A stretch of 64,000 nucleotides of DNA, from assembly GCF_026586625.1 (NCBI RefSeq), contig NZ_JAODIW010000006.1, forward strand, positions 1-64,000, in the 5' to 3' direction. The notes under the pieces were generated by a model. That model ran no database searches and had not been told where the DNA came from. It saw only the letters and a list, made by a program, of their open reading frames with translations. Source of the stretch: Halobium salinum. GTDB taxonomy: Archaea > Halobacteriota > Halobacteria > Halobacteriales > Haloferacaceae. Positions 1 through 64,000 of the stretch are shown piece by piece (positions within the stretch are counted from its first letter, which is position 1; every line of letters starts with the position of its first letter). Made by a program: the position numbers and the translations under genes.

Positions 1-887
1 TCGGGACACCAGGACCGACCGGGTGTCACCGAACCATCGTGGCTCACATCAGATTCCGTCTGTACGGCTTGACCGCAGGGGCGGAATCCTCATCTCCTTC
101 GGACTTCATCGTACCGCGTTCGTGGGTATAAACCCACCGAAGTGCGGCCGACCGGACCGTCGCGAGGACGGACCGAGTCCGAGAGTGGACCGAGTTGAAC
201 GGCCCACAATCGCTTCGTGTCTGCATTACGTCCGAGTGCCCTGTTCCACTTAAGGGCGTCGGAACGGGATTGCCCCGCGACGGGACAACCCCGGAAACCG
301 ACCGTCGCCGACCCCCGTCGGGTCGGTGTTCCCCCGGTCACTTCGTCGCGGGGGCGTCGTCGGCTTCCGCGTACTACCACCAATGGCAGTGATATATAAA
401 AGCCCGTCGAAGCGTCTCCGCTTCGTCATGCGGTTTCATGCCTCCCGAGAGACGCTACCACCGGGCCGGCGGTCGGGGGTGGCGGAGCCGACGCTCACCG
501 TGAAAACGTGTCGCGCGGCTGGAGGCCGGTCGGTCACACCACGCGTCTCGCGTACGGTCGGACCGGGTGTCGGCCGCGCAGTCGACCGTCCTCCCGGACG
601 GAGTAAAACGGTGTCGCCGTGGGCGGGACCGGCCCTCGTCCGGCGGACGGGAGAGAGAAAGAGAGTACCGGCTACGTGGGTGGCGGTGTCCACCTCGACC
701 GGGTGTCGTCGTCACCCGGTCGCCCGAGACCGAGTCCGGCGGGTCGTCGACAGCGGCGTCGGAGACGAGGCCGACGCGACGTGGAACCCGGAGGCGGCCG
801 AGGCCCGCGGTCACGACCTCGGCGGGATGGGAAAGTAGCGAGGTCGTCCTCTCTTCGCGTACGCGCGTGCGAACGAGAACGCTCGGG
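1..887. other. Non-coding stretch at left edge
   Basis: I see no convincing gene in these 887 bases. The open frames that exist translate to Arg/Ser/Pro-rich proteins, unlike the acidic proteins of every recognised gene here, and I recognise none of them. No tRNA T-arm or 7S/RNase P core was recognised by eye. The only clear signal is the TATA box plus hairpin near 392-425. The downstream limit is the stop codon of the MC1 gene, so the stretch lies downstream of that gene. Confidence 0.6.
392..425 (+). promoter_or_regulatory. Strong TATA box followed by a perfect hairpin
   Basis: ATATATAAAA at 392-401 is the best TATA box in the first kilobase. Six bases later a perfect 7-bp inverted repeat (CGAAGCG at 408-414, CGCTTCG at 419-425) encloses a 4-base loop. 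Transcription on the plus strand would start near 425-430, at the far edge of the hairpin. No believable protein follows, so an untranslated RNA or a short unrecognised gene is possible. The box is near-symmetric and could also work leftward. Confidence 0.4.
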
Positions 888-1196
888 TCACTCGTCGAGG
901 TGTTCGATACCCTGCTTCGAGACGTTGGCTTCGGTTATCTCCTCGGGCATCCAGTCGGGCTTGTTGTCCGGGGCCGTCTGGCGCCAGGACCACCCTTCGT
1001 AGATGTGAACCTTGTCGGTCCCTTTCTCCCGGAGTCGGAGCTCGATTCGTTCCGCCGCGTCCTCGGAGCTCGCCGGCTCCAGTCGCCGAGCGGCCTTCAA
1101 CGCCGCCTGTCTCGGAGTGTTCCCGGAGAAGACGCTCTCCTCTCCGCCGTTCGTGTCACGCAGCGCGAAGTTTCGTTTACCGTCGTCACGTACCAT
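888..1196 (-). CDS. Non-histone chromosomal protein MC1
   Basis: This 102-residue protein matches the MC1 family of small archaeal DNA-binding proteins, which bend and compact DNA as monomers. Family hallmarks are present: the N-terminal RNFALRD, the central TPRQAALKAARR helix, LRLREKGTDKVHIYEGW and the C-terminal PDWMPEEI. Methanosarcina MC1 is about 93 residues; the haloarchaeal form has a short acidic insert before the LRLRE strand. I chose the ATG at 1196 because MVRDDGKRNF resembles the usual haloarchaeal N-terminus. An in-frame ATG at 1211 would fit a leaderless transcript from the TATA-like box at 1233-1241. It is transcribed alone. Confidence 0.92.
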   Translation of the reverse strand: MVRDDGKRNFALRDTNGGEESVFSGNTPRQAALKAARRLEPASSEDAAERIELRLREKGTDKVHIYEGWSWRQTAPDNKPDWMPEEITEANVSKQGIEHLDE

Positions 1197-1232
1197 GGTT
1201 TTGCCCTCCATGACAACGAAGCACACAGTATG

Positions 1233-1241
1233 GCTTAAACG
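1233..1241 (-). promoter_or_regulatory. TATA-like box of the MC1 gene
   Basis: On the minus strand the sequence reads GTTTAAGCC, centred about 27 bases before the ATG at 1211 and 42 before the ATG at 1196. This is the usual place for a haloarchaeal TATA element when the transcript has little or no leader. Confidence 0.45.
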
Positions 1242-1403
1242 TACCGCCGATTATCGCGAGACAGCGCCGCGATGGTGGTGTCCCGGAGAGCGACGTCGTC
1301 GGTAGCCCGGCTGACAGGTGAGCACGTCTTCGCCGGACGCAGTTTCGGTCCGACGGCCGGAAATTCTGCGGAATCCGGCTCGGACGCCGGTCGTAGGGAA
1401 CAC

Positions 1404-1413
1404 TTATGTATAT
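1404..1413 (+). promoter_or_regulatory. TATA-like box before the AbrB-like gene
   Basis: TTATGTATAT lies 33-42 bases before the ATG at 1446, in an otherwise GC-rich gap. It is the obvious promoter candidate and would give a leader of roughly 10 bases. Confidence 0.5.
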
Positions 1414-1445
1414 CCTACGGCGAAGGAACGGACTAGAGACCCCCG

Positions 1446-1643
1446 ATGGTCCGGAAAAAGAAGCTCAGCCCGAGTGGTGCGAAAGACGAGAACGGCGAGT
1501 ACCACAACGCCCACGTCAACCTCCACGAGGACGAACTCGCCGTCGCCGGCATGGAGATCGGCGGCGAGGTGTTCGTTCGCGTGCGCGACGGGAAGATTAT
1601 CATCCAGAAGGCAGACCCGGACGAGGTCGAACACGACTTCTGA
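1446..1643 (+). CDS. Small AbrB-like protein
   Basis: A 65-residue protein of unproven function. It starts with a basic MVRKKKLSPSG, then has NAHVNLHEDELAVAGMEIGG followed by EVFVRVRDGKIIIQKAD. The pattern of a strand, an acidic turn, a small residue pair and two further strands resembles the swapped-hairpin SpoVT/AbrB fold used by small DNA-binding regulators and antitoxins. No toxin-like partner is adjacent; pyrD follows after 147 bases. AbrB-type is an inference from the strand pattern. The gene itself is well supported by composition and by the TATA box upstream. Confidence 0.7.
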   Translation: MVRKKKLSPSGAKDENGEYHNAHVNLHEDELAVAGMEIGGEVFVRVRDGKIIIQKADPDEVEHDF

Positions 1644-1790
1644 ACACACCCATTCTGACGGCCGTCGTACACACAGCCACCGAGCCACCGCCGTGTCGCG
1701 GCTCCGACCGGGCTGGGGTCTATGGAGCCGGAACCGGCGGGCGTGTCACTCCATCGGTTTGATACGCCTCGGAGCGAATCCTCGCGACGA

Positions 1791-2846
1791 ATGAATCTCT
1801 ACGACGCCGCGAAACCCGCGCTGTTCGCGCTCCCGCCCGAGACCGCCCACCGGACGGTCCACCGGGGGCTCCGGGTCGCACAGAAGACCCCCATCGAAGG
1901 GGCGCTGCGGCGCCGGTACGCCGTCGACGACGACCGGCTCCACACGCGCGTCTTCGGGCTCGACTTCCCGACGCCGCTCGGCGTCGCCGCCGGCTTCGAC
2001 AAGAACGCCGAGGTCCCCCGGGCGCTCGCCGCGCTCGGGTTCGGTCACGTCGAGGTCGGCGGCGTCACGGCCGAGCGCCAACCCGGTAACCCCCGGCCCC
2101 GCATGTTCCGGCTGGTCGAGGACCGCGCCATCGTCAACCGGATGGGGTTCAACAACCACGGCGCCGACGCGGTGGGGGAGCGACTCGACGAGGGACCCCT
2201 TCCGGAGGTTCCCGTCGGCGTCAACGTCGGGAAGTCGAAGTCGACCCCCCTCGAGGAGGCCGCGGACGACTACCTGTACACGTACGAGCGCGTCGCCGAC
2301 GCCGCCGACTACGTCGCCGTCAACGTCTCCAGCCCCAACACACCGGGACTGCGGAGCCTCCAGAACCGCGAGTCGCTCGAGCGCATCCTCGGCGCGCTGA
2401 AAGACGCCGGCGCCGATCCGCTGCTCGTGAAGTTCTCCCCGGACCTCCCCCGGCCCGCAGTCGAGGAGGCGCTCGCCGTCGTCGACGACCTCGCCCTCGA
2501 CGGCGTCGTCGCGACCAACACCACCACCTCCCGCCCCGACGGACTCAGGAGCCCCCACCGCGCCGAACGCGGCGGCCTCTCCGGGGAGCCCATCGAGGGG
2601 CTCGCCACGTCGATGGTTCGTTTCATCGCCGAGCGCACCGACGTGCCCGTCGTCGGCGTCGGCGGCGTCTCGGACGCCGAGGGGGCCTACGAGAAGATTC
2701 GGAACGGTGCCTCCCTGGTTCAGCTCTACACCGGCCTCATCTACGAGGGGCCGGGCGTCGCCCGCGACATCAACGAGGGTCTACTCGACCTGTTGGAGCG
2801 AGACGGGTTCGACTCGGTCGAGGACGCGGTCGGCGCCGACCTCTGA
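1791..2846 (+). CDS. pyrD: Dihydroorotate dehydrogenase (quinone)
   Basis: This 351-residue enzyme oxidises dihydroorotate to orotate in pyrimidine synthesis, using FMN and passing electrons to the membrane quinone pool. It is the class 2 type: a short amphipathic N-terminal region (LYDAAKPALFALPPETAHR) precedes a TIM barrel with TPLGVAAGFDKNAE, VNVSSPNTPGL, LLVKFSPDL, VVATNTTTSR and the phosphate-binding VVGVGGVSDAEGAYEKI near the C-terminus. The start at 1791 was chosen because family members begin with this MNLYDAAKP sequence; upstream in-frame codons add unrelated residues. It is monocistronic and converges on valS, with 52 bases between the stops. Confidence 0.96.
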   Translation: MNLYDAAKPALFALPPETAHRTVHRGLRVAQKTPIEGALRRRYAVDDDRLHTRVFGLDFPTPLGVAAGFDKNAEVPRALAALGFGHVEVGGVTAERQPGNPRPRMFRLVEDRAIVNRMGFNNHGADAVGERLDEGPLPEVPVGVNVGKSKSTPLEEAADDYLYTYERVADAADYVAVNVSSPNTPGLRSLQNRESLERILGALKDAGADPLLVKFSPDLPRPAVEEALAVVDDLALDGVVATNTTTSRPDGLRSPHRAERGGLSGEPIEGLATSMVRFIAERTDVPVVGVGGVSDAEGAYEKIRNGASLVQLYTGLIYEGPGVARDINEGLLDLLERDGFDSVEDAVGADL

Positions 2847-2898
2847 CCCGCGTTCGGACGGGCGGCGAAGAGCGGCCGACTCGAAGAGGGACCGAACC

Positions 2899-5562
2899 TC
2901 AGTTCTGCACGACGACGATGGCGTCGCCGGCCTCCAGCATCTCGCCCTCGCCGAGGTACTGGCGTTCGCGCTCGACCTCGAACATGTCGGGGCCGAGTGA
3001 AACGCCCGCCACCTGCAGGGAGTCGCCGTCGAGTTCGTAGTCGCCAGCCTCGATGCCGGCGTCGATGTCGCCGACCTGGCTCCCGTACTCCGGCCCGACG
3101 ACCGAGTAGTCGAGGTCGATGCCGGTGACGACCGACTCCACCTCGGGTTCGCGGTCGAGCGACTCCAGCTCCTCGACGTGCATCACGCCGGAGATGTCGG
3201 CCTCGAACCCCTCGACGTTCCCGAACACCTCGACGCGTCGGACCGGCGCGTTCAGCGAGAGCTGGTTGTCGGTCTTGTACTTCCGGAGCGCGCCGACGAC
3301 CGCCATCGCCGTCTCGCCGGCTTCGAGGTCGGCCTCGACACCCAGCGGCTCGGGCCAGTTCCGCCGATGGACGCTGGCCTCCGCCCCCGTCGCGTCGCCC
3401 GCGTACATGTCGCGCCACAGCTCCTCGGTGACGTGCGCGAGGAAGGGGGCGAACAGCTTCACGAAGCGCTCGTGGGCCGTCCGAAGCGTGTACGCCGCCG
3501 ACACGTCGCCGCCGTCGTCCAGCCGTTGTTTGGCGATTTCGAGGTAGTCGTCACAGAACGTGTGCCAGAAGAACGAGCGGAGGCTGTCGCGGGCCTTCGA
3601 GAACGCGCGGTCCTCCAGCATCTCCGTGGCGTGTTCGATTTCGGCGTCCAACTCGGCGAGGAGCCACTTGTCGATGGGTTTCAGGTCGGGCCGCTCGGGC
3701 GCCTCGTCGACCAGCGAGTCGACGAGCTTCGAGGCGTTCCACAGCTTCCGGATGAGCTTCTCGCCCGACCGGAGTCCTTTCTCGTTGTAGGGGAGGTCGT
3801 CGCCGACGGCGCTGCCGGCCGCCCAGTAGCGCGCGGCGTCGACGGGGTACGCCTCCAGGACCGCGTCCGGGCTGACGACGTTGCCGACCGACTTCGACAT
3901 CTTCTGGCGGTTCTCGTCGAGCACCATCCCGTTGACCATCACCGAGTCGAAGGGGACCTCCCCGGTGTGCTCGTAACACTTCACGACCGTGTGGAACAGC
4001 CAGAACGAGATGATGTCGTGGCCCTGCGGGCGCATGGTCATCGGGTACAGTTCGGGCCGGCCGACCTCCATCTCCTCCGACTCCTCGTTCCAGTCCCACT
4101 GGGAGTGGATGAGCGGGGTCAGCGACGAGGTCGCCCACGTGTCGAGCACGTCGTCCTCGGGGACGAAGCTCCCGTGACCGCACTCCGGACACGAGTCGAC
4201 CGGCGGGTCGTCTGCCAGCGGGTCGACGGGCAACTGCTCGCGCTCGGCGATAATCTCGTGGTCGCAATCCCCGCAGTACCAGACCGGGAACGGGATGCCC
4301 GAGGAGCGCTGGCGGGAGATGGACCAGTCCCACTGGAGCCCCTCGATCCAGTTCTTGTACCGCGTGAACATCTTCTCGGGGTACCAGTCCATCTGACGGC
4401 CCGCCTCCAGGTACTCGTCCGTGCGGTCGAGCAGTTCGACGTACCACTGCTCGGTGACGAGGAACTCGACGGCGGTGTCACAGCGCTCGTGGACGTTCAC
4501 CGTGTGGGTGATGGAGCGCCGGTCGAGCAGCACGCCCGCGTCTTCGAGGTCGGCGACGATGCTGTCGCGGGCCGCTTCGGCCGACATCCCGTCGTACTCG
4601 CCGGCCACCTCGGTCATCGTCCCCGACTCGTCGATGGCGATTCGGAGCGGCAGGTCGTGGGCCTGGTACCACTCGATGTCGGTCTGGTCGCCGAACGTAC
4701 AGCACATCACGACGCCCGACCCCGTCTCGAGGTCGACGCGCTCGTCCTCGAGGATGGGGACCTCCTGGCCGAACAGCGGGACGCGAGCCTCCTTCCCGAC
4801 CAGGTGTTCGTTCTCCTCGTCGTCGGGGTGGACGAACACGGCGACGCAGGCCGGGAGCAGTTCGGGGCGGGTCGTGGAGATGACGAACTCCTCTCCGTCC
4901 GCGTCCTCGTCGGTATCCGCGCCCTCCTCGTCTTCCCCGTCCGCTGAGACGACCTCGAAGGTGATGTCGTTGAAGTGCGAGGCGCGCTCGTCGTCCTCGG
5001 TCTCGACCTGGGAGATGGCGGTCTCACACTCGGGACACCAGATAGCCGGGGCGCGCTGGCGGTACTCGCGGCCCTTCTCGTAGAGGTCGATGAAGGAGAG
5101 CTGAGAGATGCGCTGGACGCGGGGTTCGATAGTCTGGAACGTCTCCGACCAGTCGATGGAGACCCCGATGGACTGCATCTTCTCGTTGAACTCCGCCTCG
5201 TACGTCGCGGTGACGTCCCGGCACATCTCCTGGAACTCGTGGCGCGGGTAGTCCTGGTGGCGCACGTCGAGTTCCTCCTCGGTCAGGCGCTCGGAGGCGA
5301 TGCCGTTGTCGTCGTAGCCGAAGGGGAAGAACACCTCGCGACCGTTCATCCGCTCGAATCGGGCGACGACGTCCTGGAGGATGGAGCCGTAGACGTGGCC
5401 CCAGTGGAGACTCCCGGAGACCGTCGGCGGCGGCGTGTCGATGGAGAAGACGGTGTCCGCGTCTACCGCCGCCTCCCCGTCGTACGCGTAGACGCCTTCG
5501 TCGACCCATCGGTCCTGCCATGCGGCCTCTCTGGCCTCGGGATCGTACTCTCCGCTGGGCAT
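2899..5562 (-). CDS. valS: Valyl-tRNA synthetase
   Basis: An 887-residue class I aminoacyl-tRNA synthetase that charges tRNA-Val. The ATP-binding HIGH motif appears as SLHWGHVYG near residue 50 and the KMSKS loop as RQKMSKSVGN in the second half. Between them lies the CP1 editing domain, which hydrolyses mischarged Thr-tRNA. A CPECETAI site and a pair of CxxC motifs (YCGDCD, CPECGHG) are likely zinc-binding. An acidic haloarchaeal insert (GEDEEGADTDEDADGEE) sits in the editing region. The ATG at 5562 begins the conserved MPSGEYDPEAREAAWQ; upstream in-frame codons are unconserved. It is monocistronic and preceded by a 617-base gap. Confidence 0.97.
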   Translation of the reverse strand: MPSGEYDPEAREAAWQDRWVDEGVYAYDGEAAVDADTVFSIDTPPPTVSGSLHWGHVYGSILQDVVARFERMNGREVFFPFGYDDNGIASERLTEEELDVRHQDYPRHEFQEMCRDVTATYEAEFNEKMQSIGVSIDWSETFQTIEPRVQRISQLSFIDLYEKGREYRQRAPAIWCPECETAISQVETEDDERASHFNDITFEVVSADGEDEEGADTDEDADGEEFVISTTRPELLPACVAVFVHPDDEENEHLVGKEARVPLFGQEVPILEDERVDLETGSGVVMCCTFGDQTDIEWYQAHDLPLRIAIDESGTMTEVAGEYDGMSAEAARDSIVADLEDAGVLLDRRSITHTVNVHERCDTAVEFLVTEQWYVELLDRTDEYLEAGRQMDWYPEKMFTRYKNWIEGLQWDWSISRQRSSGIPFPVWYCGDCDHEIIAEREQLPVDPLADDPPVDSCPECGHGSFVPEDDVLDTWATSSLTPLIHSQWDWNEESEEMEVGRPELYPMTMRPQGHDIISFWLFHTVVKCYEHTGEVPFDSVMVNGMVLDENRQKMSKSVGNVVSPDAVLEAYPVDAARYWAAGSAVGDDLPYNEKGLRSGEKLIRKLWNASKLVDSLVDEAPERPDLKPIDKWLLAELDAEIEHATEMLEDRAFSKARDSLRSFFWHTFCDDYLEIAKQRLDDGGDVSAAYTLRTAHERFVKLFAPFLAHVTEELWRDMYAGDATGAEASVHRRNWPEPLGVEADLEAGETAMAVVGALRKYKTDNQLSLNAPVRRVEVFGNVEGFEADISGVMHVEELESLDREPEVESVVTGIDLDYSVVGPEYGSQVGDIDAGIEAGDYELDGDSLQVAGVSLGPDMFEVERERQYLGEGEMLEAGDAIVVVQN

Positions 5563-6179
5563 TACTGGCGAAAGTTCGCTTCGCTCGCCTGTTAAAGAAC
5601 TCGGTTGTGGTGGGTCGTCGGAGCGTGAGCAAGGGTGAGTTGGGTTGGAAACGTCGAGAGAACCCAGCAAAGCCCTCGCGCTCTCGGGTCACGGGACTCG
5701 TTGCGCTCCTCGGCTCGCTACGCTCGCCTGCGGTGCTTACGTCGTCCAGCTTCCCCGAGAGCGCTCGCCCTTTGCAAGTCCACCAGGACCGCAGCCACAC
5801 AGCACCTCACACCTCCCCAGCCTCCGAGCGGCCGCGACAAGCGCGGCCACGGTCCCTCGCGCGACACTCGCGACACACAGGTCGCTCGGCGCGCGCCGAC
5901 GACCGCTCTGTCGTTCCCGTGAGCCGTGCGGGACCGATGGTCCCGCTGGAAGCCGGTGGCGTTGCCACCGGCGACGGAGCGAACGGGAGCCAGCGAGAGC
6001 AAAGCTCCCGCGTTGGCCGTCGGATTCGTGGCGAAGGAATCGGTCGGGGGGATGTGGCGCGGTGCGGTTGGGTGGGGCTCCGAAAGGGGCGCCTCCGCAG
6101 TGAAGGAGCCCACACTGTCGAGGTCGTCATCACCACAGAGGAAGAACTAGTCCAGTCGAAACAGAGGGGTTCACACACC
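5563..6179. other. 617-base gap with a perfect hairpin
   Basis: This is the space between the valS start and the stop of the gamma-synthase gene. No open frame has acidic haloarchaeal composition, and I recognise no RNA gene. A perfect 9-bp stem with a 3-base loop lies at 5952-5972 (GCCGGTGGC, GTT, GCCACCGGC), and a looser GGGAGC/GCTCCC pair follows within about 50 bases. Words such as GCTCGCTACGCTCG give the stretch a self-complementary texture. The valS promoter must lie near its left end, but I see no clear TATA box there. Confidence 0.5.
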
Positions 6180-7457
6180 TCAGTCGTCGTCCGAAACCAC
6201 CACCTCCACGCCATCTAGCGCCGCGAACCCCCGCTTCAAGTCCGCAATCAGGTCCTCTCTGTGCTCCACGCCGACCGAGAACCGAAGCAGCCCATCGGTA
6301 ATCCCCAGGTCGTCGCGCTCCGCCTGCGACAGCGGCGAGTGGGTCATCGTCGCCGGATGTTCGACCAGCGACTCCACGCCGCCGAGCGAGACGGCGAGCG
6401 GGAAGTGCTCCAGCGCGCCGAGGAAGCGCTCGACGCCCGCGAGGTCCGCGTCCAACTCGACGGAGACTACGCCGCCGAACCCGTCCATCTGCCGCGTCGC
6501 GAGGTCGTGTTGCGGGTGTGTCTCGAGGCCGGGGTAGTGGACCGCCCTGACCCCGTCGTGGCCCTCGAAGAACTCGGCGACGGCGGTGGCGTTCGCCTCG
6601 TGGGCACGCATGCGGAGCGGGAGGGTCTTCGTCCCGCGGAGCACCATGTAGGCGTCGAACGACGCCATCACGTTCCCCATTCCGACGCGCTGGAGGAAGG
6701 CGACCTCGTCGGCGAGGTCGGCGTCGTCCGTCACGAGCGCACCCCCCAGCGAGTCGCTGTGGCCGTTGAGGTACTTCGTCGTGCTGTGGACGACGAGGTC
6801 GGCGCCGAGGTCGAGCGGGTGCTGAAACATCGGTCCGAGGAACGTGTTGTCGACGCCGAGGACGGCCCCGCAGTCGTCGGCGACTTCGGCGATGGCCTCG
6901 ATGTCACAGAGCCGGAGCAGGGGGTTGGTCGGCGTCTCCATCCAGAACAGGGTCGTGTCCGGACGGGCGGCCTCCGCCACGGCCTCCGGGTCGCGGGCGT
7001 CGACGAACGTCACGTCGACGGCGAAGCGGTCCCGAAAGAGGCGGGTCAGAAGCGAGCGCGTCCCGCCGTAGAGGTCCTCGAAGGCGACGACGTGGTCGCC
7101 AGGGTGGACCACGGCCGTGACGGCCGTGGTGATGGCCGCGGTGCCGGAGGCGAACGCGAACGCGTGCTCGCCGCCCTCCAGCGCCGCGAGACGGTGCTCC
7201 AGCGCGTTACGCGTCTGGTTCGACAGCCGGGAGTAGAGAAACTCGCCCGCGTCGGGGTCCAACGTCTCGAGGTCGGCGTCGGGGTCCAGCCCGGGCACCT
7301 CGTAGGTCGTCGTCAGGTGGATGGGCGTGACCACGTCCCGCGCGGCGCCGGTTCGCGCGCCCGCCTCGCCGTAAGTCACCGCACGCGTCTCGAACCGGTC
7401 GCCGTCGTCGCCCCCCTTGTCCACGTCGTCGCCGACCCGACTGTCACGGTCGTCCAT
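6180..7457 (-). CDS. Cystathionine gamma-synthase family PLP enzyme
   Basis: A 425-residue Cys/Met-metabolism PLP enzyme. It probably joins cysteine to an O-acylated homoserine to give cystathionine, or acts as a gamma/beta-lyase; sequence alone does not separate these. Family marks are SRLSNQTRNALEHRLAALEG near the N-terminus, FASGTAAI, the WMETPTNPLLRL strand, VDNTFLGP, the PLP lysine in HSTTKYLNGHSD and SLGGVESLVEHPATMTH near the end. About 35 acidic residues precede the conserved core. The ATG at 7457 is preferred over a GTG at 7472 because a TATA-like box lies 23-30 bases before it. It is monocistronic. Confidence 0.88.
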   Translation of the reverse strand: MDDRDSRVGDDVDKGGDDGDRFETRAVTYGEAGARTGAARDVVTPIHLTTTYEVPGLDPDADLETLDPDAGEFLYSRLSNQTRNALEHRLAALEGGEHAFAFASGTAAITTAVTAVVHPGDHVVAFEDLYGGTRSLLTRLFRDRFAVDVTFVDARDPEAVAEAARPDTTLFWMETPTNPLLRLCDIEAIAEVADDCGAVLGVDNTFLGPMFQHPLDLGADLVVHSTTKYLNGHSDSLGGALVTDDADLADEVAFLQRVGMGNVMASFDAYMVLRGTKTLPLRMRAHEANATAVAEFFEGHDGVRAVHYPGLETHPQHDLATRQMDGFGGVVSVELDADLAGVERFLGALEHFPLAVSLGGVESLVEHPATMTHSPLSQAERDDLGITDGLLRFSVGVEHREDLIADLKRGFAALDGVEVVVSDDD

Positions 7458-7478
7458 GAGCGACCGGACCACGCGTGG

Positions 7479-7488
7479 GTTTGTAAAC
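7479..7488 (-). promoter_or_regulatory. TATA-like box of the gamma-synthase gene
   Basis: On the minus strand this reads GTTTACAAAC, 22-31 bases before the ATG at 7457, which fits a leaderless transcript. The same gap (7458-7565) also holds the T-rich sequence just past the pheT stop, a likely terminator of the pheST operon. Confidence 0.5.
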
Positions 7489-7565
7489 GTTTTCCACTCG
7501 AAACGCCGATATGCGCCCGAATAAGGCCCGGAAAAGTAGAAATTACCTGTGGTTATTTGATGGCG

Positions 7566-9302
7566 CTACTGGAGCGCGTCCAGCCGGAACTCGAAGGCCG
7601 CCACCGGCAGTTCGAGGTCGTGTTCGACGAGCACCTCGGGATGGAGTTCGCCGACGACGCCGACGCGCTCGCCGTCTATCACGACCGCGGCGACGCGGCC
7701 GGGGATGAACGACGGGTGCTCCGTCGGCGGCGTCTCCAGGTCGACGCCGAAGTCCCGACAGAGCGCCTGCAGACGACCCTTCGCGTCCTCGTACGTCGCG
7801 TCGTGTCGGGCGAGCACCCCCGCCACCGTGCGGTGTTCGGCGACGTTCGTGTTCTCCTCCGGGTCGTAGCCCGCCGCGAGGCCGATTTCGGCGAGGTCCT
7901 GCGGGTACGCGCGGTGGGTGTTGTTCTCCAAGACCATCGTCAGCGAGGGGAGCGCCCACGTCCGGAGCATCGTGTAGTCCTCGCTGTACGGGCCGGTGAT
8001 GACCGCCGGTTCGTCGCCGCCGGCGACGTCCGAACCGACTTCGACGTTCATGCGCTCGTAGTTCTCGCGCTCCGAGGTCATGTAGAAGTTCAGCAGGTCC
8101 TCGAAGCCGAGGCCGACCAGACTGGTCCGCACCGCGTCCTCCAACCGGGAGCGCTCGTGGCGCCCGCCGACGGTGCCGACGTCCGGATACCGGGGGACGA
8201 GGTCGTTGAACCCGTACGCCCGGCCGACGTCGTCGACGAGGTCCAGCGGGTGGAGCACGTCCACCCGATAGGGGGGAATCGACACCTCGTACGCGGTTTC
8301 GTCACCGAGGACGAGGTCCGCGTCGAGGCCGGAGCGCTCGAACAGGTCGACAACCTCGTCGGTCTCGAGGTCGAGACCGAGCATCCGCTCGATTCGGTCG
8401 TGGGTAACGGTCTTCGTCTCCACCTCGAAGTCCGGACGGAGCAGGTCCGCGCCCTCGTCGGGGTGAGTCGCTCCTTCTTGGTACCGGACCTCGACCTCCT
8501 CGACGGTCGCCCCGCGCGCCGCGAGCGCGTAGCAGACGATGTTGCACATCCGGTCGATGGTCCACTGGTCGGTGCCGGTCAGCTCCACGAACAGCTCCCG
8601 CGAGTCGGTGGAGACCTCGGTCCGGCGACCGTTGATGACGGGCGGGAACGAGAACAGCCCGAGTTCGTCGTAGATGGCCGGGTAGGACCCGTAGTCCGCG
8701 ACGATGTCGGCGTAGGTGCGGCCGGTCGGGTGCTCCTCGAGCACCTCGCCCGGCGTGAGTTCCTCGTCGGAGTCGAGCGGGACGAACCGGTCGCCGTCGG
8801 GGGCGACCCCGCGGTACGTGATGCGCTGGCCGCCGGCGTCGTCGCCGAGGGACGCGCCCTTCAGCATCGTCAGGTCGTGGATGCCGATGGCGCCCTTCAC
8901 GCGCTTGCGACCCATCGTCGCGTGGAGCTTCTCCTGCAACTGGATGAGCGAGTCGAGGCCGGACTCGTCGAGGTCGACGCCGCGAATCACGGCGCCGGTG
9001 ACGTACGGCCGTTCCTCGGGGACGGACTCCGCCACCTCGATGGTCCAGTCGGCGTCGTTCGTGTTCGGGACGTAGACGCCGCGGTCGTCGCCGTACTGAT
9101 ACCTGAGAGAACGGGCGACGCCCTCGACCGAGAGCCGGTCGAGGCGGTCGGGGCCGAACTCGAGTTGCATCAGCCCCTCCTCGGTGTCACCCTCGTACTC
9201 CAGGCCGAGCGCGAACAGGTCGTCCTTGAACTCGTCGTCCGATTTGTCCTCGTGACCGGTCAGCCGGCGGAGTTCGTCGGGGTCGACGTCGACGACGGGC
9301 AT
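7566..9302 (-). CDS. pheT: Phenylalanyl-tRNA synthetase beta subunit
   Basis: A 578-residue beta subunit of the heterotetrameric PheRS, which charges tRNA-Phe. Its length fits the short archaeal/eukaryotic type rather than the roughly 800-residue bacterial one. It starts MPVVDVDPDELRRLTG, contains the B3/B4 editing region (MGRKRVKGAIGIHDL, YRGVAPDGDRF), then the B5 region and a catalytic-like core with SIPPYRVDVLHPLDLVDDVGR and ENYERMNVEVG. Its ATG overlaps the pheS stop by one base (TGATG), so it is the second gene of a pheST operon with tightly coupled translation. Confidence 0.96.
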   Translation of the reverse strand: MPVVDVDPDELRRLTGHEDKSDDEFKDDLFALGLEYEGDTEEGLMQLEFGPDRLDRLSVEGVARSLRYQYGDDRGVYVPNTNDADWTIEVAESVPEERPYVTGAVIRGVDLDESGLDSLIQLQEKLHATMGRKRVKGAIGIHDLTMLKGASLGDDAGGQRITYRGVAPDGDRFVPLDSDEELTPGEVLEEHPTGRTYADIVADYGSYPAIYDELGLFSFPPVINGRRTEVSTDSRELFVELTGTDQWTIDRMCNIVCYALAARGATVEEVEVRYQEGATHPDEGADLLRPDFEVETKTVTHDRIERMLGLDLETDEVVDLFERSGLDADLVLGDETAYEVSIPPYRVDVLHPLDLVDDVGRAYGFNDLVPRYPDVGTVGGRHERSRLEDAVRTSLVGLGFEDLLNFYMTSERENYERMNVEVGSDVAGGDEPAVITGPYSEDYTMLRTWALPSLTMVLENNTHRAYPQDLAEIGLAAGYDPEENTNVAEHRTVAGVLARHDATYEDAKGRLQALCRDFGVDLETPPTEHPSFIPGRVAAVVIDGERVGVVGELHPEVLVEHDLELPVAAFEFRLDALQ

Positions 9303-10816
9303 CAGTACAGCACCTCCGTCTCCCGCAGCAGTTCCAGGTCACACAGCGTCCCGTGCACGTCGCGGATGTCCTCGAAGCCGTACATGAGCATGAGCAGTCG
9401 TTCGAGCGCCAGTCCCCAGGCCATCACGTCGCAGTCGATGCCGAGCGGTTCGAGCACCTCGGGACGGAACATCCCGCTGTTGCCGATTTCGATGAGTTCG
9501 CCCGTCTCCGGATGTCGCCCGAACAGTTCGAACGACGGCTCCGTGTACGGGTTGTAGTGCGGTTTGAACTGCACGTCGGTGATGCCGAACTGCCGGTAGA
9601 ACTCCTCGAAGGTGCCCATCAGGTCCCGCACCGAGAGGTCCTCGGCCATCACCCACCCCTCGATTTGGAAGAACTCCAGCAGATGGGTGGGGTCGAGCGT
9701 GTCGTTGCGGTACACCTTCTCGACGGAGAAGTACCGCTGTGGCGGCTCCAGGTCGCCGACGGCCTCCCCGGAGAGGTAGCGCATCGACAGCGACGTGGTG
9801 TGCCCGCGCAGGGCGACCGCCCGGGCGAACTCCTCGCTCCACGGCGAGTGGTAGCCGTCGCCGTCGTCGCCGACGCCGTTTCGGTGGGCGTCCTCGACCC
9901 GGTCGACCAGGTCCTCGGGGAGGTCGTGGATGGGCGGGACGTCCAGCGCGAAGCGGTCCCAGTGGGTGCGCGCCGGGTGGTCCTGGGGCATGAACAGGCA
10001 GTCGTTTATCCAGAAGTCCGCGTCGGCGTGGGGGCCCTCCATCTCCTCGAACCCCATCCCGACGAGGGTGTCCTTCACCCGGTCGGCGGTCTGTCTGAGG
10101 ATGTGGACCTTCCCGCCCGACGCCTCGTCGGCGTCGGCCTCGACGTTGTACTCGGTGAACTCCACGTCGCGCCACTCGCCGGAGGTGAGCAGTTCGGGCG
10201 TGAGGCGGTCGACGGTCTGGGCGGCTTCGACGCCCTCCATCAGGAGCGTGACGCCGTCGTCGGTGAGCGTCACCGACCGGACCGTGCGCTCGGATATCGC
10301 GACGAGCCCCCTGCTCTCCAACTGGTCGAGGGTGTCGCCGTCGACCGATTCGGCGTCGCCGGCGGCGACCGCATCGAGCGCGGCGGCCTCCGCGTCGCTC
10401 TCGGGGTCGGCGTCGGCCGCGGCGGTTATCTCTCCGCCGCCGATGTCGCCGTACCCCTTCCGGGCGTAGTTCGAGAGGGCGATGTCGACTTCGGGGCCTT
10501 CCAACCCGGAGGCGCCGATGACCTGCCCCATCGGGGCGGGGTCGTCGGCGGCACCCGCGTCGCGGGCGGCCTCGTAGAGGCGGACCTCGGGGAGGGCGGC
10601 CTCGCGGTACGTCTCGCCCTCGTCGGTGAGCGAGGCGGTCGACTCTTCCTGTTCCTCGATAGCGACCAGACCGGCGTCGCGGAGGTCGAAGACCGCCCCC
10701 GTCACCGTCTCCGGCTTGCGGCCGGTCGCGTCGGCCAGTTCGTCTATCGTCAGTGCGTCGGTCGCGCTCGCGGTCTCCAGTACCGCGACCTGCGCGTCCG
10801 GGAGTCGCGTGGACAT
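9302..10816 (-). CDS. pheS: Phenylalanyl-tRNA synthetase alpha subunit
   Basis: A 504-residue catalytic subunit of PheRS, class II. The N-terminal 200 residues include winged-helix DNA/RNA-binding-like segments (TIDELADATGRKPETVTGAV), typical of archaeal PheS. The catalytic half holds PAHLLEF-type motif 2 sequences (DPTHLLEFFQIEGWVM), VQFKPHYNPYTEPSFE and motif 3 WGLALERLLMLMYGFEDIRD, with the Phe-binding GNSGMFRPEV between them. The ATG at 10816 opens MSTRLPDAQVAVLE. It is the first gene of the pheST operon; the 316-base gap upstream carries its promoter, but no sharp TATA box is visible. Confidence 0.96.
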   Translation of the reverse strand: MSTRLPDAQVAVLETASATDALTIDELADATGRKPETVTGAVFDLRDAGLVAIEEQEESTASLTDEGETYREAALPEVRLYEAARDAGAADDPAPMGQVIGASGLEGPEVDIALSNYARKGYGDIGGGEITAAADADPESDAEAAALDAVAAGDAESVDGDTLDQLESRGLVAISERTVRSVTLTDDGVTLLMEGVEAAQTVDRLTPELLTSGEWRDVEFTEYNVEADADEASGGKVHILRQTADRVKDTLVGMGFEEMEGPHADADFWINDCLFMPQDHPARTHWDRFALDVPPIHDLPEDLVDRVEDAHRNGVGDDGDGYHSPWSEEFARAVALRGHTTSLSMRYLSGEAVGDLEPPQRYFSVEKVYRNDTLDPTHLLEFFQIEGWVMAEDLSVRDLMGTFEEFYRQFGITDVQFKPHYNPYTEPSFELFGRHPETGELIEIGNSGMFRPEVLEPLGIDCDVMAWGLALERLLMLMYGFEDIRDVHGTLCDLELLRETEVLY

Positions 10817-10980
10817 GGCGTGGTCTTGTTGCGGTAAGTGTCGGGTCGTCAGTTAGCCGTTCCGCTATCTCTCGGCCCCGCGGCGCTCGCTCGACGGGAG
10901 ACGCCGTGCGGGACCCTGCGCCGAACCGGTCGGGTTCGTCCCTCGGTCGCTCTCGCGGCCTCGGGAGTCCACCGGCCGCC

Positions 10981-11058
10981 TCAGGCGCCGAAAAAGAGTC
11001 CGAACCCGTCGGTGGTCGTCTCGCGTACGGTCCGCTGGACGCCGGGTTCGGACGTCAT
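10981..11058 (-). CDS. Possible 25-residue microprotein
   Basis: A tiny frame between pheS and the PRC-barrel genes starts with ATG at 11058 and ends with TGA at 10981. It reads MTSEPGVQRTVRETTTDG, then FGLFFGA. Most codons end in G or C, as in real genes here, and the mix of charged N-terminus and aromatic C-terminal tail is not random GC-rich sequence. No family is recognised and no TATA box is sharp. It could equally be chance; conservation in related genomes would settle it. Confidence 0.3.
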   Translation of the reverse strand: MTSEPGVQRTVRETTTDGFGLFFGA

Positions 11059-11132
11059 ACTCGGCAGGTGGCGGTGTCGGGAGAAAAGCGTTCGGGAGCG
11101 GAGCGCTCGGGGGTCGTCGGCCCGGAAGGCGC

Positions 11133-11387
11133 TCAGAAGCAGGTCTGTGAGAGCCGGACCTCGTCGCGACAGACGACGGCGACGCGTTCGTAGCGCAGCG
11201 GGTGGGCTTCGTCGTCGACGTAGTCGGTCCAGCCGAGGGTCGCGGCCACGGCGTCGGCCACGTCGGGGTCGAGCCGGAGGTACGCGACGCCGCCCTGCAC
11301 CTCGACGATGCGGCCGACGGGACGGCCGTTCGCGTCGGCGACGGGCTTTCCCTCGTCGGAGTCGCTGAACGCCAGTTCGGTGCTCAT
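11133..11387 (-). CDS. PRC-barrel-like protein, paralog 1
   Basis: An 84-residue acidic protein with the PRC-barrel pattern: MSTELAFSDSDEGKPVADAN, then GRPVGRIVEVQGGVAYLRLDP, a helix around VADAVAATLGW and a final strand RDEVRLSQTCF. PRC-barrels are small beta-barrels found in RNA-processing and photosynthetic proteins; the role of these haloarchaeal single-domain forms is unknown. It is the most diverged of three tandem relatives, with a Cys-Phe end and a longer loop. It lies 33 bases beyond the stop of paralog 2 and may be co-transcribed with it. Confidence 0.82.
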   Translation of the reverse strand: MSTELAFSDSDEGKPVADANGRPVGRIVEVQGGVAYLRLDPDVADAVAATLGWTDYVDDEAHPLRYERVAVVCRDEVRLSQTCF

Positions 11388-11420
11388 TGGTCTGTGGTGT
11401 GTGAAAATTCGCTCGGGGCG

Positions 11421-11666
11421 TTACATCTGCGAGAGACGAACTTCGTCGTCGGTTATCTCGGCGACCGTCGACTTCTGGAGCGGGTAGTCGTCCTCGTCGG
11501 CGTCGGCCCAGCCGAGCTTCGACATGATGGTCTCCGCGATGTTCGGGTCGGGGTCGACGTACGCGGTACCGTGTCGGACCTCGATGACCCGACCGACGGT
11601 GTCGCCGCTCGCGTCGACGACCTTCTTCCCCTCGTCCTTCTCGCTGAACGTGATTCCTACTGCCAT
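11421..11666 (-). CDS. PRC-barrel-like protein, paralog 2
   Basis: An 81-residue acidic protein: MAVGITFSEKDEGKKVVDAS, GDTVGRVIEVRHGTAYVDPD, a helix IAETIMSKLGWADADED and the final strand TDDEVRLSQM. It is nearly superimposable on paralog 3, with SKLGW, DADED and DTVGR shared. The ATG at 11666 matches the N-termini of the other two; an in-frame upstream codon would add ten unshared residues. It belongs to the leftward three-gene array, and its function is unknown. Confidence 0.82.
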   Translation of the reverse strand: MAVGITFSEKDEGKKVVDASGDTVGRVIEVRHGTAYVDPDPNIAETIMSKLGWADADEDDYPLQKSTVAEITDDEVRLSQM

Positions 11667-11903
11667 TGGGGTCTCACCGCAGTCGTCTCCGGTCACACCC
11701 TGTGACCTCGGACTGCGGAGACCAGGTACGCTCGCTCAGGAGATAAGCAACGTAGCCGGTTCGTCGAATGGTCCGAGAATCCGGACGGTCTCGGCGGTCG
11801 GGGCGCCGGACGGGCGGAACGCTCCGCGGTCGGGGTGCTGGACGGTCGAGAGCGTCGGGTGCGGACCGCAGAAAAACGGCGGGTCGGGAGGCGGGGAGCC
11901 GAA

Positions 11904-12149
11904 CTACAGGTCGCCGAGGCGGACCTGGTCGTCGGAGACCTCGGCGACCTTCGCCTCCTGCAGCGGGAAGGTATCCTCGTCCGCGTCGCCCCAGCCGAGC
12001 TTGGACTTGATGGTGTCCGTGAGGCCGGGGTCGGGGTCGACGTGGGCGGTACCGTGTTCGACCGAGACGATTCGGCCGACGGTGTCACCGTTCGCGTCTA
12101 CGACTTCTTTCCCCTCGTCGTCGTCGTCGAAGTTGATTTCGTGGGACAT
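11904..12149 (-). CDS. PRC-barrel-like protein, paralog 3
   Basis: An 81-residue acidic protein: MSHEINFDDDDEGKEVVDAN, GDTVGRIVSVEHGTAHVDPD, IKSKLGWGDADEDTFPLQEA and the end SDDQVRLGDL. It is the upstream member of the tandem array. The gaps are 237 bases to paralog 2 and 148 bases to the stress-protein stop upstream, so it may have its own promoter. The start at 12149 was fixed by alignment to paralog 2; a much longer in-frame extension upstream is Arg/Ser-rich and antisense to the stress-protein gene. Function unknown. Confidence 0.82.
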   Translation of the reverse strand: MSHEINFDDDDEGKEVVDANGDTVGRIVSVEHGTAHVDPDPGLTDTIKSKLGWGDADEDTFPLQEAKVAEVSDDQVRLGDL

Positions 12150-12297
12150 GGTTGGTCTCTCCGCAGTCGACGCCGGCCGCGAGTCGGGTCGGCGGTCGAC
12201 TGTACCTCGTCGGTTCTCCGGGACAGCGTAAACCTGCGTTGGCCAGAATCCCGAAACGAACGGGCGGCGGCGACGACGGCTCCCTCCACGGACGGCG

Positions 12298-12720
12298 CTA
12301 CAGCGTCTGCACCGGCACGTCGACCCGGCCGATGACGCGCTTCGTGGTCGAACCGAACAGCGGCTTGTCCGGGTCACCACGACCCCGCTTGCCCATGACA
12401 ACGAGGTCGATGGACCCCTCGGCGACGTAGCGGGCGATGACGTCCTCCGGGGAGCCCTTCTTCACTACCGTGAGGCAGTCGACGCCGGCCGACTCGGCGA
12501 GTTCCGCCACCTCGCCGACGAACTTCTCACCCTTCGCTCGCATCCGGCCGCCGGACTCGCCGATGTCGCTCGGGACGGCGACGAAGTCGACGGCCCCCAT
12601 GTCGACCGCGTACAGGGCGTGCACCGTCGCGCCGTGCTCGGCGGCGAGGGCCACGGCGTGTTCGGCCGCACGGCGAGCGGCCTTGCTACCGTCGGTCGGG
12701 ACGAGGATGGCGGTGTACAT
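12298..12720 (-). CDS. Universal stress protein (UspA family)
   Basis: A 140-residue single-domain Usp with an alpha/beta nucleotide-binding fold. It starts MYTAILVPTDGSKAARRAAE and carries the ATP-binding pattern G-x2-G-x9-G-S/T in the C-terminal part (VVMGKRGRGDP through FGSTTKRV), so it is probably the ATP-binding subtype. Such proteins help cells survive stress, but the target is not predictable. A TATA-like GTTATGCC on the minus strand lies about 30 bases before the ATG. It stands alone and is divergent from the ornithine cyclodeaminase gene. Confidence 0.92.
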   Translation of the reverse strand: MYTAILVPTDGSKAARRAAEHAVALAAEHGATVHALYAVDMGAVDFVAVPSDIGESGGRMRAKGEKFVGEVAELAESAGVDCLTVVKKGSPEDVIARYVAEGSIDLVVMGKRGRGDPDKPLFGSTTKRVIGRVDVPVQTL

Positions 12721-12853
12721 GACAGGTGTAGTACGTCACGCGGAGGCATAACGACGGCAGGCGTTCGCCGTCGATGAGGCGACCGTCGAGGCGACCGGGT
12801 GACCCGCGGCGAGGGGGCCAAACGTTGACGTGCTCGGCGTCGATGAGTGAGTC

Positions 12854-13825
12854 ATGACCGACGTGCGTATCCTCGGCGACGACGACGTGGCCGACCTGCT
12901 CTCGCTCCCGGCGCTCCTCTCCGAAATCGAACGCGGGTTCCTGAAACAGGGTCGCGACGAAGTCGAGCGCCCGCCGCGACCGCACTTCCCGGTCGGTGCC
13001 GACACGCCGGGTACCGCCCTCACCATGCCGGCGTACGTCCACGGCGACCCCACCTACGCGACGAAGCTCGCCAGCGTCCACGACGCGAACGCCGACCGTG
13101 GTCTCCCCACGGTGAACGCCCAGATTGCAGTCACCGACGCCGAGACCGGTCTGCCGCGGGCGTACCTCCACGGCACGCGCGTGACCAACGCCCGAACGGG
13201 CTGTATCGGCGGGCTCGCCGCCCGGGAGCTGGCGAACGAGGGGCCCGTCCGCCTCGGCGTCCTCGGCGCCGGCGCGCAGGCCCGCTGGCAGACCCGCGCG
13301 GTCGCCGCCGCGACCGACCTCGACCGCGTCCGCGTGTACTCCCCGTCCGACTCCCGCGAGGCCTGCGCCGCCGACCTCCGGGAACGACTCCCCGGCGTCG
13401 ACGTGACCGCGGTCGACTCCCCCGCCGAGGCCGTCTCCGGGTCCACGGTCGTCGTCACCGCGACCACGGCGACCGAACCGGTGTTCGACGGCGACGACCT
13501 CTCCCCCGGGACGCTCGTCGTCGCCGTCGGCGCCTACACCGCCGAGACGCGCGAGTTGGACGCGCGGACGTTCGAGCGCGCCGCGAGGGTGTTCGCCGAC
13601 GTGCCCGAGGAGGTCGCCGAAGTCGGCGACGTGCTCGAAGCCGGTCTCGACGCCGCCGACTTCGTCCCACTCTCGGAGGTGTTCGAGGGGCGGGCGGGTC
13701 GCGAGAGCGACGACGACATCCTCGTCGTCGAGAGCGTCGGCTCGGCGGTGCTGGACGCGGTGACGGCCGGGTGGCTGGTCGAGCGCGCCGAAGCCGAGGG
13801 CGCGGGCGACACGGTCGAACTCTGA
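12854..13825 (+). CDS. Ornithine cyclodeaminase / mu-crystallin family
   Basis: A 323-residue NAD(P)-dependent enzyme of the OCD/mu-crystallin family, whose members include ornithine cyclodeaminase, archaeal alanine dehydrogenase and ketimine reductase. The substrate cannot be read from sequence with certainty. Marks are PRPHFPVG and TMPAYV near the N-terminus, YATKLASVHDANADRGLPT, RTGCIGGLAARELAN, the dinucleotide-binding GVLGAGAQARWQTRA near residue 140 and VVVAVGAY further on. It begins MTDVRILGDDDVADLLSL. It converges with the small gene at 13838, leaving 12 bases between the stops, and has no obvious pathway partner here. It is unlinked to the arginine genes. Confidence 0.85.
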   Translation: MTDVRILGDDDVADLLSLPALLSEIERGFLKQGRDEVERPPRPHFPVGADTPGTALTMPAYVHGDPTYATKLASVHDANADRGLPTVNAQIAVTDAETGLPRAYLHGTRVTNARTGCIGGLAARELANEGPVRLGVLGAGAQARWQTRAVAAATDLDRVRVYSPSDSREACAADLRERLPGVDVTAVDSPAEAVSGSTVVVTATTATEPVFDGDDLSPGTLVVAVGAYTAETRELDARTFERAARVFADVPEEVAEVGDVLEAGLDAADFVPLSEVFEGRAGRESDDDILVVESVGSAVLDAVTAGWLVERAEAEGAGDTVEL

Positions 13826-13837
13826 GTTCACGGGCCG

Positions 13838-14104
13838 TCAGTCGTCGAGTCCCGTGCCCTCGCGGTCGTAGACGACCGTCAGCGTCCCTCGAGACGGTTC
13901 CTGACTCGCCTCCCGGAGCGTCTCGAACGCCTCCAGCGCCTCCTGCTTGCGGGCGTCGAGCCCGCCGGTCTCTCGAAGCTCCTCGCGGAACGTGTCGTAC
14001 ACCCGCTCCAACAGCGCCTGTACCGCGTGTGCGTCGGCTCTCGACCGTATCTCGAACGTCGCCTCGTGGTTCGTCACACCGAAGAGTTGGCGCTCCGAGG
14101 GCAA
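13838..14104 (-). CDS. Conserved-looking 88-residue protein, unknown
   Basis: I do not recognise this 88-residue protein. It begins MPSERQLFGVTNHEATFEIR and is mostly helical in appearance (AHAVQALLERVYDTFREELR, then KQEALEAFETLREAS), ending with a strand-like GTLTVVYDREGTG. There is no signal, membrane segment or cysteine. It starts 28 bases after the phosphoribosyltransferase stop and reads the same way, so the two are probably co-transcribed. The composition is acidic and typical of real genes here. Confidence 0.65.
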   Translation of the reverse strand: MPSERQLFGVTNHEATFEIRSRADAHAVQALLERVYDTFREELRETGGLDARKQEALEAFETLREASQEPSRGTLTVVYDREGTGLDD

Positions 14105-14132
14105 GAGGTCGCCCGTCGGGGAGACACGGGTC

Positions 14133-14651
14133 TCACCCGAGGTGGTGCACGTCGTATCGCTCGAACAGCGACTCGGTCTCCTCGGTGTGGTCGATGCCGA
14201 CCGTCGCGATGGACGAGACGGACGCCCCCGCCGCTTCGACCAGCGCGGCCGCCGCCCGCATCTGTGTTCCCGTCTCGACCCACTCGTCGACGAGGAGCAC
14301 GCGGTCGTCGGCGTCGAGCAGCCGAGGGTGGAGTTCTAGCGCCTTCGACTCGCCCGAGTAGTCGACGAACTCCCGGCGGAGCAGTTCGCCCTCGGGGTAC
14401 GGGAGTTTCCCACCCTTTCGGACCGCGACGAAGCCGAGGTCGAGGTCGGCCGCGAGGACGCTCCCGAGGACGAAGCCGAGCGCGTCGATGCCGGCGACGA
14501 CCGTCGGCGCCGAGTTGGGGTCGGTCGGTACCTCGGCGAGCAGGTCGGCCCTGAGCGACTCGAACGTCTCCGCGTCGGCGAACAGCGGCGTCAGGTCGTA
14601 GCGGCCGACGGTGTCGGTCCCCATCCGGTCGCGGTAGGCCTCGAACTCCAT
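14133..14651 (-). CDS. Phosphoribosyltransferase (APRT/HGPRT-like)
   Basis: A 172-residue type I phosphoribosyltransferase. The PRPP-binding loop is VLLVDEWVETGTQM near residue 120, and the strand VAGIDALGFVLGSVLA followed by FVAVRKGGKLPYP matches the adenine phosphoribosyltransferase-like pattern. These enzymes join a base to PRPP. The acidic Asp-Glu before the Thr-Gly-Thr is seen, but the base specificity is uncertain; purine salvage is likely. It starts MEFEAYRDRMGTDTVGRYDL and is followed by the 88-residue gene in what looks like a two-gene unit. Confidence 0.82.
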   Translation of the reverse strand: MEFEAYRDRMGTDTVGRYDLTPLFADAETFESLRADLLAEVPTDPNSAPTVVAGIDALGFVLGSVLAADLDLGFVAVRKGGKLPYPEGELLRREFVDYSGESKALELHPRLLDADDRVLLVDEWVETGTQMRAAAALVEAAGASVSSIATVGIDHTEETESLFERYDVHHLG

Positions 14652-14757
14652 CGACCCGCCCTACGCGGAGTCGTGGCGAAAAACCACGCTTCCGCGCCGG
14701 AGTGCCCGTCCCCGTGCCCCGACTCGACGGAGCCGACCGGAGTCGGAGACTCCGAGT

Positions 14758-15591
14758 TCAGTGGTCGGCGAGAACGTCCGCGACGCCCTCGAGGACCTCC
14801 GAGCGGTAGGTGGTGCGCGCCTCGTAGCACTGTTCGAGCTGAATCCCGGCGGCGCCGCTCGCGGTCAGCCAGTTGACGAAGTTCTCGGAGCTCGACCCGT
14901 CGCGGGCGTCGTCGGCGCCGACCTCGACCCGGAACGCCCCGCCGACGGCGTCCGAAATCGAGTCGCGAACGGCCTCGCGCAGTTTCCGGGGTGCCCCCCC
15001 GCCGACCGCGACGTGGGACTCGCTCCACCCGTGGAAGGAGACCGCCCGCTCGAACCCCACGTCCGCGATGCGGTCCAGCCCCGGGAACGAACCGGGGTGG
15101 ATGTCGGCCGAGGAGACGTGCCAGCGACGGTACGCCCCGCCGCCGTCGTTCCAGCCGGAGCAGTACCAGAGCGTCCCACCCAGCCAGTCGGACAGCCGCT
15201 CGGCCTGCTCGTCGGTACCGTACTCGACGTACCCGCCGTGCGGGGCACAGACGGCGAGTTTCGACGAGCGCTCGACCGTCCGTTCGACGAACTCGCTCCT
15301 CGCCCGAGCGGTCGACTCGTCGTAGTCGGGGTGCGGGACCACGGCGTCGAGCGTCCCCTCGAAACGCTCCTCGGACGCTTCTATCCGAGAGCGGCCGTCC
15401 GGGTTGACGGCGACGGAAGCGTCCGTACCGCGAGAGACGGTGAACAACGCACACGTCCCGCCGTGCCAGAGGCGAACTTGGTGTCCGACCTCGACCGACA
15501 GCTCCTCGAGCGTCGACTCGGGGACCGCACACCGTCCCCGCGGCGTCGACGCGTCGACTTCGACCTCGACCGGAACGTCGGTCGACGTCAT
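14758..15591 (-). CDS. Poly-gamma-glutamate hydrolase family protein, no signal
   Basis: A 277-residue member of the PGA hydrolase family (DUF867), zinc peptidases related to carboxypeptidases that cut gamma-linked polyglutamate. The metal-site pattern is clear: CAPHGGYVEYGTDEQAERL and, about 65 residues on, RAVSFHGWSES; RRWHVSSADIHPGSFPGL lies between. It is paralogous to the product at 18493-19647 but has no Tat motif from this start. A longer in-frame start at 15771 would not add a signal either. It diverges from the pgsC-pgsB operon, suggesting shared regulation. Cytoplasmic location is inferred; an alternative is a non-PGA amidase. Confidence 0.82.
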   Translation of the reverse strand: MTSTDVPVEVEVDASTPRGRCAVPESTLEELSVEVGHQVRLWHGGTCALFTVSRGTDASVAVNPDGRSRIEASEERFEGTLDAVVPHPDYDESTARARSEFVERTVERSSKLAVCAPHGGYVEYGTDEQAERLSDWLGGTLWYCSGWNDGGGAYRRWHVSSADIHPGSFPGLDRIADVGFERAVSFHGWSESHVAVGGGAPRKLREAVRDSISDAVGGAFRVEVGADDARDGSSSENFVNWLTASGAAGIQLEQCYEARTTYRSEVLEGVADVLADH

Positions 15592-16110
15592 CGTCCGTGG
15601 TTCCCCCGACGAGGCCCGCCGGCTCCGGGTGCCACAGGACCGAGTCTCGTCTGTCGGGACCTGCGGTGTGATGGCTGGTTCACGTTCGACGAGGGCCGCT
15701 GCTGGACCATATAGGTCAGGCAACCGGTCGGAAACGGCCGCGGTTCCCCGCCGGTTACCGCTCCATGCCATTCCATTCCGGCTCCCGAGGGCGACGGCCG
15801 TCCGCGTGCCCGGCGGACGATACGCCGTCCCACGAGACGAGCCGACACGATTCACGACACCCGTGTACACGGGACGGTGCGGTCGACCACGAACCGGGTT
15901 CTCGGCGCCGCTACGGCGGGTTCGTCCGCGTCCGTTGCCGCTGTTTCGGACCGTTTTCCTCAGTTGTCTATTCCAACCGCTGATTGGTCTGACGTCTATT
16001 AACTACACAACGAGTATTACCTCCCGTATAAGAAAGGGTCCCCAGCACGAGGGGTTTCGTCGTACGATGAAACACGGAGATGCAGAGTCGACGAAGCGGA
16101 GAAGCCGAAC
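15592..16110. promoter_or_regulatory. Divergent control region of the PGA locus
   Basis: These 519 bases separate the leftward hydrolase-family gene from the rightward pgs operon. The right third is unusually AT-rich for this genome (TCTATTAACTACACAACG near 15995) and carries a plain TATA box, TATAAGAAA at 16027-16035. Leftward, CTATATGG on the minus strand near 15708-15715 is a candidate TATA box about 115 bases before the hydrolase start. A 15-codon frame at 16067-16114 occupies the start of the rightward transcript. Confidence 0.55.
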
Positions 16111-16114
16111 GTGA
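16067..16114 (+). CDS. Possible 15-residue leader peptide
   Basis: From the TATA box at 16027, transcription should begin near 16055, so the first ATG on the message is the one at 16067. It opens a 15-codon frame, MKHGDAESTKRRSRT, whose TGA stop (16112-16114) overlaps the GTG start of pgsC in a GTGA. This is the arrangement used elsewhere in the window for coupled genes. Coupling of pgsC translation to this mini-frame is an inference; chance is a fair alternative. Confidence 0.3.
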   Translation: MKHGDAESTKRRSRT

Positions 16115-17262
16115 TAGTCGCCGCGGTCGTACTGTTGCTGGGACTCCTCGCGGGCGTCGCCGCGACGCAGATTTGGGGTCTTCGACTGTCGGGCGTGCTG
16201 GTCGTCCCGCTGTTCGCGCTGTACACCCTGTTCGACTTCACGTCGCTGCCGATTATCCTGGCGAGTGTCGCGCTCGCGTACGTCGGCGTCGGACTGGTTC
16301 ACGAACACACGCTGCTGTACGGACGCCGACTCCTGTACATCGCCATCGGTCTCGGCGCGTCGATACCGCTGGCCGTGACTGCGGCGCTCTCGCTCCGGTT
16401 CGGCGTGACGACGCCGGTCGAGGCGCTGTCCATCGGGAGCGTCCTGCCGGGCATCGCCGCGTACAACCTGCACCGTCTCGACGGGGAGCGCCGCGTCGAC
16501 GACGTTATCGCGAGCGCCGCGGCGTTCGTCGGACTCGTCGTCCTCGGCGCGTCACTGGTCACGCCGACGGTGGCACGGCTCGTCGCCGGCGTGACGCCGC
16601 CGGTACTGTTCGGTCAGGGGTCGGACATCGCCGCCCTCCGCGGGGTGGCCACCCTGGGCGGCGGCGACCCGACGGTGCTCGGCCCGGCGGTCGGGTCGCT
16701 CGTCGTCCTCGCCGGCATCGTCCTCTCGGGGCTGTACGAGGACATCTGGAACGTCAGGCTGCTGGGGCTCATCACCGTCCCCCTGCTCGCGCTCCTCCTC
16801 TTTCGCGACCCGGCGCTGGTCGGCCTGTACGTGGTGGCCGTCCCCGTCGTCTACGCGGTCACGACGCTGGTGAACCGGCGGACGCTCATCTACGGGCGCG
16901 TCCTGCTGTCGATATCCATCGGCGCCGGAGTCGTGCTGTCGCTCGCGCTCTCGACGTTCTACCCGGTCGTCTCCGGCCACTCGCTGCTCGTCACCGCGAT
17001 GCTCGTCGGCGTCGGCGGGTACAACCTGCATCGAATCTCTCCGGGACGCCGCCTCCACACGGTGGGCGTCTCCACCGGGAGCTTCGTCGCCTTCGTCGGC
17101 GTCGTCCACCTCCTGACGCGGGCGTACGCGCCGTTCGACTCGCAGGTCGCCGTCCTCGTCGGCGCGGTGCTCTGTGTCCCTGCCGTGCTGCTGGTGTTCG
17201 ACCTGGAGCGGAAACGCCGCCGGGACAACCGACTCTCCGAGACCCCGTACACGCACACATGA
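16111..17262 (+). CDS. pgsC: Double-length PgsC/CapC membrane protein
   Basis: A 383-residue integral membrane protein made of two PgsC-like halves. Bacillus PgsC is about 150 residues. Both halves show the family pattern: a first helix block, then LLYGRRLLYIAIG (first) and LIYGRVLLSISIG (second), then LPGIAAYNLHRLDGERR and VGVGGYNLHRISPGRR. PgsC partners the ligase PgsB to make and thread poly-gamma-glutamate through the membrane. About ten hydrophobic segments are visible. The start is a GTG at 16111; the N-terminus IVAAVVLLLGLLAG matches the first family helix. Its stop overlaps the pgsB start (ATGA). Confidence 0.86.
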   Translation: MIVAAVVLLLGLLAGVAATQIWGLRLSGVLVVPLFALYTLFDFTSLPIILASVALAYVGVGLVHEHTLLYGRRLLYIAIGLGASIPLAVTAALSLRFGVTTPVEALSIGSVLPGIAAYNLHRLDGERRVDDVIASAAAFVGLVVLGASLVTPTVARLVAGVTPPVLFGQGSDIAALRGVATLGGGDPTVLGPAVGSLVVLAGIVLSGLYEDIWNVRLLGLITVPLLALLLFRDPALVGLYVVAVPVVYAVTTLVNRRTLIYGRVLLSISIGAGVVLSLALSTFYPVVSGHSLLVTAMLVGVGGYNLHRISPGRRLHTVGVSTGSFVAFVGVVHLLTRAYAPFDSQVAVLVGAVLCVPAVLLVFDLERKRRRDNRLSETPYTHT

Positions 17263-18500
17263 ACCTCACATCACTACCCGACTCACTCGAGAAGCCGCTC
17301 GACTCGCTCAAGAAGTTCGCCGCCGTCACGCGGCGAGGCACCGCTCACGAGGCGTTCCTTAACGACATCGACGCCACCGTCGTCGTCTCCGGAACCCGCG
17401 GGAAGTCGGGGCTGACCCGCCGGGTCTCCGAGACGCTCACCGACCGGGGCCGCGACGCGCTCGGCAAGGTCACCGGGAACCACCCCAAGATGCTGTACGG
17501 GGGCGAGGAGTACCCCATCGAGCGCGGCGACCGGGTCACCCTCTACGAGAACGCCGACGAGGTACAGCGCTTCGAGGGGGCCGACACGCTCGTCCTCGAG
17601 AACCAGGCCATCGGCGAGTACACGACGCGGCTGGTGAACGGGCGGTTCACCGACCCCGACGTCGTCGTCCTCACGAACGTCCGACGCGACCACATCGACC
17701 GCCTCGGCTCGAACCGGATGGAGATCGCACGCTCGTTCGCGCGGTCGATTCCCGACGGGGCACACGTCGTGAACGGGGAGCAGACGCCGGAGATTCGGTC
17801 GTACTTCGAGGAGACGTTCGCCGACCGCGACGTCACCCTGACGCACGTCTCGGTCCCGGAGGAGCACCGCGCCGTCCCGGGCGCGGAGACGATTCACGCC
17901 ATCGACGAGGTCCTCGATGCGCTCGGCGAGCCGCCGCTCGCTCGGGAGCGACTGCTGTCCTACCTCGACGAGATGCACGTCGAGTGGACCGACCTGGCCG
18001 GCGGGCGCGTCTTCGACGCCGCCTCCGTCAACGACGTGGACAGCACCGAAGCGATTCGAGAGGCCCTCTGTCAGGGCCGGGTCGACGTCGTCCAGCCGTT
18101 CCTCTACCTGCGAGGGGACCGCCGGGCCCGGACGAACTCCTTCCTGAACTACCTCACCGGGCTGTACCGGGAGGGGAAGATAGAACGCGCCTACGTCGCC
18201 GGCGAGACGACGGACCTCTTCGCCTCGCGAGCCCCGTTCCCGGTGACCGTCGCCGACGACGACCCCGAGACCGCACTCGGCGACGCGCTCGCCGACGGGT
18301 GGCCCGTGCTCGTCATGGGCAACACCGTCGCCGACTACATGCGCGAGTTGGCCGCCGACATCGACCGCCGCGAGTCGGAGTCGGCGGTCCGCGACCGACT
18401 GGACGCGACCGTCGTCGGGAGCGACGAACTCCCGAACGCGGCCGCGACGAGCCGAACCGAGCCGGAGACGACCATCAACACACCGACCAACGATGACTGA
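17259..18500 (+). CDS. pgsB: Poly-gamma-glutamate synthase ligase PgsB/CapB
   Basis: A 413-residue Mur-ligase-like amide ligase that polymerises glutamate through the gamma-carboxyl with ATP. The P-loop is VVSGTRGKSGLTRRVSETL near residue 45, followed by GKVTGNHPKMLYGGEE, then VVVLTNVRRDHIDRLGSN with the Mur-type Asp-His, then VFDAASVNDVDSTEAIREAL and FLYLRGDRRARTNSFLNYL, all with counterparts in Bacillus PgsB (about 393 residues). Unlike Bacillus PgsB it lacks an N-terminal membrane helix, so anchoring probably depends on PgsC. It overlaps pgsC by 4 bases and the next gene by 8, giving a tight three-gene operon. Confidence 0.93.
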   Translation: MNLTSLPDSLEKPLDSLKKFAAVTRRGTAHEAFLNDIDATVVVSGTRGKSGLTRRVSETLTDRGRDALGKVTGNHPKMLYGGEEYPIERGDRVTLYENADEVQRFEGADTLVLENQAIGEYTTRLVNGRFTDPDVVVLTNVRRDHIDRLGSNRMEIARSFARSIPDGAHVVNGEQTPEIRSYFEETFADRDVTLTHVSVPEEHRAVPGAETIHAIDEVLDALGEPPLARERLLSYLDEMHVEWTDLAGGRVFDAASVNDVDSTEAIREALCQGRVDVVQPFLYLRGDRRARTNSFLNYLTGLYREGKIERAYVAGETTDLFASRAPFPVTVADDDPETALGDALADGWPVLVMGNTVADYMRELAADIDRRESESAVRDRLDATVVGSDELPNAAATSRTEPETTINTPTNDD

Positions 18501-19647
18501 CGACAACACCACCACCGACATCGACGCCGACGACGCAACGGACACAGAGAGCCGACTTCGACGACGAACGCTGATGGGCCTCGGACTGGCCTCGCCCGCC
18601 TTCGGTGGGCTCGGCCTGGCGGCCCTCCAGTCGCGGCTGGCCGGCGCGTCCGACGGGACCGCCGCCGACCCGTTCCGACTCTCCGGGTCGACCACCGCGA
18701 CGGACGCGACGGCCCGGCAGGCACGGACCCGCGTCACCGACCCGGTCGACGGACAGACCGAGGTGGCGGAGGACTACGGCGTCGTCTCCGCCTCGACGTC
18801 CCTGCTGCGGAGCCTCGGCGCCGACGTGGGGCGACAGCTTCGCATCCGGCGCACCGACGACGAGTACGCCGTCTACACCGTCGTCGAGGCACACGAGGGG
18901 TCCGAGCCGCTCGTCCGCATGAACGGGACCGCCAAGAGTCGACTGGCGCTCGCCGAGGGCGACTGGGTCGGCGAACCCGACTGCCGGCTCGGCTGTCCGC
19001 GCCCGGAGGAGACGCCCGCCATCGCCGACGAGACGTTCGACGCCGAGGCCGAGTCGGTCGTCCCGGCCGCCGACCTCACCGCCGAGGAGGCCCGCGAAGC
19101 GGACGAACTGGTCGAGGACGCGACCGAGGGCGGGACGGAGTTCCTGGTGCTCGCCCCACACGGCGGGGACGTCGAACCCCGGACGGCCGAACAGGCCGAA
19201 CACGTCCGCGACCGAGTCGACGACGCGACGACCTGGCTGACGAAGGGGTTCCGCGCCGGCGGTGGCGCCTTCGTCCGCTGGCACGTGCCGTCGTTCGCCA
19301 TCCACCCGGCCTCGTACCCGGCGCTCGCGGACGTCGCCGGGCGTCGCTACGAGCGGGCGGTGAGCTTCCACGGCATCTGTTCGGACTGCATCCAGGTCGG
19401 CGGCGCGGCGCCGAAGAGCGTCCGAGCCCGCGTCCGTGACGCCATCAACGCGGCACTGCCCGAGTCGGCGTCGCCGGCGATTCTCGCGGACGGTGCGTAT
19501 CGCGCCGAGGGCGAGCACGTGCTCGTGAATCAGTTAACGGCGGGCGACGAGGGCGGCGTCTGGGTCGGCCAGCCGGTCGCCGACCGTGAGCGGTACTGGC
19601 GAGCCATCGCCGACGCGGTCGTCGACGCGGTTCGGGGCGAAAACTAG
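18493..19647 (+). CDS. Tat-exported PGA hydrolase family protein
   Basis: A 384-residue protein of the PGA hydrolase (DUF867) family. The N-terminus is a classic haloarchaeal Tat signal: acidic leader, then ESRLRRRTLMGLGLASPAFG and a hydrophobic run, so it acts outside the cell. The family metal motifs are LAPHGGDVEPRTAEQAE and YERAVSFHGICSDC, with VRWHVPSFAIHPASYPALA between. Two extra cysteines after SFHG could bridge. It overlaps pgsB by 8 bases, so hydrolase and synthase are made together, consistent with release or trimming of extracellular PGA. The paralog at 14758 shares the same core but has no signal. Confidence 0.87.
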   Translation: MTDDNTTTDIDADDATDTESRLRRRTLMGLGLASPAFGGLGLAALQSRLAGASDGTAADPFRLSGSTTATDATARQARTRVTDPVDGQTEVAEDYGVVSASTSLLRSLGADVGRQLRIRRTDDEYAVYTVVEAHEGSEPLVRMNGTAKSRLALAEGDWVGEPDCRLGCPRPEETPAIADETFDAEAESVVPAADLTAEEAREADELVEDATEGGTEFLVLAPHGGDVEPRTAEQAEHVRDRVDDATTWLTKGFRAGGGAFVRWHVPSFAIHPASYPALADVAGRRYERAVSFHGICSDCIQVGGAAPKSVRARVRDAINAALPESASPAILADGAYRAEGEHVLVNQLTAGDEGGVWVGQPVADRERYWRAIADAVVDAVRGEN

Positions 19648-19702
19648 ACGAACGTCGCCGGTGCGGGCGTTCCGCCGCCGGTAGAACGTGCGACGCTTCT
19701 CC

Positions 19703-21325
19703 TCACTCCCCGTCGCCGGCAACGCCTCGCCGCGCGGCGTCGAGGTCGATGTCGAGGTCGTCGAGCAGTTCGGCGGCCTCCTCCCGTTTCTCCTGGTGTT
19801 CTTCGAGGAACTCGCGCATCAGTTCGGCGGCCTGCTCCTTACAGCCGCCACAGAGGCGCTCGCCGCCGACACACTCGTCGTACACCTCCTTCGCGAACGT
19901 GTCGTCGTCGCCCGCGAGAAGGTAGGCGTACAGTTCGTAGACGGGGCACTTGTCGGCCTCGCCGCCGAGTTCGCGCTGGAGTTCGGCCGTCTCGCGTCCG
20001 CCCGTCGTAGCGGACTTCACCTTGTCGTAGCCGTCCTCGGGGGCGTCGAGCAGCGAGATGTGGCTGGCGGGGACCGACGAGGACATCTTCCCGCCCGTCA
20101 GCCCGGTCATGAACCGGTGGTAAATCGAGGACGGGGCGATGAACCCGTACCCGTCGTGGTCGATTTCGACCGCACGGGCCAGGTCCTCGGCGGCCTCGCG
20201 GTCGAGGTCGAAGGCGTCGACGTGCTCGTCGTACCGGCGCTTCTCGCCCTCGATTTCCTCGACGAGCGTCTCGAAGGCGCCCTCGGTGGCGTTGCGGTCG
20301 AGAAAGCGCACGCGGGGCCGAAGCGGCTCCATCCCGGCGTTCTCCAGTTTCTCGACCGCCGACTCGCGGACCGACTCGGCGGCGACGATGCCCGCGGAGT
20401 CGAGGTCCACGGACGCGAGCCACTCGCCGGCTTCGCCACAGCGGGGCGTCTCGGGGTCCTCGGCGTACTCCTCGCGGGCGTCGTAGGCCCTGGCGACGAG
20501 CGGGCGTTCGGCGTCGCGGAGCTCGAAGCTCGCGTACGCCTCGGTTATCTTGAAGTAACGCATCTTCGTCGCGAGGTCGCGCGCGAGGCGCATGTGGGGG
20601 TCCTGGTCGGGGCCGACGGGGATGACCGTCGGCTTCGGACCGTCGAGTTGCGGGTAGAGGATGTCCGCCATCTGGGTGACGACCGACTGCATGTGCGACA
20701 CCGACGTCTCGCCGTCGAAGCCGTAGATGGACTCGAACTCCGCGAAGCGAGCTTTCGAACCGAGTTCGAACGCGAGGTCCTGGAGTTCGCGGTTGTCGGA
20801 CTGCCGGTACAGCTCCCCGTCCTCGGCGTCGAAGCCGAGCGCGAGCAGGGAGAGGAGGTAGTCGCGGGCGTGCTCGTCTATCTCGTCCCACGTCATCCCG
20901 CGAGCCGAGTGGGCTTCGAGGTCCGCGATGAGCCCGTAGGCGTCGCCGCCCTGCTCCTGGTGCCAGATTATCTCGTCGAAGACGAGCTTGTGGCCGATGT
21001 GGGGGTCACCGGTCGGCATGAACCCGGAGAGGACGGCGAACTCGTCGCCCTCGCGCATCGCCTCGGCGACGGGGCGGTAGTCCCGGTGGCCGAAGATGAC
21101 CCCGCGGCGCATCAGGTAGTGGGGGTTCGGCACCTCGGGGAGGACGGCGTCGAACTCCTCGATGCCGAACTCGTCGAACAGCTTGCGGTAGTCGGAGACG
21201 GTCGAGGAACCCCACGGGTCGAGGGCGACGTCGTCGGCTCCCTCGGCTCCGGCGGCACCGCCGTCGGGCACCGTTCGCTCCTCTCGTGGTTCCTCGTCGT
21301 CGATGTCGTCGGTGTCGCGTGTCAT
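19703..21325 (-). CDS. trpS: Tryptophanyl-tRNA synthetase
   Basis: A 540-residue class I synthetase charging tRNA-Trp. The HIGH motif is MPTGDPHIGHKLVFDEI, and the KMSKS loop is the variant GGKMSSSVPASHISL, as in archaeal/eukaryotic TrpRS. VTQMADILYPQL and VGPDQDPHMRLARDLATKM lie between. A roughly 100-residue insertion between the two halves and an acidic N-terminal extension make it longer than the usual 370-430 residues; such long forms are familiar in haloarchaea. A CVGGERLCGGCKEQA segment near the end has clustered cysteines. It lies 28 bases downstream of endA in the same direction. Confidence 0.96.
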   Translation of the reverse strand: MTRDTDDIDDEEPREERTVPDGGAAGAEGADDVALDPWGSSTVSDYRKLFDEFGIEEFDAVLPEVPNPHYLMRRGVIFGHRDYRPVAEAMREGDEFAVLSGFMPTGDPHIGHKLVFDEIIWHQEQGGDAYGLIADLEAHSARGMTWDEIDEHARDYLLSLLALGFDAEDGELYRQSDNRELQDLAFELGSKARFAEFESIYGFDGETSVSHMQSVVTQMADILYPQLDGPKPTVIPVGPDQDPHMRLARDLATKMRYFKITEAYASFELRDAERPLVARAYDAREEYAEDPETPRCGEAGEWLASVDLDSAGIVAAESVRESAVEKLENAGMEPLRPRVRFLDRNATEGAFETLVEEIEGEKRRYDEHVDAFDLDREAAEDLARAVEIDHDGYGFIAPSSIYHRFMTGLTGGKMSSSVPASHISLLDAPEDGYDKVKSATTGGRETAELQRELGGEADKCPVYELYAYLLAGDDDTFAKEVYDECVGGERLCGGCKEQAAELMREFLEEHQEKREEAAELLDDLDIDLDAARRGVAGDGE

Positions 21326-21353
21326 GATAGTGAGATTCGCGTCCGCGTTCGAC

Positions 21354-22475
21354 TCACGGCGTGAGTCGGCCGACCGAGAGCCAGTCTATGCCATCGTTCG
21401 ACCCGGTCAGCGCAAAAACCATTCGCTTACGGACCCCGCCCGCCAGCCGCACGTCGAGTGCGAGGTCGCGCGGCGCGAAGGTGTGCTCGGGTGGGAGGAC
21501 CCGCACGAGTGCCTCGGAGTGGCCCAGCTCCGACACCGACTCCAACTCGGCGTAGGTGCGGAAGTCGGCGCCGAATTTGAACCCGGTCTTGGGGACGACG
21601 CCGCGGTCGCGCAGTTCGACGTAGCCGCGGAGCCGCCGGTCGAAGCGGTCTCCCTCCACCTCCCGACCACGGGCGACGACCGCGTCGTAATCGGCCGAGG
21701 CCGTGCCGGCGTCGGAGTCGGCGTCGCCGCCGGCGTCCCCGAGCGTCAAGGACCCCGCCGCCGTCAGCGCCGCGGCCTCGACGAGCGACAGCTGGAGCCC
21801 CTCGCCGACGGCGTCGGCGACCGCCCGACCCGACAGCGGTTGCCCGTAGAATCCGTGCTCGTACAGCTCGCCGGGCGGGTCCCAGACGAGGACCCGGTCT
21901 TCGAGCAGGGTGCCGGTCACGCCGCCGGGTGCGGCGTAGTCGACCGACCCGTCCGGCGCGCCGCGGCTCGCCTCGAAGTAGGATATCTCGCTCTCCTCGT
22001 CGACGACGGCGAGCACCGACGATTCGCCCTCGTCGGGGAGCAGCGACGCCGCGTCGAGGGTTTCGCGTTCGCCGGCGACCCAGACGCGATGCTCGACGCC
22101 CCCGTCGGTCGGTCCCTTCCCGCGGGGGTACACCACGAGGTCGACCGCGGCGTCCCCCTCGGCCGCGTCGTCCGCCGGGCCGGGCCACGAGTCGCGGGCC
22201 GGCGCGAGGTAGAACCCCCGACCTCGGAGGTCCTTGTAGACGAGAAAGCGGAGCGCGAATCGGTCGCCGGCGGCGACCGAGTCGGCGAAGAACGCCCGGA
22301 ACCCCTCCCCGTCGACCGAGTCGAGGTCCCCCCGGAAGAGGAGGTGTGCGGCCTCGATTCGAGAGAGCGCCACCCTGTTGCCGCCGAGGGGCCGGCCGTA
22401 CCCCCGGGAGTCGTAGAACCGCTGGCGGGCGTCGCCGTCGACGTGGACGACGCCGTCCTCGAGATGTCCGTCCAT
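21354..22475 (-). CDS. endA: tRNA-intron endonuclease
   Basis: A 373-residue splicing endonuclease that recognises bulge-helix-bulge structures in archaeal precursor RNAs and removes introns. It is the two-repeat form. The N-terminal half has a degenerate repeat (RIEAAHLLFRGDLDSV, FLVYKDLRGRGFYL), and the C-terminal half keeps the catalytic triad context: a Tyr in FGADFRTYAE, His in LGHSEALVRVLP and Lys in GGVRKRMVFAL. An acidic linker (GDAGGDADSDAG) separates internal parts. The ATG at 22475 opens MDGHLEDGVVHVDGDARQ. It lies directly upstream of trpS. Confidence 0.95.
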   Translation of the reverse strand: MDGHLEDGVVHVDGDARQRFYDSRGYGRPLGGNRVALSRIEAAHLLFRGDLDSVDGEGFRAFFADSVAAGDRFALRFLVYKDLRGRGFYLAPARDSWPGPADDAAEGDAAVDLVVYPRGKGPTDGGVEHRVWVAGERETLDAASLLPDEGESSVLAVVDEESEISYFEASRGAPDGSVDYAAPGGVTGTLLEDRVLVWDPPGELYEHGFYGQPLSGRAVADAVGEGLQLSLVEAAALTAAGSLTLGDAGGDADSDAGTASADYDAVVARGREVEGDRFDRRLRGYVELRDRGVVPKTGFKFGADFRTYAELESVSELGHSEALVRVLPPEHTFAPRDLALDVRLAGGVRKRMVFALTGSNDGIDWLSVGRLTP

Positions 22476-22593
22476 GCTCGATAGTGGTGTGGAGCGCGGG
22501 CATAGGGACTGCGGTCCGGGGACCGCGCGGTCGAGGGGCCGGTGGTCGACTGGAATCCGCGCAGTCGACTGGCGTCCGCTCGGGCGGCCGGCG

Positions 22594-23694
22594 TCAGTCG
22601 AACCGGTCGGAGCGCCGCCAGGCGACCACCAGTGCGACGACCGCGAGGACGACCAACAGCCCGAGGAGCGGATTACTCGTCAGGAGGGACAGCGCGGCCG
22701 CGACGGGCCAGAACCAACGTCGAGAGCGGTCCGTGGCCGGGGCCGGGTCGGACTCCCCGCCGGCCGTCGTCTCGGTCCCGTTCGAGGCGGCGTCGGGGGG
22801 ACCCGACGCGGCCGCCCGTGCGGACATGGGGACCCCGGCGGGAGGGCTCGTCTGCGGTGCCCGACACGGGTCACCACGGATTTCGGCCCCACCCAGGGCC
22901 TCGAGGGTTCCCTCCCCACAGCAGTCCTCGAGCACCATGGTCGCGCTACCCTGTTTCTCGTACGTGAGACCCCCCGCGTAGAACGGGTAGTTGGCGACGG
23001 CGTGGCAGTTCGTGTACGTGGTCTCGCCGTAGTACCCCCAGAACCCCCTGTGTGGCCCGCCGTTGAACACGCAGTTCCGGGCGTAACTCCCGTCGGTTCC
23101 CAGTCGGACCCCGGCGACGTGGACGTTCTCGAAGTAGCAGTTCTCGACCCGGACGGTTCCGCCCTGTCCGACGTTGTCGGGGCGGTAATGCTCGATGTCG
23201 GGGTTCCCCGGCGGGGAGGCGTAGATGGCGTTGTCCGTCCAGTCCTCGAAGACGCAGTTCCTGACGAGGAGGTCGCCGGAGTGTTCGGCGTGCACGAACA
23301 CGGCGGTGGCCTTCGGCGCGGACGGGTCGCCGCCGAAGTAGCAGTTCTCGACGACGGACCCCCCGCCGAAGTCCTTCGCGAGCAACACCGGCTGGTTTCG
23401 TTCCGGGTGTCGACCGACGACTGCGACGTTGCGTATCGTCCACCCGCGTCCGGCCGCGTAGACGAACGCCGTCGCCCCGGAGGCGGTGATGTCGATGATG
23501 GTGTTCTCGAGGACGTCACCGTCGCCCAACTCGAAGGTCCGCGTCTCGCCGGCCGAAATCACGATGCGGTCGTACGGTTGAGACTGCTGGGCGGCCCGAA
23601 CGCCGCCGGGGGCCCGCGTTAGGGAGAGCGTACCGGCGCCGAATCCCCCGACGAACTGCCGACGGGTGAACGACCCTGGACTGCCGGCCGCCAT
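22594..23694 (-). CDS. Tat-exported right-handed beta-helix protein
   Basis: A 366-residue exported protein. A Tat signal (SFTRRQFVGGFGAGTLSL) is followed by a repeat-rich region with the rhythm of parallel beta-helix coils: VLENTIIDITASGATAFVYA, WTIRNVAVVG, VVENCYFGG, LLVRNCVFEDW, VRVENCYFENVHVAGVRLG, YARNCVFNGG, YTNCHAV. Asn-Cys pairs recur at turns. The C-terminus has a Ser/Ala/Thr-rich linker, a hydrophobic segment (LLGLLVVLAVVALVVAW) and a short basic tail, so it is probably anchored with the helix outside. The fold suggests glycan binding or cleavage, but no catalytic residues are evident. The ATG at 23694 was chosen for correct signal length. Confidence 0.78.
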   Translation of the reverse strand: MAAGSPGSFTRRQFVGGFGAGTLSLTRAPGGVRAAQQSQPYDRIVISAGETRTFELGDGDVLENTIIDITASGATAFVYAAGRGWTIRNVAVVGRHPERNQPVLLAKDFGGGSVVENCYFGGDPSAPKATAVFVHAEHSGDLLVRNCVFEDWTDNAIYASPPGNPDIEHYRPDNVGQGGTVRVENCYFENVHVAGVRLGTDGSYARNCVFNGGPHRGFWGYYGETTYTNCHAVANYPFYAGGLTYEKQGSATMVLEDCCGEGTLEALGGAEIRGDPCRAPQTSPPAGVPMSARAAASGPPDAASNGTETTAGGESDPAPATDRSRRWFWPVAAALSLLTSNPLLGLLVVLAVVALVVAWRRSDRFD

Positions 23695-23935
23695 CAGCCG
23701 CACCCCCGCAGAACCGAGAGCGACACCGACGGGAACAGCGTGGAGGGACGCGCGGAGCTGGGGTCCGCTGCGCTGTCGAGACTCATATCCACCGGCGGTA
23801 GGCGGGCCACACGGTTTGTTCATCGGCCGTTACCCGACCGGGAGCCCGGTCGAGCGCCCCACCGGGGTCCCCCGTCGCGGCGGTCGGAGACCGGGCCCGA
23901 CGCTTCGCTCCCGCCGTGTCCTCACTCGAGGCCCT

Positions 23936-24754
23936 TCACTCGTCGCCCGCGAACCGCTCGCACGTGCCGTCCAGACACCGCCTGCCCCGGGCGGTTCCGA
24001 ACACCGGGAGGCCGCACGCGCACTCACCGGCGACGACCCCCGAGGGGACGCCGAAAGCCGTCTCGCAGTCCGGGTAGTCGTCACAGCCGGCGATGAGCCG
24101 ACCGCCGCGACCCGTCACGATTCGGAGGTCGGAGCCGCAGTCCGGACAGCGCCACTCGCGGTCGAACCGCTCCCTGACGGCCGGGACGAGGGGGTCGCAG
24201 GCGCGGTCGACACAGAGGTCGAACCGAGCGCCGCGTTCGACGCCCATCGTCGGGAGCCCGCAGTCCGGACACGTCTCGTCGAGCACCGTCGCGCCCGAGG
24301 GGAGCCGGTAGCTCGCGTCGCAGTCGAGACAGCGCACGTCGTCGCCGGTTCGGACGAGCGCGCCGCCGCAGTCGGGACAGTCGCCGACGGGGACGCCCGC
24401 GTCGCCGGCCGGGTAGGTGGCGTCGCCGCTGACGGCGTTCGAGGTGACGCGAAGGGTCTGGTCGCCGGCGCGAGCGACGAGGCCGAACCCTTCGGCGGCA
24501 CCGGTGCGGTTCTCGCCGGCCTCGGTATCGGTCTCGTCGCCCGTGTCGGCCTCGGCGGGCGCCCGCTCGATGGTCAGTTCGTCGGGTCGGGTGAGCCAGG
24601 CGACGGGCTGGTAGCCGTCGGCGTCGTGGACGAGGACGGTCCGGTCGGGCTTCACGACCACGACCACGCGCCCGCGCTGGAGCCGCGAGCGCGACCCCTC
24701 GAACTCGACGGTACAGTCGCCGGCGAACACCCGGATTGCGTCTGTGTCGGTCAC
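23936..24754 (-). CDS. NucS-N domain fused to four C4 zinc ribbons
   Basis: A 272-residue protein of unknown function. The first 60 residues (IRVFAGDCTVEFEGSRSRL, VVVVVKPDRTVLVHDADGYQ, PVAWLTRPDEL) match the N-terminal dimerisation/DNA-binding domain of the mismatch endonuclease NucS. After an acidic linker come, instead of the nuclease domain, four cysteine clusters: CPDCGGALVRTGDDVRCLDC; CPDCGLPTMG to CVDRAC; a topoisomerase-type CPDCGSDLRIVTG to GCDDYPDC; and CACGLPVFG to CLDGTC. The last two resemble the C4 fingers at the C-terminus of topoisomerase I. The start is a GTG at 24754. A DNA-binding role is likely; catalysis is not supported. Confidence 0.75.
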   Translation of the reverse strand: MTDTDAIRVFAGDCTVEFEGSRSRLQRGRVVVVVKPDRTVLVHDADGYQPVAWLTRPDELTIERAPAEADTGDETDTEAGENRTGAAEGFGLVARAGDQTLRVTSNAVSGDATYPAGDAGVPVGDCPDCGGALVRTGDDVRCLDCDASYRLPSGATVLDETCPDCGLPTMGVERGARFDLCVDRACDPLVPAVRERFDREWRCPDCGSDLRIVTGRGGRLIAGCDDYPDCETAFGVPSGVVAGECACGLPVFGTARGRRCLDGTCERFAGDE

Positions 24755-24829
24755 GCCGCGGGGTGGTCCCGTCTCCGGCCAAGAACCTCCGCACGAAACG
24801 CTTTGAGGGAGGGCGCCGACGGTGGGGGT

Positions 24830-25537
24830 ATGTCCGAATCCGGTCCCGAGGTGCGGGGCGAGGCAGACCAGCACGACCCGCTCGTCGCCGGCGCCGAGGC
24901 CGTCCTCTTCGACATGGACGGCGTCATCGTCGACTCCGAGGCGTACTGGCTCGCCTTCGAGGACGAGGAGCTGTTCCCGAACGCCCTCGCCGAGCCCTAC
25001 CCCGACAACGAGGAGATTACGGGGATGAACTTCCGCGAAATCTACGACTATCTCGACGCGAACTACGAGGTGACGACCACTCGGGAGGCGTTCGTCGAGC
25101 GCTACCACGAGACCGCCCGCGGCATCTACGCCGACGACGTGGCGCTGATGCCGGGGTTCGTCGACCTCGTCAGCACGCTCCGCGAGCGCGGCCTGCGGGT
25201 CGGCATCGTCTCCTCCTCCCCGCCGGAGTGGATACAGGTCGTCGTCGACCGCTTCGACCTCGGCCCGTTCGACGTCGTCCGAAGTGCCGACGCCATCGAC
25301 GGCCCCGGCAAGCCCGAGCCGGACGTGTACGAACACGCCGCCGCCGACCTCGACGCGGACCCGGCTCGCTGTGTCGTCGTCGAGGACTCCGCGACCGGGT
25401 CGCGAGCGGCCGAGCGCGCCGGGATGGTCGTCGTCGGCTACCGCACCGAGGTGAACGCGGAGGCCGACCTCCCGGCCGCCGACGTGGTCGTCGACGGTCC
25501 CGAGGCGCTCCGAACGGCGCTGCTCGACGGGGACTGA
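24830..25537 (+). CDS. HAD-superfamily hydrolase
   Basis: A 235-residue phosphatase/mutase-type HAD protein. The nucleophile motif is [17 protein letters not shown] near residue 25, motif II is [11 protein letters not shown], the lysine lies in [17 protein letters not shown] and the acidic motif is [20 protein letters not shown] helical cap follows motif I, as in subfamily I enzymes such as phosphoglycolate phosphatase and beta-phosphoglucomutase. The substrate is unknown. It diverges from the zinc-ribbon gene, leaving 75 bases between starts, and stands before the stress/permease pair. Confidence 0.9.
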
Positions 25538-25646
25538 GAGACGACAGGGGAACCCCGAGAAACGTGCGTCACGGCGTCAGAGGCCGTCGAAGCGCCGCCA
25601 GTGCCAGCTTGCGAACCATTATACTGCAGGCAGCGCAACGGCAGGT

Positions 25647-26096
25647 ATGGATACTTCGAGAGACGCGTCGCGGAGCGACCGTGAGCGCGACCTTCTCGCG
25701 CACGCGCTCGTCCCCGTGGCGACCGAGGACGACGCCCGGAAGACCGCGGCGGCGTTGGCGCCGTACGGCCCCGCCCGAGTGACGGTCCTCCACGTCGTCG
25801 AGAAGGGCGAGGGCGTCCCCGACAAGACGCCCGTCGAGCAGAGCGAGCAGGTGGCCGAGGACGCGTTCGCGGCGTTCCGTGAGACGTTCCCCGACGCCGA
25901 GGACCACCTGGAGTACCGCCGCGACGTGGTCGCCGGCATCTTGGACGCCGCCGACGAGGTGGACGCGAGCGTAGTCGTCTTCCAGCCCCGCGAGGGCGGC
26001 CGCATCGTGCAGTTCCTCTCGGGTGACCTCTCGGAGAAGCTCATCGACGAGGCCGACCGGCCGGTGGTCGCGTTGCCGCGCGAGGGTGGCGGATGA
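25647..26096 (+). CDS. Usp-family protein paired with permease
   Basis: A 149-residue universal-stress-protein-like domain ([58 protein letters not shown]). The usual ATP-loop glycine pattern near the end is altered ([19 protein letters not shown]), so nucleotide binding is uncertain. Its stop overlaps the start of the APC permease gene (ATGA at 26093), and that permease carries Usp domains of its own. The two products probably act together, perhaps as a stress-responsive regulator of amino acid transport; that is inference from context. Confidence 0.85.
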
Positions 26097-28348
26097 GCGC
26101 GGGCGACGAGGAACTCGCGAAGGACCTGGGCCCGCTGGCGGCGCTGACCATCGGCGTCGGGACGATGATCGGGGCCGGCATCTTCGTCCTCCCGGGCGAC
26201 GCCATCACCGACGCGGGCTCCTTCGCCGTCATCTCGTTCGTCCTGGGGGGGGCCATCGCGCTTCTGACCGCCTTCTCGGCCTCCGAGTTGGGGACCGCCA
26301 TGCCCCGCTCCGGGGGCGCGTACTACTACGTCAACCGCGCGCTCGGCCCGCTGTTCGGCAGCGTGGCGGGGTGGGCCAACTGGCTCGGCCTCGCCTTCGC
26401 CAGCGCGTTCTACATGGTCGGGTTCGGTCAGTACATCGCCAACATCCTCGCGACGTACACCGGGGTGTCGCTGTACGGCGGTCTCGGCCTCGGGCCGCTC
26501 GTCCTCACCGGCGTGAAAGTCGTCGCACTCGTCGGCGGCGCCCTGTTCGTCGCCATCAACTACGTCGGGGCGAAGGAGACCGGGAAACTGCAGAACATAA
26601 TCGTCGTGATTCTGGTCGCCATCCTCGCGGTGTTCACCGTGGTGGGGTCGACTCGCGCCGACCCGGCGAACCTGCCCGCAGGGAAGGGCATCGGCCCGAT
26701 GCTGACGACGACCGGGCTCATCTTCGTCTCCTACCTCGGGTTCGTCCAGATCACGAGCGTCGCCGAGGAGATCAAGGAGCCAGGGAAGAACCTCCCGCGG
26801 GCCGTCATCGGGAGCGTCGTCATCGTGACGGCCATCTACGCGCTCGTGCTCGTCGTCATGTCGGCGGCGGTCGAGCAGGGGTTCATCGCCGACCTCCCCG
26901 CCGGCCAGATCGCCGTCGTCGAGGTCGGACGGCTCCTGCTGGGCCCGGTCGGCGCCATCGCGCTGCTCATCGGGGGGCTGCTCGCGACCGCCTCCAGCGC
27001 GAACGCCAGCATCCTCGCCTCCTCGCGCATCAACTTCGCGATGGGGCGCGACCGCATCCTCTCGCCCGAAATCAACGAGGTCCACCCGAACTACGGGACG
27101 CCGTACCGCGCCATCGCCATCACCGGCGCGCTCATCCTCGTCTTCATCGTCGCCGCTCCTATCGAGACGCTGGCGACGCTCGGGAGCGTGCTCCACCTCG
27201 TCATCTACGGCCTGCTCAACATCGCGCTGATCGTGATGCGCGAGGCCGACGTCGAGGGGTACGAGCCGTCGTACACCGTGCCGCTGTACCCCATCACCCC
27301 GATACTCGGCTGTCTGCTCTCGTTCGCGCTCATCGTGTTCATCGCGCCGCTCGTCATCGCGCTGGGCGGGGTCGTCGTCCTCGGGGCGATGCTCTGGTAT
27401 CTCGTGTACGCCCGTTCCCGGACGACGGAGGCGGGCGCGCTCACCGAGTACATCCTCGAGCGGAGCGAGGACCTGCCGAAGTCCGCGGTGTCGGCCGCGA
27501 CCTCCGTCCAGCCCGACGGCGGCGAGTTCCGCGTGATGGTCCCCCTCGCCAACCCCAGAACGGAGAAGACGCTCATCACGGTCGCCAGCGCCGTGGCGAA
27601 ACAGCGCGGCGGGACCGTCGACGCCGTCCACATCGTGACGGTGCCCGACCAGACCTCCCTCGAGTACGCCGCCAACCACCTCGACGACCACGAGAAGGAC
27701 TACCACGAGGTGCTCGACGCGGCGAAGCGCGACGCCGAGACGTTCGGCGTCCCCATCGAGACCCACACCATCGTCTCCCACCAGTCGTTCGACGGCATCT
27801 TCGACGCCGCGCGCCGACACAAAGCAGACCTCGTCGTGATGGGTCGCGGGGCGGACGCCCACGGCTCGCCCGGCCGCGTCGAGAGCAAGATCGACGAACT
27901 GGCGATGGACCTCCCGAGCGACTTCCTCGTGCTCGACGACCGCGGGTTCGCACCCGAACGCATCCTCGTGCCGACCGCCGGCGGCCCCGACTCCGAACTG
28001 AGCGCCGAGATCGCCGCGCTGCTGCGACAGGAGTACGGCTCCGAGGTCACCCTCCTGAACGTCAACGACGACGTGGCGGCCGGCGAGGCGTTCTTGGAGG
28101 AGTGGGCGACGGAGCGAGGTCTCGCCGACGCCGAACTGCGCGTCGAGAGCGGCGACGTGGAGACGGCCATCCGGAACGTCGCCAGCGAGCACTCGATGGT
28201 CATCATCGGCGCGACCGAGCGCGGCCTCCTCTCGCGGCTCGTCCGCGGGTCGCTCGTGCTCGACGTGGTCGACGAAGTCGACTGCCCCGTGATGCTCGCC
28301 GAGAAGGCGCGCCCGCGCGGGCTACTCGAACGGCTGCTCGGTAAGTAG
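26093..28348 (+). CDS. APC amino acid permease with C-terminal Usp domains
   Basis: A 751-residue membrane protein. The first 440 or so residues form an APC-superfamily transporter with about twelve membrane segments, opening with [20 protein letters not shown], the substrate-site glycine motif of this superfamily. [33 protein letters not shown] and the [21 protein letters not shown] segment are also typical. The C-terminal 270 residues are cytoplasmic and hold two Usp-like domains ([40 protein letters not shown]). The second ends with [15 protein letters not shown], close to the ATP-loop pattern. It is translationally coupled to the Usp gene upstream. The transported substrate is not predictable. 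Confidence 0.92.
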
Positions 28349-28422
28349 CGACCACCGCTGCGTTCCTCCCGTGCCGGCGTCGATGCGGGAGAGATTTACC
28401 CCGCCCCGCCGAACGCCCGCCA

Positions 28423-29997
28423 ATGACCAGTGACTCGCCCCGGAACGTCCTCTTCGTCGTGATGGACACGGTCCGGAAGAGCCACCTCGGCCCCTACGGC
28501 TACGACCGACCGACGACCCCCGGTCTCGACGCCTTCGCCGAGGAGGCGACCGTCTTCGAGGAGGCGGTCGCTCCCGCGCCGTGGACGCTCCCCGTCCACG
28601 CCTCCCTGTTCACCGGGATGTACCCCCACCAGCACGGCGCCGACCAGGAGAACCCGTATCTGGAAGGGGCGACGACCCTCGCGGAGACCCTCTCCGCGGC
28701 CGGCTACGCCACCGCCTGCTACTCCTCGAACGCGTGGATTACCCCCTACACCCACCTCACCGACGGGTTCGACGACCAGGACAACTTCTTCGAGGTGATG
28801 CCCGGCGACTTCCTCTCCGGACCGCTCGCGAAGGCGTGGCGGACGATGAACGACAACGACCGGCTCCGAGCCGTCGCGGACAAACTCGTCAGCCTCGGCA
28901 ACACCGCCCACGAACTTCTCGCCGGCGGCGACACGGCCGACTCGAAGACGCCCGCCGTGATGGAGCGCACCGCGGGGTTCATCCGCGACGCCGAGGACGC
29001 CGGCGACGACTGGTTCGCGTTCGTCAACCTGATGGACGCCCACCTCCCCTACCACCCGCCCGAGGAGTTCGCCGAACGGTTCGCCCCCGGCGTCGACTCC
29101 ACCGCAGTGTGTCAGAACTCGAAGGAGTACAACTCCGGCGCCCGCGACATCGACGACGGGGAGTGGGCGGATATTCGAGGGCTGTACGACGCCGAAATCG
29201 CCCACATCGACGCCCAGCTCCGGCGCCTCTTCTCGTGGCTGAAGGAGACCGACCGCTGGGACGACACCGCGGTCGTCGTCTGTGCCGACCACGGCGAACT
29301 GCACGGCGAACACGACCTCTACGGCCACGAGTTCGGGCTGTACGACCCGCTCGTCAACGTCCCCCTGCTGGTCAAGCATCCCGCCCTCGAGACGGGTGAG
29401 CGCCGCGAGGACACCGTCGAACTCGTCGACCTCTACCACACCGTGCTCGACTCCCTCGGCGTCGAAGGCGGGACGCCAACCGAGGAGGGCGACGAGGCGG
29501 TCGCGCTCGACCGCACGCGCTCGCTCCTCTCCGCCGACTATCGTGAGTTCGCCACCGTCGACGACGTAGACCGCGACCCCGGACAGGTCGGCGGCCCCGA
29601 CGGCGAGTACGGGTTCGTCGAGTACTCCCGTCCCGTGGTCGAACTCAAGCAGTTGGAGGAGAAGGCCTCCGCGGCCGGGCTGACGGTTCCCGAGCAGTCC
29701 CGGTTCCGCTCCCGGATGCGCGCCGCCCGCCGACCGGACGCGAAGTACACCCGCATCTCCCGAATCGAGGACGAGGCGTTCGCTCTCGACGACGACCCCG
29801 ACGAGGAGCGCAACCTCGCGGGGGAGTTCGAAGACCACGAGGCGCTCCGGGAGACGGAGGCGGCCCTCGCTCGCTTCGAGGAGGCGGCCGGCGGCGCGTG
29901 GGTCGGCGAGGAGGAGGGCGAGGCGACCGACGAAGCCGTCCAGGAGATGGACGAGGAGGCACAGGAGCGCCTGCGCGACCTCGGGTATCTGGAGTAG
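28423..29997 (+). CDS. Sulfatase-fold protein with Thr nucleophile position
   Basis: A 524-residue alkaline-phosphatase-superfamily protein of the sulfatase family. The N-terminal metal region is NVLFVVMDTVRKSHLGPYGY and the second metal site is VVVCADHGELHGEH. In classical sulfatases a Cys or Ser in C/S-x-P-S-R becomes formylglycine. Here the aligned segment is TLPVHASLFTG, giving Thr at residue 55 and His for the Arg. That resembles phospho-transferring relatives that use Thr, so hydrolysis of sulfate esters is doubtful. No signal peptide is seen, which suggests a cytoplasmic protein. It is monocistronic; the C-terminal 150 residues are acidic and helical. Confidence 0.82.
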   Translation: MTSDSPRNVLFVVMDTVRKSHLGPYGYDRPTTPGLDAFAEEATVFEEAVAPAPWTLPVHASLFTGMYPHQHGADQENPYLEGATTLAETLSAAGYATACYSSNAWITPYTHLTDGFDDQDNFFEVMPGDFLSGPLAKAWRTMNDNDRLRAVADKLVSLGNTAHELLAGGDTADSKTPAVMERTAGFIRDAEDAGDDWFAFVNLMDAHLPYHPPEEFAERFAPGVDSTAVCQNSKEYNSGARDIDDGEWADIRGLYDAEIAHIDAQLRRLFSWLKETDRWDDTAVVVCADHGELHGEHDLYGHEFGLYDPLVNVPLLVKHPALETGERREDTVELVDLYHTVLDSLGVEGGTPTEEGDEAVALDRTRSLLSADYREFATVDDVDRDPGQVGGPDGEYGFVEYSRPVVELKQLEEKASAAGLTVPEQSRFRSRMRAARRPDAKYTRISRIEDEAFALDDDPDEERNLAGEFEDHEALRETEAALARFEEAAGGAWVGEEEGEATDEAVQEMDEEAQERLRDLGYLE

Positions 29998-30030
29998 TCC
30001 AACGTCGGCGGTCGGTTCCTTCCTCCCGAG

Positions 30031-30360
30031 TCACGTTCCCGAGGTAATCTGGAGCCCCGCGACGCCGGCGACGACGAGACAGATACAGCCCAACCTGATT
30101 GCAGTCGCCGGCTCGTCGAAGAGGTAGATGCCCAGGAGGGCAGTACCGACGGCGCCGATGCCCGTCCACACCGCGTACGCCGTGCCGACGGGGAGCGTCT
30201 CGACCGCCCGCGCGAGCAGGAGGACGCTGACGGCCATCGCGCCGACCACGACCGCGGTCGCCCGGAGGTTCCGGAAGCCGTCGGCGTACTCCAGGCCGAC
30301 GGCCCACACCGTCTCGAACAGCGCCGCGACGACTAACACCAGCCACGCTCGGCCGACCAC
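30031..30360 (-). CDS. SMR exporter, Gdx/SugE type
   Basis: A 109-residue small multidrug resistance protein with four membrane helices. The first helix carries the essential Glu in LFETVWAVGLEYADGF, and the segment LPVGTAYAVWTGIGAVGTAL follows. Both match the Gdx (formerly SugE) branch, whose members export guanidinium in exchange for protons, rather than the EmrE drug-export branch. The start is a GTG 3 bases after the panE stop, so it is co-transcribed as the second gene. Guanidinium export is inferred from subfamily resemblance. Confidence 0.88.
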   Translation of the reverse strand: MVGRAWLVLVVAALFETVWAVGLEYADGFRNLRATAVVVGAMAVSVLLLARAVETLPVGTAYAVWTGIGAVGTALLGIYLFDEPATAIRLGCICLVVAGVAGLQITSGT

Positions 30361-30363
30361 GGT

Positions 30364-31275
30364 TCAACGCACCCCCGCGCCGCGCTCCCACGCCCGAAGC
30401 AGCCGCGTCAACGTCCGGTTCGTCGGCACCCCGACGTCGTGGCGTTCGGCCCGGTCGACCACCGCACCGTTGAGCGCGTCCACCTCGGTTCGGCTCCTGG
30501 ACTCCACGTCCTGTAGCATCGACGACCGGTTCGTCGCGGTCGCCGACGCGACCCGCTCGACGGCCGCCCTAGCCTGTCGGTTCGACAGCGGGACCCCCTC
30601 GGCGCGAGCCACTCTGGCGGTTTCGTGGGCGGCCTCGCGGGCGAGCCGCGGCGCGTTCTCCCCCTTCCCGGGCGGGTCGCCGCCGACGAGGGCGCCGTTC
30701 TCGACGCGGCAGAGTGCGGTGGTCGCGTTGATTCCCGCGTTGACCGCCAGTTTCTCCCAGCGTCTGCGGGGCATGTCGCTCGCGACGAGCGTCCGTACGT
30801 CCGCGGCGCGGAAGGCGCGGCCGACGCGCTCGGCGACGGGGTCCGGCCCGCGGTCGAGTCCGCCGACGACGACGCGGCCGACGCCGGTGCAGTCGACGAG
30901 GCCCGATTCGCGCAGGCGTGCGCCGTAGGAGGCCGTACCGGCGACGACCGGCGCGTCGAGTTCCGCGAGCCGCTCCTCGGTGAGCCCGTTCTGGAGCGAG
31001 CAGACCGCGCCGTAGTCGCCGTCGGCGAGCGCCTCGACGGCGGCCGCGGTGTCGTAGCTCTTCACCGTCACGAGGACGAGGTCGGCCGATTCGGGAGCGG
31101 TCGTGTCCGCGTCCGGGTCGACGTCCGCCTCGACCTCCCCCTCGATTCGGAGGCCATCCTTCCGGACCGTCGAGACGTGCGGGTCGCGGCCGACGAGCGT
31201 CACGTCGTGTGCGCGGGCGAGGAGGCCGCCGAGGAGACTCCCGAGGCTCCCGGCGCCGAAGACGACGATGTCCAT
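30364..31275 (-). CDS. panE: Ketopantoate reductase family protein
   Basis: A 303-residue NADPH-dependent oxidoreductase of the ketopantoate reductase family, which makes pantoate for coenzyme A. The nucleotide-binding motif MDIVVFGAGSLGSLLGGLLA opens the protein, followed by VTLVGRDPHV. LVLVTVKSYDT and SLQNGLTEERL come next, and the C-terminal helical domain contains RRRWEKLAVNAGINATTAL with the conserved Lys and Asn. The family also includes relatives acting on other 2-keto acids, so panE is probable rather than proven. It heads a two-gene unit with the SMR exporter. Confidence 0.82.
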   Translation of the reverse strand: MDIVVFGAGSLGSLLGGLLARAHDVTLVGRDPHVSTVRKDGLRIEGEVEADVDPDADTTAPESADLVLVTVKSYDTAAAVEALADGDYGAVCSLQNGLTEERLAELDAPVVAGTASYGARLRESGLVDCTGVGRVVVGGLDRGPDPVAERVGRAFRAADVRTLVASDMPRRRWEKLAVNAGINATTALCRVENGALVGGDPPGKGENAPRLAREAAHETARVARAEGVPLSNRQARAAVERVASATATNRSSMLQDVESRSRTEVDALNGAVVDRAERHDVGVPTNRTLTRLLRAWERGAGVR

Positions 31276-31326
31276 GGACGTCGCTGGACTGCGAAGCTGA
31301 AAAAGTCGGCAGGTTCCGGCGCCCGG

Positions 31327-31635
31327 TCAGTCCTCGGTCCAGTAGTACAGCTCCTCCTTGCCGGCGCCACAGCTGGGACACTCCTCGGGGAGCGAGTGGA
31401 TGCGACCCATCTCGCCACACTCCCAGCAGCGCCACATCAGTTGCGCCTCGCCGAGTTCGCTACTGGACAGCGTCTCCTCGTGGAGTGACTCGACGTTCTC
31501 GTGGACGCGGACGTAGAACCCGGCGTCGTCGAACCCGCGGATGACGCCCAGCTCCGTCCCGTCCGTGTCGAACACCGCCTCGCCGAGTTCGAGGTCCTCG
31601 AACGCCTCCGCCGTGCCGCCTTCGCTCTGAGCCAT
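31327..31635 (-). CDS. PRC-like plus zinc-ribbon protein, copy A
   Basis: A 102-residue protein with a PRC-barrel-like N-terminal half (FEDLELGEAVFDTDGTELGV, FDDAGFYVRVHENVESL) and a C-terminal rubredoxin-like zinc ribbon: CWECGEMGRIHS to CPSCGAGKEELYYWTED. The two CxxC pairs should bind one metal ion. Its function is unknown; such proteins recur in haloarchaea. It is a paralog of the product at 31735-32043, and both end in the identical YYWTED. The ATG at 31635 aligns the two N-termini; a longer in-frame start adds unshared residues. Confidence 0.85.
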   Translation of the reverse strand: MAQSEGGTAEAFEDLELGEAVFDTDGTELGVIRGFDDAGFYVRVHENVESLHEETLSSSELGEAQLMWRCWECGEMGRIHSLPEECPSCGAGKEELYYWTED

Positions 31636-31734
31636 GTGTATTGATACCATCTGTCGGGGCAAAAACCGTCGCATCTGTTCGGTGGTCGACCGGTTCCCGC
31701 GAGGACGAGTTCCGGGAGGCGGCCCCGTGCGCGC

Positions 31735-32043
31735 TCAGTCCTCGGTCCAGTAGTAGAGTTGCTCCTTCTCGACGCCGCAGTTGGGGCAGGTGTCGGGGAT
31801 GTCCGGTGCGTCGCCGAGGTCGCCCATCTCGCCGCAGTTCGAACAGCGCCACATCAGTTCGGCCTCGCCGAACTCGTGGCCGGCGCGCTCGTGTTCGACC
31901 GAGAGCGAGACGATGCCCTCGCGAGTCGTCACGAAGAAGCCGTCCTCGTCGAAGCCGCGGACGCGACCGACGGGGTCGCCGCCTTCCGTGTAGAGGGTGG
32001 TGCCGATGGTGACGCGACTCTCCTGGGGGTCGTCGGAAGACAT
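31735..32043 (-). CDS. PRC-like plus zinc-ribbon protein, copy B
   Basis: A 102-residue protein with the same design as its neighbour: a barrel-like half (VTIGTTLYTEGGDPVGRVRG, FDEDGFFVTTREGIVSLSV), then GEAELMWRCSNCGEMGDLGD and CPNCGVEKEQLYYWTED. The metal ligands are two CxxC pairs spaced like those of rubredoxin, so iron or zinc is possible. It begins MSSDDPQESR. The 99-base gap between the copies leaves room for a promoter, so they need not be one unit. Function unknown; an RNA-binding or redox role is a guess only. Confidence 0.85.
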   Translation of the reverse strand: MSSDDPQESRVTIGTTLYTEGGDPVGRVRGFDEDGFFVTTREGIVSLSVEHERAGHEFGEAELMWRCSNCGEMGDLGDAPDIPDTCPNCGVEKEQLYYWTED

Positions 32044-32264
32044 GGGTCGATGGACGCGCGCCGAGGAGAAAAAGCCGCGTGGGGGTCGGTGGCGAACCCC
32101 TCCGTTTCGGGTCGAGATAACTGACTGTTGGTGGTGAGGTGTGCTGGAGTGCAGCTCTGTTGTCGACCGCAAGCGAGGCCGGAGGCCGAGCGAGCGGGGA
32201 TTTTTGGTCGAGCTTTTTGCGCCGAGCGGTGGCCGAAGGCCACCCGAGGCGGGAAAAGGTCGGT

Positions 32265-35200
32265 CTACATGAAGTCGGCAATGCCGCTCTGCTTGTTCTT
32301 GTCGTTCTCGAACACGGATTCGAGGCTCCTATCCAGCACTTCGAGGCGCTGTTTCGTGTAGGGCCGGCAGTCGAACTCCTCGGCCACCTCGATGGCGGTG
32401 TCCATGTACTTGTTCACGGACCCTTGATGGACGGTGAGGTTGACCCGGCCGCCACACTCCCGGCAGTCGCCGGTGAGAGGCATTCTTCTATATTTCTCCC
32501 CGCAGTCGAGACAGCGCGTCTCCTGGCGGGAGAACGCGCGGAGGTTCCCGATGAGGTCGGGGAGGAAGTGGTACTCGATGACGCGCTCGGCCACGTCGGT
32601 CTCGTCGACGGCGTACAGCTTTCGGGCGAGCGCGAGCTGGGCGTCCATCTTGTCCATCATCGACCCGAGCGTCTTATACGCCGAGAGCGCGGGGCCGAGG
32701 TGGATGTCCGTGGTGTCGTGGCTGTGGACGAAGTCGGTGTACTCGCGGTCGGTGCCGAGGGTCTCCTCGGCGATTCGCATGCAGTCTTCCACGTCGTCGG
32801 GGTCGGCCATCTCCCGGGTCGCCTCGTAGAACTCCCGCGGGTACTGGCGCACGATGTCCATGTTGTGGGCCTCGTCGTCGATTTCGGACGGGTCGATGCG
32901 CGAGGACATCACGAGCGGGGCGTCCATCTGCCCGCCGCGCTTGTCCGGGAGGAACTCCTTCGAGAAGTTGAGCAGGCCGTCCATCAGGAGCATCACGCAG
33001 TCCTCGTCGCCGTCGCACTGCCCCGAGTAGAGGCCGTCGGCGACGAGCGTGTGGTCCTCGGCGACGGTGAGACAGTAGACGGCGTCGAGGTCGTCGGGCG
33101 CCGGGACGAAGTCGACGCCGACGACTTCGTCGAGGTCCAGTCTGCCGGTCGGCGTCGAGACGCTGGTCGTCGCCTCCGAGTGCGACACCTCCATCGCCCC
33201 ACCGTCCGGGAGCGCGGTCCCGGCCACGGCAGAGCCGCCGCCGGGCGCCTCCGTCGGCAACGGGATGCGGTCGCCGATGCCGAGTTCGCGGGCGTCACAG
33301 CGCCGGATGGGAGCGGCGTCGTCGTCGTCGGCCGAGCCGTCCCCGACCTCGCCCTCTGTCCTGTCCCACTTCACCATCGTGTGTCGGGGGGTGACCGTCA
33401 GCGACCGACCGGTCGCGGTCTCGACTTCGACGAGGAAGTCGGGTGCCGGATGTTTCGAGACGGCGTCGACGGGGCGGACGGCTTCGGTCCCGTCCGGTCC
33501 GATAGCGGGGACGGCGAGGCCGTCGTCCGCGTCCAGTTCCTGCACGAGGGTGCCGAAGTCGTCCTCCCGGGGGTCGTCCAGGCGGGACTCCACGAGGCTC
33601 GCGACCGACTGCTCGCGCCAGTCGGTGTCGTCGCCGCCGTCCGTCCCGTCGGTCTCACGCACCCGAACTCGGGTGTCCGGGTGGAAGCAGTTCCGGCGCT
33701 TGGCGGCGTGGAAGTACGGATGGGCGTAGCCGACGGCGGCGCTGGTGAACCCGACGACGCGCCCGACGACGGCCGCGGACGTGTGCGGCGCCATCCCGAA
33801 GACGAGTTCGCCGACGAGTTCGTCGCGCTCCTCCACGTCGTAGAACGCCGGCAGGTCGTAGAAGCGTTCGAGGAGGTCGTCGACGAAGTTCGCCGTCTTC
33901 AGCATGTGTTCTGCCGCGCCGTCCGAGAGCACGATGTCCTGTACCTTCAGTTCGACCAGTTGGTCGTCGTGGCGGAGGGGTTCGCCGTCGATGTCGGTCT
34001 CGTAGCCGAGCCCTCGGAAGTGCTCCGCCGTCACGTCGAGTTCCTCGGGGCGGACCGACGTGACCGGGAGGTCGGTCATGTCGTAGCGGACCGTCCCGTC
34101 CTTGAACGACGTGACGCCGTGTTTCGCCCGGAGGACGCCCTTCTCGATGGGTTCGGGCGTCTTCGTCGCCGAGGTGAGCCCCTTCACCCCCTTGAGTATC
34201 TGGAAGGCGGCCTCGCGCTCGGAGACCGCGTCGAGAGCGCCGCGCAGTTCCGCCCCGAGGTCGACGGTGTGCCAGTCTGGGCTCTCGACCTCCCGCTCGC
34301 AACGGGGACACTCGACGCGGCCGGACTCGTCGGGTTCGGCGACGCGGTCGCACTCCTCACAGACGTAGTGCGGCTCGGTGTGCGCACCGCAGTCGGGGCA
34401 GGCGTTCTTGTACGTTTCCGTCCCGCAGTCGCCGCACTTGCGCTCGCCGATGAGCACGTCGACGATTCCCCGTCCTTTCTCGCCGCGGTTGCGGGCAGCC
34501 TCGGCCACGTCGCGCTGGCTCCCGCCGGCCTCCGCGATGGGGAAGAGGGTGTGGACCGCCGGCGAGAGGTCGCGAGACTCCGATTTCTCCGGGCGACCCA
34601 TCCGCGCCCCGATGCGGGTCGGCGCGCGCTCCCGGACGGCGAAGGGTGCGACCGCCTCGACGGCCTTCATCGCGTTGTCGCCGCCGTCCCACTCGCGGGC
34701 CTCGGCGGGGAGGTCGTCGGCGCTCCACGTCTTTCGGAGTGGACCGTCGACGGCGAGGTCGGCGCCTTCGGTCGCCCCCGTGGGCTCGTCGGCTACTGGG
34801 TCGATGCCGGCGGCTTCCTCGTCGTCTGCGTCGTCCGCGAACTCGACCGCGCCGCCGTCCGCGACTGCGTCCGAGGCGCCACCGTCCCCGCCGGCGTCGG
34901 CCTCGACGACGCCGAGCGTCCGCACGAACGGTCGCCAGTCCGGCACGCGGAGGGTCTCCTCGGTCTGGCGGTGTTCGACGAGGAGCACTTCGAGTGCGCG
35001 CCGAGTCTCCTCGGTGTTGTCGAGGACGAGGACGCCGTCGGTGCCCGTGGCGGTGCGGTCGTCCTCGAGTTCGCCGGCCGCGACGGTCTCGGCGAGCGCC
35101 TCGAAGCGCTCGACCGGGACGTCGTGCCAGCAGTAGGTGTATGCCGGATGGAGCGGGGCGTCGTACTCGCTCACCCACTCCAGAGCCTCGGCGGCGCTCG

Positions 35201-36680
35201 GGTTCTCGAGGTCGACGGTCGGCGCGTCCCGGAGCGCCTGCACGTCGGCGCCGGCGTGGTCGAGGTCCTGTTCCCACCACTCGACCGTGTAGGAGGCGGG
35301 TGCGAGCGGGTGGTTGTTCTCGACGAACTCGCCGTAGTTGACGAGGTACTCGCCGAGGTCGAGAATAGCGTCGACGCCGTTTCTGACTTCGAGAGCCTCC
35401 TCGGGGTCGTCGATGCGGCGCACGTCGCCGTTTGCGAGTTTGACGGTCGGCCCCTCGATGGAGTCGACGGGGACGACCCCCGCCGCCTTCCCGGGGCGCT
35501 CGGTCTTGATTTGGGTCCCGGTCGCGAGGAAGTCGTCGACGAGGTGCATCGTCGCCGGGTGGACCCCGGCGGTCGCGAACCCGTGGTTGCGGGCGCGGCC
35601 GTACCGCAGACGGAAGCCACCGGCCTCGCTGGGGTGGCCGAAGACGGGGCGGCCGGCGATGAGGTCCCGCAGGAACTTCGTCGCGGGTTCGACGCGGGGC
35701 GGACCGGCGGGTTCGGTCGACTCGTCCGCGCCCGGTTCGTCGCCGTCGCCATCGGCGTCGCCCCCGTCTTCGGCTTCCGCGTCGTCGCCGTCGCCGTCGG
35801 CGTCGCTCCCCTCGTCTGCGGCCTCGTCGCCGCCGTCGTCGTAGTACGTGCCGTCGATGAGGTCCTGGAGCCACGGCCAGTCGACCTCGTCCAAGTTCTT
35901 CGTGTAGCGCTGAATCTTCGGGGCCTTGAGGGCGATACCCTCGGCCATGACGAGACACATCCCCCCGCGGGCGTTGTTGGTGTCGACGCGTTCGAGGTCC
36001 CGAAAGCCGGAGACCTCCTCGTCGCCCGTCGCCTCGCCGTCCAGCATGATGGGCATGTGCTTCGCGATGAACTTCGTCTCCGTGTCCTTCGGCGTGTACT
36101 GGAGGCCCGTCTCCTTGTCGTAGAGGGCGACCTCCTCGGCGTAGCGCTCGATTTCGTCGTTTCGGGCCTCGAACTCCTCGATGCCCAGCAGGGATCGGGC
36201 GTAGTCGGCGACGAGTACCGACAGGGCCTGTGCCGTCCCGCCGGCGGAGCGAATCGGGCCGGCGTAGTAGACGTTGACGAACTCCGTGCCGTCGTCGTTT
36301 TCGAGCAGTTCGACGCGGTCGATGCCCTCGATGGGCGCCGCGACGACCCCCTCGGTGAGGAGGGCGACGGCGGTGCGGACCGCACCCTCGACTTTCCCCT
36401 CGCGGGAGTCGTAGTCGCCGACGGTCCCCTCGACGAAGTCGGTGACGAGTTCGAGGGCGGCCTCCTCCCGGGACATCTCGCCTTCGAGTTCCCGCACGCG
36501 CTCGGCGACGCCCTCGATGCCGAGGATGTTCTCGACGCGGTCGGCCATGTCGACGGCGACCGGAATCTCCACCTCGGTCTTGGGGTCGCGCCCGCGGTCT
36601 TTCGCCGCCTCGGCGAGGTCGAACGCCTCGTCGAGGCGGGACTCGATGCGCTCGAAGTACCGCTCGTCCTCGTCTCTCAT
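32265..36680 (-). CDS. polC: DNA polymerase D large subunit with mini-intein
   Basis: This 1471-residue precursor gives a mature DP2 of about 1247 residues, the catalytic polymerase subunit of archaeal replicative PolD. It starts MRDEDERYFERIESRLDEAF. An acidic linker near residue 300 (DEGSDADGDGDDAEAEDGG) is a haloarchaeal insertion. Zinc clusters include CGDCGTETYKNACPDCG, CEECDRVAEPDE to CPRC, and CLDCGEKYRR to CRECGG. The catalytic motif is CDGDEDCVMLLMDGLLNFS, with the two Asp residues known to be essential in Pyrococcus DP2. A 224-residue intein (998-1221) interrupts just before that Cys. It lies 22 bases downstream of the PPC-domain gene in one operon. Confidence 0.96.
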   Translation of the reverse strand: MRDEDERYFERIESRLDEAFDLAEAAKDRGRDPKTEVEIPVAVDMADRVENILGIEGVAERVRELEGEMSREEAALELVTDFVEGTVGDYDSREGKVEGAVRTAVALLTEGVVAAPIEGIDRVELLENDDGTEFVNVYYAGPIRSAGGTAQALSVLVADYARSLLGIEEFEARNDEIERYAEEVALYDKETGLQYTPKDTETKFIAKHMPIMLDGEATGDEEVSGFRDLERVDTNNARGGMCLVMAEGIALKAPKIQRYTKNLDEVDWPWLQDLIDGTYYDDGGDEAADEGSDADGDGDDAEAEDGGDADGDGDEPGADESTEPAGPPRVEPATKFLRDLIAGRPVFGHPSEAGGFRLRYGRARNHGFATAGVHPATMHLVDDFLATGTQIKTERPGKAAGVVPVDSIEGPTVKLANGDVRRIDDPEEALEVRNGVDAILDLGEYLVNYGEFVENNHPLAPASYTVEWWEQDLDHAGADVQALRDAPTVDLENPSAAEALEWVSEYDAPLHPAYTYCWHDVPVERFEALAETVAAGELEDDRTATGTDGVLVLDNTEETRRALEVLLVEHRQTEETLRVPDWRPFVRTLGVVEADAGGDGGASDAVADGGAVEFADDADDEEAAGIDPVADEPTGATEGADLAVDGPLRKTWSADDLPAEAREWDGGDNAMKAVEAVAPFAVRERAPTRIGARMGRPEKSESRDLSPAVHTLFPIAEAGGSQRDVAEAARNRGEKGRGIVDVLIGERKCGDCGTETYKNACPDCGAHTEPHYVCEECDRVAEPDESGRVECPRCEREVESPDWHTVDLGAELRGALDAVSEREAAFQILKGVKGLTSATKTPEPIEKGVLRAKHGVTSFKDGTVRYDMTDLPVTSVRPEELDVTAEHFRGLGYETDIDGEPLRHDDQLVELKVQDIVLSDGAAEHMLKTANFVDDLLERFYDLPAFYDVEERDELVGELVFGMAPHTSAAVVGRVVGFTSAAVGYAHPYFHAAKRRNCFHPDTRVRVRETDGTDGGDDTDWREQSVASLVESRLDDPREDDFGTLVQELDADDGLAVPAIGPDGTEAVRPVDAVSKHPAPDFLVEVETATGRSLTVTPRHTMVKWDRTEGEVGDGSADDDDAAPIRRCDARELGIGDRIPLPTEAPGGGSAVAGTALPDGGAMEVSHSEATTSVSTPTGRLDLDEVVGVDFVPAPDDLDAVYCLTVAEDHTLVADGLYSGQCDGDEDCVMLLMDGLLNFSKEFLPDKRGGQMDAPLVMSSRIDPSEIDDEAHNMDIVRQYPREFYEATREMADPDDVEDCMRIAEETLGTDREYTDFVHSHDTTDIHLGPALSAYKTLGSMMDKMDAQLALARKLYAVDETDVAERVIEYHFLPDLIGNLRAFSRQETRCLDCGEKYRRMPLTGDCRECGGRVNLTVHQGSVNKYMDTAIEVAEEFDCRPYTKQRLEVLDRSLESVFENDKNKQSGIADFM
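33018..33689 (-). other. Mini-intein in polC
   Basis: Residues 998-1221 of the polC product form an intein. Block A is CFHPDTRVRVRE at the start, block B is SLTVTPRHTMVKW and the F/G region is AVYCLTVAEDHTLVADGLYSGQ split as ending in GLYSGQ before the extein Cys. There is no LAGLIDADG endonuclease, so it is a mini-intein that cannot home by itself. The last intein residue is Gln rather than Asn, and the residue before it is Gly rather than His. Pyrococcus DP2 inteins at this site are also known to end in Gln. An Asp-rich linker (DGSADDDDAAP) marks where an endonuclease could have been lost. Confidence 0.9.
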
Positions 36681-36702
36681 ACCGTGCCCACCACCGTCAC
36701 GG

Positions 36703-37122
36703 CTAGAGCCAGAGGTCGAGGTCGGTCACCTCGTCGTGTTCGCGTGTGAGCGGCTCCTCGAACGCGCGGAGGTACACCTCGCCGGCGAAGACGGTGCCGG
36801 CGTCGAGGTGACCCGCGAGCGTCTGTCCGCTCTCGCGCGAGAGAACGGCGTGAGTGTGTGCGAACGGCTCGCCGTCGAGCATGGCGACGTTGCCGACGCA
36901 GGAGGCGACCTCCAGGGGTTCGTCGAAGGAGACCGAGCGGTACTCCTTGTCCGATTGGTCGTAGTACCAGACTTCGGCGTCCTGCACGGCACCCATCCCG
37001 ACGAACCAGGCGGCCTCGACGCCCTCGCGGGCGGCGAACTCCTCTACCTCCTCGCGCCAGTCGGCACCGTGGTCGAGGCTCGCGAGGAACTCGCGACTCG
37101 TGACGACCTCCCGTGAGTTCAT
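36703..37122 (-). CDS. PPC-domain (DUF296) protein
   Basis: A 139-residue protein of the PPC/DUF296 family, compact trimeric domains that in plants sit beside AT-hooks in DNA-binding proteins. Marks are VEAAWFVGMGAVQDAEVWYY, then LEVASCVGNVAMLDGEPFAH, where the final His is part of the conserved patch, THAVLSRESGQTLAGHLDAG and FAGEVYLRAFEEPLTRE. No AT-hook is present, so DNA binding is not assured. It starts at 37122 with MNSREVVTSREFLASL and ends 22 bases before polC, making it the leading gene of the polC operon. Confidence 0.88.
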   Translation of the reverse strand: MNSREVVTSREFLASLDHGADWREEVEEFAAREGVEAAWFVGMGAVQDAEVWYYDQSDKEYRSVSFDEPLEVASCVGNVAMLDGEPFAHTHAVLSRESGQTLAGHLDAGTVFAGEVYLRAFEEPLTREHDEVTDLDLWL

Positions 37123-37155
37123 ACAGCGGGGAATGGGAGACGGCGATAAAAGTCT

Positions 37156-37300
37156 GCGGGGATGTAACGACACCGCGCCGCGACGGCCGGAGCTCGTCTC
37201 CGGCGTACTCGCCGACGTGGTGGGGTGTGAACGACCGAGCGCCGTGACGGTCGCCGTCCCGTCGGCGACCGCATCACCGACGCGGTGGGGTCTAAACGAC
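37156..37300. repeat. Three imperfect direct repeats, about 65 bp apart
   Basis: In the gap upstream of the PPC-polC operon three copies of a 16-base word recur: GCGGGGATGTAACGAC at 37156-37171, GTGGGGTGTGAACGAC at 37220-37235 and GTGGGGTCTAAACGAC at 37285-37300. The steps are 64 and 65 bases. The first and third are followed by further similarity (ACACCGCGCC, then GGCCGG and CGTCTCCGG), so the unit is a degenerate repeat of about 55-60 bases. It occupies most of 37123-37429, where I see no gene. It might be an array of protein-binding sites or a relic of tandem duplication. Confidence 0.65.
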
Positions 37301-37429
37301 ACCGCGCCACGAGGGCCGGCGGTTCGTCTCCGGGTACTCGCCGTCACGAAGGCGTAGACGGAAAAACGGGCGTCGATGGCGGTAAAGAGGTAGGAGTGAC
37401 CAGGCGGGCGGCTCCGAACCGGACCGGGG

Positions 37430-37594
37430 TCACCGCCAGTCCGAGAGTCGCGGGACGGCGTCGGCTCGCGCGGAGACCCACGCGTCGTCGCGGCTCACGT
37501 CGGCGATGACGAGTTCGCTCCGACCGGGGGCTGCGTCGACCGAGGCCATCACCTCGGCGTCCACCCCGTCGACGGCTGTGGCGTCGGGTGCCAT
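37430..37594 (-). CDS. 54-residue haloarchaeal small protein
   Basis: A short gene. It begins MAPDATAVDGVDAEVMASVD and continues AAPGRSELVIADVSRDDAWV, ending in RADAVPRLSDWR. The composition is acidic, codons are GC-ending, and the ELVIADVSRDDAW stretch looks like a small beta-rich domain rather than chance. I recall similar short proteins in other haloarchaea but know no function. A TATA-like box (CTTATGTAG on the minus strand) lies 22-30 bases before the ATG, consistent with a leaderless message. It stands alone. Confidence 0.72.
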   Translation of the reverse strand: MAPDATAVDGVDAEVMASVDAAPGRSELVIADVSRDDAWVSARADAVPRLSDWR

Positions 37595-37615
37595 GCATGT
37601 GATGTTCTCACAACC

Positions 37616-37624
37616 CTACATAAG
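37616..37624 (-). promoter_or_regulatory. TATA-like box of the 54-residue gene
   Basis: CTTATGTAG on the minus strand, 22-30 bases before the start codon at 37594, the spacing expected for a leaderless haloarchaeal transcript. Confidence 0.45.
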
Positions 37625-37769
37625 CCCACCGAAACGGCAGCACGGTGGAGAGCGAGGTCGGTCGAGTTCGGCGGGTCGCCCGCCGACCGGCACAGACGAC
37701 GTGCGCCGGCGGTAGCGGGGGAGACTGTACCGGACCTAGACAAGCCGTATCGCGTGAATGGTTGACAGT

Positions 37770-37893
37770 AAAATCCGTATTTTAGCTTACGACGGATACT
37801 TGACCGATAATCGCGGATAGACTCGTCATGGTGTCTCACACCACGGGTGAACCGGCAACGTGCGTCGATGGGGAAAATACGGTACATTTAACC
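37770..37893 (+). promoter_or_regulatory. Control region of the peptide-transporter operon
   Basis: Two palindromes precede the promoter. AAAATCCGTATTTT at 37770-37783 has matching AT arms around CCGT, and ATCCGT/ACGGAT forms a further pair ending near 37797. TGGTGTCTCACACCA at 37829-37843 is a perfect 6-bp palindrome with a 3-base centre. The likely TATA element, CATTTAACC at 37885-37893, lies 27-35 bases before the ATG at 37920. The palindromes look like operator sites for dimeric regulators. This low-GC segment is the most AT-rich for several kilobases. Confidence 0.5.
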
Positions 37894-37919
37894 ATAGCGG
37901 TTCGGAAGGGGAGGCTGGG

Positions 37920-39809
37920 ATGACAGACCGTAACAACGTCTCTCGGCGCCGCTTCCTGCAGGCGACCGGTGGGACGGCAGCTGCTGTCGCGATCGCCGGG
38001 TGTACCGGTGGGAACAACGAAGGCGAGGGTAACGGTACCGGCGACGGTACCCAGGAGACCACCACGACGTCGGGCAACGAGTCCACGACGACCGAAGGTG
38101 GCGACTCCGGTGGCGACAGTGGCGGCAACAGCAACATGCTGCAGCTGGCGAACTCGACGATGACCACCCTGGACCCCGTGGCCGCGACCGACACGGCCTC
38201 CGGGCGGGTCATCCAGCAGATTTTCAACTCCCTGATGAACTACCCGAACGGGGAGACCAGCGTCGAGAACCAGCTCGCAGAGAGCTACGAGACCTCGAAC
38301 GACAACAAGACGTACACGTTCACGCTCCGTGAGGGCGTCACCTTCCACAACGGGGACGAACTCACGGCGCAGGACTTCGTCTACTCCTTCGAGCGCCTCG
38401 CGGGGTCGCCGAACTCCAAGCGCTCGTACTTCATTCTCGACTCGCTGGGCGTGACCCACGAGACCGAGGACGACGGCGAAGGCGGCCAGACGTACTCCGC
38501 CGGAACGCTGGGTGTCGAAGCGGTCGACGACATGACCATCGAGATGACCCTCGAGAAGGCGTTCCACTCCACGCTGGAGATGCTGGCCTACACGTCCTTC
38601 GCGGCGATTCCGCAGGGCGCGGTCGGCGAGACGCCCGCGGACGAGATGGGAAGCGGCGGGAACCCGACGCAGGCCTACAACGAGTTCGCGACGAGCGCCC
38701 CGGTCGGCACCGGCCCTTACGAGTTCTCCACGTGGGAGCAGGGGACCGAGGCCGAGGTCACCGCCTACAGCGACTACTACGGCGAGGTCAAGAACGGCGG
38801 CGTCCACTGGCAGATCATCGAGGACAGCCAGGCGCTGTACAACTACGGGCAGAACAAGAACTCGGACATCGTCTCGATTCCGTCCTCGCAGTACGACCCG
38901 AGCAAGATCAGCATCGAGAACGAGGACGACAGCGGGCGGAAGTTCGGGACGTACGGCCCGATGCGTAACGGCACGACGGCCAACTACTTCTCGACCCCGC
39001 TGCTGCTGACGTACTACGTCGGCTTCAACATGGAGAAGGTGGAGAAGCCGGTCCGGCAGGCGTTCGCCTACGTCATGAACCAGCAGACGATGGTCGAGCA
39101 GGTGTTCAAGGGCCGCGGCGCCCCCGCGTACCACCTGACCCCGCCACCGGTTTACCCCAACGGGAACTACAAGCAGCACGCCGAGGAGAGCTACCCGTAC
39201 GGGTACAACCAGTCCCAGGTGGACCAGGCGCGGCAGGTCATGGAGGAGGCCGGCTACGGGCCGGACAACATGTACGAGGTCCAGTGGACCCAGTACGACT
39301 CCACGACCTGGGAGGAGATGGCGAAGATCCTCCGCGACCAGCTGCAGGCCGCCCACATCAAGATGAACATCGAGAAGGCGCCGTTCTCGACGCTGCTCCA
39401 GCGCGGTGGCAACGGCAACCTCGAGGCGTACACCCTCGGGTGGATCGCCGACTGGCCGGAGGCGGACAACTTCCTCCAGCTCATCAACCCGCCGCAGACG
39501 GACACCTCGCAGGCGGACGCCATCTCGTACCTCAACTGGAGCTCCGACAACGGCGACGCCGCACAGCAGGCGACCGACGCCTGGGAGACCGTCTCGAACA
39601 ACCTCGCGCCGACGGACTCGGCGGCGCAGGCTCGTAACGAGGCGTACGTCCAGATGGAGGAGGCCAACTGGGAGGACGTCGGCTTCCTCAACGTCTACCA
39701 CGGCATCGGCGAGCGCTTCTGGTACGACTGGCTCGACATCGAGCCGTACGGCGGCATGGGCGGCAGCCGGCAGATGTACAACAACGCGACCGTCGGCGAC
39801 CGGCAGTAA
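37920..39809 (+). CDS. Peptide/oligopeptide ABC transporter binding protein
   Basis: A 629-residue extracellular solute-binding protein, family 5. The N-terminus is a Tat lipoprotein signal: VSRRRFLQATGG, a hydrophobic run and a lipobox ending AIAGCTGG, so the mature Cys is lipid-anchored. A low-complexity Gly/Thr/Glu linker of about 60 residues follows. The family core begins at LDPVAATDTASGRVIQQIFN and includes YTFTLREGVTFHNGDELTAQ and GTGPYEFSTWE. Peptides or related amphipathic molecules are the usual ligands. It is the first gene of a transporter operon, separated by 263 bases and a pyrimidine-rich tract from the permeases. Confidence 0.93.
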   Translation: MTDRNNVSRRRFLQATGGTAAAVAIAGCTGGNNEGEGNGTGDGTQETTTTSGNESTTTEGGDSGGDSGGNSNMLQLANSTMTTLDPVAATDTASGRVIQQIFNSLMNYPNGETSVENQLAESYETSNDNKTYTFTLREGVTFHNGDELTAQDFVYSFERLAGSPNSKRSYFILDSLGVTHETEDDGEGGQTYSAGTLGVEAVDDMTIEMTLEKAFHSTLEMLAYTSFAAIPQGAVGETPADEMGSGGNPTQAYNEFATSAPVGTGPYEFSTWEQGTEAEVTAYSDYYGEVKNGGVHWQIIEDSQALYNYGQNKNSDIVSIPSSQYDPSKISIENEDDSGRKFGTYGPMRNGTTANYFSTPLLLTYYVGFNMEKVEKPVRQAFAYVMNQQTMVEQVFKGRGAPAYHLTPPPVYPNGNYKQHAEESYPYGYNQSQVDQARQVMEEAGYGPDNMYEVQWTQYDSTTWEEMAKILRDQLQAAHIKMNIEKAPFSTLLQRGGNGNLEAYTLGWIADWPEADNFLQLINPPQTDTSQADAISYLNWSSDNGDAAQQATDAWETVSNNLAPTDSAAQARNEAYVQMEEANWEDVGFLNVYHGIGERFWYDWLDIEPYGGMGGSRQMYNNATVGDRQ

Positions 39810-39831
39810 CGCCGAGCGCCGACCCGCGCGG

Positions 39832-39846
39832 TTCGTTCTTTCTTTC
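39832..39846 (+). terminator. Pyrimidine-rich tract after the binding protein
   Basis: TTCGTTCTTTCTTTC begins 22 bases after the stop of the binding-protein gene. T-rich tracts are the usual archaeal termination signal, and partial termination here would give more binding protein than permease, a common need in ABC systems. No stable hairpin precedes it. Confidence 0.4.
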
Positions 39847-40072
39847 ACGGTGACCAGCAACCGCCGTATCGGGCGTCGTGATGGGTGTTATCACGGTTTT
39901 ACTCTTCGCGGGATTCATGTGCCCCGTCCTGGTTGACCATGATAGACCGTGTCCGAGAACGTTCAGCGTGGGCAAAGGTTGCATGAAGCAAAACGGAAGA
40001 CATAACCATGATTGTGAAGAATTCGGTCCATAGTATGACCCGTGGTACGGTCAACCAGAGGGTGACGTTCCC

Positions 40073-41119
40073 ATGAGTCGGTGGCAGTACTTCCTTCGAC
40101 GGTTACTGCTCTCGATTCCGGTCGTCATCTTCGGAACGACGATTACGTTTATGATCATTCGCCTCGGTCCGCTGGACCCGGCAGCAGCGATCCTGGGGCC
40201 GGGACAAGCGAGCGGCCCCCGAGCGGAGGAACTCAGGCGACAGCTCGGGCTGACCCAGCCGCTGTGGGAACAGTACTTCGACTTCATGCTGGACATGGTC
40301 ACGTTCAACCTGGGCAACTCCTGGGTCATCAGCTCCGGGACCCCCGCGTACGAGCTCATCCTCATCTACGCGCCCCGGACCATCTGGCTCGGGTTCTGGT
40401 CGGTGCTCATCGCGCTGTTCGTGGGCATTCCGCTCGGGTTCTACGCCGGACTCAACCCCAACACGTTCTCGGACTACACCGCCTCCTTCGGCGGAATCGT
40501 CTGGCGGGCGATGCCGAACTTCTGGCTCGCCATCATCCTCGTGAGCGTCCTCTCACAGTCCGAACAGCTGATCGGGTGGGATTGGAAGACCTGGCTCATC
40601 ACGACGCCGGTCGTGACGCCGCCGCGACTTGGGTTCATGACCGAACCGCTCGCGCTCATCACGAACCCGAGCGAGTCGTGGCCACAACTGCTCGGCGCCA
40701 TCAAGCAGATCGCGCCGGCGGCCATCGTCCTCGGCTCCTCCTCCATGGGGAACGAGATGCGAATCGGCCGTACCGCGGTGCTCGAGACCATCAACTCGAA
40801 CTACGTCGAGACCGCCAAGGCGAAGGGCGTCTCGAACCGGACGCTCGTCTGGAAGCACGTGTTCCGGAACGCGCTCATCCCGCTGGTGCCCATCATCACC
40901 GGGGAGGCGTTCCTGCTCATCGGCGGCTCCGTCCTCGTCGAGACCGTGTTCGCCATCAACGGCATCGGCTACCTGTTCTTCCAGGCCGCCATCCAGGGTG
41001 ACCTCCCGCTCGTGGGGTCGCTGATGTTCATCTTCATCCTCATCCTGGTCGGCACGAACATCCTGCAGGACTTCCTGTACACCGTCATCGACCCGCGCGT
41101 CGGGTACGACGAGAGCTGA
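40073..41119 (+). CDS. Peptide ABC transporter permease, DppB type
   Basis: A 348-residue inner permease with about six membrane helices. It starts MSRWQYFLRRLLLSIPVVIF and carries RLGPLDPAAAILGPGQASGP, then the DppB-like QLGLTQPLWEQYFDFMLDM. The EAA loop that contacts the ATPase is ETAKAKGVSNRTLVWKHVFRN near residue 260. It pairs with the next gene, 5 bases downstream, to form the membrane channel. The gap upstream (39810-40072) holds an 8-bp inverted repeat, GGTTGACC/GGTCAACC, about 110 bases apart, and no sharp TATA box. Confidence 0.94.
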   Translation: MSRWQYFLRRLLLSIPVVIFGTTITFMIIRLGPLDPAAAILGPGQASGPRAEELRRQLGLTQPLWEQYFDFMLDMVTFNLGNSWVISSGTPAYELILIYAPRTIWLGFWSVLIALFVGIPLGFYAGLNPNTFSDYTASFGGIVWRAMPNFWLAIILVSVLSQSEQLIGWDWKTWLITTPVVTPPRLGFMTEPLALITNPSESWPQLLGAIKQIAPAAIVLGSSSMGNEMRIGRTAVLETINSNYVETAKAKGVSNRTLVWKHVFRNALIPLVPIITGEAFLLIGGSVLVETVFAINGIGYLFFQAAIQGDLPLVGSLMFIFILILVGTNILQDFLYTVIDPRVGYDES

Positions 41120-41124
41120 TATCC

Positions 41125-42582
41125 ATGAGTAACACCCAACAAGTCGACGAAGTCCCGCTCACACAACGGATTCGGGAGAACCCGCGACCGCTCGCCGTCT
41201 GGCTCGCGATGGGGGCCGTCCTCATCGCGCTCGAGTTCGGCGCGGTGTTCGGGTTCGCGGCCGACCTCCTGTCGGTCGTTATCAGTCTCATCCCGGGCAA
41301 CCCGCTTCCGGGGGTCGTGTCGTTCCTCGAGAGCCTCGGCTCCAGTATTCCGACGCTCCTCTCGCGCGAGACCATCCCGAACCAGGGGTACTTCAACGGC
41401 TCCGGCTACGAGAACACGTTCCTCGGGCTCGAACCGATGCTCGCGTGGCTGGTCCGCGTCGTGCTCGTCTACCTCTACGCGTTCCTCTTCCTCGGCTGGG
41501 TGTGGAACGGGTACGTTCGCTTCCGCCGGCACTACCGCTACGCCGACTGGACGCCGCGTGACGACGTGGTCGACCGCCTCCGAAGCCACCAGTGGGGCCA
41601 GTTCGGCCTCATCGTCGTGTTCCTGTTCGTCATCCTCGCGGTGTTCGCGCCGGCGCTCGGCCCGACGACCGTCGAGGCGAACATTCTCAACCCCTACTCG
41701 CACACCGTCCAGTTCTGGAACGCCGACGCGGGCGCGGTCCAGGAGGTCACCGTCGGGCAGGCGAACCTCCAGTCCGGCTCGCAGGGGTCCGGGACGCAGA
41801 ACGTCGGCCCGTGGACCTACGACGACTTCGGCCGGTTCCACCCCTTCGGCACCACCACGAACGGGAAGGACATGTTCACCTTCCTCGCGACCGGGGCGCG
41901 AATCTCGCTCTCTATCGCCATCTCGACGATGGTCATCTCCGGGTTCATCGCCCTCGCGCTCGCGATGGTGACGGCCTACTACAAGGGCCTCGCCGACCTG
42001 CTCGTCGTCGTCTCCTCTGACTCGATTCAGGCGCTGCCACAGCTGATGTTGCTCATCCTGCTGATGGTCGTCTTCAACCAGACGTGGCTCTCGGAGTTCT
42101 ACGACGGGGCCTTACTGATGGTGATGATATTCGTCTTCGGCTACTGGCCGTTCCTCTGGCGGGCCATCCGTGGTCCCGCCCTCCAGATCGCCGAGGAGGA
42201 GTGGATCGACGCCGCCAAAAGCTTCGGCCAGCGACCGTGGGTCATCATGAAGAAACACATGGCGCCGTACGTGCTCGGCTACCTGCTCATCTACACCTCG
42301 ATGAGTCTGGGCGGCATCATCATCGCCGTCGCCGGCCTCTCCTACCTCGGGCTGGGTATCAACCCGCCGACGCCCGAGTGGGGCCGCATCATCTCCGACG
42401 GTCAGCCGTACGTCGCCACGCAGTCGTGGCACATCTCGCTCATCCCGGGCATCCTCATCACGCTCATCGTGACGGGGTTCAACGCCATGGGCGACGGCAT
42501 CCGCGACGCCATCGACCCCAAGTCCGCCAAGGGTGAGGGCGACGGCAACACCGAGGCCGTGGCCGGGGGGTCGGGCGCATGA
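41125..42582 (+). CDS. Peptide ABC transporter permease, DppC type, extended
   Basis: A 485-residue permease, longer than the usual 280-320. The DppC-like core starts near residue 150 (SHQWGQFGLIVVFLFVILAV) and includes GKDMFTFLATGARISLSIAI, the EAA loop EEEWIDAAKSFGQRPWVIMK and GLSYLGLGINPPTPEWGRI. The extra N-terminal region has two or three additional membrane helices (LAVWLAMGAVLIALEFGAVF; WLVRVVLVYLYAFLFLGWVW). Between the first core helices a long extracytoplasmic segment is present. It overlaps the next gene by 4 bases (ATGA). Confidence 0.93.
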   Translation: MSNTQQVDEVPLTQRIRENPRPLAVWLAMGAVLIALEFGAVFGFAADLLSVVISLIPGNPLPGVVSFLESLGSSIPTLLSRETIPNQGYFNGSGYENTFLGLEPMLAWLVRVVLVYLYAFLFLGWVWNGYVRFRRHYRYADWTPRDDVVDRLRSHQWGQFGLIVVFLFVILAVFAPALGPTTVEANILNPYSHTVQFWNADAGAVQEVTVGQANLQSGSQGSGTQNVGPWTYDDFGRFHPFGTTTNGKDMFTFLATGARISLSIAISTMVISGFIALALAMVTAYYKGLADLLVVVSSDSIQALPQLMLLILLMVVFNQTWLSEFYDGALLMVMIFVFGYWPFLWRAIRGPALQIAEEEWIDAAKSFGQRPWVIMKKHMAPYVLGYLLIYTSMSLGGIIIAVAGLSYLGLGINPPTPEWGRIISDGQPYVATQSWHISLIPGILITLIVTGFNAMGDGIRDAIDPKSAKGEGDGNTEAVAGGSGA

Positions 42583-43910
42583 GCGTCCTGACCGACGAGC
42601 GCCGCGAGCGCACCGACGGACGCCCGCTGCTCGAGATTTCCCACCTGCAGACCTCCTTCTACACGGACAAGGAGGTCATCCGCGCGGTCGACGACGTGTC
42701 GTTCGACATCCACCCCGGCGAGACCGTCGGCATCGTCGGCGAGTCCGGGTCGGGGAAGTCGGTGACGGCCCGCTCCATCATGGGGCTCATCGAGTCTCCC
42801 GGCCGCATCGACGGCGGCGCCGTGAAGTTCCGCGACCTCGACACCGTCCGCCGGTTCGCGAAGAAGTACGACAAGCGGACCGTCGACGTGACCGACGAGG
42901 CGCTCGCCGAGGCGAAAGGCAACGACGCCGAGACGGACGCCGACGCGTTCCGCTCGCTCGTCTCGAAGAAGGACTTCGTGTTCGTCGAGGAGCGAAACGG
43001 CGACGAGATAACCGCCGGCTACGTCGACACCACGCGAGCGCCCGACGGCGCCATGCGAAACGTCCGCGGCGGCGGCATCGCCATGGTGTTCCAGGACCCG
43101 CTCACGTCCCTGAACCCGGTGTACACCGTCGGGAACCAGATCAAGGAGTCCCTGCGCATCCACCGCGGGCTCTCCGGACAGGCGGCCACCGAGAAGGCCA
43201 TCGACCTGCTCGAAGCGGTCGGCATCCCCGACGCCGCCCGACGGGTGCGCGAGTACCCACACCAGTTCTCCGGCGGGATGCGCCAGCGTGCCGTCATCGC
43301 GATGGCGCTGGCCTGCGATCCCGAGTTGCTCATCTGTGACGAGCCCACCACGGCGCTCGACGTGACCATCCAGGCCCAGATTCTCGAGCTCCTCGACGAC
43401 ATCCAGGAGGAGCGCGACCTGGGCATCATGTTCATCACCCACGACATGGGGGTCATCGCCGAAATCGCCGACCGCGTCAACGTGATGTACGCGGGCGAAA
43501 TCGTCGAGACGGCGGGCGCGGTCGACCTGTTCGAGAACCCGCGTCACCCCTACACGAGGGGGCTCCTCCAGTCCATCCCCGGAACGCAGGGGCCGGACGA
43601 GCGGCTGCGCACCATCGAGGGCGACGTGCCGACGCCGAACGAGAAGCCGACGTACTGTCGGTTCGCCCCGCGCTGTCCGGAGGCGTTCGACGCCTGCGAC
43701 CGGGTCCACCCGGTGCCGGTCGCGGTGAACGAGGACGCGGCGGACCACGCCGCGGCCTGCCTGCTGTATCCGGAAGACCGGAGCCGCGAGGACGCCGTGA
43801 CGCTACACGACGAGCAGGGGAAAGGCGAGACCGACGCGAAGACGAGCGGAACGACGACCGGCGGGGCGACGAGCGACGGGACGGCGGCGGACGGAGGTGA
43901 CACGCAATGA
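42579..43910 (+). CDS. Peptide ABC transporter ATPase, DppD type
   Basis: A 443-residue ATP-binding subunit. Walker A is [20 protein letters not shown], the Q-loop is [20 protein letters not shown], the signature is [20 protein letters not shown], and Walker B is [14 protein letters not shown]. Between Walker A and the Q-loop lies an insertion of about 60 acidic residues ([20 protein letters not shown] and beyond) not present in bacterial DppD. The oligopeptide-type C-terminal domain ([16 protein letters not shown]), whose cysteines may bind an iron-sulfur cluster or metal, is present, followed by a Thr/Gly-rich tail. It is coupled to both neighbours by ATGA overlaps. Confidence 0.95.
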
Positions 43911-45256
43911 GCAAGCAGACCGCGATGGAATCGGAGGCGACGGCCACGACCGGCGAGACGCTGGTCGAGGTTCGGAACCTGAAGAAGTACTACGAGGGCG
44001 GCGGCATGTTCGGCGGCGACCCCGTGAAAGCCGTCGACGGCGTCTCCTTCGACATCCAGAAGGGGGAGACCCTGGGTCTCGTCGGCGAGTCGGGCTGTGG
44101 GAAGACCACGCTCGGCCGGACGCTCGTCCAACTCGAGGACGCCACCGACGGCGAGATTCACTTCGACGGGCGTGACATCACGAGTATCTCGGGCGAGGAG
44201 CTCAAAGCGTGGCGTCAGGACACCCAGATGGTGTTCCAAGACCCCGAGTCGAGCCTCAACGACCGGATGACGGTCGGGGAGATCGTCCGCGAGCCCCTCG
44301 ACGTCCACGACTGGAAGACGCCCCAGGAACGACGCGCCCGCGTCCGCGAACTGCTCGAGACGGTGGGGCTCCGCGAGGAGCACTACTACCGCTACCCGCA
44401 CCAGTTCTCCGGGGGCCAGCGCCAGCGCATCGGCATCGCCCGCGCGCTCGCGCTCGAACCGGACTTCATCGTGCTCGACGAGCCGGTGTCGGCGCTCGAC
44501 GTCTCCGTGCAGGCGAAGGTGCTGAACCTGCTCGAGGACCTCCAGAACGAGTTCGGACTCACCTACCTGTTCATCGCCCACGACCTCGCGGTCGTCCGGC
44601 ACATCTGTGACCGGGTCGCGGTGATGTACCTCGGCAACATCATGGAGCTCGGTCCGGCGGACGACCTGTTCGACAGCCCGTCGAACCCGTACACCCACGC
44701 GCTGCTGTCGGCGATTCCGGAGCCGGACCCGACCAGCAAGCGGGACCGAATCACCCTCCGCGGGACGCCGCCGAGCCCGCGGGACCCGCCCGAGGGGTGT
44801 CCGTTCTCCACGCGCTGTCCGGTGAAGATCAAACCCGAGGAGTACCGCGACCTCGACGACGAGCTCTGGACCCGCATCGAGGTGCTCCGGGAGGTCATCC
44901 GGGAGCGCTCGCGCGCCGAGCGGTCGCTGTCGGACCGCGCCCGGGAGCTCCTCGGCATGGAGACACGTTACTCCAGCATCGAGGAGATTCGCGAGGAGGT
45001 GTTCGGCGACGTGGCCGTCCCCTCGCGAGTCGAGACCCACATCGACGAGGTAGCCGACTACGTCCGCGCGGGCAAGGAGGCCGAGGCCCGCCGGTACCTG
45101 TTCGAGGAGTTCGGCAGCGAGTGTGACTACGAGCGCCCCGAGCTGTACGACGTGGACGGCGTACAGAGCGTGAGCCTCTGTCACCGACACCAGAGCGAAC
45201 ACGAGGAGCCGGCGACCGTCTACGAACGCCAACTCTCGGCGTCGGGCTCGAAGTAG
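43907..45256 (+). CDS. Peptide ABC transporter ATPase, DppF type
   Basis: A 449-residue second ATPase. Walker A is [20 protein letters not shown], the Q-loop is [19 protein letters not shown], the signature is [20 protein letters not shown] and Walker B is [20 protein letters not shown]. The C-terminal substrate-type domain has [14 protein letters not shown] and a roughly 130-residue extra tail rich in Arg and Glu ([20 protein letters not shown]) with a [13 protein letters not shown] end. The extra tail is longer than in bacterial DppF. It forms the heterodimer motor with the preceding protein, powering uptake through the two permeases. Confidence 0.95.
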
Positions 45257-45685
45257 ATGCGGACGGCACGACACGTCGGCTTGCAGGCCGCGGACGCCCT
45301 CGCCTACGTGGTCGTGCTGACCGGCGCACTCTTTCTCGTCGGCAGTGCGTTCAGTCTCGCACTCGGACAGGGGTTCGTCGGGACGAAGTATCTCCTCTTC
45401 TTCGTCGGCTTCGGTATGTTCGGCTACGCGGCGTTTCTCCTGCGACCGAAACCACCGTGGAAAGGCGACAACGACGGCGAGCGCGCCGTCTCCGGTGCCG
45501 GCGAGACGACCGAGACGGAGGCACAGGACAAACCGACCCACCGGCTCGCGAACCGACTGCTCCCGGCGAACATGCGCCTCCCGCCGGACCAGCGTCTCTC
45601 GGCCGGGGCGAAGATGTTGCTCGCGGCCATCGCCGTCCTCGCGACGTCGTACGTGATGGAAGCGGTGTTCAACGTCGCGTACTGA
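45257..45685 (+). CDS. Small membrane protein of the transporter operon
   Basis: A 142-residue protein of unknown function with three likely membrane segments: ALAYVVVLTGALFLVGSAF, YLLFFVGFGMFGYAAFLL and MLLAAIAVLATSYVMEAVF. A polar loop rich in Glu and Thr (GAGETTETEAQDKPTH) lies between the second and third. Its ATG follows the DppF stop directly, with no gap, so it belongs to the transporter operon and may assist or regulate it. I recognise no catalytic motif. Confidence 0.82.
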   Translation: MRTARHVGLQAADALAYVVVLTGALFLVGSAFSLALGQGFVGTKYLLFFVGFGMFGYAAFLLRPKPPWKGDNDGERAVSGAGETTETEAQDKPTHRLANRLLPANMRLPPDQRLSAGAKMLLAAIAVLATSYVMEAVFNVAY

Positions 45686-45851
45686 GGGCGTGCGCTCGGT
45701 CCGGAGTGCAAGCGTCGGCGCCGGTCCGGGCGGGAGCGACACCGGGAGGGGCAGAGAGTCGGTCGGGCCGCGTCGGCCGTCTCCGTCGCCGCCACGCGGT
45801 CTGTTCACATCTTTCGGTAGCCTTTACCGCATCGAGTGGCGAGACGGGTGT

Positions 45852-46397
45852 ATGGTCGATATCGGAGAGGACGACCCCGACTACGCCGAGCGTATCAGTG
45901 CGAGCGCCGAGGCGACGCGCAACGCGTGGGGGGCGACCCTGGAGGAGATGGAAGCGATGGCCGAGGAACTGGCCGACGAGGGGTGGGAGACGGTCACCAT
46001 CGCGGCCGGCCACACCGCTCCGGAGAACCCGAACTCGGGCGAGGGCGACCGGTTCGGTCTGACGCACGTCGTCCCCGACAACAAGGCCGAGGAGTTCGAG
46101 GCGCTGTTCGAGCCGGGCGCGTTCACCCGATACGAGGTGTACCGCAACGACGCCGACGGCCGCGAGTTCGTCCTCACCGTGCTGTACGACGACGACCGCG
46201 AGGCGGCGATTTTCGTCGCCGGCTCCTACGAACTGCGCCACGCCGGCGGCTGTGTGAGCGCGGCGAAGGAGGCCGGCAAGATGTACACGCACGTCCAGAC
46301 GCTCGACGGCACCCACCTCGGGTCGTTCGAGCACGACGACTACGAGATGTTCTTCCCACACGCGGACCGGATTTCGAACTGGGACGTCAACTACTGA
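45852..46397 (+). CDS. Acidic 181-residue protein, unknown
   Basis: I do not recognise the function. The protein starts MVDIGEDDPDYAERISASAE, has helical segments (WGATLEEMEAMAEELADEG) and then strand-rich sequence (WETVTIAAGHTAPENP, RFGLTHVVPDNKAEEFEALF, REFVLTVLYDDDREAAIFVA). Near the end come YELRHAGGCVSAAKEAGKMYTH and FFPHADRISNWDVNY. Such proteins are conserved in haloarchaea as far as I recall. It has no signal peptide or membrane segment. The ATG at 45852 follows a CCTTTACC TATA-like sequence about 25-30 bases upstream; upstream in-frame residues are Arg/Pro-rich and non-conserved in style. Confidence 0.75.
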   Translation: MVDIGEDDPDYAERISASAEATRNAWGATLEEMEAMAEELADEGWETVTIAAGHTAPENPNSGEGDRFGLTHVVPDNKAEEFEALFEPGAFTRYEVYRNDADGREFVLTVLYDDDREAAIFVAGSYELRHAGGCVSAAKEAGKMYTHVQTLDGTHLGSFEHDDYEMFFPHADRISNWDVNY

Positions 46398-46572
46398 GCG
46401 GTCGGGCCAGCCACCTCCCGCTTGCCTTCTCGTCAGCCGGTCGTGACTCACGTCGCCCGGTCCTCGACCGCCGTTCGCCGGCTATCGAAAGGTCCGCGGA
46501 CGCTGATGGGCCGGCGCTCGCGTAAGTGTCGGCGGAACAAGTGTTATGGGTCGTTCGACCGAATCGACGCGT

Positions 46573-46743
46573 ATGGTCAAGACGCCGGAGAAACCCGACG
46601 GTTACGAGGACCTCCCGAAGATTGGGATGGCGGACCCCCGTGAGGACGTGGACGACGAGAGCGACGTGGACGACGAGAGCCCCGGAGCTACCGAAGAGGG
46701 CGACATTGAGGGTGAGAAACCGGCGAGGGAGGGTTCTCGGTAA
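46573..46743 (+). CDS. Short acidic protein, unknown
   Basis: A 56-residue protein rich in Asp and Glu: MVKTPEKPDGYEDLPKIGMA, DPREDVDDESDVDDESPGAT and a basic tail ending KPAREGSR. The central DVDDESDVDDES is a short tandem duplication. An in-frame ATG at 46546 would add nine residues. Codon use fits a real gene, but the sequence is probably disordered and I know no family. It stands alone between the 181-residue gene and the CBS gene. Confidence 0.45.
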   Translation: MVKTPEKPDGYEDLPKIGMADPREDVDDESDVDDESPGATEEGDIEGEKPAREGSR

Positions 46744-46894
46744 CGCGACCCGACGTCGCTTCGGGACGACACGTCGGGTCGCCCGGGGCTGAGGGGCACC
46801 TCCAACGAGTGGCCACTACGGGCCGGTCAACCCCCGATGACGCCGGCGCACCCCTTCGCAGACTACAAGAGGCGGCAGGCTGTACCGGTCGGGT

Positions 46895-47770
46895 ATGAAA
46901 GTAGCCGACGCGATGACGCCGCGGGAGGAGGTCGTGACCGTCTCCCTCCCGGGCACGCGCGACGACGTGCTCGAGTACATCCAGGAGCACGGGTTCTCCT
47001 CGGTGCCAGTAGTGAAGGAGACCGACGACGGGACCGAGGAGTTCCGCGGTCTCATCTCCCGTGACGACCTGATAGAGAGCCCCGACGAGGACCAGCTCGC
47101 GCTGCTGATGCGGGAGGTCCCGACGACGGACGTCGACGCCGACCTCGTCGAGGTCGCGCGGCTGATGGTCGAGGAGGGTGCCCGCCGGGTGCCGGTCGTC
47201 GAGGACCGAGACGGCGTCACCGCGCTGGCCGGCATCGTCACCGTCACCGACGTGGTCGAGGCTATCGCCCGGGAGGAAGTCGACGGCGACACGCCCGTCG
47301 GGGAACTGGCCGCCCGCGACGTGAACACTACCTACGTCGGCTGTCCGCTCACCGTCGCCGAGCGAGAACTCTACTACGCGAACGTCCCATACGCGGTCGC
47401 ACTCGACGACGAGGGCGGGATGGCCGGCATCATCACCGAGGTCGACGTCATCGCGGTCGCCCGCGTCGTCGAAGGCGAGGACGACACCGGGGAGTCCATC
47501 GCCAACCAGGACGACGAGTGGATGTGGGAGGGCATCAAGGCCGTCGGCAACCGCTATCTCCCGACCCGCAACGTCGAGATTCCCGCCGAGCCAGTGTCGG
47601 AGTTCATGACGGAAGACGTGCGCACCGTCTCGAAGCGAAAGACCGCCCGCGACGCCGCGCAGGTGATGATTCAGCACGACGTCGAGCAGATTCCGCTCGT
47701 CTCCGGCAGCGACCTGGTCGGCATCGTCCGGGACGTGAACCTGCTGGAGGCGCTGGTCGGTCATGAGTGA
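46895..47770 (+). CDS. Four-CBS-domain protein
   Basis: A 291-residue cytosolic protein made of four CBS motifs, beginning at MKVADAMTPREEVVTVSLPG, DLVEVARLMVEEGARRVPVV, VGELAARDVNTTYVGCPLTV and VSEFMTEDVRTVSKRKTARD. Pairs of CBS motifs bind adenosine nucleotides or S-adenosylmethionine and regulate partners. There is no attached catalytic domain. The last eight bases overlap the start of glyS, with ATG at 47763 and stop at 47768, so the two are co-translated and may be functionally linked. The linker WMWEGIKAVGNRYLPTRNVE joins the two CBS pairs. Confidence 0.9.
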   Translation: MKVADAMTPREEVVTVSLPGTRDDVLEYIQEHGFSSVPVVKETDDGTEEFRGLISRDDLIESPDEDQLALLMREVPTTDVDADLVEVARLMVEEGARRVPVVEDRDGVTALAGIVTVTDVVEAIAREEVDGDTPVGELAARDVNTTYVGCPLTVAERELYYANVPYAVALDDEGGMAGIITEVDVIAVARVVEGEDDTGESIANQDDEWMWEGIKAVGNRYLPTRNVEIPAEPVSEFMTEDVRTVSKRKTARDAAQVMIQHDVEQIPLVSGSDLVGIVRDVNLLEALVGHE

Positions 47771-49622
47771 GGGCGAGTCGACGGAGTCGGCGGGCGCCGA
47801 CGCCCACGTCGAGGACGAGGGTGCGGCCATCACCGAACTCGCCAAGCGCCGTGGGTTCTTCTTCGGCTCCAACGAGGCGTACGGCGGCGTCGCCGGCTTC
47901 TACACGTTCGGCCCGCAGGGCGCGGCGCTGAAGCGCAACGTCGAGTCCTCCTGGCGCGACTGCTTCACCGTCCGGCTGGGCAACGAGGAGATAGAGGCGC
48001 CCACCATCGCCCCCGAACCCGTCTTCGAGGCGTCGGGCCACTTGGACGGCTTCGACGACATGCTCGTCGAGTGTCCGGAGTGTGGGGAGTCCCACCGCGC
48101 GGACCATCTCATCGAGGACAACACGGACATCGAGGAGGCCGAGTCCATCCCGATTCCGGAGGTCGAGAGCCTCATCGCCGAGCACGACCTCCACTGTCCG
48201 AACTGCGGCGCCGAACTGTCGGGCCAGGCGGTCGAGGAGTTCAACCTGATGTTCGAGACGAGCATCGGTCCCGGCTCGGGTCAACCCGGCTACCTCCGCC
48301 CGGAGACCGCACAGGGCATCTTCGTAGAATTCCCCCGGCTGAAGGAGTACGCGCGCAACAAACTCCCCTTCGGCGTCACCCAAATCGGTCGCGCGTACAG
48401 AAACGAGATTAGCCCCCGGAAGGGCATCGTCCGCACGCGCGAGTTCACCCAGGCCGAGCTGGAGCAGTTCGTCGACCCCGAGGCCGACGAGCCGCCCCTC
48501 GACGACGTTCGCGACGTGCACGTGCGGCTCTACCCCGCGACCGAACAGGAGGCCGAAGACGGGGAGTACGTCGAGACGACGGTCGGCGAGGCCGTCGACG
48601 ACGGCGTCATCGCCTCCGACTGGGTCGGCTACTTCCTCGGCGTCGCGCAGGGCTGGTACGAGGCCATCGGGGTCGACACCGACCGCTTCCGCTTCCGCCA
48701 GCATCTCTCGGGCGAGCGCGCCCACTACGCCAGCGACTGCTGGGACGCCGAGTCCGAACTCGACGGCGTCCCCGTCTCCGAGGCCGACGGCCCCGCCGAC
48801 GGCGACTGGAACGAAATCGCCGGCTTCGCCTACCGCTCCGATTACGACCTCTCGAAGCACGCGGAGCACAGCGACGAGTCCTTCACCGTCTTCCGACAGT
48901 ACGACGAGCCGAAGACGGTCGACCGCCCGGTCGTCGAGCCGGATATGAGCCAGCTGGGTCCGGAGTTCGGTGGGACGGCCGCCGACATCGCCGACGCCCT
49001 GCAGACCCTCGCCGCGGAGGACCCCGACGCCTTCGTCGACGCCGACGAGGTCGAGGTCGAGGTCGACGGCGAACAGTACCGGGTGGACGCCGACCTCGCG
49101 AACTTCCGCTGGGAGGAGCAGACGGAGGCCGGCGTCCACGTGACGCCGCACGTCGTCGAGCCCTCCTTCGGCGTCGACCGGACGGTGTACACCGTCATCT
49201 CGCACGCGCTGGAGCGCGACGTGGTTGCCGACGAGAAGCGTACCTACATGGCGTTCGAGCCGTCCGTGGCGCCGACGGCGGTGGGCGTCTTCCCGCTGCT
49301 CTCGAACGACGAGGAGCTCGTCTCCCTCGCGAACGAGGTCGTCGACGACCTCCGCACGGCCGGTCTCTCGGTGACCTACGACGACTCGGGCAACATCGGC
49401 CGGCGCTACCGTCGGCAGGACGAGGTCGGCACCCCGTTCTGTGTCACCGTCGACCAGGAGGGCATCGAGGGCGACGGGCCGGACACCGTGACGGTGCGCG
49501 AGCGCGACAGCACCGCACAGCTCCGTATCCCCGTTCCCCGCCTCGCCGAGGAGCTCTCGGGCGTCGTCACGGGGTCGCGCACCTTCGACGAACTGCGCAC
49601 CGAGTACGAGGCCGTCGAGTGA
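47763..49622 (+). CDS. glyS: Glycyl-tRNA synthetase
   Basis: A 619-residue class II synthetase of the dimeric archaeal/eukaryotic type. Marks are AITELAKRRGFFFGSNEAYG near the N-terminus, a zinc-type pair CPECGESHRADHLI and CPNCGAELSGQ, then GYLRPETAQGIFVEF and the motif 2 stretch TQIGRAYRNEISPRKGIVRT. Motif 3 context is EPSFGVDRTVYTVISHAL, followed by the anticodon-binding domain VAPTAVGVFPLLSNDEELV. It starts inside the end of the CBS gene. The N-terminal 20 residues are acidic. Confidence 0.96.
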   Translation: MSEGESTESAGADAHVEDEGAAITELAKRRGFFFGSNEAYGGVAGFYTFGPQGAALKRNVESSWRDCFTVRLGNEEIEAPTIAPEPVFEASGHLDGFDDMLVECPECGESHRADHLIEDNTDIEEAESIPIPEVESLIAEHDLHCPNCGAELSGQAVEEFNLMFETSIGPGSGQPGYLRPETAQGIFVEFPRLKEYARNKLPFGVTQIGRAYRNEISPRKGIVRTREFTQAELEQFVDPEADEPPLDDVRDVHVRLYPATEQEAEDGEYVETTVGEAVDDGVIASDWVGYFLGVAQGWYEAIGVDTDRFRFRQHLSGERAHYASDCWDAESELDGVPVSEADGPADGDWNEIAGFAYRSDYDLSKHAEHSDESFTVFRQYDEPKTVDRPVVEPDMSQLGPEFGGTAADIADALQTLAAEDPDAFVDADEVEVEVDGEQYRVDADLANFRWEEQTEAGVHVTPHVVEPSFGVDRTVYTVISHALERDVVADEKRTYMAFEPSVAPTAVGVFPLLSNDEELVSLANEVVDDLRTAGLSVTYDDSGNIGRRYRRQDEVGTPFCVTVDQEGIEGDGPDTVTVRERDSTAQLRIPVPRLAEELSGVVTGSRTFDELRTEYEAVE

Positions 49623-49644
49623 GCGAAACCGGGGTCGTCGCGAC

Positions 49645-50241
49645 GTGACCGAGATAGGGCGCCGCTTGGTCCACGTGAGCGGTACGGGGCTGCCGGCGCT
49701 CTACCTGCTGGACCTGGTCACGTGGCGGGAGTTACAGTACCTGCTCGCCGCCGGCCTCCTCGTCGCCGGCGTGCTGGAGTTCTTCCGGCTGTTCGTCGGA
49801 TTGGACTGGTGGGTGTACCGACGGCTCACCCGCGAGTACGAACGGGGGAACCCCGCGGGCTACGCGCTGTACTTCGTGTCGCTGACCGCGGTGGCGTTCC
49901 TCTTCGACCCGCCAGTGGCGGTGCCGGGGATGCTGATGCTCACGGTCGGGGACCCCATCAGCGGTCTGCTCGGCTCGAACGACGCCGGGCGGGGGAAGCG
50001 TCTGGGCGTGCTCGCGGCGATGTTCGGCGTCTGCTTCCTGCTCGCGGTGCCGTTCACCACGAGCCAGGCGGCGTCGGTGCCGTGGCTGGTCGGGGTCGCC
50101 GCGGCGGCGGCCGGAGCGGCCGGTGCGACGCTCGCCGACGGCGTGAAGCCCGTCGTGGCGACCTACGTCATCGACGACAACCTCTCCATCCCGCCGGCGG
50201 CGTGTGTGGCTATCTGGGCCGTGCTTCTGCTGGGTGGGTGA
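49645..50241 (+). CDS. Polyprenol/dolichol kinase-like membrane protein
   Basis: A 198-residue membrane protein with about six hydrophobic segments, starting at a GTG 22 bases after glyS (MTEIGRRLVHVSGTGLPALY). The RRLVHVSGTGLPALYLLD start, the basic loop YRRLTREYERGNPAGYALYF and the conserved MLMLTVGDPISGLLGSNDAG are typical of the SEC59/dolichol kinase and phosphatidate cytidylyltransferase-like group. Some members phosphorylate polyprenols with CTP, which haloarchaea need for glycan carriers. The exact substrate is unproven. TLADGVKPVVATYVIDDNLS near the end contains the second conserved acidic site. Confidence 0.78.
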   Translation: MTEIGRRLVHVSGTGLPALYLLDLVTWRELQYLLAAGLLVAGVLEFFRLFVGLDWWVYRRLTREYERGNPAGYALYFVSLTAVAFLFDPPVAVPGMLMLTVGDPISGLLGSNDAGRGKRLGVLAAMFGVCFLLAVPFTTSQAASVPWLVGVAAAAAGAAGATLADGVKPVVATYVIDDNLSIPPAACVAIWAVLLLGG

Positions 50242-50495
50242 GGGCGTCTCCCGTGTCGTCGGTCCGGGTTCGACTCTCGGTGGGGTCGTCGTCCGAACCG
50301 TCAGGTTCGGGGCGACCGGGCTGACTCACGACGGCTTGCGGACTGCCGACGGAAGCCGGCGCAGTAGGCACCGCCGGCGAACGGAGTGAACCCACCGAGC
50401 GTCCGGCCATCGAACCACCGCCCCGGCCCACGGAGCCGCCCATCTGCGTACACTTAAGAACGAACCCGACCAACGCTCGAACGAGTCACACACGA

Positions 50496-50981
50496 ATGAC
50501 CGTCTACGAGAGCGACCTGCCCGGCGTCGGGAAGAAACACGAGATCGAACTCGACGACGGGTCGCGACTCGTCGTCGTCACCCACAACACGGGGAAGCGC
50601 GAGGTGTTCCGCCGCGAGGACCCCGACGCCGACTCCGAGAAACTGTTCGAACTGCCGGACTCGATGGCGCGACAGGTCGGCACCATCCTCGAAGGCGCGT
50701 ACTTCCAGCCCGTCCGCACCGACCTCATGGAGACGGTGCTCGAAGGTGACACCGTCCTGGAGTGGGTCGGCATCGACGACGACGACCCCATCGCGGGCAA
50801 GACCCTCGCCGAGTCGGGCGTCCGCCAGCGAACGGGCGCGACCGTCATCGCGATTCAGCGCAGCGGCGAGGCCATCACGAACCCCGGCGCCGACACGCGA
50901 GTCGAGCCGGGAGACACGCTCATCGTCATCGGGTCGCGCGAGCAGTGTCAGGACTTCGAGTCAGAGGTCTCCGGCGACTGA
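50496..50981 (+). CDS. Antiporter regulatory subunit, KhtT-like
   Basis: A 161-residue cytosolic regulator. The N-terminal part (MTVYESDLPGVGKKHEIELD, RLVVVTHNTGKREVFRREDP) and the C-terminal RCK-C/TrkA-C domain (DDPIAGKTLAESGVRQRTGA, TVIAIQRSGEAITNPGADTR, GDTLIVIGSREQCQDFES) match KhtT, which binds nucleotides and gates the KhtU potassium/proton antiporter. Its TGA overlaps the next ATG by one base, so regulator and antiporter are made together. A TATA-like CACTTAAGAAC lies about 38 bases before the start, in a 254-base gap with no other gene. Confidence 0.88.
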   Translation: MTVYESDLPGVGKKHEIELDDGSRLVVVTHNTGKREVFRREDPDADSEKLFELPDSMARQVGTILEGAYFQPVRTDLMETVLEGDTVLEWVGIDDDDPIAGKTLAESGVRQRTGATVIAIQRSGEAITNPGADTRVEPGDTLIVIGSREQCQDFESEVSGD

Positions 50982-52177
50982 TGGCCGCGGGGCTGCTCGA
51001 TATCGGCGCCGCCTTCCTCGTTCTCGCGTTCGCCGGCGCCGTCGCGACGCGGGTGGGCCTCTCGGTCGTCCCGCTGTACGTCGTCGCCGGCGTACTCGTC
51101 GGGCCGAACGTCGCCGGCGAACTCGGCCTCCCGTACGTCCCGACCGGCGAGGTACTGACCGTCTTCGGCGAACTGGGCATCGTCCTCCTGCTCTTCTTCC
51201 TCGGGCTGGAGTTCAGCATCGACCGCCTGCTCGCGGCCCGCACCCGCATCGGCAAGGCGGGCCTGCTCGACGTGGGCGTGAACTTCCCGCTCGGCGTCGG
51301 CCTCGGCCTCCTCTTCGGCTGGTCGGCGCTGGAGTCGCTCCTGTTGGGGGGTATCGTCTACATCTCCTCGTCGGCCATCATCACGAAGTCGCTCGTCGAC
51401 CTCGGCTGGGTGGCCGACCCCGAGAGCGAACCGGTCCTCGGCACGCTCGTCTTCGAGGACCTCGTCATCGCGCTGTACCTCGCGGTCGTCACCCCGCTGG
51501 TGCTCGGCGGCGGGGGGTTCGAGGCGACCGCCGGCCGCGTCGGCGTCGCAATCGTCGTCCTCCTCGCGCTGGCGGTCGTCGCCCGGGCCGGGACGACCGT
51601 CTTCGACTCCCTGTTGGACGGCGTATCCGGCGAGGCGGTCACGCTCCGCGTGCTCGGCGTGACCGTGCCCGTCGCCGGCGCGGCGCTCGCACTCGGCGTC
51701 AGCGAGGCGGTGGCGGCGTTCTTCGTCGGCGTCGGCTTCGCCGGAACCGGCCACGTCGAGCGCATCGAGCGGCTCCTGACGAGCCTGCGGGACGCCTTCG
51801 CCGCGGCGTTCTTCCTCTACATCGGCCTCCAGACCGACCCAGCACTGATCGTCGAAGTGGCGCTTCCGCTCGCCGTCGTCGTCGCGGTCACGGCCCCCGC
51901 GAAGCTCGTCAGCGGGTTCTACGGCGGGCGCATCTTCGGCCTGAACGACCGCCGGTCGGCCCGCGTCGGCGCCGCCCTCGTCGCTCGCGGCGAGTTCTCG
52001 CTCATCATCGCCGCGCTGGCGACCGCCGGCGGCCTGCCCGAGCGAGTCGCCGCGCTCGCCGTCGGTTACGTCCTCGTGATGAGCCTGCTCGGGACGATGC
52101 TGATGGGCCAGTCGGCGGTCGTCGAACGGGTCGTCCTGCGGGTGAGCGAACGGGGCGAACCGAGCGCGGCGGACTGA
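50981..52177 (+). CDS. Cation:proton antiporter, KhtU/CPA2-like
   Basis: A 398-residue membrane antiporter of the CPA2 group with about twelve helices. Marks are VPLYVVAGVLVGPNVAGELG, then LGIVLLLFFLGLEFSIDRLL, the SSSAIITKSLVDLGWVADP segment and TLVFEDLVIALYLAVV, where the conserved Asp after Glu lies in the transport site region. Near the end, ARVGAALVARGEFSLIIAAL carries the conserved Arg-Gly-Glu-Phe. The cytosolic NAD-binding domain of KefB/KefC is absent, consistent with control by the separate KhtT-like subunit. The start at 50981 overlaps the regulator stop (TGATG). Potassium export is inferred. Confidence 0.9.
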   Translation: MAAGLLDIGAAFLVLAFAGAVATRVGLSVVPLYVVAGVLVGPNVAGELGLPYVPTGEVLTVFGELGIVLLLFFLGLEFSIDRLLAARTRIGKAGLLDVGVNFPLGVGLGLLFGWSALESLLLGGIVYISSSAIITKSLVDLGWVADPESEPVLGTLVFEDLVIALYLAVVTPLVLGGGGFEATAGRVGVAIVVLLALAVVARAGTTVFDSLLDGVSGEAVTLRVLGVTVPVAGAALALGVSEAVAAFFVGVGFAGTGHVERIERLLTSLRDAFAAAFFLYIGLQTDPALIVEVALPLAVVVAVTAPAKLVSGFYGGRIFGLNDRRSARVGAALVARGEFSLIIAALATAGGLPERVAALAVGYVLVMSLLGTMLMGQSAVVERVVLRVSERGEPSAAD

Positions 52178-52459
52178 ACGTGTTCGGGAGGCGCCGTCGC
52201 CGACCCGTTCGAATTCCGACGCGTCGGGGGCTGTAACGCTTGCCACCCCGGAAGGATTTAATAGCCCCCACCGACAACGACGACCAACGATGGCGTCGAC
52301 TCGCGACACCACGTCCGTCCACACCCCCGCGCTCGGTCTCCTCCGAGCGCCGCGAGCTCGACGACCGGGCCTCTAGGCCCACCTCACTTCTCACCCCACC
52401 GACCCGACTTTCCGTCGCGACGAATCCCTCGATTTTGCCGCGTAGCGTGCAGTATGCCG
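52178..52459. other. Gap between antiporter and argG
   Basis: No gene is seen here. A TATA-like AATAGCCCC region near 52260 precedes a short Arg/Ser/Pro-rich frame that I do not accept as coding. AT content rises sharply toward the right, into the argG promoter. The segment GAATCCCTCGATTTTGCC near 52422-52439 and the following AT-rich arms are the regulatory core. Confidence 0.45.
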
Positions 52460-52490
52460 TTTAATTCCTTAATTAGAAGCGACGAATTTA
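52460..52490 (+). promoter_or_regulatory. argG promoter with putative arginine-operator motif
   Basis: The arm TTTAATT (52460-52466) and the arm CGACGAATTTA (from 52480 to 52490) lie in a 31-base block that recurs with the same arms and the same spacing upstream of argW at 55654-55684. The block ends 27 bases before the argG ATG, so GAATTTA is likely to be the TATA element and the upstream arm an operator. Nothing like it was noticed elsewhere in the window. Confidence 0.6.
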
Positions 52491-52517
52491 TGTCCCTGTG
52501 TGGTCCAGCATGAGTCG

Positions 52518-53837
52518 ATGACAAAGCGCGTCGCTCTCGCGTTCAGCGGAGGACTCGACACGACAGTCTGCGTGCCGCTCCTCGAAGAGGAGTACGGCTA
52601 CGACGAGGTCGTCGGCGTCACGGTCGACGTCGGCCAGCCCGAACCCGAATTCGACGAAGCCGAGGAGACCGCCGAGGCCCTCGACCTCGAACACTACGTC
52701 GTCGACGCGCGAGACGAGTTCGCCGACCTCTGTTTCGACTCCGTGCGCGCCAACGCCGAGTACCAGGGGTACCCCCTCGGGACGGCGCTGGCCCGCCCGG
52801 TCATCGCCAAGAAGATTCTGGAGGTCGCGAAAGAGCAGGACTGCGACGCCCTCGCCCACGGCTGTACCGGGAAGGGGAACGACCAGCTGCGCTTCGAGGC
52901 CGTCTGGCGCGCCTCCGACCTCGAGGTCATCGCCCCCGTGCGCGAGATGGGGCTGACCCGCGAGTGGGAGATGGAGTACGCGGCGGAGAAGGAACTGCCC
53001 GTCGAGGGCGGCAACGAGGGTGCCTGGTCCATCGACACCAACCTCTGGTCGCGCTCGGTCGAAGGTGACGACCTCGAGGACCCGAGCTACGTCCCGCCGG
53101 AGGACATCTACGACTGGACGACGGCGCCCACCGAGTCCGAGGGGACGGAACTCGTCGAAATCGAGTTCGACGAGGGGTACCCGGTTGCCGTCGACACCGT
53201 CGAGGAAACCTCGACGAGCTCCCAGCCGTCGGCTGGGAACGGCGAGGAGCAGTCCGCAGTCGACATCATCGAGCAGTTGAACGAGCAGGCGGGCGCCCAC
53301 GGTATCGGGCGCACCGACATGATGGAAGACCGCATGCTCGGGCTGAAGGTGCGCGAGAACTACGAACATCCGGCCGCAACGGTGCTTCTGACGGCACACG
53401 AAGCCCTGGAGCAGTTAGTGCTGACGAAGGAGGAGCGCGACTTCAAACAGCAGATCGACCACCAGTGGGCCGAGAAGGGGTACCAGGGGCTCGTCGACGC
53501 GCCGCTGATGACCTCGCTCGACGGGTTCCTCGACGCGAACCAGACGAAGGTGACGGGAACCGTGACGGTGAAACTCGACGCCGGGCAGGTCCGCCCGGTC
53601 GCCCGCGAGTCCGACTACGCCGTCTACTCCGAGTCGGCGGCGTCGTTCAACACCGAGACCGTCGACGGCATCGAGCAGGCCGACGCGACCGGCGTGGCGA
53701 AGTACCACGGGTTCCAGTCACGCCTCGCCAACGCGGTGGCGGCGGGAGTCGAGAAGCCCGAACTGGCGGCGGACGGAAGCGGAGACGGCCACGAACTGCC
53801 GTCGAAGGACGGCGGCGAGGACGGCGAGGACAAGTAA
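52518..53837 (+). CDS. argG: Argininosuccinate synthase
   Basis: A 439-residue enzyme joining citrulline and aspartate with ATP. The N-type ATP-binding motif is ALAFSGGLDTTVCVPLLEE at the start, followed by ALARPVIAKKILEVAKEQDC, HGCTGKGNDQLRFE and GGNEGAWSIDTNLWSRSVEG. An insertion rich in Ser, Thr and Glu (VEETSTSSQPSAGNGEEQSA) and an acidic C-terminal tail make it longer than the usual 400. The ATG at 52518 opens MTKRVALAFSGG; a GTG at 52500 is in frame but unneeded. It is the first gene of argGH, with argH beginning one base after its stop. Confidence 0.97.
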   Translation: MTKRVALAFSGGLDTTVCVPLLEEEYGYDEVVGVTVDVGQPEPEFDEAEETAEALDLEHYVVDARDEFADLCFDSVRANAEYQGYPLGTALARPVIAKKILEVAKEQDCDALAHGCTGKGNDQLRFEAVWRASDLEVIAPVREMGLTREWEMEYAAEKELPVEGGNEGAWSIDTNLWSRSVEGDDLEDPSYVPPEDIYDWTTAPTESEGTELVEIEFDEGYPVAVDTVEETSTSSQPSAGNGEEQSAVDIIEQLNEQAGAHGIGRTDMMEDRMLGLKVRENYEHPAATVLLTAHEALEQLVLTKEERDFKQQIDHQWAEKGYQGLVDAPLMTSLDGFLDANQTKVTGTVTVKLDAGQVRPVARESDYAVYSESAASFNTETVDGIEQADATGVAKYHGFQSRLANAVAAGVEKPELAADGSGDGHELPSKDGGEDGEDK

Positions 53838-53838
53838 G

Positions 53839-55317
53839 ATGGGTGAGGAGGAAGCCACCGACGACACCGTCGTCCGCCGGGACCGCTTCAGCGGCGGCCC
53901 CGCCCGCGGCTTCCTCTCCAGTCTCGACGCCGACCGGCGCATCTTCGAGGCCGACCTCGCGGTCGACCGCGCCCACGTCGTGATGCTCGCAGAACGGGGA
54001 ATCGTCGGCGACGACGTCGCCGGCGAGATTCTGGCCACACTCGACGACGTCGAGGCGGCGGGCCACGGCGCCCTGCCGGACGGCGAGGACGTCCACGAGG
54101 CCATCGAGTCGGCGGTCGTCTCCGAAGTCGGCCCCGAGGGCGGACGGATGCACACCGCCCGGTCGCGCAACGACGAGGTGGCGACCTGTATCAGGTATCG
54201 CCTCCGCGACGACCTGCTCCGTTCGGTCGAGACGGCGCTCGCCCTGCGCGAGTCGCTCGTCGAGTCGGCGGCCGACCACACCGAGACGTTGCTCCCGGGG
54301 TACACCCACCTCCAGCCCGCCCAGCCGACGACGGTTGCCCACTGGCTACTCTCCTACGAGGCCGCCGTCACGCGGGACGCCGAGCGCTTGTTCGACGCCT
54401 ACGCTCGTGTGAACCGTTCCCCCCTCGGCGGGGCCGCGTTCGCGGGGACGCCGTTCGATATCGACCGCGACCGGACGGCCGAGTTGCTCGGCTTCGACGG
54501 CGTCGTCCGCAACTCCATGGACGCCTCGTCGGGCCGGGACGTGCTCGTCGAGGCCGTCTCGGCGCTCGCGACCCACGCCGTGACGCTGTCGGGGCTGGCG
54601 GAGGACCTGATACTCTACGCCAACCGCGGGTTCGTCTCGCTGTCGGACGACTACTCCTCCACGTCGTCCATCATGCCCCAGAAGGTGAACCCCGACACGA
54701 TGGAACTCGTGCGGGCGACCGCCGGAGACGCGGTCGGCGACCTCACCGGGCTGTTGACGACGCTGAAGGGGCTGCCCCGCGCGTACAACCGCGACCTCCA
54801 GCGCGCCACGCCCCACGCGTGGGACGCCGTCGACGACGTGACGGCCGCAAGCGAGGTAGCGGCGGGCGCGGTGGCGACGGCGACCTGGCACGCCGAGGCG
54901 ACGACGCCCGCCGCGGGGGAAGGGTTCTCGACTGCGACGGGCGTCGCCGACGCGCTCGCGATGGCGGGGCTCCCCTTCCGGACCGCACACGAAGTCGTCG
55001 CGGCGGCCGCACCCGAGGTCGAACCGGAGGACGACGTGGCAACCGTTACCGCAAGAGTTGACGCGGCCGCAGAGGCGGTATTAGGGGAGTCACTATGGGA
55101 GTACGTGACCCGGGACGCCGTGACGCGCGTGCTCGACCCCGCCGAGAGCGTGGCGAGTCGCGACTCCGCCGGCGGCCCCGCCCCCGACGCGGTCGCGAGC
55201 GAGGTCAAGGCGGCCCGTGAGTCGCTCGCGGCCGACCGCGAGACGCTCGCCGGACGCCGTGAGGCGCTGGCGGCGGCGGCCGAAGCGCTCGACGCGGAGG
55301 TGGCGAGCTATGTCTGA
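53839..55317 (+). CDS. argH: Argininosuccinate lyase
   Basis: A 492-residue member of the fumarase/aspartase superfamily, cleaving argininosuccinate to arginine and fumarate. The signature is SSTSSIMPQKVNPDTMELVR near the middle; the other conserved blocks are GGRMHTARSRNDEVATCIRY and LLPGYTHLQPAQPTTVAHWL. The N-terminal 15 residues are acidic. The C-terminal part carries extra Ala/Glu-rich helices (REALAAAAEALDAEVASYV). A proline-rich open frame begins inside its end at 55310, but I do not accept it as a gene. Confidence 0.97.
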   Translation: MGEEEATDDTVVRRDRFSGGPARGFLSSLDADRRIFEADLAVDRAHVVMLAERGIVGDDVAGEILATLDDVEAAGHGALPDGEDVHEAIESAVVSEVGPEGGRMHTARSRNDEVATCIRYRLRDDLLRSVETALALRESLVESAADHTETLLPGYTHLQPAQPTTVAHWLLSYEAAVTRDAERLFDAYARVNRSPLGGAAFAGTPFDIDRDRTAELLGFDGVVRNSMDASSGRDVLVEAVSALATHAVTLSGLAEDLILYANRGFVSLSDDYSSTSSIMPQKVNPDTMELVRATAGDAVGDLTGLLTTLKGLPRAYNRDLQRATPHAWDAVDDVTAASEVAAGAVATATWHAEATTPAAGEGFSTATGVADALAMAGLPFRTAHEVVAAAAPEVEPEDDVATVTARVDAAAEAVLGESLWEYVTRDAVTRVLDPAESVASRDSAGGPAPDAVASEVKAARESLAADRETLAGRREALAAAAEALDAEVASYV

Positions 55318-55653
55318 GGCGTTCGGCGCCGCGAGCGGCGCGCTCGACGTCGCGAGCGACGGAGTCGGTCGGGAGTCGACGCCGAGAGGTGGCCGGCTCC
55401 GACGACCGCGACGACTCCCGCTCCGGCGAGCGGCGCGTCCGGTCCCGGCCCCGCGACCGAGTCCGTCGCCGCGACCGCGGCCGGTCGGTGTGGACGCGGC
55501 GCCGACCCCGACCCCGACGCCGGTCGGAGCCCCGCTCCCGCCGCTGCCGCTTCCGCCGTCCCCTCTTGGGGACAAACTACCAACTATCCGACCATCGGTG
55601 CGCGGTTCGGCACGAAGCGACGTTCTCCCCCTCGATTAGGGTCGACCACGTCT
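55318..55653. other. Gap between argH and argW
   Basis: A 336-base stretch before the argW operator. A frame starting with ATG at 55310, overlapping the argH stop, runs to 55639 and would encode a 109-residue protein. After MSEAFGAASGALDVASDGVG it becomes a Pro/Arg/Ser repeat-like sequence unlike haloarchaeal proteins. Translational coupling makes it possible but composition argues against it. No RNA gene or TATA box was recognised before 55650. Confidence 0.4.
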
Positions 55654-55684
55654 TTTAATTTCGATTACAATATCGACGAATTTA
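55654..55684 (+). promoter_or_regulatory. argW promoter with shared operator motif
   Basis: The block TTTAATT (55654-55660), a 13-base spacer, then CGACGAATTTA (55674-55684) copies the argG promoter arms at the same 31-base span, although the spacer differs. The block ends 32 bases before the argW ATG at 55717, so GAATTTA is the probable TATA element and the transcript would have almost no leader. Shared arms with diverged spacers suggest a common regulator of arginine synthesis. Confidence 0.6.
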
Positions 55685-55716
55685 AGGTAGATAGCCGGCA
55701 ACGGTGAGGTACAGCA

Positions 55717-55887
55717 ATGACCGACGCCGACTGTCCCGAGTGCGGGGCCGAACTGTCCCTGCACGAGGACCTGGAAGCCGGAGAGATCGTCGACTGTGGA
55801 ACCTGCGGTGCGGAACTGGAAGTCGTCGACGTCAACCCGCCGGTCCTCGAGCGAGCCCCGGAGCTCGAAGAGGACTGGGGGGAGTGA
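55717..55887 (+). CDS. argW: Amino-group carrier protein ArgW/LysW
   Basis: A 56-residue acidic carrier. It begins MTDADCPECGAELSLHEDLE, has the second cysteine pair in VDCGTCGAELEVV, and ends with the diagnostic EDWGE. The two CxxC pairs bind zinc. In this pathway the alpha-amino group of glutamate is attached to the gamma-carboxyl of the terminal Glu, protecting intermediates on the way to ornithine. It leads the argWXCBDEF operon and carries the shared arginine promoter motif. Confidence 0.95.
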   Translation: MTDADCPECGAELSLHEDLEAGEIVDCGTCGAELEVVDVNPPVLERAPELEEDWGE

Positions 55888-55971
55888 GTTGACGGCGACT
55901 AGCTCACCCCACAGCGGTTCGACGGCGGGCGGCGCAGTACACACTGTCGTCCGCTCCGGAGGTGACGGCCT

Positions 55972-56877
55972 GTGAAGGTCGGCATCCTCTACTCGCGCAT
56001 CCGCAAGGACGAGAAGCTGCTCCTCTCGGAGCTCCGCGAGCGCGACCACGACGTGGTGAAACTCGACGTGCGGAAGCTCCGCTTCGGGCTGGACGACGTG
56101 ACCGACCTCGACGGGGAGGCCTCGGAAGCGACCGACTGCGACGTCGTACTCGACCGCTGTCTCGCGACCAGCCGCTCGCTGTACGCGACGCAGTTCCTCG
56201 ACTCGTACGGCGTCACCGTCGTCAACGGTCCCGACACGGCCGACGTCTGCGCCGACAAGGCGAAGAACAGCCTCGCGCTCCAGCGTGCGGACGTTCCCAC
56301 ACCCGCGACGGAGGTAGCGTTCACGAAGGAGGCCGCGATGCGGGCCATCGAGGAGTTCGGCTACCCCTGCGTGCTGAAGCCCGTCGTCGGCTCGTGGGGC
56401 CGCCTGATGGCGAAAATCGACTCCCGCTCGGCGGCGGAGGCGATTCTGGAGCACAAGGCGACGCTCGGCCACTACGAGCACAAGGTGTTCTACGTCCAGG
56501 AGTTCGTCGAGAAGCCCGGCCGCGACATCCGCGTCCTGGCGGTCGACGGCGAGCCCGTGGGCGCGATGGTGCGCTCCTCGGAGCACTGGCTCACCAACGC
56601 CGCGAAGGGCGCCGACACCGACGAGTTCGAACTCGACGAGGAGGCGAAGGAGCTGGTCGAGAAGGCGAGCGACGCCGTCGGCGGCGGCCTCCTCGGGGTC
56701 GACCTGATGGAGGTCGGCGGCGACGACTCCGGCTCCTACACCGTCCACGAGGTGAACCACACCGTCGAGTTCAAGGCGCTGAACGAGGTCGTCGACGTCG
56801 ACGTCCCCGGCGCCGTCGTCGACTGGCTGGAGGCGAAGGCCGACGACGAGAAGCGGGCCGCGGAGGCGGTGTTATGA
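55972..56877 (+). CDS. argX: Glutamate--ArgW ligase (LysX/ArgX)
   Basis: A 301-residue RimK-like ATP-grasp ligase that couples glutamate to the C-terminal Glu of ArgW, replacing N-acetylation as first step. It starts at a GTG (VKVGILYSRIRKDEKLLLSE). ATP-grasp blocks are NGPDTADVCADKAKNSLALQ, YPCVLKPVVGSWGRLMAKID, YVQEFVEKPGRDIRVLAVDG and VGVDLMEVGG-type GLLGVDLMEVGGDDSG near the end, with EVNHTVEFKALNEVVDVDVP. It lies 84 bases after argW, and its stop overlaps the argC ATG (ATGA). Haloarchaea lack a separate lysine version here; glutamate is the likely substrate because the cluster holds argF. Confidence 0.95.
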   Translation: MKVGILYSRIRKDEKLLLSELRERDHDVVKLDVRKLRFGLDDVTDLDGEASEATDCDVVLDRCLATSRSLYATQFLDSYGVTVVNGPDTADVCADKAKNSLALQRADVPTPATEVAFTKEAAMRAIEEFGYPCVLKPVVGSWGRLMAKIDSRSAAEAILEHKATLGHYEHKVFYVQEFVEKPGRDIRVLAVDGEPVGAMVRSSEHWLTNAAKGADTDEFELDEEAKELVEKASDAVGGGLLGVDLMEVGGDDSGSYTVHEVNHTVEFKALNEVVDVDVPGAVVDWLEAKADDEKRAAEAVL

Positions 56878-57950
56878 GTTCGGTCGGCGACGACGCCGAG
56901 ACCGACACCGAGGCGACGACACGCGCCGGCGTCGTCGGCGCCAGCGGCTTCACCGGCGGCGAACTCTGCCGCCTCCTGACCGCACACCCCGAGTTCGACC
57001 TCGTGCAGGCGACGAGCCGCGAGTACGAGAACAAAACTGTGGGGTCGGTCCACCCCAACCTCCGCGGGGTCGACCTGCGCTTCTCGGACCCCACCGATTT
57101 AGAGTCCGTAGACACCCTGTTCACCGCGACGCCTCACGGCGTCTCGATGGAGCACGTCGACGAGTTCTTCGAGGCCGCGGATACGGTGGTGGACCTCTCG
57201 GCGGACTTCCGCCTCGACACCGAAGAGCAGTACGACGAGTGGTACGACGGCCACGTCGCGCCGGAGTACCTGGAGAAGGCCGAGTACGCCCTGCCCGAGT
57301 TGAACCGGGAGAACCTGACCGGCGCGGAACTCATCGCGTCGGGTGGCTGTAACGCGACGGCGACGATGCTCGGGCTGAAACCGCTCGTAGACGGTGGTCT
57401 GATAGACTCGAACGACCGCGTGGTCGTGGACGTGAAAGTCGGCTCCAGCGAGGGCGGCGCCGGCGGCGGAGCGGCCTCCTCACACGCCGAGCGCTCCGGC
57501 GTCGTGCGGCCGTACGCGCCGACCGGGCACCGCCACGAGGCCGAAATCGAGCAGTTCCTCGGCCTCTCGACCGCGTTCACCGTCCACGCCGTCGACATGG
57601 TCCGCGGCGCGTCCGCCACGGGCCACGTCTTCCCCGGCGAGCGCGTGACGAAGGGCGACCTCTGGTCGGCCTACCGCGACGCGTACGAGGACGAGCCGTT
57701 CGTCCGCCTCGTCGCGGGCGGCGGCGGCGTGTACCGCTACCCCGAGCCCAAGGCCGTGGCCGGGACGAACTACGCCGAGGTCGGCTTCGAACTCGACCCC
57801 GCTAATGGAAGGATAGTCGTGTTCTCGGCCATCGACAACATGATGAAGGGGTCGGCCGGGCAGGCCGTCCACGCCGCGAACGTCGCCCTCGGCTTCGAGG
57901 AGACCGCCGGCCTGGAGTTCGGCGGCCTCCACCCCGTGGGGGCACCCTGA
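56874..57950 (+). CDS. argC: ArgW-glutamyl-phosphate reductase
   Basis: A 358-residue NADPH-dependent reductase converting the carrier-bound glutamyl phosphate into its semialdehyde. The Rossmann motif is AGVVGASGFTGGELCRLLTA near residue 18, the active-site cysteine is in IASGGCNATATMLGLKPLVD, and VDVKVGSSEGGAGGGAASSH and MKGSAGQAVHAANVALGFEE are conserved. An acidic 15-residue leader precedes the core. Its start overlaps argX (ATGA), and its stop overlaps argB by one base (TGATG). Confidence 0.95.
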   Translation: MSSVGDDAETDTEATTRAGVVGASGFTGGELCRLLTAHPEFDLVQATSREYENKTVGSVHPNLRGVDLRFSDPTDLESVDTLFTATPHGVSMEHVDEFFEAADTVVDLSADFRLDTEEQYDEWYDGHVAPEYLEKAEYALPELNRENLTGAELIASGGCNATATMLGLKPLVDGGLIDSNDRVVVDVKVGSSEGGAGGGAASSHAERSGVVRPYAPTGHRHEAEIEQFLGLSTAFTVHAVDMVRGASATGHVFPGERVTKGDLWSAYRDAYEDEPFVRLVAGGGGVYRYPEPKAVAGTNYAEVGFELDPANGRIVVFSAIDNMMKGSAGQAVHAANVALGFEETAGLEFGGLHPVGAP

Positions 57951-59089
57951 TGACAGAGACAGACGACAGCGCCGACGACGAATACGAGTTCGAATCTCCA
58001 CACGAAACGGAGGGGTTCGACTCGGGCCGTGGAGTGGAAACGAAGGGGTCCAGTGGGAGCGACGGACCCGAAACCGAGGGGTTCTGCGTCGACGACGTGG
58101 TCGCCCACGGCGGCACCGTCGAGGCGTTCCTCGCCGACGGCGGCGACAACCTCGTGGCCGATGGAGGACTCGTCGACGAGACCGGCGACGACGTCGACGA
58201 CGCCCCCGTCGTCGTGAAAATCGGCGGCGCACGCGCGGTGAACCCCGAGGGCGCCGTGCAGGACGTCGCTCACCTCGTCGCCAACGGCCGGCAGGTCGTC
58301 GTCGTCCACGGCGGTTCGACGGCGGTCGACGAGACGCTCGAGGAACTCGGCGAGGAGCCCACCTACGTCGAGACGCCGTCGGGCGTCACCGGGCGCTTCA
58401 CCGACGAGCGCGCGATGGAGGTGTTCACGATGGTGATGCCCGGAAAACTCAACACTGACCTCGTCGCGACCCTGCGCGCGGCCGGCGTCGACGCGCTCGG
58501 TCTCTCCGGGGTCGACGGCGGCCTCCTGACGGGGAAGCGTAAATCCGCCGTGCGCGTCGTCGAGGACGGCAAGAAGAAGATCAAGCGCGGCGACCACTCC
58601 GGGAAGATAGAGTCGGTGAACGCCGACCTCCTCGGGACCCTGCTCGACGCGGGCCACGTCCCCGTGGTGACGGTCCCGATGCTGGCGGACGACGGCGTGC
58701 CGGTGAACGCCGACGCCGACCGCGCCGCCGCCGCGGTGGCGGGCGCACTGGGCGCCCAACTCGTGGTGTTGACCGACGTGTCCGGGGTGTACGAGGACCC
58801 CGACGACCCCGAGACGCTCGTCTCGTCGGCGACGACGCCGGCGGACCTGGAGGCGCTGCAGGGCGCCGCCGAGGGGTTCATGACGAAGAAGGTGATGGCG
58901 GCCGTCGAGGCGCTGGAGGGCGGCGCCGCCGAGGTCGTCGTCGCCGACGCCAACCTGCGCGACCCCATCACGAACGCGCTCGGCGGCGGCGGGACGCACG
59001 TCTCGCCGGGTGTGTTGGGTGATGCGAGCGGCGTCGGCGACGCCGACGACGGGATTGGCGGCGACGAGGCCGGGGAGGTCGAACAATGA
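57950..59089 (+). CDS. argB: ArgW-glutamate kinase with acidic extension
   Basis: A 379-residue amino-acid-kinase-family enzyme that phosphorylates the carrier-bound glutamate. The core begins near residue 85 with VVVKIGGARAVNPEGAVQDV and includes VVVVHGGSTAVDETLEELGE, VTGRFTDERAMEVFTMVMPG, LVVLTDVSGVYEDPDDPETL and FMTKKVMAAVEALEGGAAEV. LysZ/ArgB cores are about 260-290 residues. The extra first 85 residues are acidic and low-complexity (ESPHETEGFDSG, then GPETEGF recurs), with no recognised domain. The ATG at 57950 overlaps argC by one base; GTG codons nearer the core exist, so a shorter protein is possible. Confidence 0.93.
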   Translation: MTETDDSADDEYEFESPHETEGFDSGRGVETKGSSGSDGPETEGFCVDDVVAHGGTVEAFLADGGDNLVADGGLVDETGDDVDDAPVVVKIGGARAVNPEGAVQDVAHLVANGRQVVVVHGGSTAVDETLEELGEEPTYVETPSGVTGRFTDERAMEVFTMVMPGKLNTDLVATLRAAGVDALGLSGVDGGLLTGKRKSAVRVVEDGKKKIKRGDHSGKIESVNADLLGTLLDAGHVPVVTVPMLADDGVPVNADADRAAAAVAGALGAQLVVLTDVSGVYEDPDDPETLVSSATTPADLEALQGAAEGFMTKKVMAAVEALEGGAAEVVVADANLRDPITNALGGGGTHVSPGVLGDASGVGDADDGIGGDEAGEVEQ

Positions 59090-60225
59090 GCGGCGGCTTC
59101 GTCTTCTCGGAGAAGCCCATCGAAATCGGACGCGGCGAGGGCGTCCACCTCTACGGGTCGGACGGCACCGAGTACCTCGACCTCGGGGCGAGCTACGCCG
59201 TCGCCGCCGTCGGCCACTGTCACCCGAAGGTCGTCGAGGCGGTGCAGGAGCAGGCCGCGGAACTGCTGTACGTGCAGGGGTCGTACCCGGTCGCGGCCCG
59301 GACGGAGCTGTACGAGAAACTCGCCGCGCTCGGCCCCGGTGACGCCGACAACGTCTGGCTCTGTAACTCCGGGACGGAGGCCAACGAGGCCGCGATGAAG
59401 TTCGCCCGCGCCGCCACCGGCCGGGAGAAGATAATCGCCACCAAGCGCGGCTTCCACGGCCGGACGATGGGCGCGCTCGCGATGACGTGGAAGGGGAAGT
59501 ACAAGGCGCCCTACGAGCCGCTCGCGGGGGGAGTCGAGTTCGTGAGCTACGGCGACGCCGCGGAGCTTCGGGAGGCCGTCGACGACGAGACCGCGGCGGT
59601 GTTCCTAGAGCCCGTACAGGGCGAAGGAGGGATTCACGCGGCCGATGCAGGGTATCTGCAGGCGGCCCGCGAAGCGACCGAGGAGGCGGGCGCGGCGCTC
59701 GTCTTCGACGAGATTCAGACGGGCGTCGGCCGGACGGGTCACCTCTGGGCCTGCGAGGGCGCCGGGGTGGAGCCGGACGTGCTGACGACCGCGAAGGGTA
59801 TCGCCTCGGGGCTCCCCCTCGGCGCGACGCTGTGTGCGGACTGGATTGCCGAAGAACACGGCGACCACGGGTCGACGTTCTCGGGCGGCCCGGTCGCCTG
59901 CGCCGCGGCGAACGCCACGCTCGACGTCGTGGTCGAGGAGGACCTCCCCACCCACGCCGGCGACGTGGGGAGCTACCTCGTCGAGTCCCTCGAGACGGCC
60001 GTCGAGGAGGGCGACCTCCCCGTCCGCGAGGTGCGCGGCGAGGGACTGATGGTCGGCGTCGAGGTGAAACGGGGGGCGAACCGCCTCCTGCGCGACCTGG
60101 CGCTCGAACAGCAGGTGCTCGCGCTGCCCGCCGGCCGCTCGGTGGTGCGCCTCCTGCCGCCGCTCGTGCTCGACCAGGCGGGCGCCGACCGCGCCGTCGA
60201 CGCGCTCGTGGAGGTGCTCTCGTGA
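59086..60225 (+). CDS. argD: ArgW-glutamate-semialdehyde aminotransferase
   Basis: A 379-residue class III PLP aminotransferase converting the carrier-bound semialdehyde to carrier-bound ornithine, with glutamate as donor. Family marks are YLDLGASYAVAAVGHCHPKV, NVWLCNSGTEANEAAMKFAR, RGFHGRTMGALAMTWKGKYK, AALVFDEIQTGVGRTGHLWA and the PLP lysine in LTTAKGIASGLPLGATLCAD. It starts MSGGFVFSEKPIEIGRGEGV. The start overlaps argB (ATGA) and the stop overlaps argE (GTGA). Confidence 0.95.
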   Translation: MSGGFVFSEKPIEIGRGEGVHLYGSDGTEYLDLGASYAVAAVGHCHPKVVEAVQEQAAELLYVQGSYPVAARTELYEKLAALGPGDADNVWLCNSGTEANEAAMKFARAATGREKIIATKRGFHGRTMGALAMTWKGKYKAPYEPLAGGVEFVSYGDAAELREAVDDETAAVFLEPVQGEGGIHAADAGYLQAAREATEEAGAALVFDEIQTGVGRTGHLWACEGAGVEPDVLTTAKGIASGLPLGATLCADWIAEEHGDHGSTFSGGPVACAAANATLDVVVEEDLPTHAGDVGSYLVESLETAVEEGDLPVREVRGEGLMVGVEVKRGANRLLRDLALEQQVLALPAGRSVVRLLPPLVLDQAGADRAVDALVEVLS

Positions 60226-61415
60226 GCACCGCGTCCTCGGAGGGGGACGGCGACGAGTCCACAGCGGCCGTCGAGACGGCCGCCGCCGACTACCCCGCCG
60301 ATATCGGCACCGAGGGTCGCCGCCTGCTGTACGACCTCGTGTCGACGCCCTCGCCGACCGGCGAGGAACGCGCGGCCGCCGAGAGACTCGTCGCCTTCTT
60401 CGAGGCCCACGACCGCGAGGTGTGGCTCGACGAGGTCGGCAACGTGCGCGCGCCCGCCGACGACTCGGTGCTCCTGACCTCCCACGTCGACACCGTCCCC
60501 GGCGACATTCCCGTCGAGGTGAAGCCGGGAGTCGACGACGAGGACGTGGATACGAACCCCGACGAGCCCTGTCTCTGGGGCCGCGGCAGCGTCGACGCCA
60601 CCGGCCCGCTCGCGGCGATGGCCGTCGCGGCCGTCGAGACCGGCGTGAGTTTCGTCGGCGTCGTCGGCGAGGAGACGGACTCGCGAGGGGCGCGCCACTT
60701 AGTCGAGGACCGCGCCGAAGCGCCCGGTGCCGTGGTGAACGGCGAACCCAGCGGTTGGGACGGGGTCACGCTCGGCTACCGGGGCTTCCTCGCCGGAACG
60801 TACGTCGCCGCCAGCGAGTCCGGCCACACCTCCCGGCCCGACGCGAACGCCATCGAGGCCGCGATGGACTGGTGGGGCGCCGTCGAAGCCGAGTTCGACC
60901 CGGAGGACTACGTCCCCGTCTTCGAGCAGGTGACGACGAAACCCGTCGGGGTCGACGGCGGCGACAGCGCGGACGGGCTCTCGGTCGAGGTGACGATGGA
61001 CGTGCAGCTCCGGGTGCCGCCGAAGCTGACGCCCGACGAGGTGCGCGAGCGCGCCGATTCGCACCTCGGGGTCGGCTCCGACGACGGCGAGCCGTTCGGC
61101 ACCGTCCACTGGGAGGAGCCCATCCCACCCGTGATGGAGAGCCCCCGAACCGAGGTGGCCCGGGCGTTCCGCGTGGCGATTCGCGGCGCCGGCGCCGACC
61201 CCCGGCTGCTTCGCAAGACCGGGACGAGCGACATGAACCTCTTCGCCGAGGCGTGGGACTGCCCGATGGCGACCTACGGTCCCGGCGACTCCTCGCTCGA
61301 CCACGCGCCGAACGAACACCTCTCGCTCGCCGAGTTCGACCGCTCGGTCGAGGTGTTGACCGCGGTGGCGACGGACCTGAAAGGTGACGGCGGTGGGGAG
61401 GGCGGGGCGGAATGA
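60222..61415 (+). CDS. argE: ArgW-ornithine hydrolase (LysK/ArgE type)
   Basis: A 397-residue M20-family zinc peptidase releasing free ornithine from the carrier. Metal-site segments are LLTSHVDTVPGDIP, CLWGRGSVDATGPLAAMAVA, VGVVGEETDSRGARHLVEDR and NGEPSGWDGVTLGYRGFLAG, and HTSRPDANAIEAAMDWWGAV lies in the dimer domain. LLRKTGTSDMNLFAEAWDCP near the end is the family C-terminal block. It starts at a GTG inside the argD end and has an acidic N-terminal leader of about 30 residues. A 4-base overlap links it to argF. Confidence 0.93.
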   Translation: MSTASSEGDGDESTAAVETAAADYPADIGTEGRRLLYDLVSTPSPTGEERAAAERLVAFFEAHDREVWLDEVGNVRAPADDSVLLTSHVDTVPGDIPVEVKPGVDDEDVDTNPDEPCLWGRGSVDATGPLAAMAVAAVETGVSFVGVVGEETDSRGARHLVEDRAEAPGAVVNGEPSGWDGVTLGYRGFLAGTYVAASESGHTSRPDANAIEAAMDWWGAVEAEFDPEDYVPVFEQVTTKPVGVDGGDSADGLSVEVTMDVQLRVPPKLTPDEVRERADSHLGVGSDDGEPFGTVHWEEPIPPVMESPRTEVARAFRVAIRGAGADPRLLRKTGTSDMNLFAEAWDCPMATYGPGDSSLDHAPNEHLSLAEFDRSVEVLTAVATDLKGDGGGEGGAE

Positions 61416-62323
61416 GCCTCGACACCGACCACTTCCTCGACATCGACGACCTCTCGGCCGCAGAACTGGAGCGCGTCCTCGACCGCGCCGCCGCGTTGAA
61501 GTGGGGCGAGGAGGACGAGAGCGACCTCCTCGCCGACCGGACGATGGGGATGCTGTTCGAGAAACCCTCGACGCGGACCCGCATCTCCTTCGAGACGGGG
61601 ATGACGAGGCTCGGCGGTCACGCGGTCTTCCTCGGCCCCGACGACATCCAACTCGGCCACGGCGAGCCCCTGAAGGACACCTCGCGGGCGGTATCGCGCT
61701 ACGTCGACGTGGTGATGGCGCGGATGTTCGAGCACGGGGACATCGAGGAGTTGGCCGCGTACTCCTCGGTGCCGGTCGTCAACGGGCTCACCGACGACGC
61801 CCACCCGTGTCAGACGCTCGCGGACCTGCTGACGGTTCGGGAGGCGTTCGGTCCGCTGGACGACGGCGTCTCGGTGGCGTGGGTCGGCGACGGCAACAAC
61901 GTCGGTCAGTCGTTCGTCGTCGGCGCCGCGCTGACCGGCCTCGACCTGACGGTCTGTACGCCGCCCGGGTACGGGATGGGCGACGACGTGCTCGACCGTG
62001 CCGAGGCGTTGGGCGGTGCGCCCACCGTCGTCGACGACCCCGAACGGGCCGTCGCCGACGCCGACGTGGTCTACACCGACGTGTGGGTGTCGATGGGTCA
62101 GGAGGACCGCCGCGAGGAGAAACTGGCCGCCTTCGAGGGATATCAGGTGAACGAGGAGCTGCTAGCGGGAACCGACGCGAAGCTGATGCACTGTCTGCCG
62201 GCCCACCGAGGTGAGGAGGTCACGGACGAGGTGTTGGAGAGCGACCGCGCGCTCGTCTGGGACCAGGCCGAGAACCGGCTCCACGCTCAGAACGGACTGC
62301 TCGTCGAGCTCCTCGGCTCGTAA
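61412..62323 (+). CDS. argF: Ornithine carbamoyltransferase
   Basis: A 303-residue transferase making citrulline from ornithine and carbamoyl phosphate. The carbamoyl-phosphate site is EKPSTRTRISFETGMTRLGG near residue 50, the ornithine site holds HCLPAHRGEEVTDEVLES, and VVNGLTDDAHPCQTLADLLT is the usual HPxQ block. VSVAWVGDGNNVGQSFVVGA is the ornithine-side strand. It closes the argWXCBDEF operon; the stop codon lies inside a 5-bp inverted repeat (GCTCG TAAAT CGAGC at 62316-62330). Products then go to argG and argH. Confidence 0.97.
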   Translation: MSLDTDHFLDIDDLSAAELERVLDRAAALKWGEEDESDLLADRTMGMLFEKPSTRTRISFETGMTRLGGHAVFLGPDDIQLGHGEPLKDTSRAVSRYVDVVMARMFEHGDIEELAAYSSVPVVNGLTDDAHPCQTLADLLTVREAFGPLDDGVSVAWVGDGNNVGQSFVVGAALTGLDLTVCTPPGYGMGDDVLDRAEALGGAPTVVDDPERAVADADVVYTDVWVSMGQEDRREEKLAAFEGYQVNEELLAGTDAKLMHCLPAHRGEEVTDEVLESDRALVWDQAENRLHAQNGLLVELLGS

Positions 62324-62442
62324 ATCGAGCGACTCGAACGGGGAAAGCGGCCAGTCCCGTCCTGAACGAAGGGGCTGGCTGAGTCGAATTCGAGTGGAGA
62401 AGGCGGGTGGTTTCGACTCGAGCGCGGATGCCAGTCGACGGG

Positions 62443-63309
62443 CTACTCGTCCTCGTCGCCGTCGTTCCAGCGGTCCGGCACTTCGATGACGTAGCGCCCG
62501 TCCTCGCGCAGCGAGATGATGTACTCGTCGCGGTCGTACAGCTCCATCAGGTTGAGTTCGTACTGTCCGGGATTGACGATTTTGATGCTCTCGAACTGGT
62601 CGTTGAGCTCCTTGCGGAGCTCCGAGAGGCCGGGCTGGTCCGCGTCGGGCTCTTCGGCGGACTGCTCGGCGGCCGCGGACAGTTCTTCGGGACTGACGAC
62701 GTCGGTCCGGGCACTCGCCTGCGCCCGGTCCTCGGCGTCCGCCGAGGGGTCAGGTTCCGACCGGTCGACGGTAGCCGCGTCGGTCGTGCTAGACGCGTCG
62801 GTTGCTTCGGTCGCGTTGTCCACGTCGGTCGCGTCGGCCACACCCGCGTCGGCCGGGGTCGACTGCACGTCCGACTCGGACTCCGTGCCGGAATCCGACT
62901 CGGGCCCCGTGCCGGATTCCGATTCGGACTCCGTGCCGGGCCACGCTCGGGGTGACTTCGAGCGTCTCTCGGTCTGTGCCGTCGTACCGCCGCTGTCGGA
63001 CGAGGACCCCCGAACCCAGTCGCGAACGGCCGACCCGGCGTCCGCGGCCGCGCCGGTCACGCCCGAGCGACCCGTTCCGGTGGCGCCGCTCGCGTTTCCG
63101 TTCGTCGATTCGGACGGCGACTCCGCCGAATCGGCAACCCGGGCGTTTCCACTCGAACCTCCGTCCGAGCCCGCACCCGAGTCAGTGACGTTCGAAGCGC
63201 TCGCCGGTCGAAACTGGAATTTGTTCCCCCCGCAGTCCGGACAGCCCGACAGCATCTCCTTGGAGCCGTCGGCGAACGTCCGGTCGCAGTTCGTACACTG
63301 GTGTGGCAT
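62443..63309 (-). CDS. oapC: Origin-associated zinc-ribbon protein OapC
   Basis: A 288-residue protein with an N-terminal zinc ribbon (QCTNCDRTFADGSKEM to GCPDCGGNKFQF), a low-complexity centre of about 170 residues rich in Ser, Asp, Glu and Thr (GPESDSGTESESD) and a conserved C-terminal domain of the DUF2072 type (PGLSELRKELNDQFESIKIV, NPGQYELNLMELYDRDEYII). In Haloferax the three genes oapA-oapB-oapC lie by the main origin; their molecular roles are unknown. It starts 7 bases after oapB and is the last gene of the unit. It converges on argF. Confidence 0.88.
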   Translation of the reverse strand: MPHQCTNCDRTFADGSKEMLSGCPDCGGNKFQFRPASASNVTDSGAGSDGGSSGNARVADSAESPSESTNGNASGATGTGRSGVTGAAADAGSAVRDWVRGSSSDSGGTTAQTERRSKSPRAWPGTESESESGTGPESDSGTESESDVQSTPADAGVADATDVDNATEATDASSTTDAATVDRSEPDPSADAEDRAQASARTDVVSPEELSAAAEQSAEEPDADQPGLSELRKELNDQFESIKIVNPGQYELNLMELYDRDEYIISLREDGRYVIEVPDRWNDGDEDE

Positions 63310-63316
63310 CGGGCGA

Positions 63317-63730
63317 TTACCGCCGGGAGACGAGGGCGCTGATGAGGTTCTCGTCCTTGTGGAGGGTCTGTATCTGGTTCGCCGGGCCGATGACGGTGAG
63401 CTTCTTCGTCTCCTCTTTACCCATCAGGCGTCCGAGGAAGCTCGTGTCGGCGGTCTGTGCCTTCGGGTAGGTCTCGATCTCGATGCCGTTGAACCCGTCG
63501 GGGCTGATTTCGGACATCGTGACCTCGATGAGCTTCGACTCCTCGTCGGGGGCGAGCCCCTCCTCGAGGATGACGATGTTCCCCTCGTGGACCGCGTCGA
63601 GCACGGTTCGAATCTTCTCCATGCTCGTGAGGTTCTCCATTCGCTCGCCGCTGATGAGGTCGATCTGGACGCCGTCGTCGCCGTCGCCGGCGTCGGGGTC
63701 GGTTGGTGTTGCTTCTGGCATCGTGCTCAC
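63317..63730 (-). CDS. oapB: Origin-associated protein OapB (DUF2073)
   Basis: A 137-residue protein of the DUF2073 family. After an acidic N-terminus, conserved segments are QIDLISGERMENLTSMEKIR, VLDAVHEGNIVILEEGLAPD, SKLIEVTMSEISPDGFNGIE and LTVIGPANQIQTLHKDENLI. It starts at a GTG that overlaps the oapA stop (GTGA); an ATG at 63721 gives a protein three residues shorter. Function is unknown, but its constant place between the GTPase OapA and OapC suggests they work together. Confidence 0.9.
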   Translation of the reverse strand: MSTMPEATPTDPDAGDGDDGVQIDLISGERMENLTSMEKIRTVLDAVHEGNIVILEEGLAPDEESKLIEVTMSEISPDGFNGIEIETYPKAQTADTSFLGRLMGKEETKKLTVIGPANQIQTLHKDENLISALVSRR

Positions 63731-64000
63731 GCGAAGTATTCCGCGATTTTGTCGTAGACCTCGTCCATGTTGTCGCCCTCGAGGGCCGACAGCGGGATGG
63801 TCTCGTGCTGGGGGAACGCGTTCGAGATGCGCTGGATGTTCGAATCCTCGCAGTCGATCTTGTTCGCGAGGATGAGCACCGGGAGCTCCTGGGACTCGAT
63901 GATGCCGATGAGCATCGTGTTCACCTGCGTGAACGGGTCCTCCGTGGAGTCGAGTACGTAGATGACGCCCTCGACGTCCTCGCGGAGCCAGTGCATGGCC
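63727..64000 (-). CDS. oapA: Era-like GTPase OapA, 5' end outside window
   Basis: The C-terminal 91 residues of a small GTPase, cut by the right edge. The G4 motif LILANKIDCEDSN and the G5-like PLSALEGDNMDEVYDKIAEY are present; the P-loop, G2 and G3 lie beyond 64000. DSTEDPFTQVNTMLIGIIES precedes G4. The reading frame is open to the edge, so the visible ATG at 63996 is internal. Its stop overlaps the oapB start. By comparison with Haloferax it is OapA, found beside orc1/cdc6. Confidence 0.88.
   Translation of the reverse strand, partial: AMHWLREDVEGVIYVLDSTEDPFTQVNTMLIGIIESQELPVLILANKIDCEDSNIQRISNAFPQHETIPLSALEGDNMDEVYDKIAEYFA

Follow-up and report, generated by a model that had tools for sequence, protein, structure and literature searches.

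Bacterial poly-gamma-glutamate (PGA) synthesis, in which PgsC/CapC (TIGR04011; PF14102) works with the Mur-type ligase PgsB/CapB, offers the closest described counterpart of the genes considered here. In Bacillus subtilis, PgsB and PgsC without PgsA reportedly yield large amounts of PGA with 95% L-glutamate, PgsB without PgsC yields no PGA in vivo, and the programme SOSUI predicts five helices in PgsC (PMC6029982). Archaea also make the polymer: Natrialba aegyptiaca is reported to secrete L-PGA of more than 10,000 residues (PMC4187202). A 2015 BLAST survey reports that PgsC was not found in archaea (PMC4497714), and the Haloquadratum genome paper names both capC and capB (PMC1544339). The PgsC/CapC family and its name are in any case already known in haloarchaea through RefSeq annotation, where nine haloarchaeal plasmid records of a 'poly-gamma-glutamate biosynthesis protein PgsC/CapC' are 33–38% identical to the protein described below – six of them covering at least 80% of the query – with no mention of a doubling. 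The portions of the literature reached by our searches on PgsC/CapC held no description of a doubled PgsC, which is weak evidence of absence.

The capC/pgsC-like gene of Halobium salinum lies in a window of 64,000 nucleotides (positions 1 to 64,000 of contig NZ_JAODIW010000006.1), and its product consists of two complete PgsC/CapC domains joined end to end (Table 1). The GTG start matches the first aligned residue in its relatives.

Table 1. Features of the capC region of Halobium salinum (positions in the window)
Feature	Position	Strand	Details
Second PF05908 gene, divergent, upstream of capC	14758..15870	-	53.1 bits
capC/pgsC-like gene, two tandem PgsC domains	16111..17262	+	383 aa, GTG start
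N half, aa 1-161, more canonical PgsC domain	16111..16593	+	PF14102 82.8 bits alone
Acidic linker between halves (part), aa 162-187	16594..16671	+	acidic loop 149-191; no long helix in model
C half, aa 188-348, second PgsC domain, more diverged	16672..17154	+	PF14102 48.0 bits alone
Extra C-terminal helix past both PgsC units, basic end, aa 344-377	17140..17241	+	model, sequence
capB/pgsB-like Mur-type ligase, 413 aa	17259..18500	+	PF08245 33.5 bits, cut-off 24; GTRGKS motif
Gamma-PGA hydrolase family gene (PF05908), 384 aa	18493..19647	+	36.4 bits, cut-off 22

Within the whole reading frame PF14102 (Caps_synth_CapC) matches twice, at 16138–16494 (83.5 bits) and 16714–17043 (49.4 bits), and each half scored separately exceeds the curated cut-off of 27 bits, so that a profile search places both halves, and not one, in the PgsC family. 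The preliminary description, which had proposed two PgsC-like halves in one 383-residue chain on the strength of a YGR and a YNLHR motif in each, is thus borne out: all four motifs that it quoted are present in the translation. The gene shares with Bacillus PgsC/CapC the PF14102 match of each half, the adjoining Mur-type ligase and the YGR and PG/YN-type motifs; it differs in having two domains and an extra C-terminal helix rather than one domain of about 130–150 residues, and in missing the PgsC equivalog TIGR04011 (model length 132), against which it scores 39.8 bits for a cut-off of 96.45. The cut-off is also missed, at 31 bits, by the single-domain archaeal form found in Methanomicrobiaceae (L057/L071, L072), a protein of 159 residues and one domain that scores 60.5 bits against PF14102, is followed by a PgsB gene and has the same helix plan in its model.

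The likeness of the two halves is far beyond chance. Aligned with the C-terminal part (residues 176–383), the N-terminal part (residues 1–175) is identical in 60 of 172 columns (35%), with a BLASTP E-value of 3e-24 against a one-sequence database, without composition correction or filter. Their alignment scores 203, which compares with a mean of 59 and a maximum of 104 in 1000 shuffles made in windows of 10, which preserve the hydropathy pattern. Comparison of profiles built from 17 relatives per side gives a probability of 99.7 (E 5e-26); taken separately, the first portions of the two halves match each other (98.8), as do the second portions (97.9). A further repeat inside each PgsC unit, of a 3+3 kind (transmembrane helix, short Pro helix, transmembrane helix, twice), was hinted at by the resemblance of P33-A36-Y38 to P113-A116-Y118; it is rejected for now, as the profile match does not rise above chance: with shuffled columns the observed score was reached in 15 of 60 and in 59 of 60 trials.

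An AlphaFold2 model of the doubled protein, built from CapC and 33 relatives (pLDDT 89.1, pTM 0.88), places helices at residues 2–22, 31–41, 45–67, 72–97, 104–109, 112–122 and 125–149 of the N half and at 192–213, 222–232, 235–258, 262–280, 289–308 and 311–336 of the C half. The helix starts at 2, 31, 45 and 72 recur at 192, 222, 235 and 262, an offset of 190–191, and the start at 125 recurs at 311, an offset of 186 past the 5-residue gap of the sequence alignment. Judged by this helix register, the predicted structure repeats one helix plan across the halves and so suggests the internal pseudo-symmetry expected of a doubled protein. The same plan is seen in the model of the single-domain L071 protein from a Methanomicrobiaceae metagenome-assembled genome (pLDDT 84.8), with helices at 3–24, 30–43, 47–68, 74–95, 103–108, 112–122 and 127–154. 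Neither model led to a known fold: Foldseek returned nothing at E ≤ 0.001 for either, and the best VIA-align Z-scores, 6.0 for the doubled model (ABCB1) and 6.4 for the single one (ALMT12), fall within the chance range stated by the tool. A sequence search of a copy of the PDB gave no clear solved relative, and kinship with Ninjurin-2 (E 0.003) or TMEM14A (E 0.006), whose profile matches span a few helices, was not accepted.

How the two halves sit in the membrane can be approached through the charges of their loops. Fused antiparallel pairs should carry opposite charge bias in their two halves. Among 75 distinct double proteins, however, loops 1, 3 and 5 carry more lysine and arginine than the remaining loops in all 75 N halves and in 74 of the 75 C halves; the positive bias is thus shared by homologous loops, and the opposite bias of a fused dual-topology pair is not found. 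By the positive-inside rule, the two halves are probably parallel, and since halves of the same orientation must each cross the membrane an even number of times, the four long and two short helices predicted for each – an even count – would most simply be read as six crossings. The linker loop (residues 149–191), with a mean of 1.64 K/R and 3.41 D/E in the 75 proteins, is probably outside the cell. An antiparallel arrangement, as in fused dual-topology transporters, would follow if the five helices predicted for Bacillus PgsC (PMC6029982) held for each unit, because a five-crossing unit copied in direct tandem would flip; the charge pattern speaks against such a flip, as does the even helix count, and we consider this arrangement very improbable. 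The earlier suggestion that the fusion fixes the orientation of two subunits agrees with their shared charge bias, which points to a parallel pair built into the chain, and it is fair to suppose that their stoichiometry is fixed as well.

These 75 proteins were distilled from 92 full-length HMM matches after dropping those below 300 bits or short of the whole model, a set that leaves out the single-domain L057, L071 and L072, the broken or partial L019, L040, L058, L061, L062, L063 and L109, and the divergent, full-length L065. Both halves keep R25/R216, G28/G219, G71-R72/G262-R263, G114/G300, Y118-N119/Y304-N305 and R128/R314, each at 85–100%, while P113, D131, Y38 and G11 are invariant in the N half only; of the motifs, the GR of YGR and the YN are invariant in the wider family in the N half, and YGR and the Y in the C half. 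Because the two halves share the former residues and only the N half has the latter, the N half appears, from sequence conservation, to be the more canonical of the two and the C half to be conserved but specialised, without decay.

One might instead suppose that the N half alone works as PgsC, with the C half left over from the duplication as a structural element or a decaying remnant: the N half scores higher against PF14102 (82.8 against 48.0 bits), its invariant P113, Y38 and D131 lack a counterpart among the conserved positions of the C half, and the C halves diverge faster. Yet the C half has its own invariant residues in the 75 proteins (G219, Y261, G262, R263, G300 and Y304, all 100%) and others conserved at 93–98% (R216, L259, L265, H307 and R314), and only one of 43 loci in the family survey (L118) has a frame too short for a full C half. 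Such a remnant seems to us decidedly unlikely, and a conserved, specialised C half the better description.

Far from being an oddity of the Halobium salinum genome, the doubling is the usual form in the class to which that genome belongs. CapC matches occur in 38 of the 170 genomes of the family survey, and 42 of their 43 loci – counted from N-half rows only, and including G069:C4:29215 despite one TAG in its frame – are open over 383 codons or more; the remaining one, L118, has 305 codons and ends inside the C half. Of the 292 genomes in the class sample, 67 have a match, mostly in double-length frames; the short or broken exceptions include G297 and G230 (frames interrupted between or within halves) as well as G191. 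The phylum sample has 22 matching genomes out of 294, nine of them outside the class: seven of the nine have a frame with two matches, the gene of G513 is single-domain, and the match in G548 is short, with a TAG in frame. Named carriers include Haloferax, Halorubrum, Haloarcula, Natrialba, Natronomonas and Methanohalophilus; Natrialba, the genus of the PGA-secreting N. aegyptiaca, is represented by a strain with a double CapC (L098), in which a weak, below-cut-off match to Acyl_transf_3 was also seen. When genome contigs were scanned with an alignment of CapB, 41 loci came up, every one of them archaeal; a tblastn search of plasmids with a single-domain PgsC gave no match, and a scan of viral contigs gave no relative. 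The doubling is, then, a lineage-wide architectural variant among the sampled archaea; that it is confined to archaea is not claimed.

Some individual loci depart from the common form in other ways. L058:4089-4628 (minus strand) and G548 carry a shortened single CapC region with in-frame TAG codons, perhaps a decaying remnant. At L062 (3985-4644 and 4620-5144) and in G297, CapC falls into two overlapping frames, the break lying where the C half begins, through a frameshift or a sequencing error. A replicon of 107,228 bases (L119/G069:C4) bears capC twice, with a capB-like frame after each copy and capA just upstream of the second copy only.

The history of the doubling was read from a tree to which 45 proteins – those left of the 75 after an 80% identity filter – contributed both halves (90 in all), together with two single-domain forms. 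All 45 C halves form one clade (support 100/98), which rules out several independent fusions, and the N halves group together with weak support (43/48), a node on which the placement of the single-domain forms depends. The distances among N halves and among C halves are correlated (r 0.85, reached by none of 999 permutations), and the C halves evolve slightly faster, with a mean p-distance of 0.63 against 0.57. Since the C halves are monophyletic and the two sets of distances go together, one old duplication followed by joint inheritance would explain the doubled forms. The nearest kin of the Halobium salinum protein in the tree are those of G042 (80% and 69% identical in the two halves) and G266. 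In a quick tree, which included a sequence that we take to be Bacillus PgsC, the methanogen doubles L054 and L059 nest among haloarchaeal sequences in both halves, and gene transfer between haloarchaea and methanogens therefore appears likely from the sequences.

Whether the doubled protein has the expected partners is a matter of gene order. The capB start overlaps the capC stop by 4 bases, which gives the adjacent ligase gene of a PgsBC synthase, and the hydrolase gene overlaps capB by 8 bases; where the Bacillus operon has capA, the Halobium salinum operon has this PF05908 gene instead. No pgsA/capA gene is found in the operon, the nearest PF09587 match being at C11:127766, some 110 kb off. 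The preliminary description had suggested that the fusion could substitute for a missing partner, a suggestion that finds no support: CapA (PF09587) is present in 17 of 38 genomes with CapC and in 54 of 132 without it (Fisher p 0.71), and in five of the 38 (G054, G069, G073, G108 and G120) a CapA match lies about 0.9 kb upstream of the double CapC. Because CapA is as common without CapC as with it, and lies upstream of doubles in these five genomes, substitution for CapA is rejected; the partner would in any case be dispensable if the archaeal enzyme resembled that of B. subtilis, for which PGA production by PgsB and PgsC alone is reported (PMC6029982).

As for the product, the best NCBIfam match of CapB is TIGR04012, at 108.3 bits for a cut-off of 222.7; with both proteins below their equivalog cut-offs, they are relatives rather than certified members of the PgsB and PgsC families, and their product is not assured. 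The pair might accordingly make another acidic polyamide or a polymer-linked product, such as the backbone of glutaminylglycan, rather than free gamma-PGA, and haloarchaeal CapB has been suggested for glutaminylglycan, itself built on poly-gamma-L-glutamate (PMC11915815). Against this, genes of the gamma-PGA hydrolase family PF05908 flank the operon and also lie near capC in G042, G266 and G063, an argument qualified by the lack of a significant association across genomes (hydrolase in 4 of 38 genomes with CapC and 5 of 132 without, p 0.11). On balance we regard a product other than free gamma-PGA as unlikely, if worth keeping in mind. The hydrolase gene after capB is common to G042 and G266, and the bracketing of the capCB pair by two PF05908 genes recurs, among the 169 other genomes of the family, only in G042 (L114).

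The reading that we favour, with a probability of about two in three for the account as a whole, is that of a single duplication and fusion giving a parallel, covalently linked pseudo-dimer, which works together with CapB as the membrane component of a poly-gamma-glutamate synthase. It is shown by sequence, tree and predicted fold that an ancestral gene for one PgsC domain underwent a single tandem duplication with fusion, and that this preceded the spread of the sampled doubles through Halobacteria and some methanogens. Going by charge bias and the model, both halves would be the same way round, with an even number of crossings, most simply six, the linker would be outside, and a 13th helix would bring the C-terminus inside. 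The gene order and the example of Bacillus PgsBC suggest that the pseudo-dimer, together with the adjacent CapB, would form the membrane part of the synthase, holding CapB and passing the growing chain out; the N half would retain the canonical features and the C half would be conserved and specialised. By extension, bacterial PgsC may be a homodimer.

What makes such a protein of interest is its bearing on the PgsBC polymerase, in particular on subunit stoichiometry, topology and the route of export. A natural fused pair implies two PgsC units side by side and parallel; a parallel pair calls for an even number of membrane crossings, which questions the five-helix prediction for Bacillus PgsC; and the fusion hints that the single-copy bacterial protein works as a pair. 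Fused CapC would also be a handy target for structural work and for changes to a single unit.

A more specific idea concerns the export route itself. In the plant ALMT anion channels, six-helix subunits pair and the pore is formed by TM2 and TM5 of both (PMC11842843). The single-domain PgsC model is weakly similar to five of six ALMT entries (Z 5.1–6.4 over 137–145 residues, rmsd 5.3–5.9; the sixth gives Z 3.8), the Z-scores being within the chance range for helical bundles, with Foldseek E above 1 and no sequence match. Taken with the paired arginines, this weak similarity led us to consider PgsC as a paired polyanion export channel of ALMT-like plan – two units of six crossings each, fused in these archaea and homodimeric in bacteria – in which the short Pro/Gly helices 2 and 5 from both units would line a central conduit, with R25/R216, R72/R263 and R128/R314 forming a basic cytoplasmic entrance that takes gamma-PGA from CapB. 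We put this forward as a speculation that is rather improbable in its full form.

The ligase, too, varies among relatives. CapB has an N-terminal extension in some methanogens and haloarchaea (L060:2180-3769; L119:4346-5920 and 9535-11142), which is absent from the Halobium salinum protein. In L060 the extension bears a weak resemblance to the HVO_2922 domain (18 bits, cut-off 90), and the two L119 proteins are tied to the extended group by similar N-terminal letters.

Follow-up and report, generated by a model that had tools for sequence, protein, structure and literature searches.

The window, a 64,000-nucleotide stretch of the Halobium salinum genome, carries two arginine units on the forward strand, argG-argH and argW-argX-onward. 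In Haloferax, the corresponding assignments are HVO_0049 for argG, HVO_0048 for argH and HVO_0047 for argW (PMC8305020). The initial annotation had reported the motif TTTAATT, 13 bases and CGACGAATTTA at 52460-52490 and 55654-55684, just before the first gene of each of two arginine units. A pattern search of the window recovered exact copies at both places (TTTAATTCCTTAATTAGAAGCGACGAATTTA at 52460 and TTTAATTTCGATTACAATATCGACGAATTTA at 55654), and the genes that follow are indeed argG and argW, the first genes of their units. The 3´ ends of the copies lie 28 bp before the argG ATG (52518) and 33 bp before the argW ATG (55717). The accompanying description of an identical 31-base span needs correction, since only the 18 fixed bases agree and the 13-base spacers differ. 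Also missing from that annotation were a leader ORF and a hairpin, which lie between the first argG promoter (P1) and the promoter that contains the motif (P2). The features considered below are as follows.

52257..52264, + strand: TATA box (TTTAATAG) of P1, the promoter of the leader transcript, 33 nt before the leader ATG
52290..52376, + strand: leader ORF of 28 codons, peptide MASTRDTTSVHTPALGLLRAPRARRPGL followed by the stop; start, Arg-rich end and stop position conserved class-wide
52367..52380, + strand: GC hairpin GGGCC-TCTA-GGCCC with the leader stop at its loop; match to covariance model R2 at 52354-52402
52381..52415, + strand: C/U-rich, G-poor stretch after the hairpin, a possible zone of factor-dependent termination
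52439..52495, + strand: argG promoter P2, whole module; match to profile R1, E = 1e-10
52443..52453, + strand: block A, TAGCGTGCAGT, conserved in argG P2 and argW promoters
52460..52466, + strand: block B, TTTAATT, from the pattern search and promoter comparison
52480..52490, + strand: block C, CGACGAATTTA, BRE and TATA of argG P2, with TTTA 31 bp before the ATG
52518..53837, + strand: argG (argininosuccinate synthase)
53839..55317, + strand: argH
55633..55687, + strand: argW promoter, whole module; match to profile R1, E = 2e-8
55637, 55654-55660 and 55674-55684, + strand: TAG, TTTAATT and CGACGAATTTA of the argW promoter
55717..55887, + strand: argW (amino-group carrier protein), first gene of the second unit
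55972..56877, + strand: argX, second gene of the argW unit

The motif is rare. TTTAATT-N13-CGACGAATTTA had no match in 100 shuffled windows, and in the whole genome (4,461,805 bases) the two copies stand alone even when up to three mismatches are allowed. When the argG and argW promoters of relatives were aligned on the TATA box, three common blocks emerged, and the reported motif proved to be the 3´ two thirds of a module of ~57 bp, in the order TAG block (block A), ~17 bp, TTTAATT (block B), ~14 bp, BRE/TATA (block C). In both copies of the window the TAG block (starts 52443 and 55637) precedes TTTA by 44 bp, and its spacing is near-constant across argG and argW promoters. Most of block C, CGACGAATTTA, is BRE and TATA, and what sets the module apart is TTTAATT together with the TAG block.

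Among 292 haloarchaeal genomes, the original pattern with at most one mismatch gave 10 matches, 10/10 directly before argG or argW. We also searched with a sequence profile of the whole module (R1). In the window genome R1 found exactly two sites, and in nine genomes it found argG and argW promoters only, save one weak match (E = 0.21). Over the 292 genomes, 216 had a match, usually one or two. Among the matches listed and placeable against argG, 96/96 lie at arg promoters (51 argG, 45 argW), figures that are unbiased as to specificity and biased as to recall, R1 having been trained on argG and argW promoters. The argW copy is present in most genera sampled and the argG copy in some genera only. 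Two genomes, G132 and G186, have three R1 matches each instead of two.

Because the placed matches across the class are all argG or argW promoters, the motif marks arginine genes specifically. It is rare at unrelated promoters and kept before argG and argW in relatives, and a conserved arginine-specific promoter module is therefore well supported. This module is probably a regulator site for the arginine regulon: a dedicated transcription factor would bind blocks A and B just upstream of BRE/TATA, and would set the argG-argH and argW-argX-onward units together. The earlier proposal of an archaeal arginine box built around the TATA element is thus partly supported, as an arginine-specific, conserved promoter module. 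The module is not a box of the bacterial type. With up to three mismatches allowed, the bacterial ARG-box palindrome WNTGAATWWWWATTCANW had no match in the window, and ArgR (PF01316) was found neither in the window genome (G000) nor in 6/7 other genomes searched. With no ARG-box match and no ArgR HTH in the genome, we rejected the module as an ARG-box operator or ArgR site. A weak ArgR-HTH match (PF01316, 27.1 bits) occurs at G016:C23:274200-274373; relatives are without it.

Further upstream of argG, nearly every locus has a short ORF, whether or not it carries the module. In most loci the P1 TATA-to-ATG spacing is 30-34. The ORF of the window ends 84 bp upstream of the argG motif copy in CGA GCT CGA CGA CCG GGC CTC TAG, with tandem CGA arginine codons. 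Leader peptides elsewhere include MATRSTFATFAPLRAAAVRPRRRAL (Haloferax), MSRVVGPALAGSDTDGTVSPRRPRRPRRPGL (Halopiger) and MTRTHDAGSFSTAGACALRPRRPGL (Halococcus), each followed by a stop, and the stop codon, TAG or TGA, is located within the loop of a GC hairpin or next to it. In a frame-blind test that ignored composition, each ORF was started at whichever ATG or GTG first followed the best upstream TATA box; its stop fell inside the hairpin in 84/95 loci, compared with 3/184 for the other two frames. Arginine makes up 300/657 codons (46%) in the last nine leader positions and 215/1663 earlier, and CGA accounts for 73% of the arginine codons in the last nine positions versus 3% of 3333 in argG plus argH; the leaders behind these codon counts, as behind the stem counts below, were chosen partly by Arg content and hairpin, from which the frame-blind test alone is free. 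The peptides themselves are hardly alike between genera, with the Arg-rich end alone common to them, and are weakly constrained, with in-frame length changes and a dN/dS of about 0.5 overall that is near or above 1 in several genera. Such weak constraint is expected of an attenuator, because codons, not the peptide, matter in its reading.

The covariance model R2, which describes the hairpin end, matched in 220/292 genomes and 64/77 genera at about one site per genome, and all matches placed against argG (95/95) are on its strand, 62-135 nt upstream. G076 and G090 have two R2 matches each instead of one. The stem is kept with differing arms (GGGCC/GGCCC, GGCCC/GGGCC, GGGGC/GCCCC, GGGGTC/GACCCC) around loops of 3-7. 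Column-wise covariation on the MAFFT alignment (A2), where the counts were modest, is unreliable because the stem register shifts with loop length, and stems were scored per sequence instead, with 96% of loci attaining a score seen in 2% of shuffles. The minimum-energy structure contains the hairpin in 6/7 example folds. Rfam gave no family match at gathering score in 49000-60000.

The 35 nt after the hairpin average C 39, U 27, A 21 and G 13% (75 loci). A U-run was not found there, with at most three consecutive T within 20 nt in 74/75 loci, and for this reason an intrinsic terminator was ruled out. Alternative, antiterminator-like pairing between the Arg-codon segment and RNA further downstream was found in Halosimplex only and was rejected as not general.

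Together, these observations include three elements of a leader-peptide attenuator: a short ORF that has a start of its own and precedes the operon in the same direction; a run of end-product codons near the end of the ORF; and a conserved RNA hairpin within reach of a stalled ribosome. Since such a device is marked by rare end-product codons, a hairpin that invariably contains the stop, and a loose peptide, we read the leader and hairpin as a putative arginine leader-peptide attenuator, with an inferred mechanism. The P1 transcript would start with the leader ORF, which ends in tandem rare CGA codons with its stop at the hairpin loop. When charged Arg-tRNA is plentiful, the ribosome would complete the leader and depart, the hairpin would reform beside bare C/U-rich RNA, and RNA polymerase would stop, perhaps via FttA/aCPSF1. 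When arginine is short, the ribosome would stall on the CGA codons and cover the 5´ arm of the hairpin, which begins a few bases downstream, and transcription would continue into argG. If transcription is the target, the missing U-run and the lack of general antiterminator pairing make factor-dependent termination likelier. FttA/aCPSF1 terminates archaeal transcription, and competition between the ribosome and FttA for RNA polymerase, by mutual exclusion, has been put forward as a hypothesis only (PMC8116511, PMC11616081).

We put the probability of the whole explanation, an arginine-specific module that drives the two units combined with an upstream attenuator in the argG leader, at roughly 70%, judging from sequence comparison. 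Its most specific form holds that haloarchaeal argG is subject to ribosome-sensed attenuation, with CGA codons gauging Arg-tRNA and termination dependent on FttA/aCPSF1, and that this control dates back to the ancestor of the class, with a later promoter, itself under the control of a factor, partly bypassing it in some lineages. Here we lean only gently towards a yes.

The main rival is that the leader acts on translation, with the hairpin or the passage of ribosomes controlling either how accessible the argG start is or how stable the mRNA is, on a leadered transcript. The absence of a U-run would suit this mechanism, as would the position of the leader stop, which in most P2-less loci precedes the argG ATG by 81-123 nt, and the further conserved hairpin that P2-less Haloarculaceae carry nearer the argG start. 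However, the leader hairpin is far from the argG start, the leader and argG do not overlap, and no pairing between the hairpin and the argG start region has been demonstrated, so that we regard translational control as possible but rather unlikely. The second hairpin of the argG 5´ UTR (~CCGYC-CACC...GGTTCCG-GRCGG, about 50-80 nt before the ATG) shows apparent compensatory changes in Haloarculaceae loci (L141-L150, L155) and occurs in several genera without the module before argG. A pseudoknot between the loop of this 5´ UTR hairpin and the argG start was seen by eye in some Haloarculaceae species and was inconsistent in others, and we set it aside.

A different objection concerns the promoter rather than the leader, namely that the shared motif is merely a strong constitutive core promoter composed of BRE, TATA and an AT-rich upstream element, with no arginine-specific regulator. 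AT-rich upstream elements are common at archaeal promoters, and CGACGAATTTA does resemble BRE plus TATA. A general promoter type would nonetheless match many genes, whereas matches of the whole-module profile are confined to argG and argW promoters across families, with the near-constant spacing of block A, and we think this explanation unlikely. It is less probable still that the palindrome GGGCC-N4-GGCCC serves as a DNA operator located after P1 and that the ORF is incidental. In its commonest form the hairpin is a perfect inverted repeat, suitable as the target of a dimeric repressor, but the half-sites vary while their complementarity persists, the spacer ranges from 3 to 7, and the ORF frame, the stop in the hairpin and the CGA bias are all conserved. 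Most improbable is a functional small protein encoded by the leader ORF, which has its own promoter and is kept across the class but yields peptides that share little beyond the Arg-rich end and show the relaxed dN/dS given above.

At 29/84 argG loci, among them examples from Halorussus, Halococcus, Halosimplex, Halobacterium, Halovenus and Halomarina, the module before argG is absent and there is no TATA box within 60 nt of argG. At these loci the leader must therefore lie in the argG transcript, and it can act on argG there. In the clade of the window, transcripts from P2 would bypass the leader, a point against the attenuator. So is the altered leader that some lineages with P2 carry (L054 and L076, for example), and in one genome of genus g2 (G006) the hairpin and Arg-rich ORF remain while the stop has moved past the stem. 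At L099 in that genome, the leader starts with GTG and ends in ...ARRRGPSGR-TAA, the stop coming right after a GGCCC-CTC-GGGCC stem. Among the listed g2 genomes, R2 has no match save a weak one in G259. The putative control of the argG unit by the P1 leader is probably older than P2, and the distribution of the argG module copy and the altered leaders fit a scenario in which the later promoter is gradually relieving the older attenuator.

Leader peptides as a general haloarchaeal device received no support from trpC, the operon examined, for which 10 haloarchaeal genomes gave no convincing conserved Trp-rich leader ORF. Most of these trpC genes (L157-L166) have an operator-like pattern between TATA and start, roughly CTTATGTACANNTNNGTACRTTANTGTACANTAATG. 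In the open literature (5.39 million papers, with subscription papers mostly outside the search), we found no description of leader-peptide attenuation in archaea, and likewise none of a haloarchaeal arginine regulator or ARG box, although an earlier description of any of these is possible. As far as found, the leader-peptide switch is thus of a kind known from bacteria and apparently undescribed in archaea. The attenuator signature before argG spans a whole archaeal class, including the genetically tractable Haloferax, and the argG leader makes it directly testable whether archaeal ribosomes steer transcription via nascent leader peptides. If they do, FttA termination would gain a physiological switch. 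The promoter module, for its part, could serve as a defined bait in the search for the haloarchaeal arginine regulator.

Among known systems, the module resembles the bacterial ArgR/ARG-box regulon in that an operator-like motif is common to arginine biosynthesis promoters, and differs from it in being built of three blocks, of which BRE/TATA is the last. In Sulfolobus, a LysM-type Lrp activator controls the lysW cluster from a site upstream of BRE/TATA; compared by description rather than by motif, this is likewise control of an archaeal LysW/ArgW-type cluster from upstream of BRE/TATA. For the leader, the reference is leader-peptide attenuation, a textbook bacterial mechanism. Like the trp, his, leu and ilv attenuators, the argG leader has a short ORF before a biosynthetic operon, tandem product codons near the end of that ORF and a hairpin whose formation a stalled ribosome could change. 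In contrast to them, it is archaeal, has a single hairpin with the stop at its loop and no U-run, lacks a general antiterminator/terminator pair, uses rare CGA codons and is often followed by a second promoter. Bacterial Rho-dependent leader-peptide switches of the tna or mgtL type combine leader translation with a subsequent C-rich, G-poor RNA for the termination factor. The argG leader is likewise followed by C-rich, G-poor RNA, although here FttA/aCPSF1 would have to take the place of Rho.
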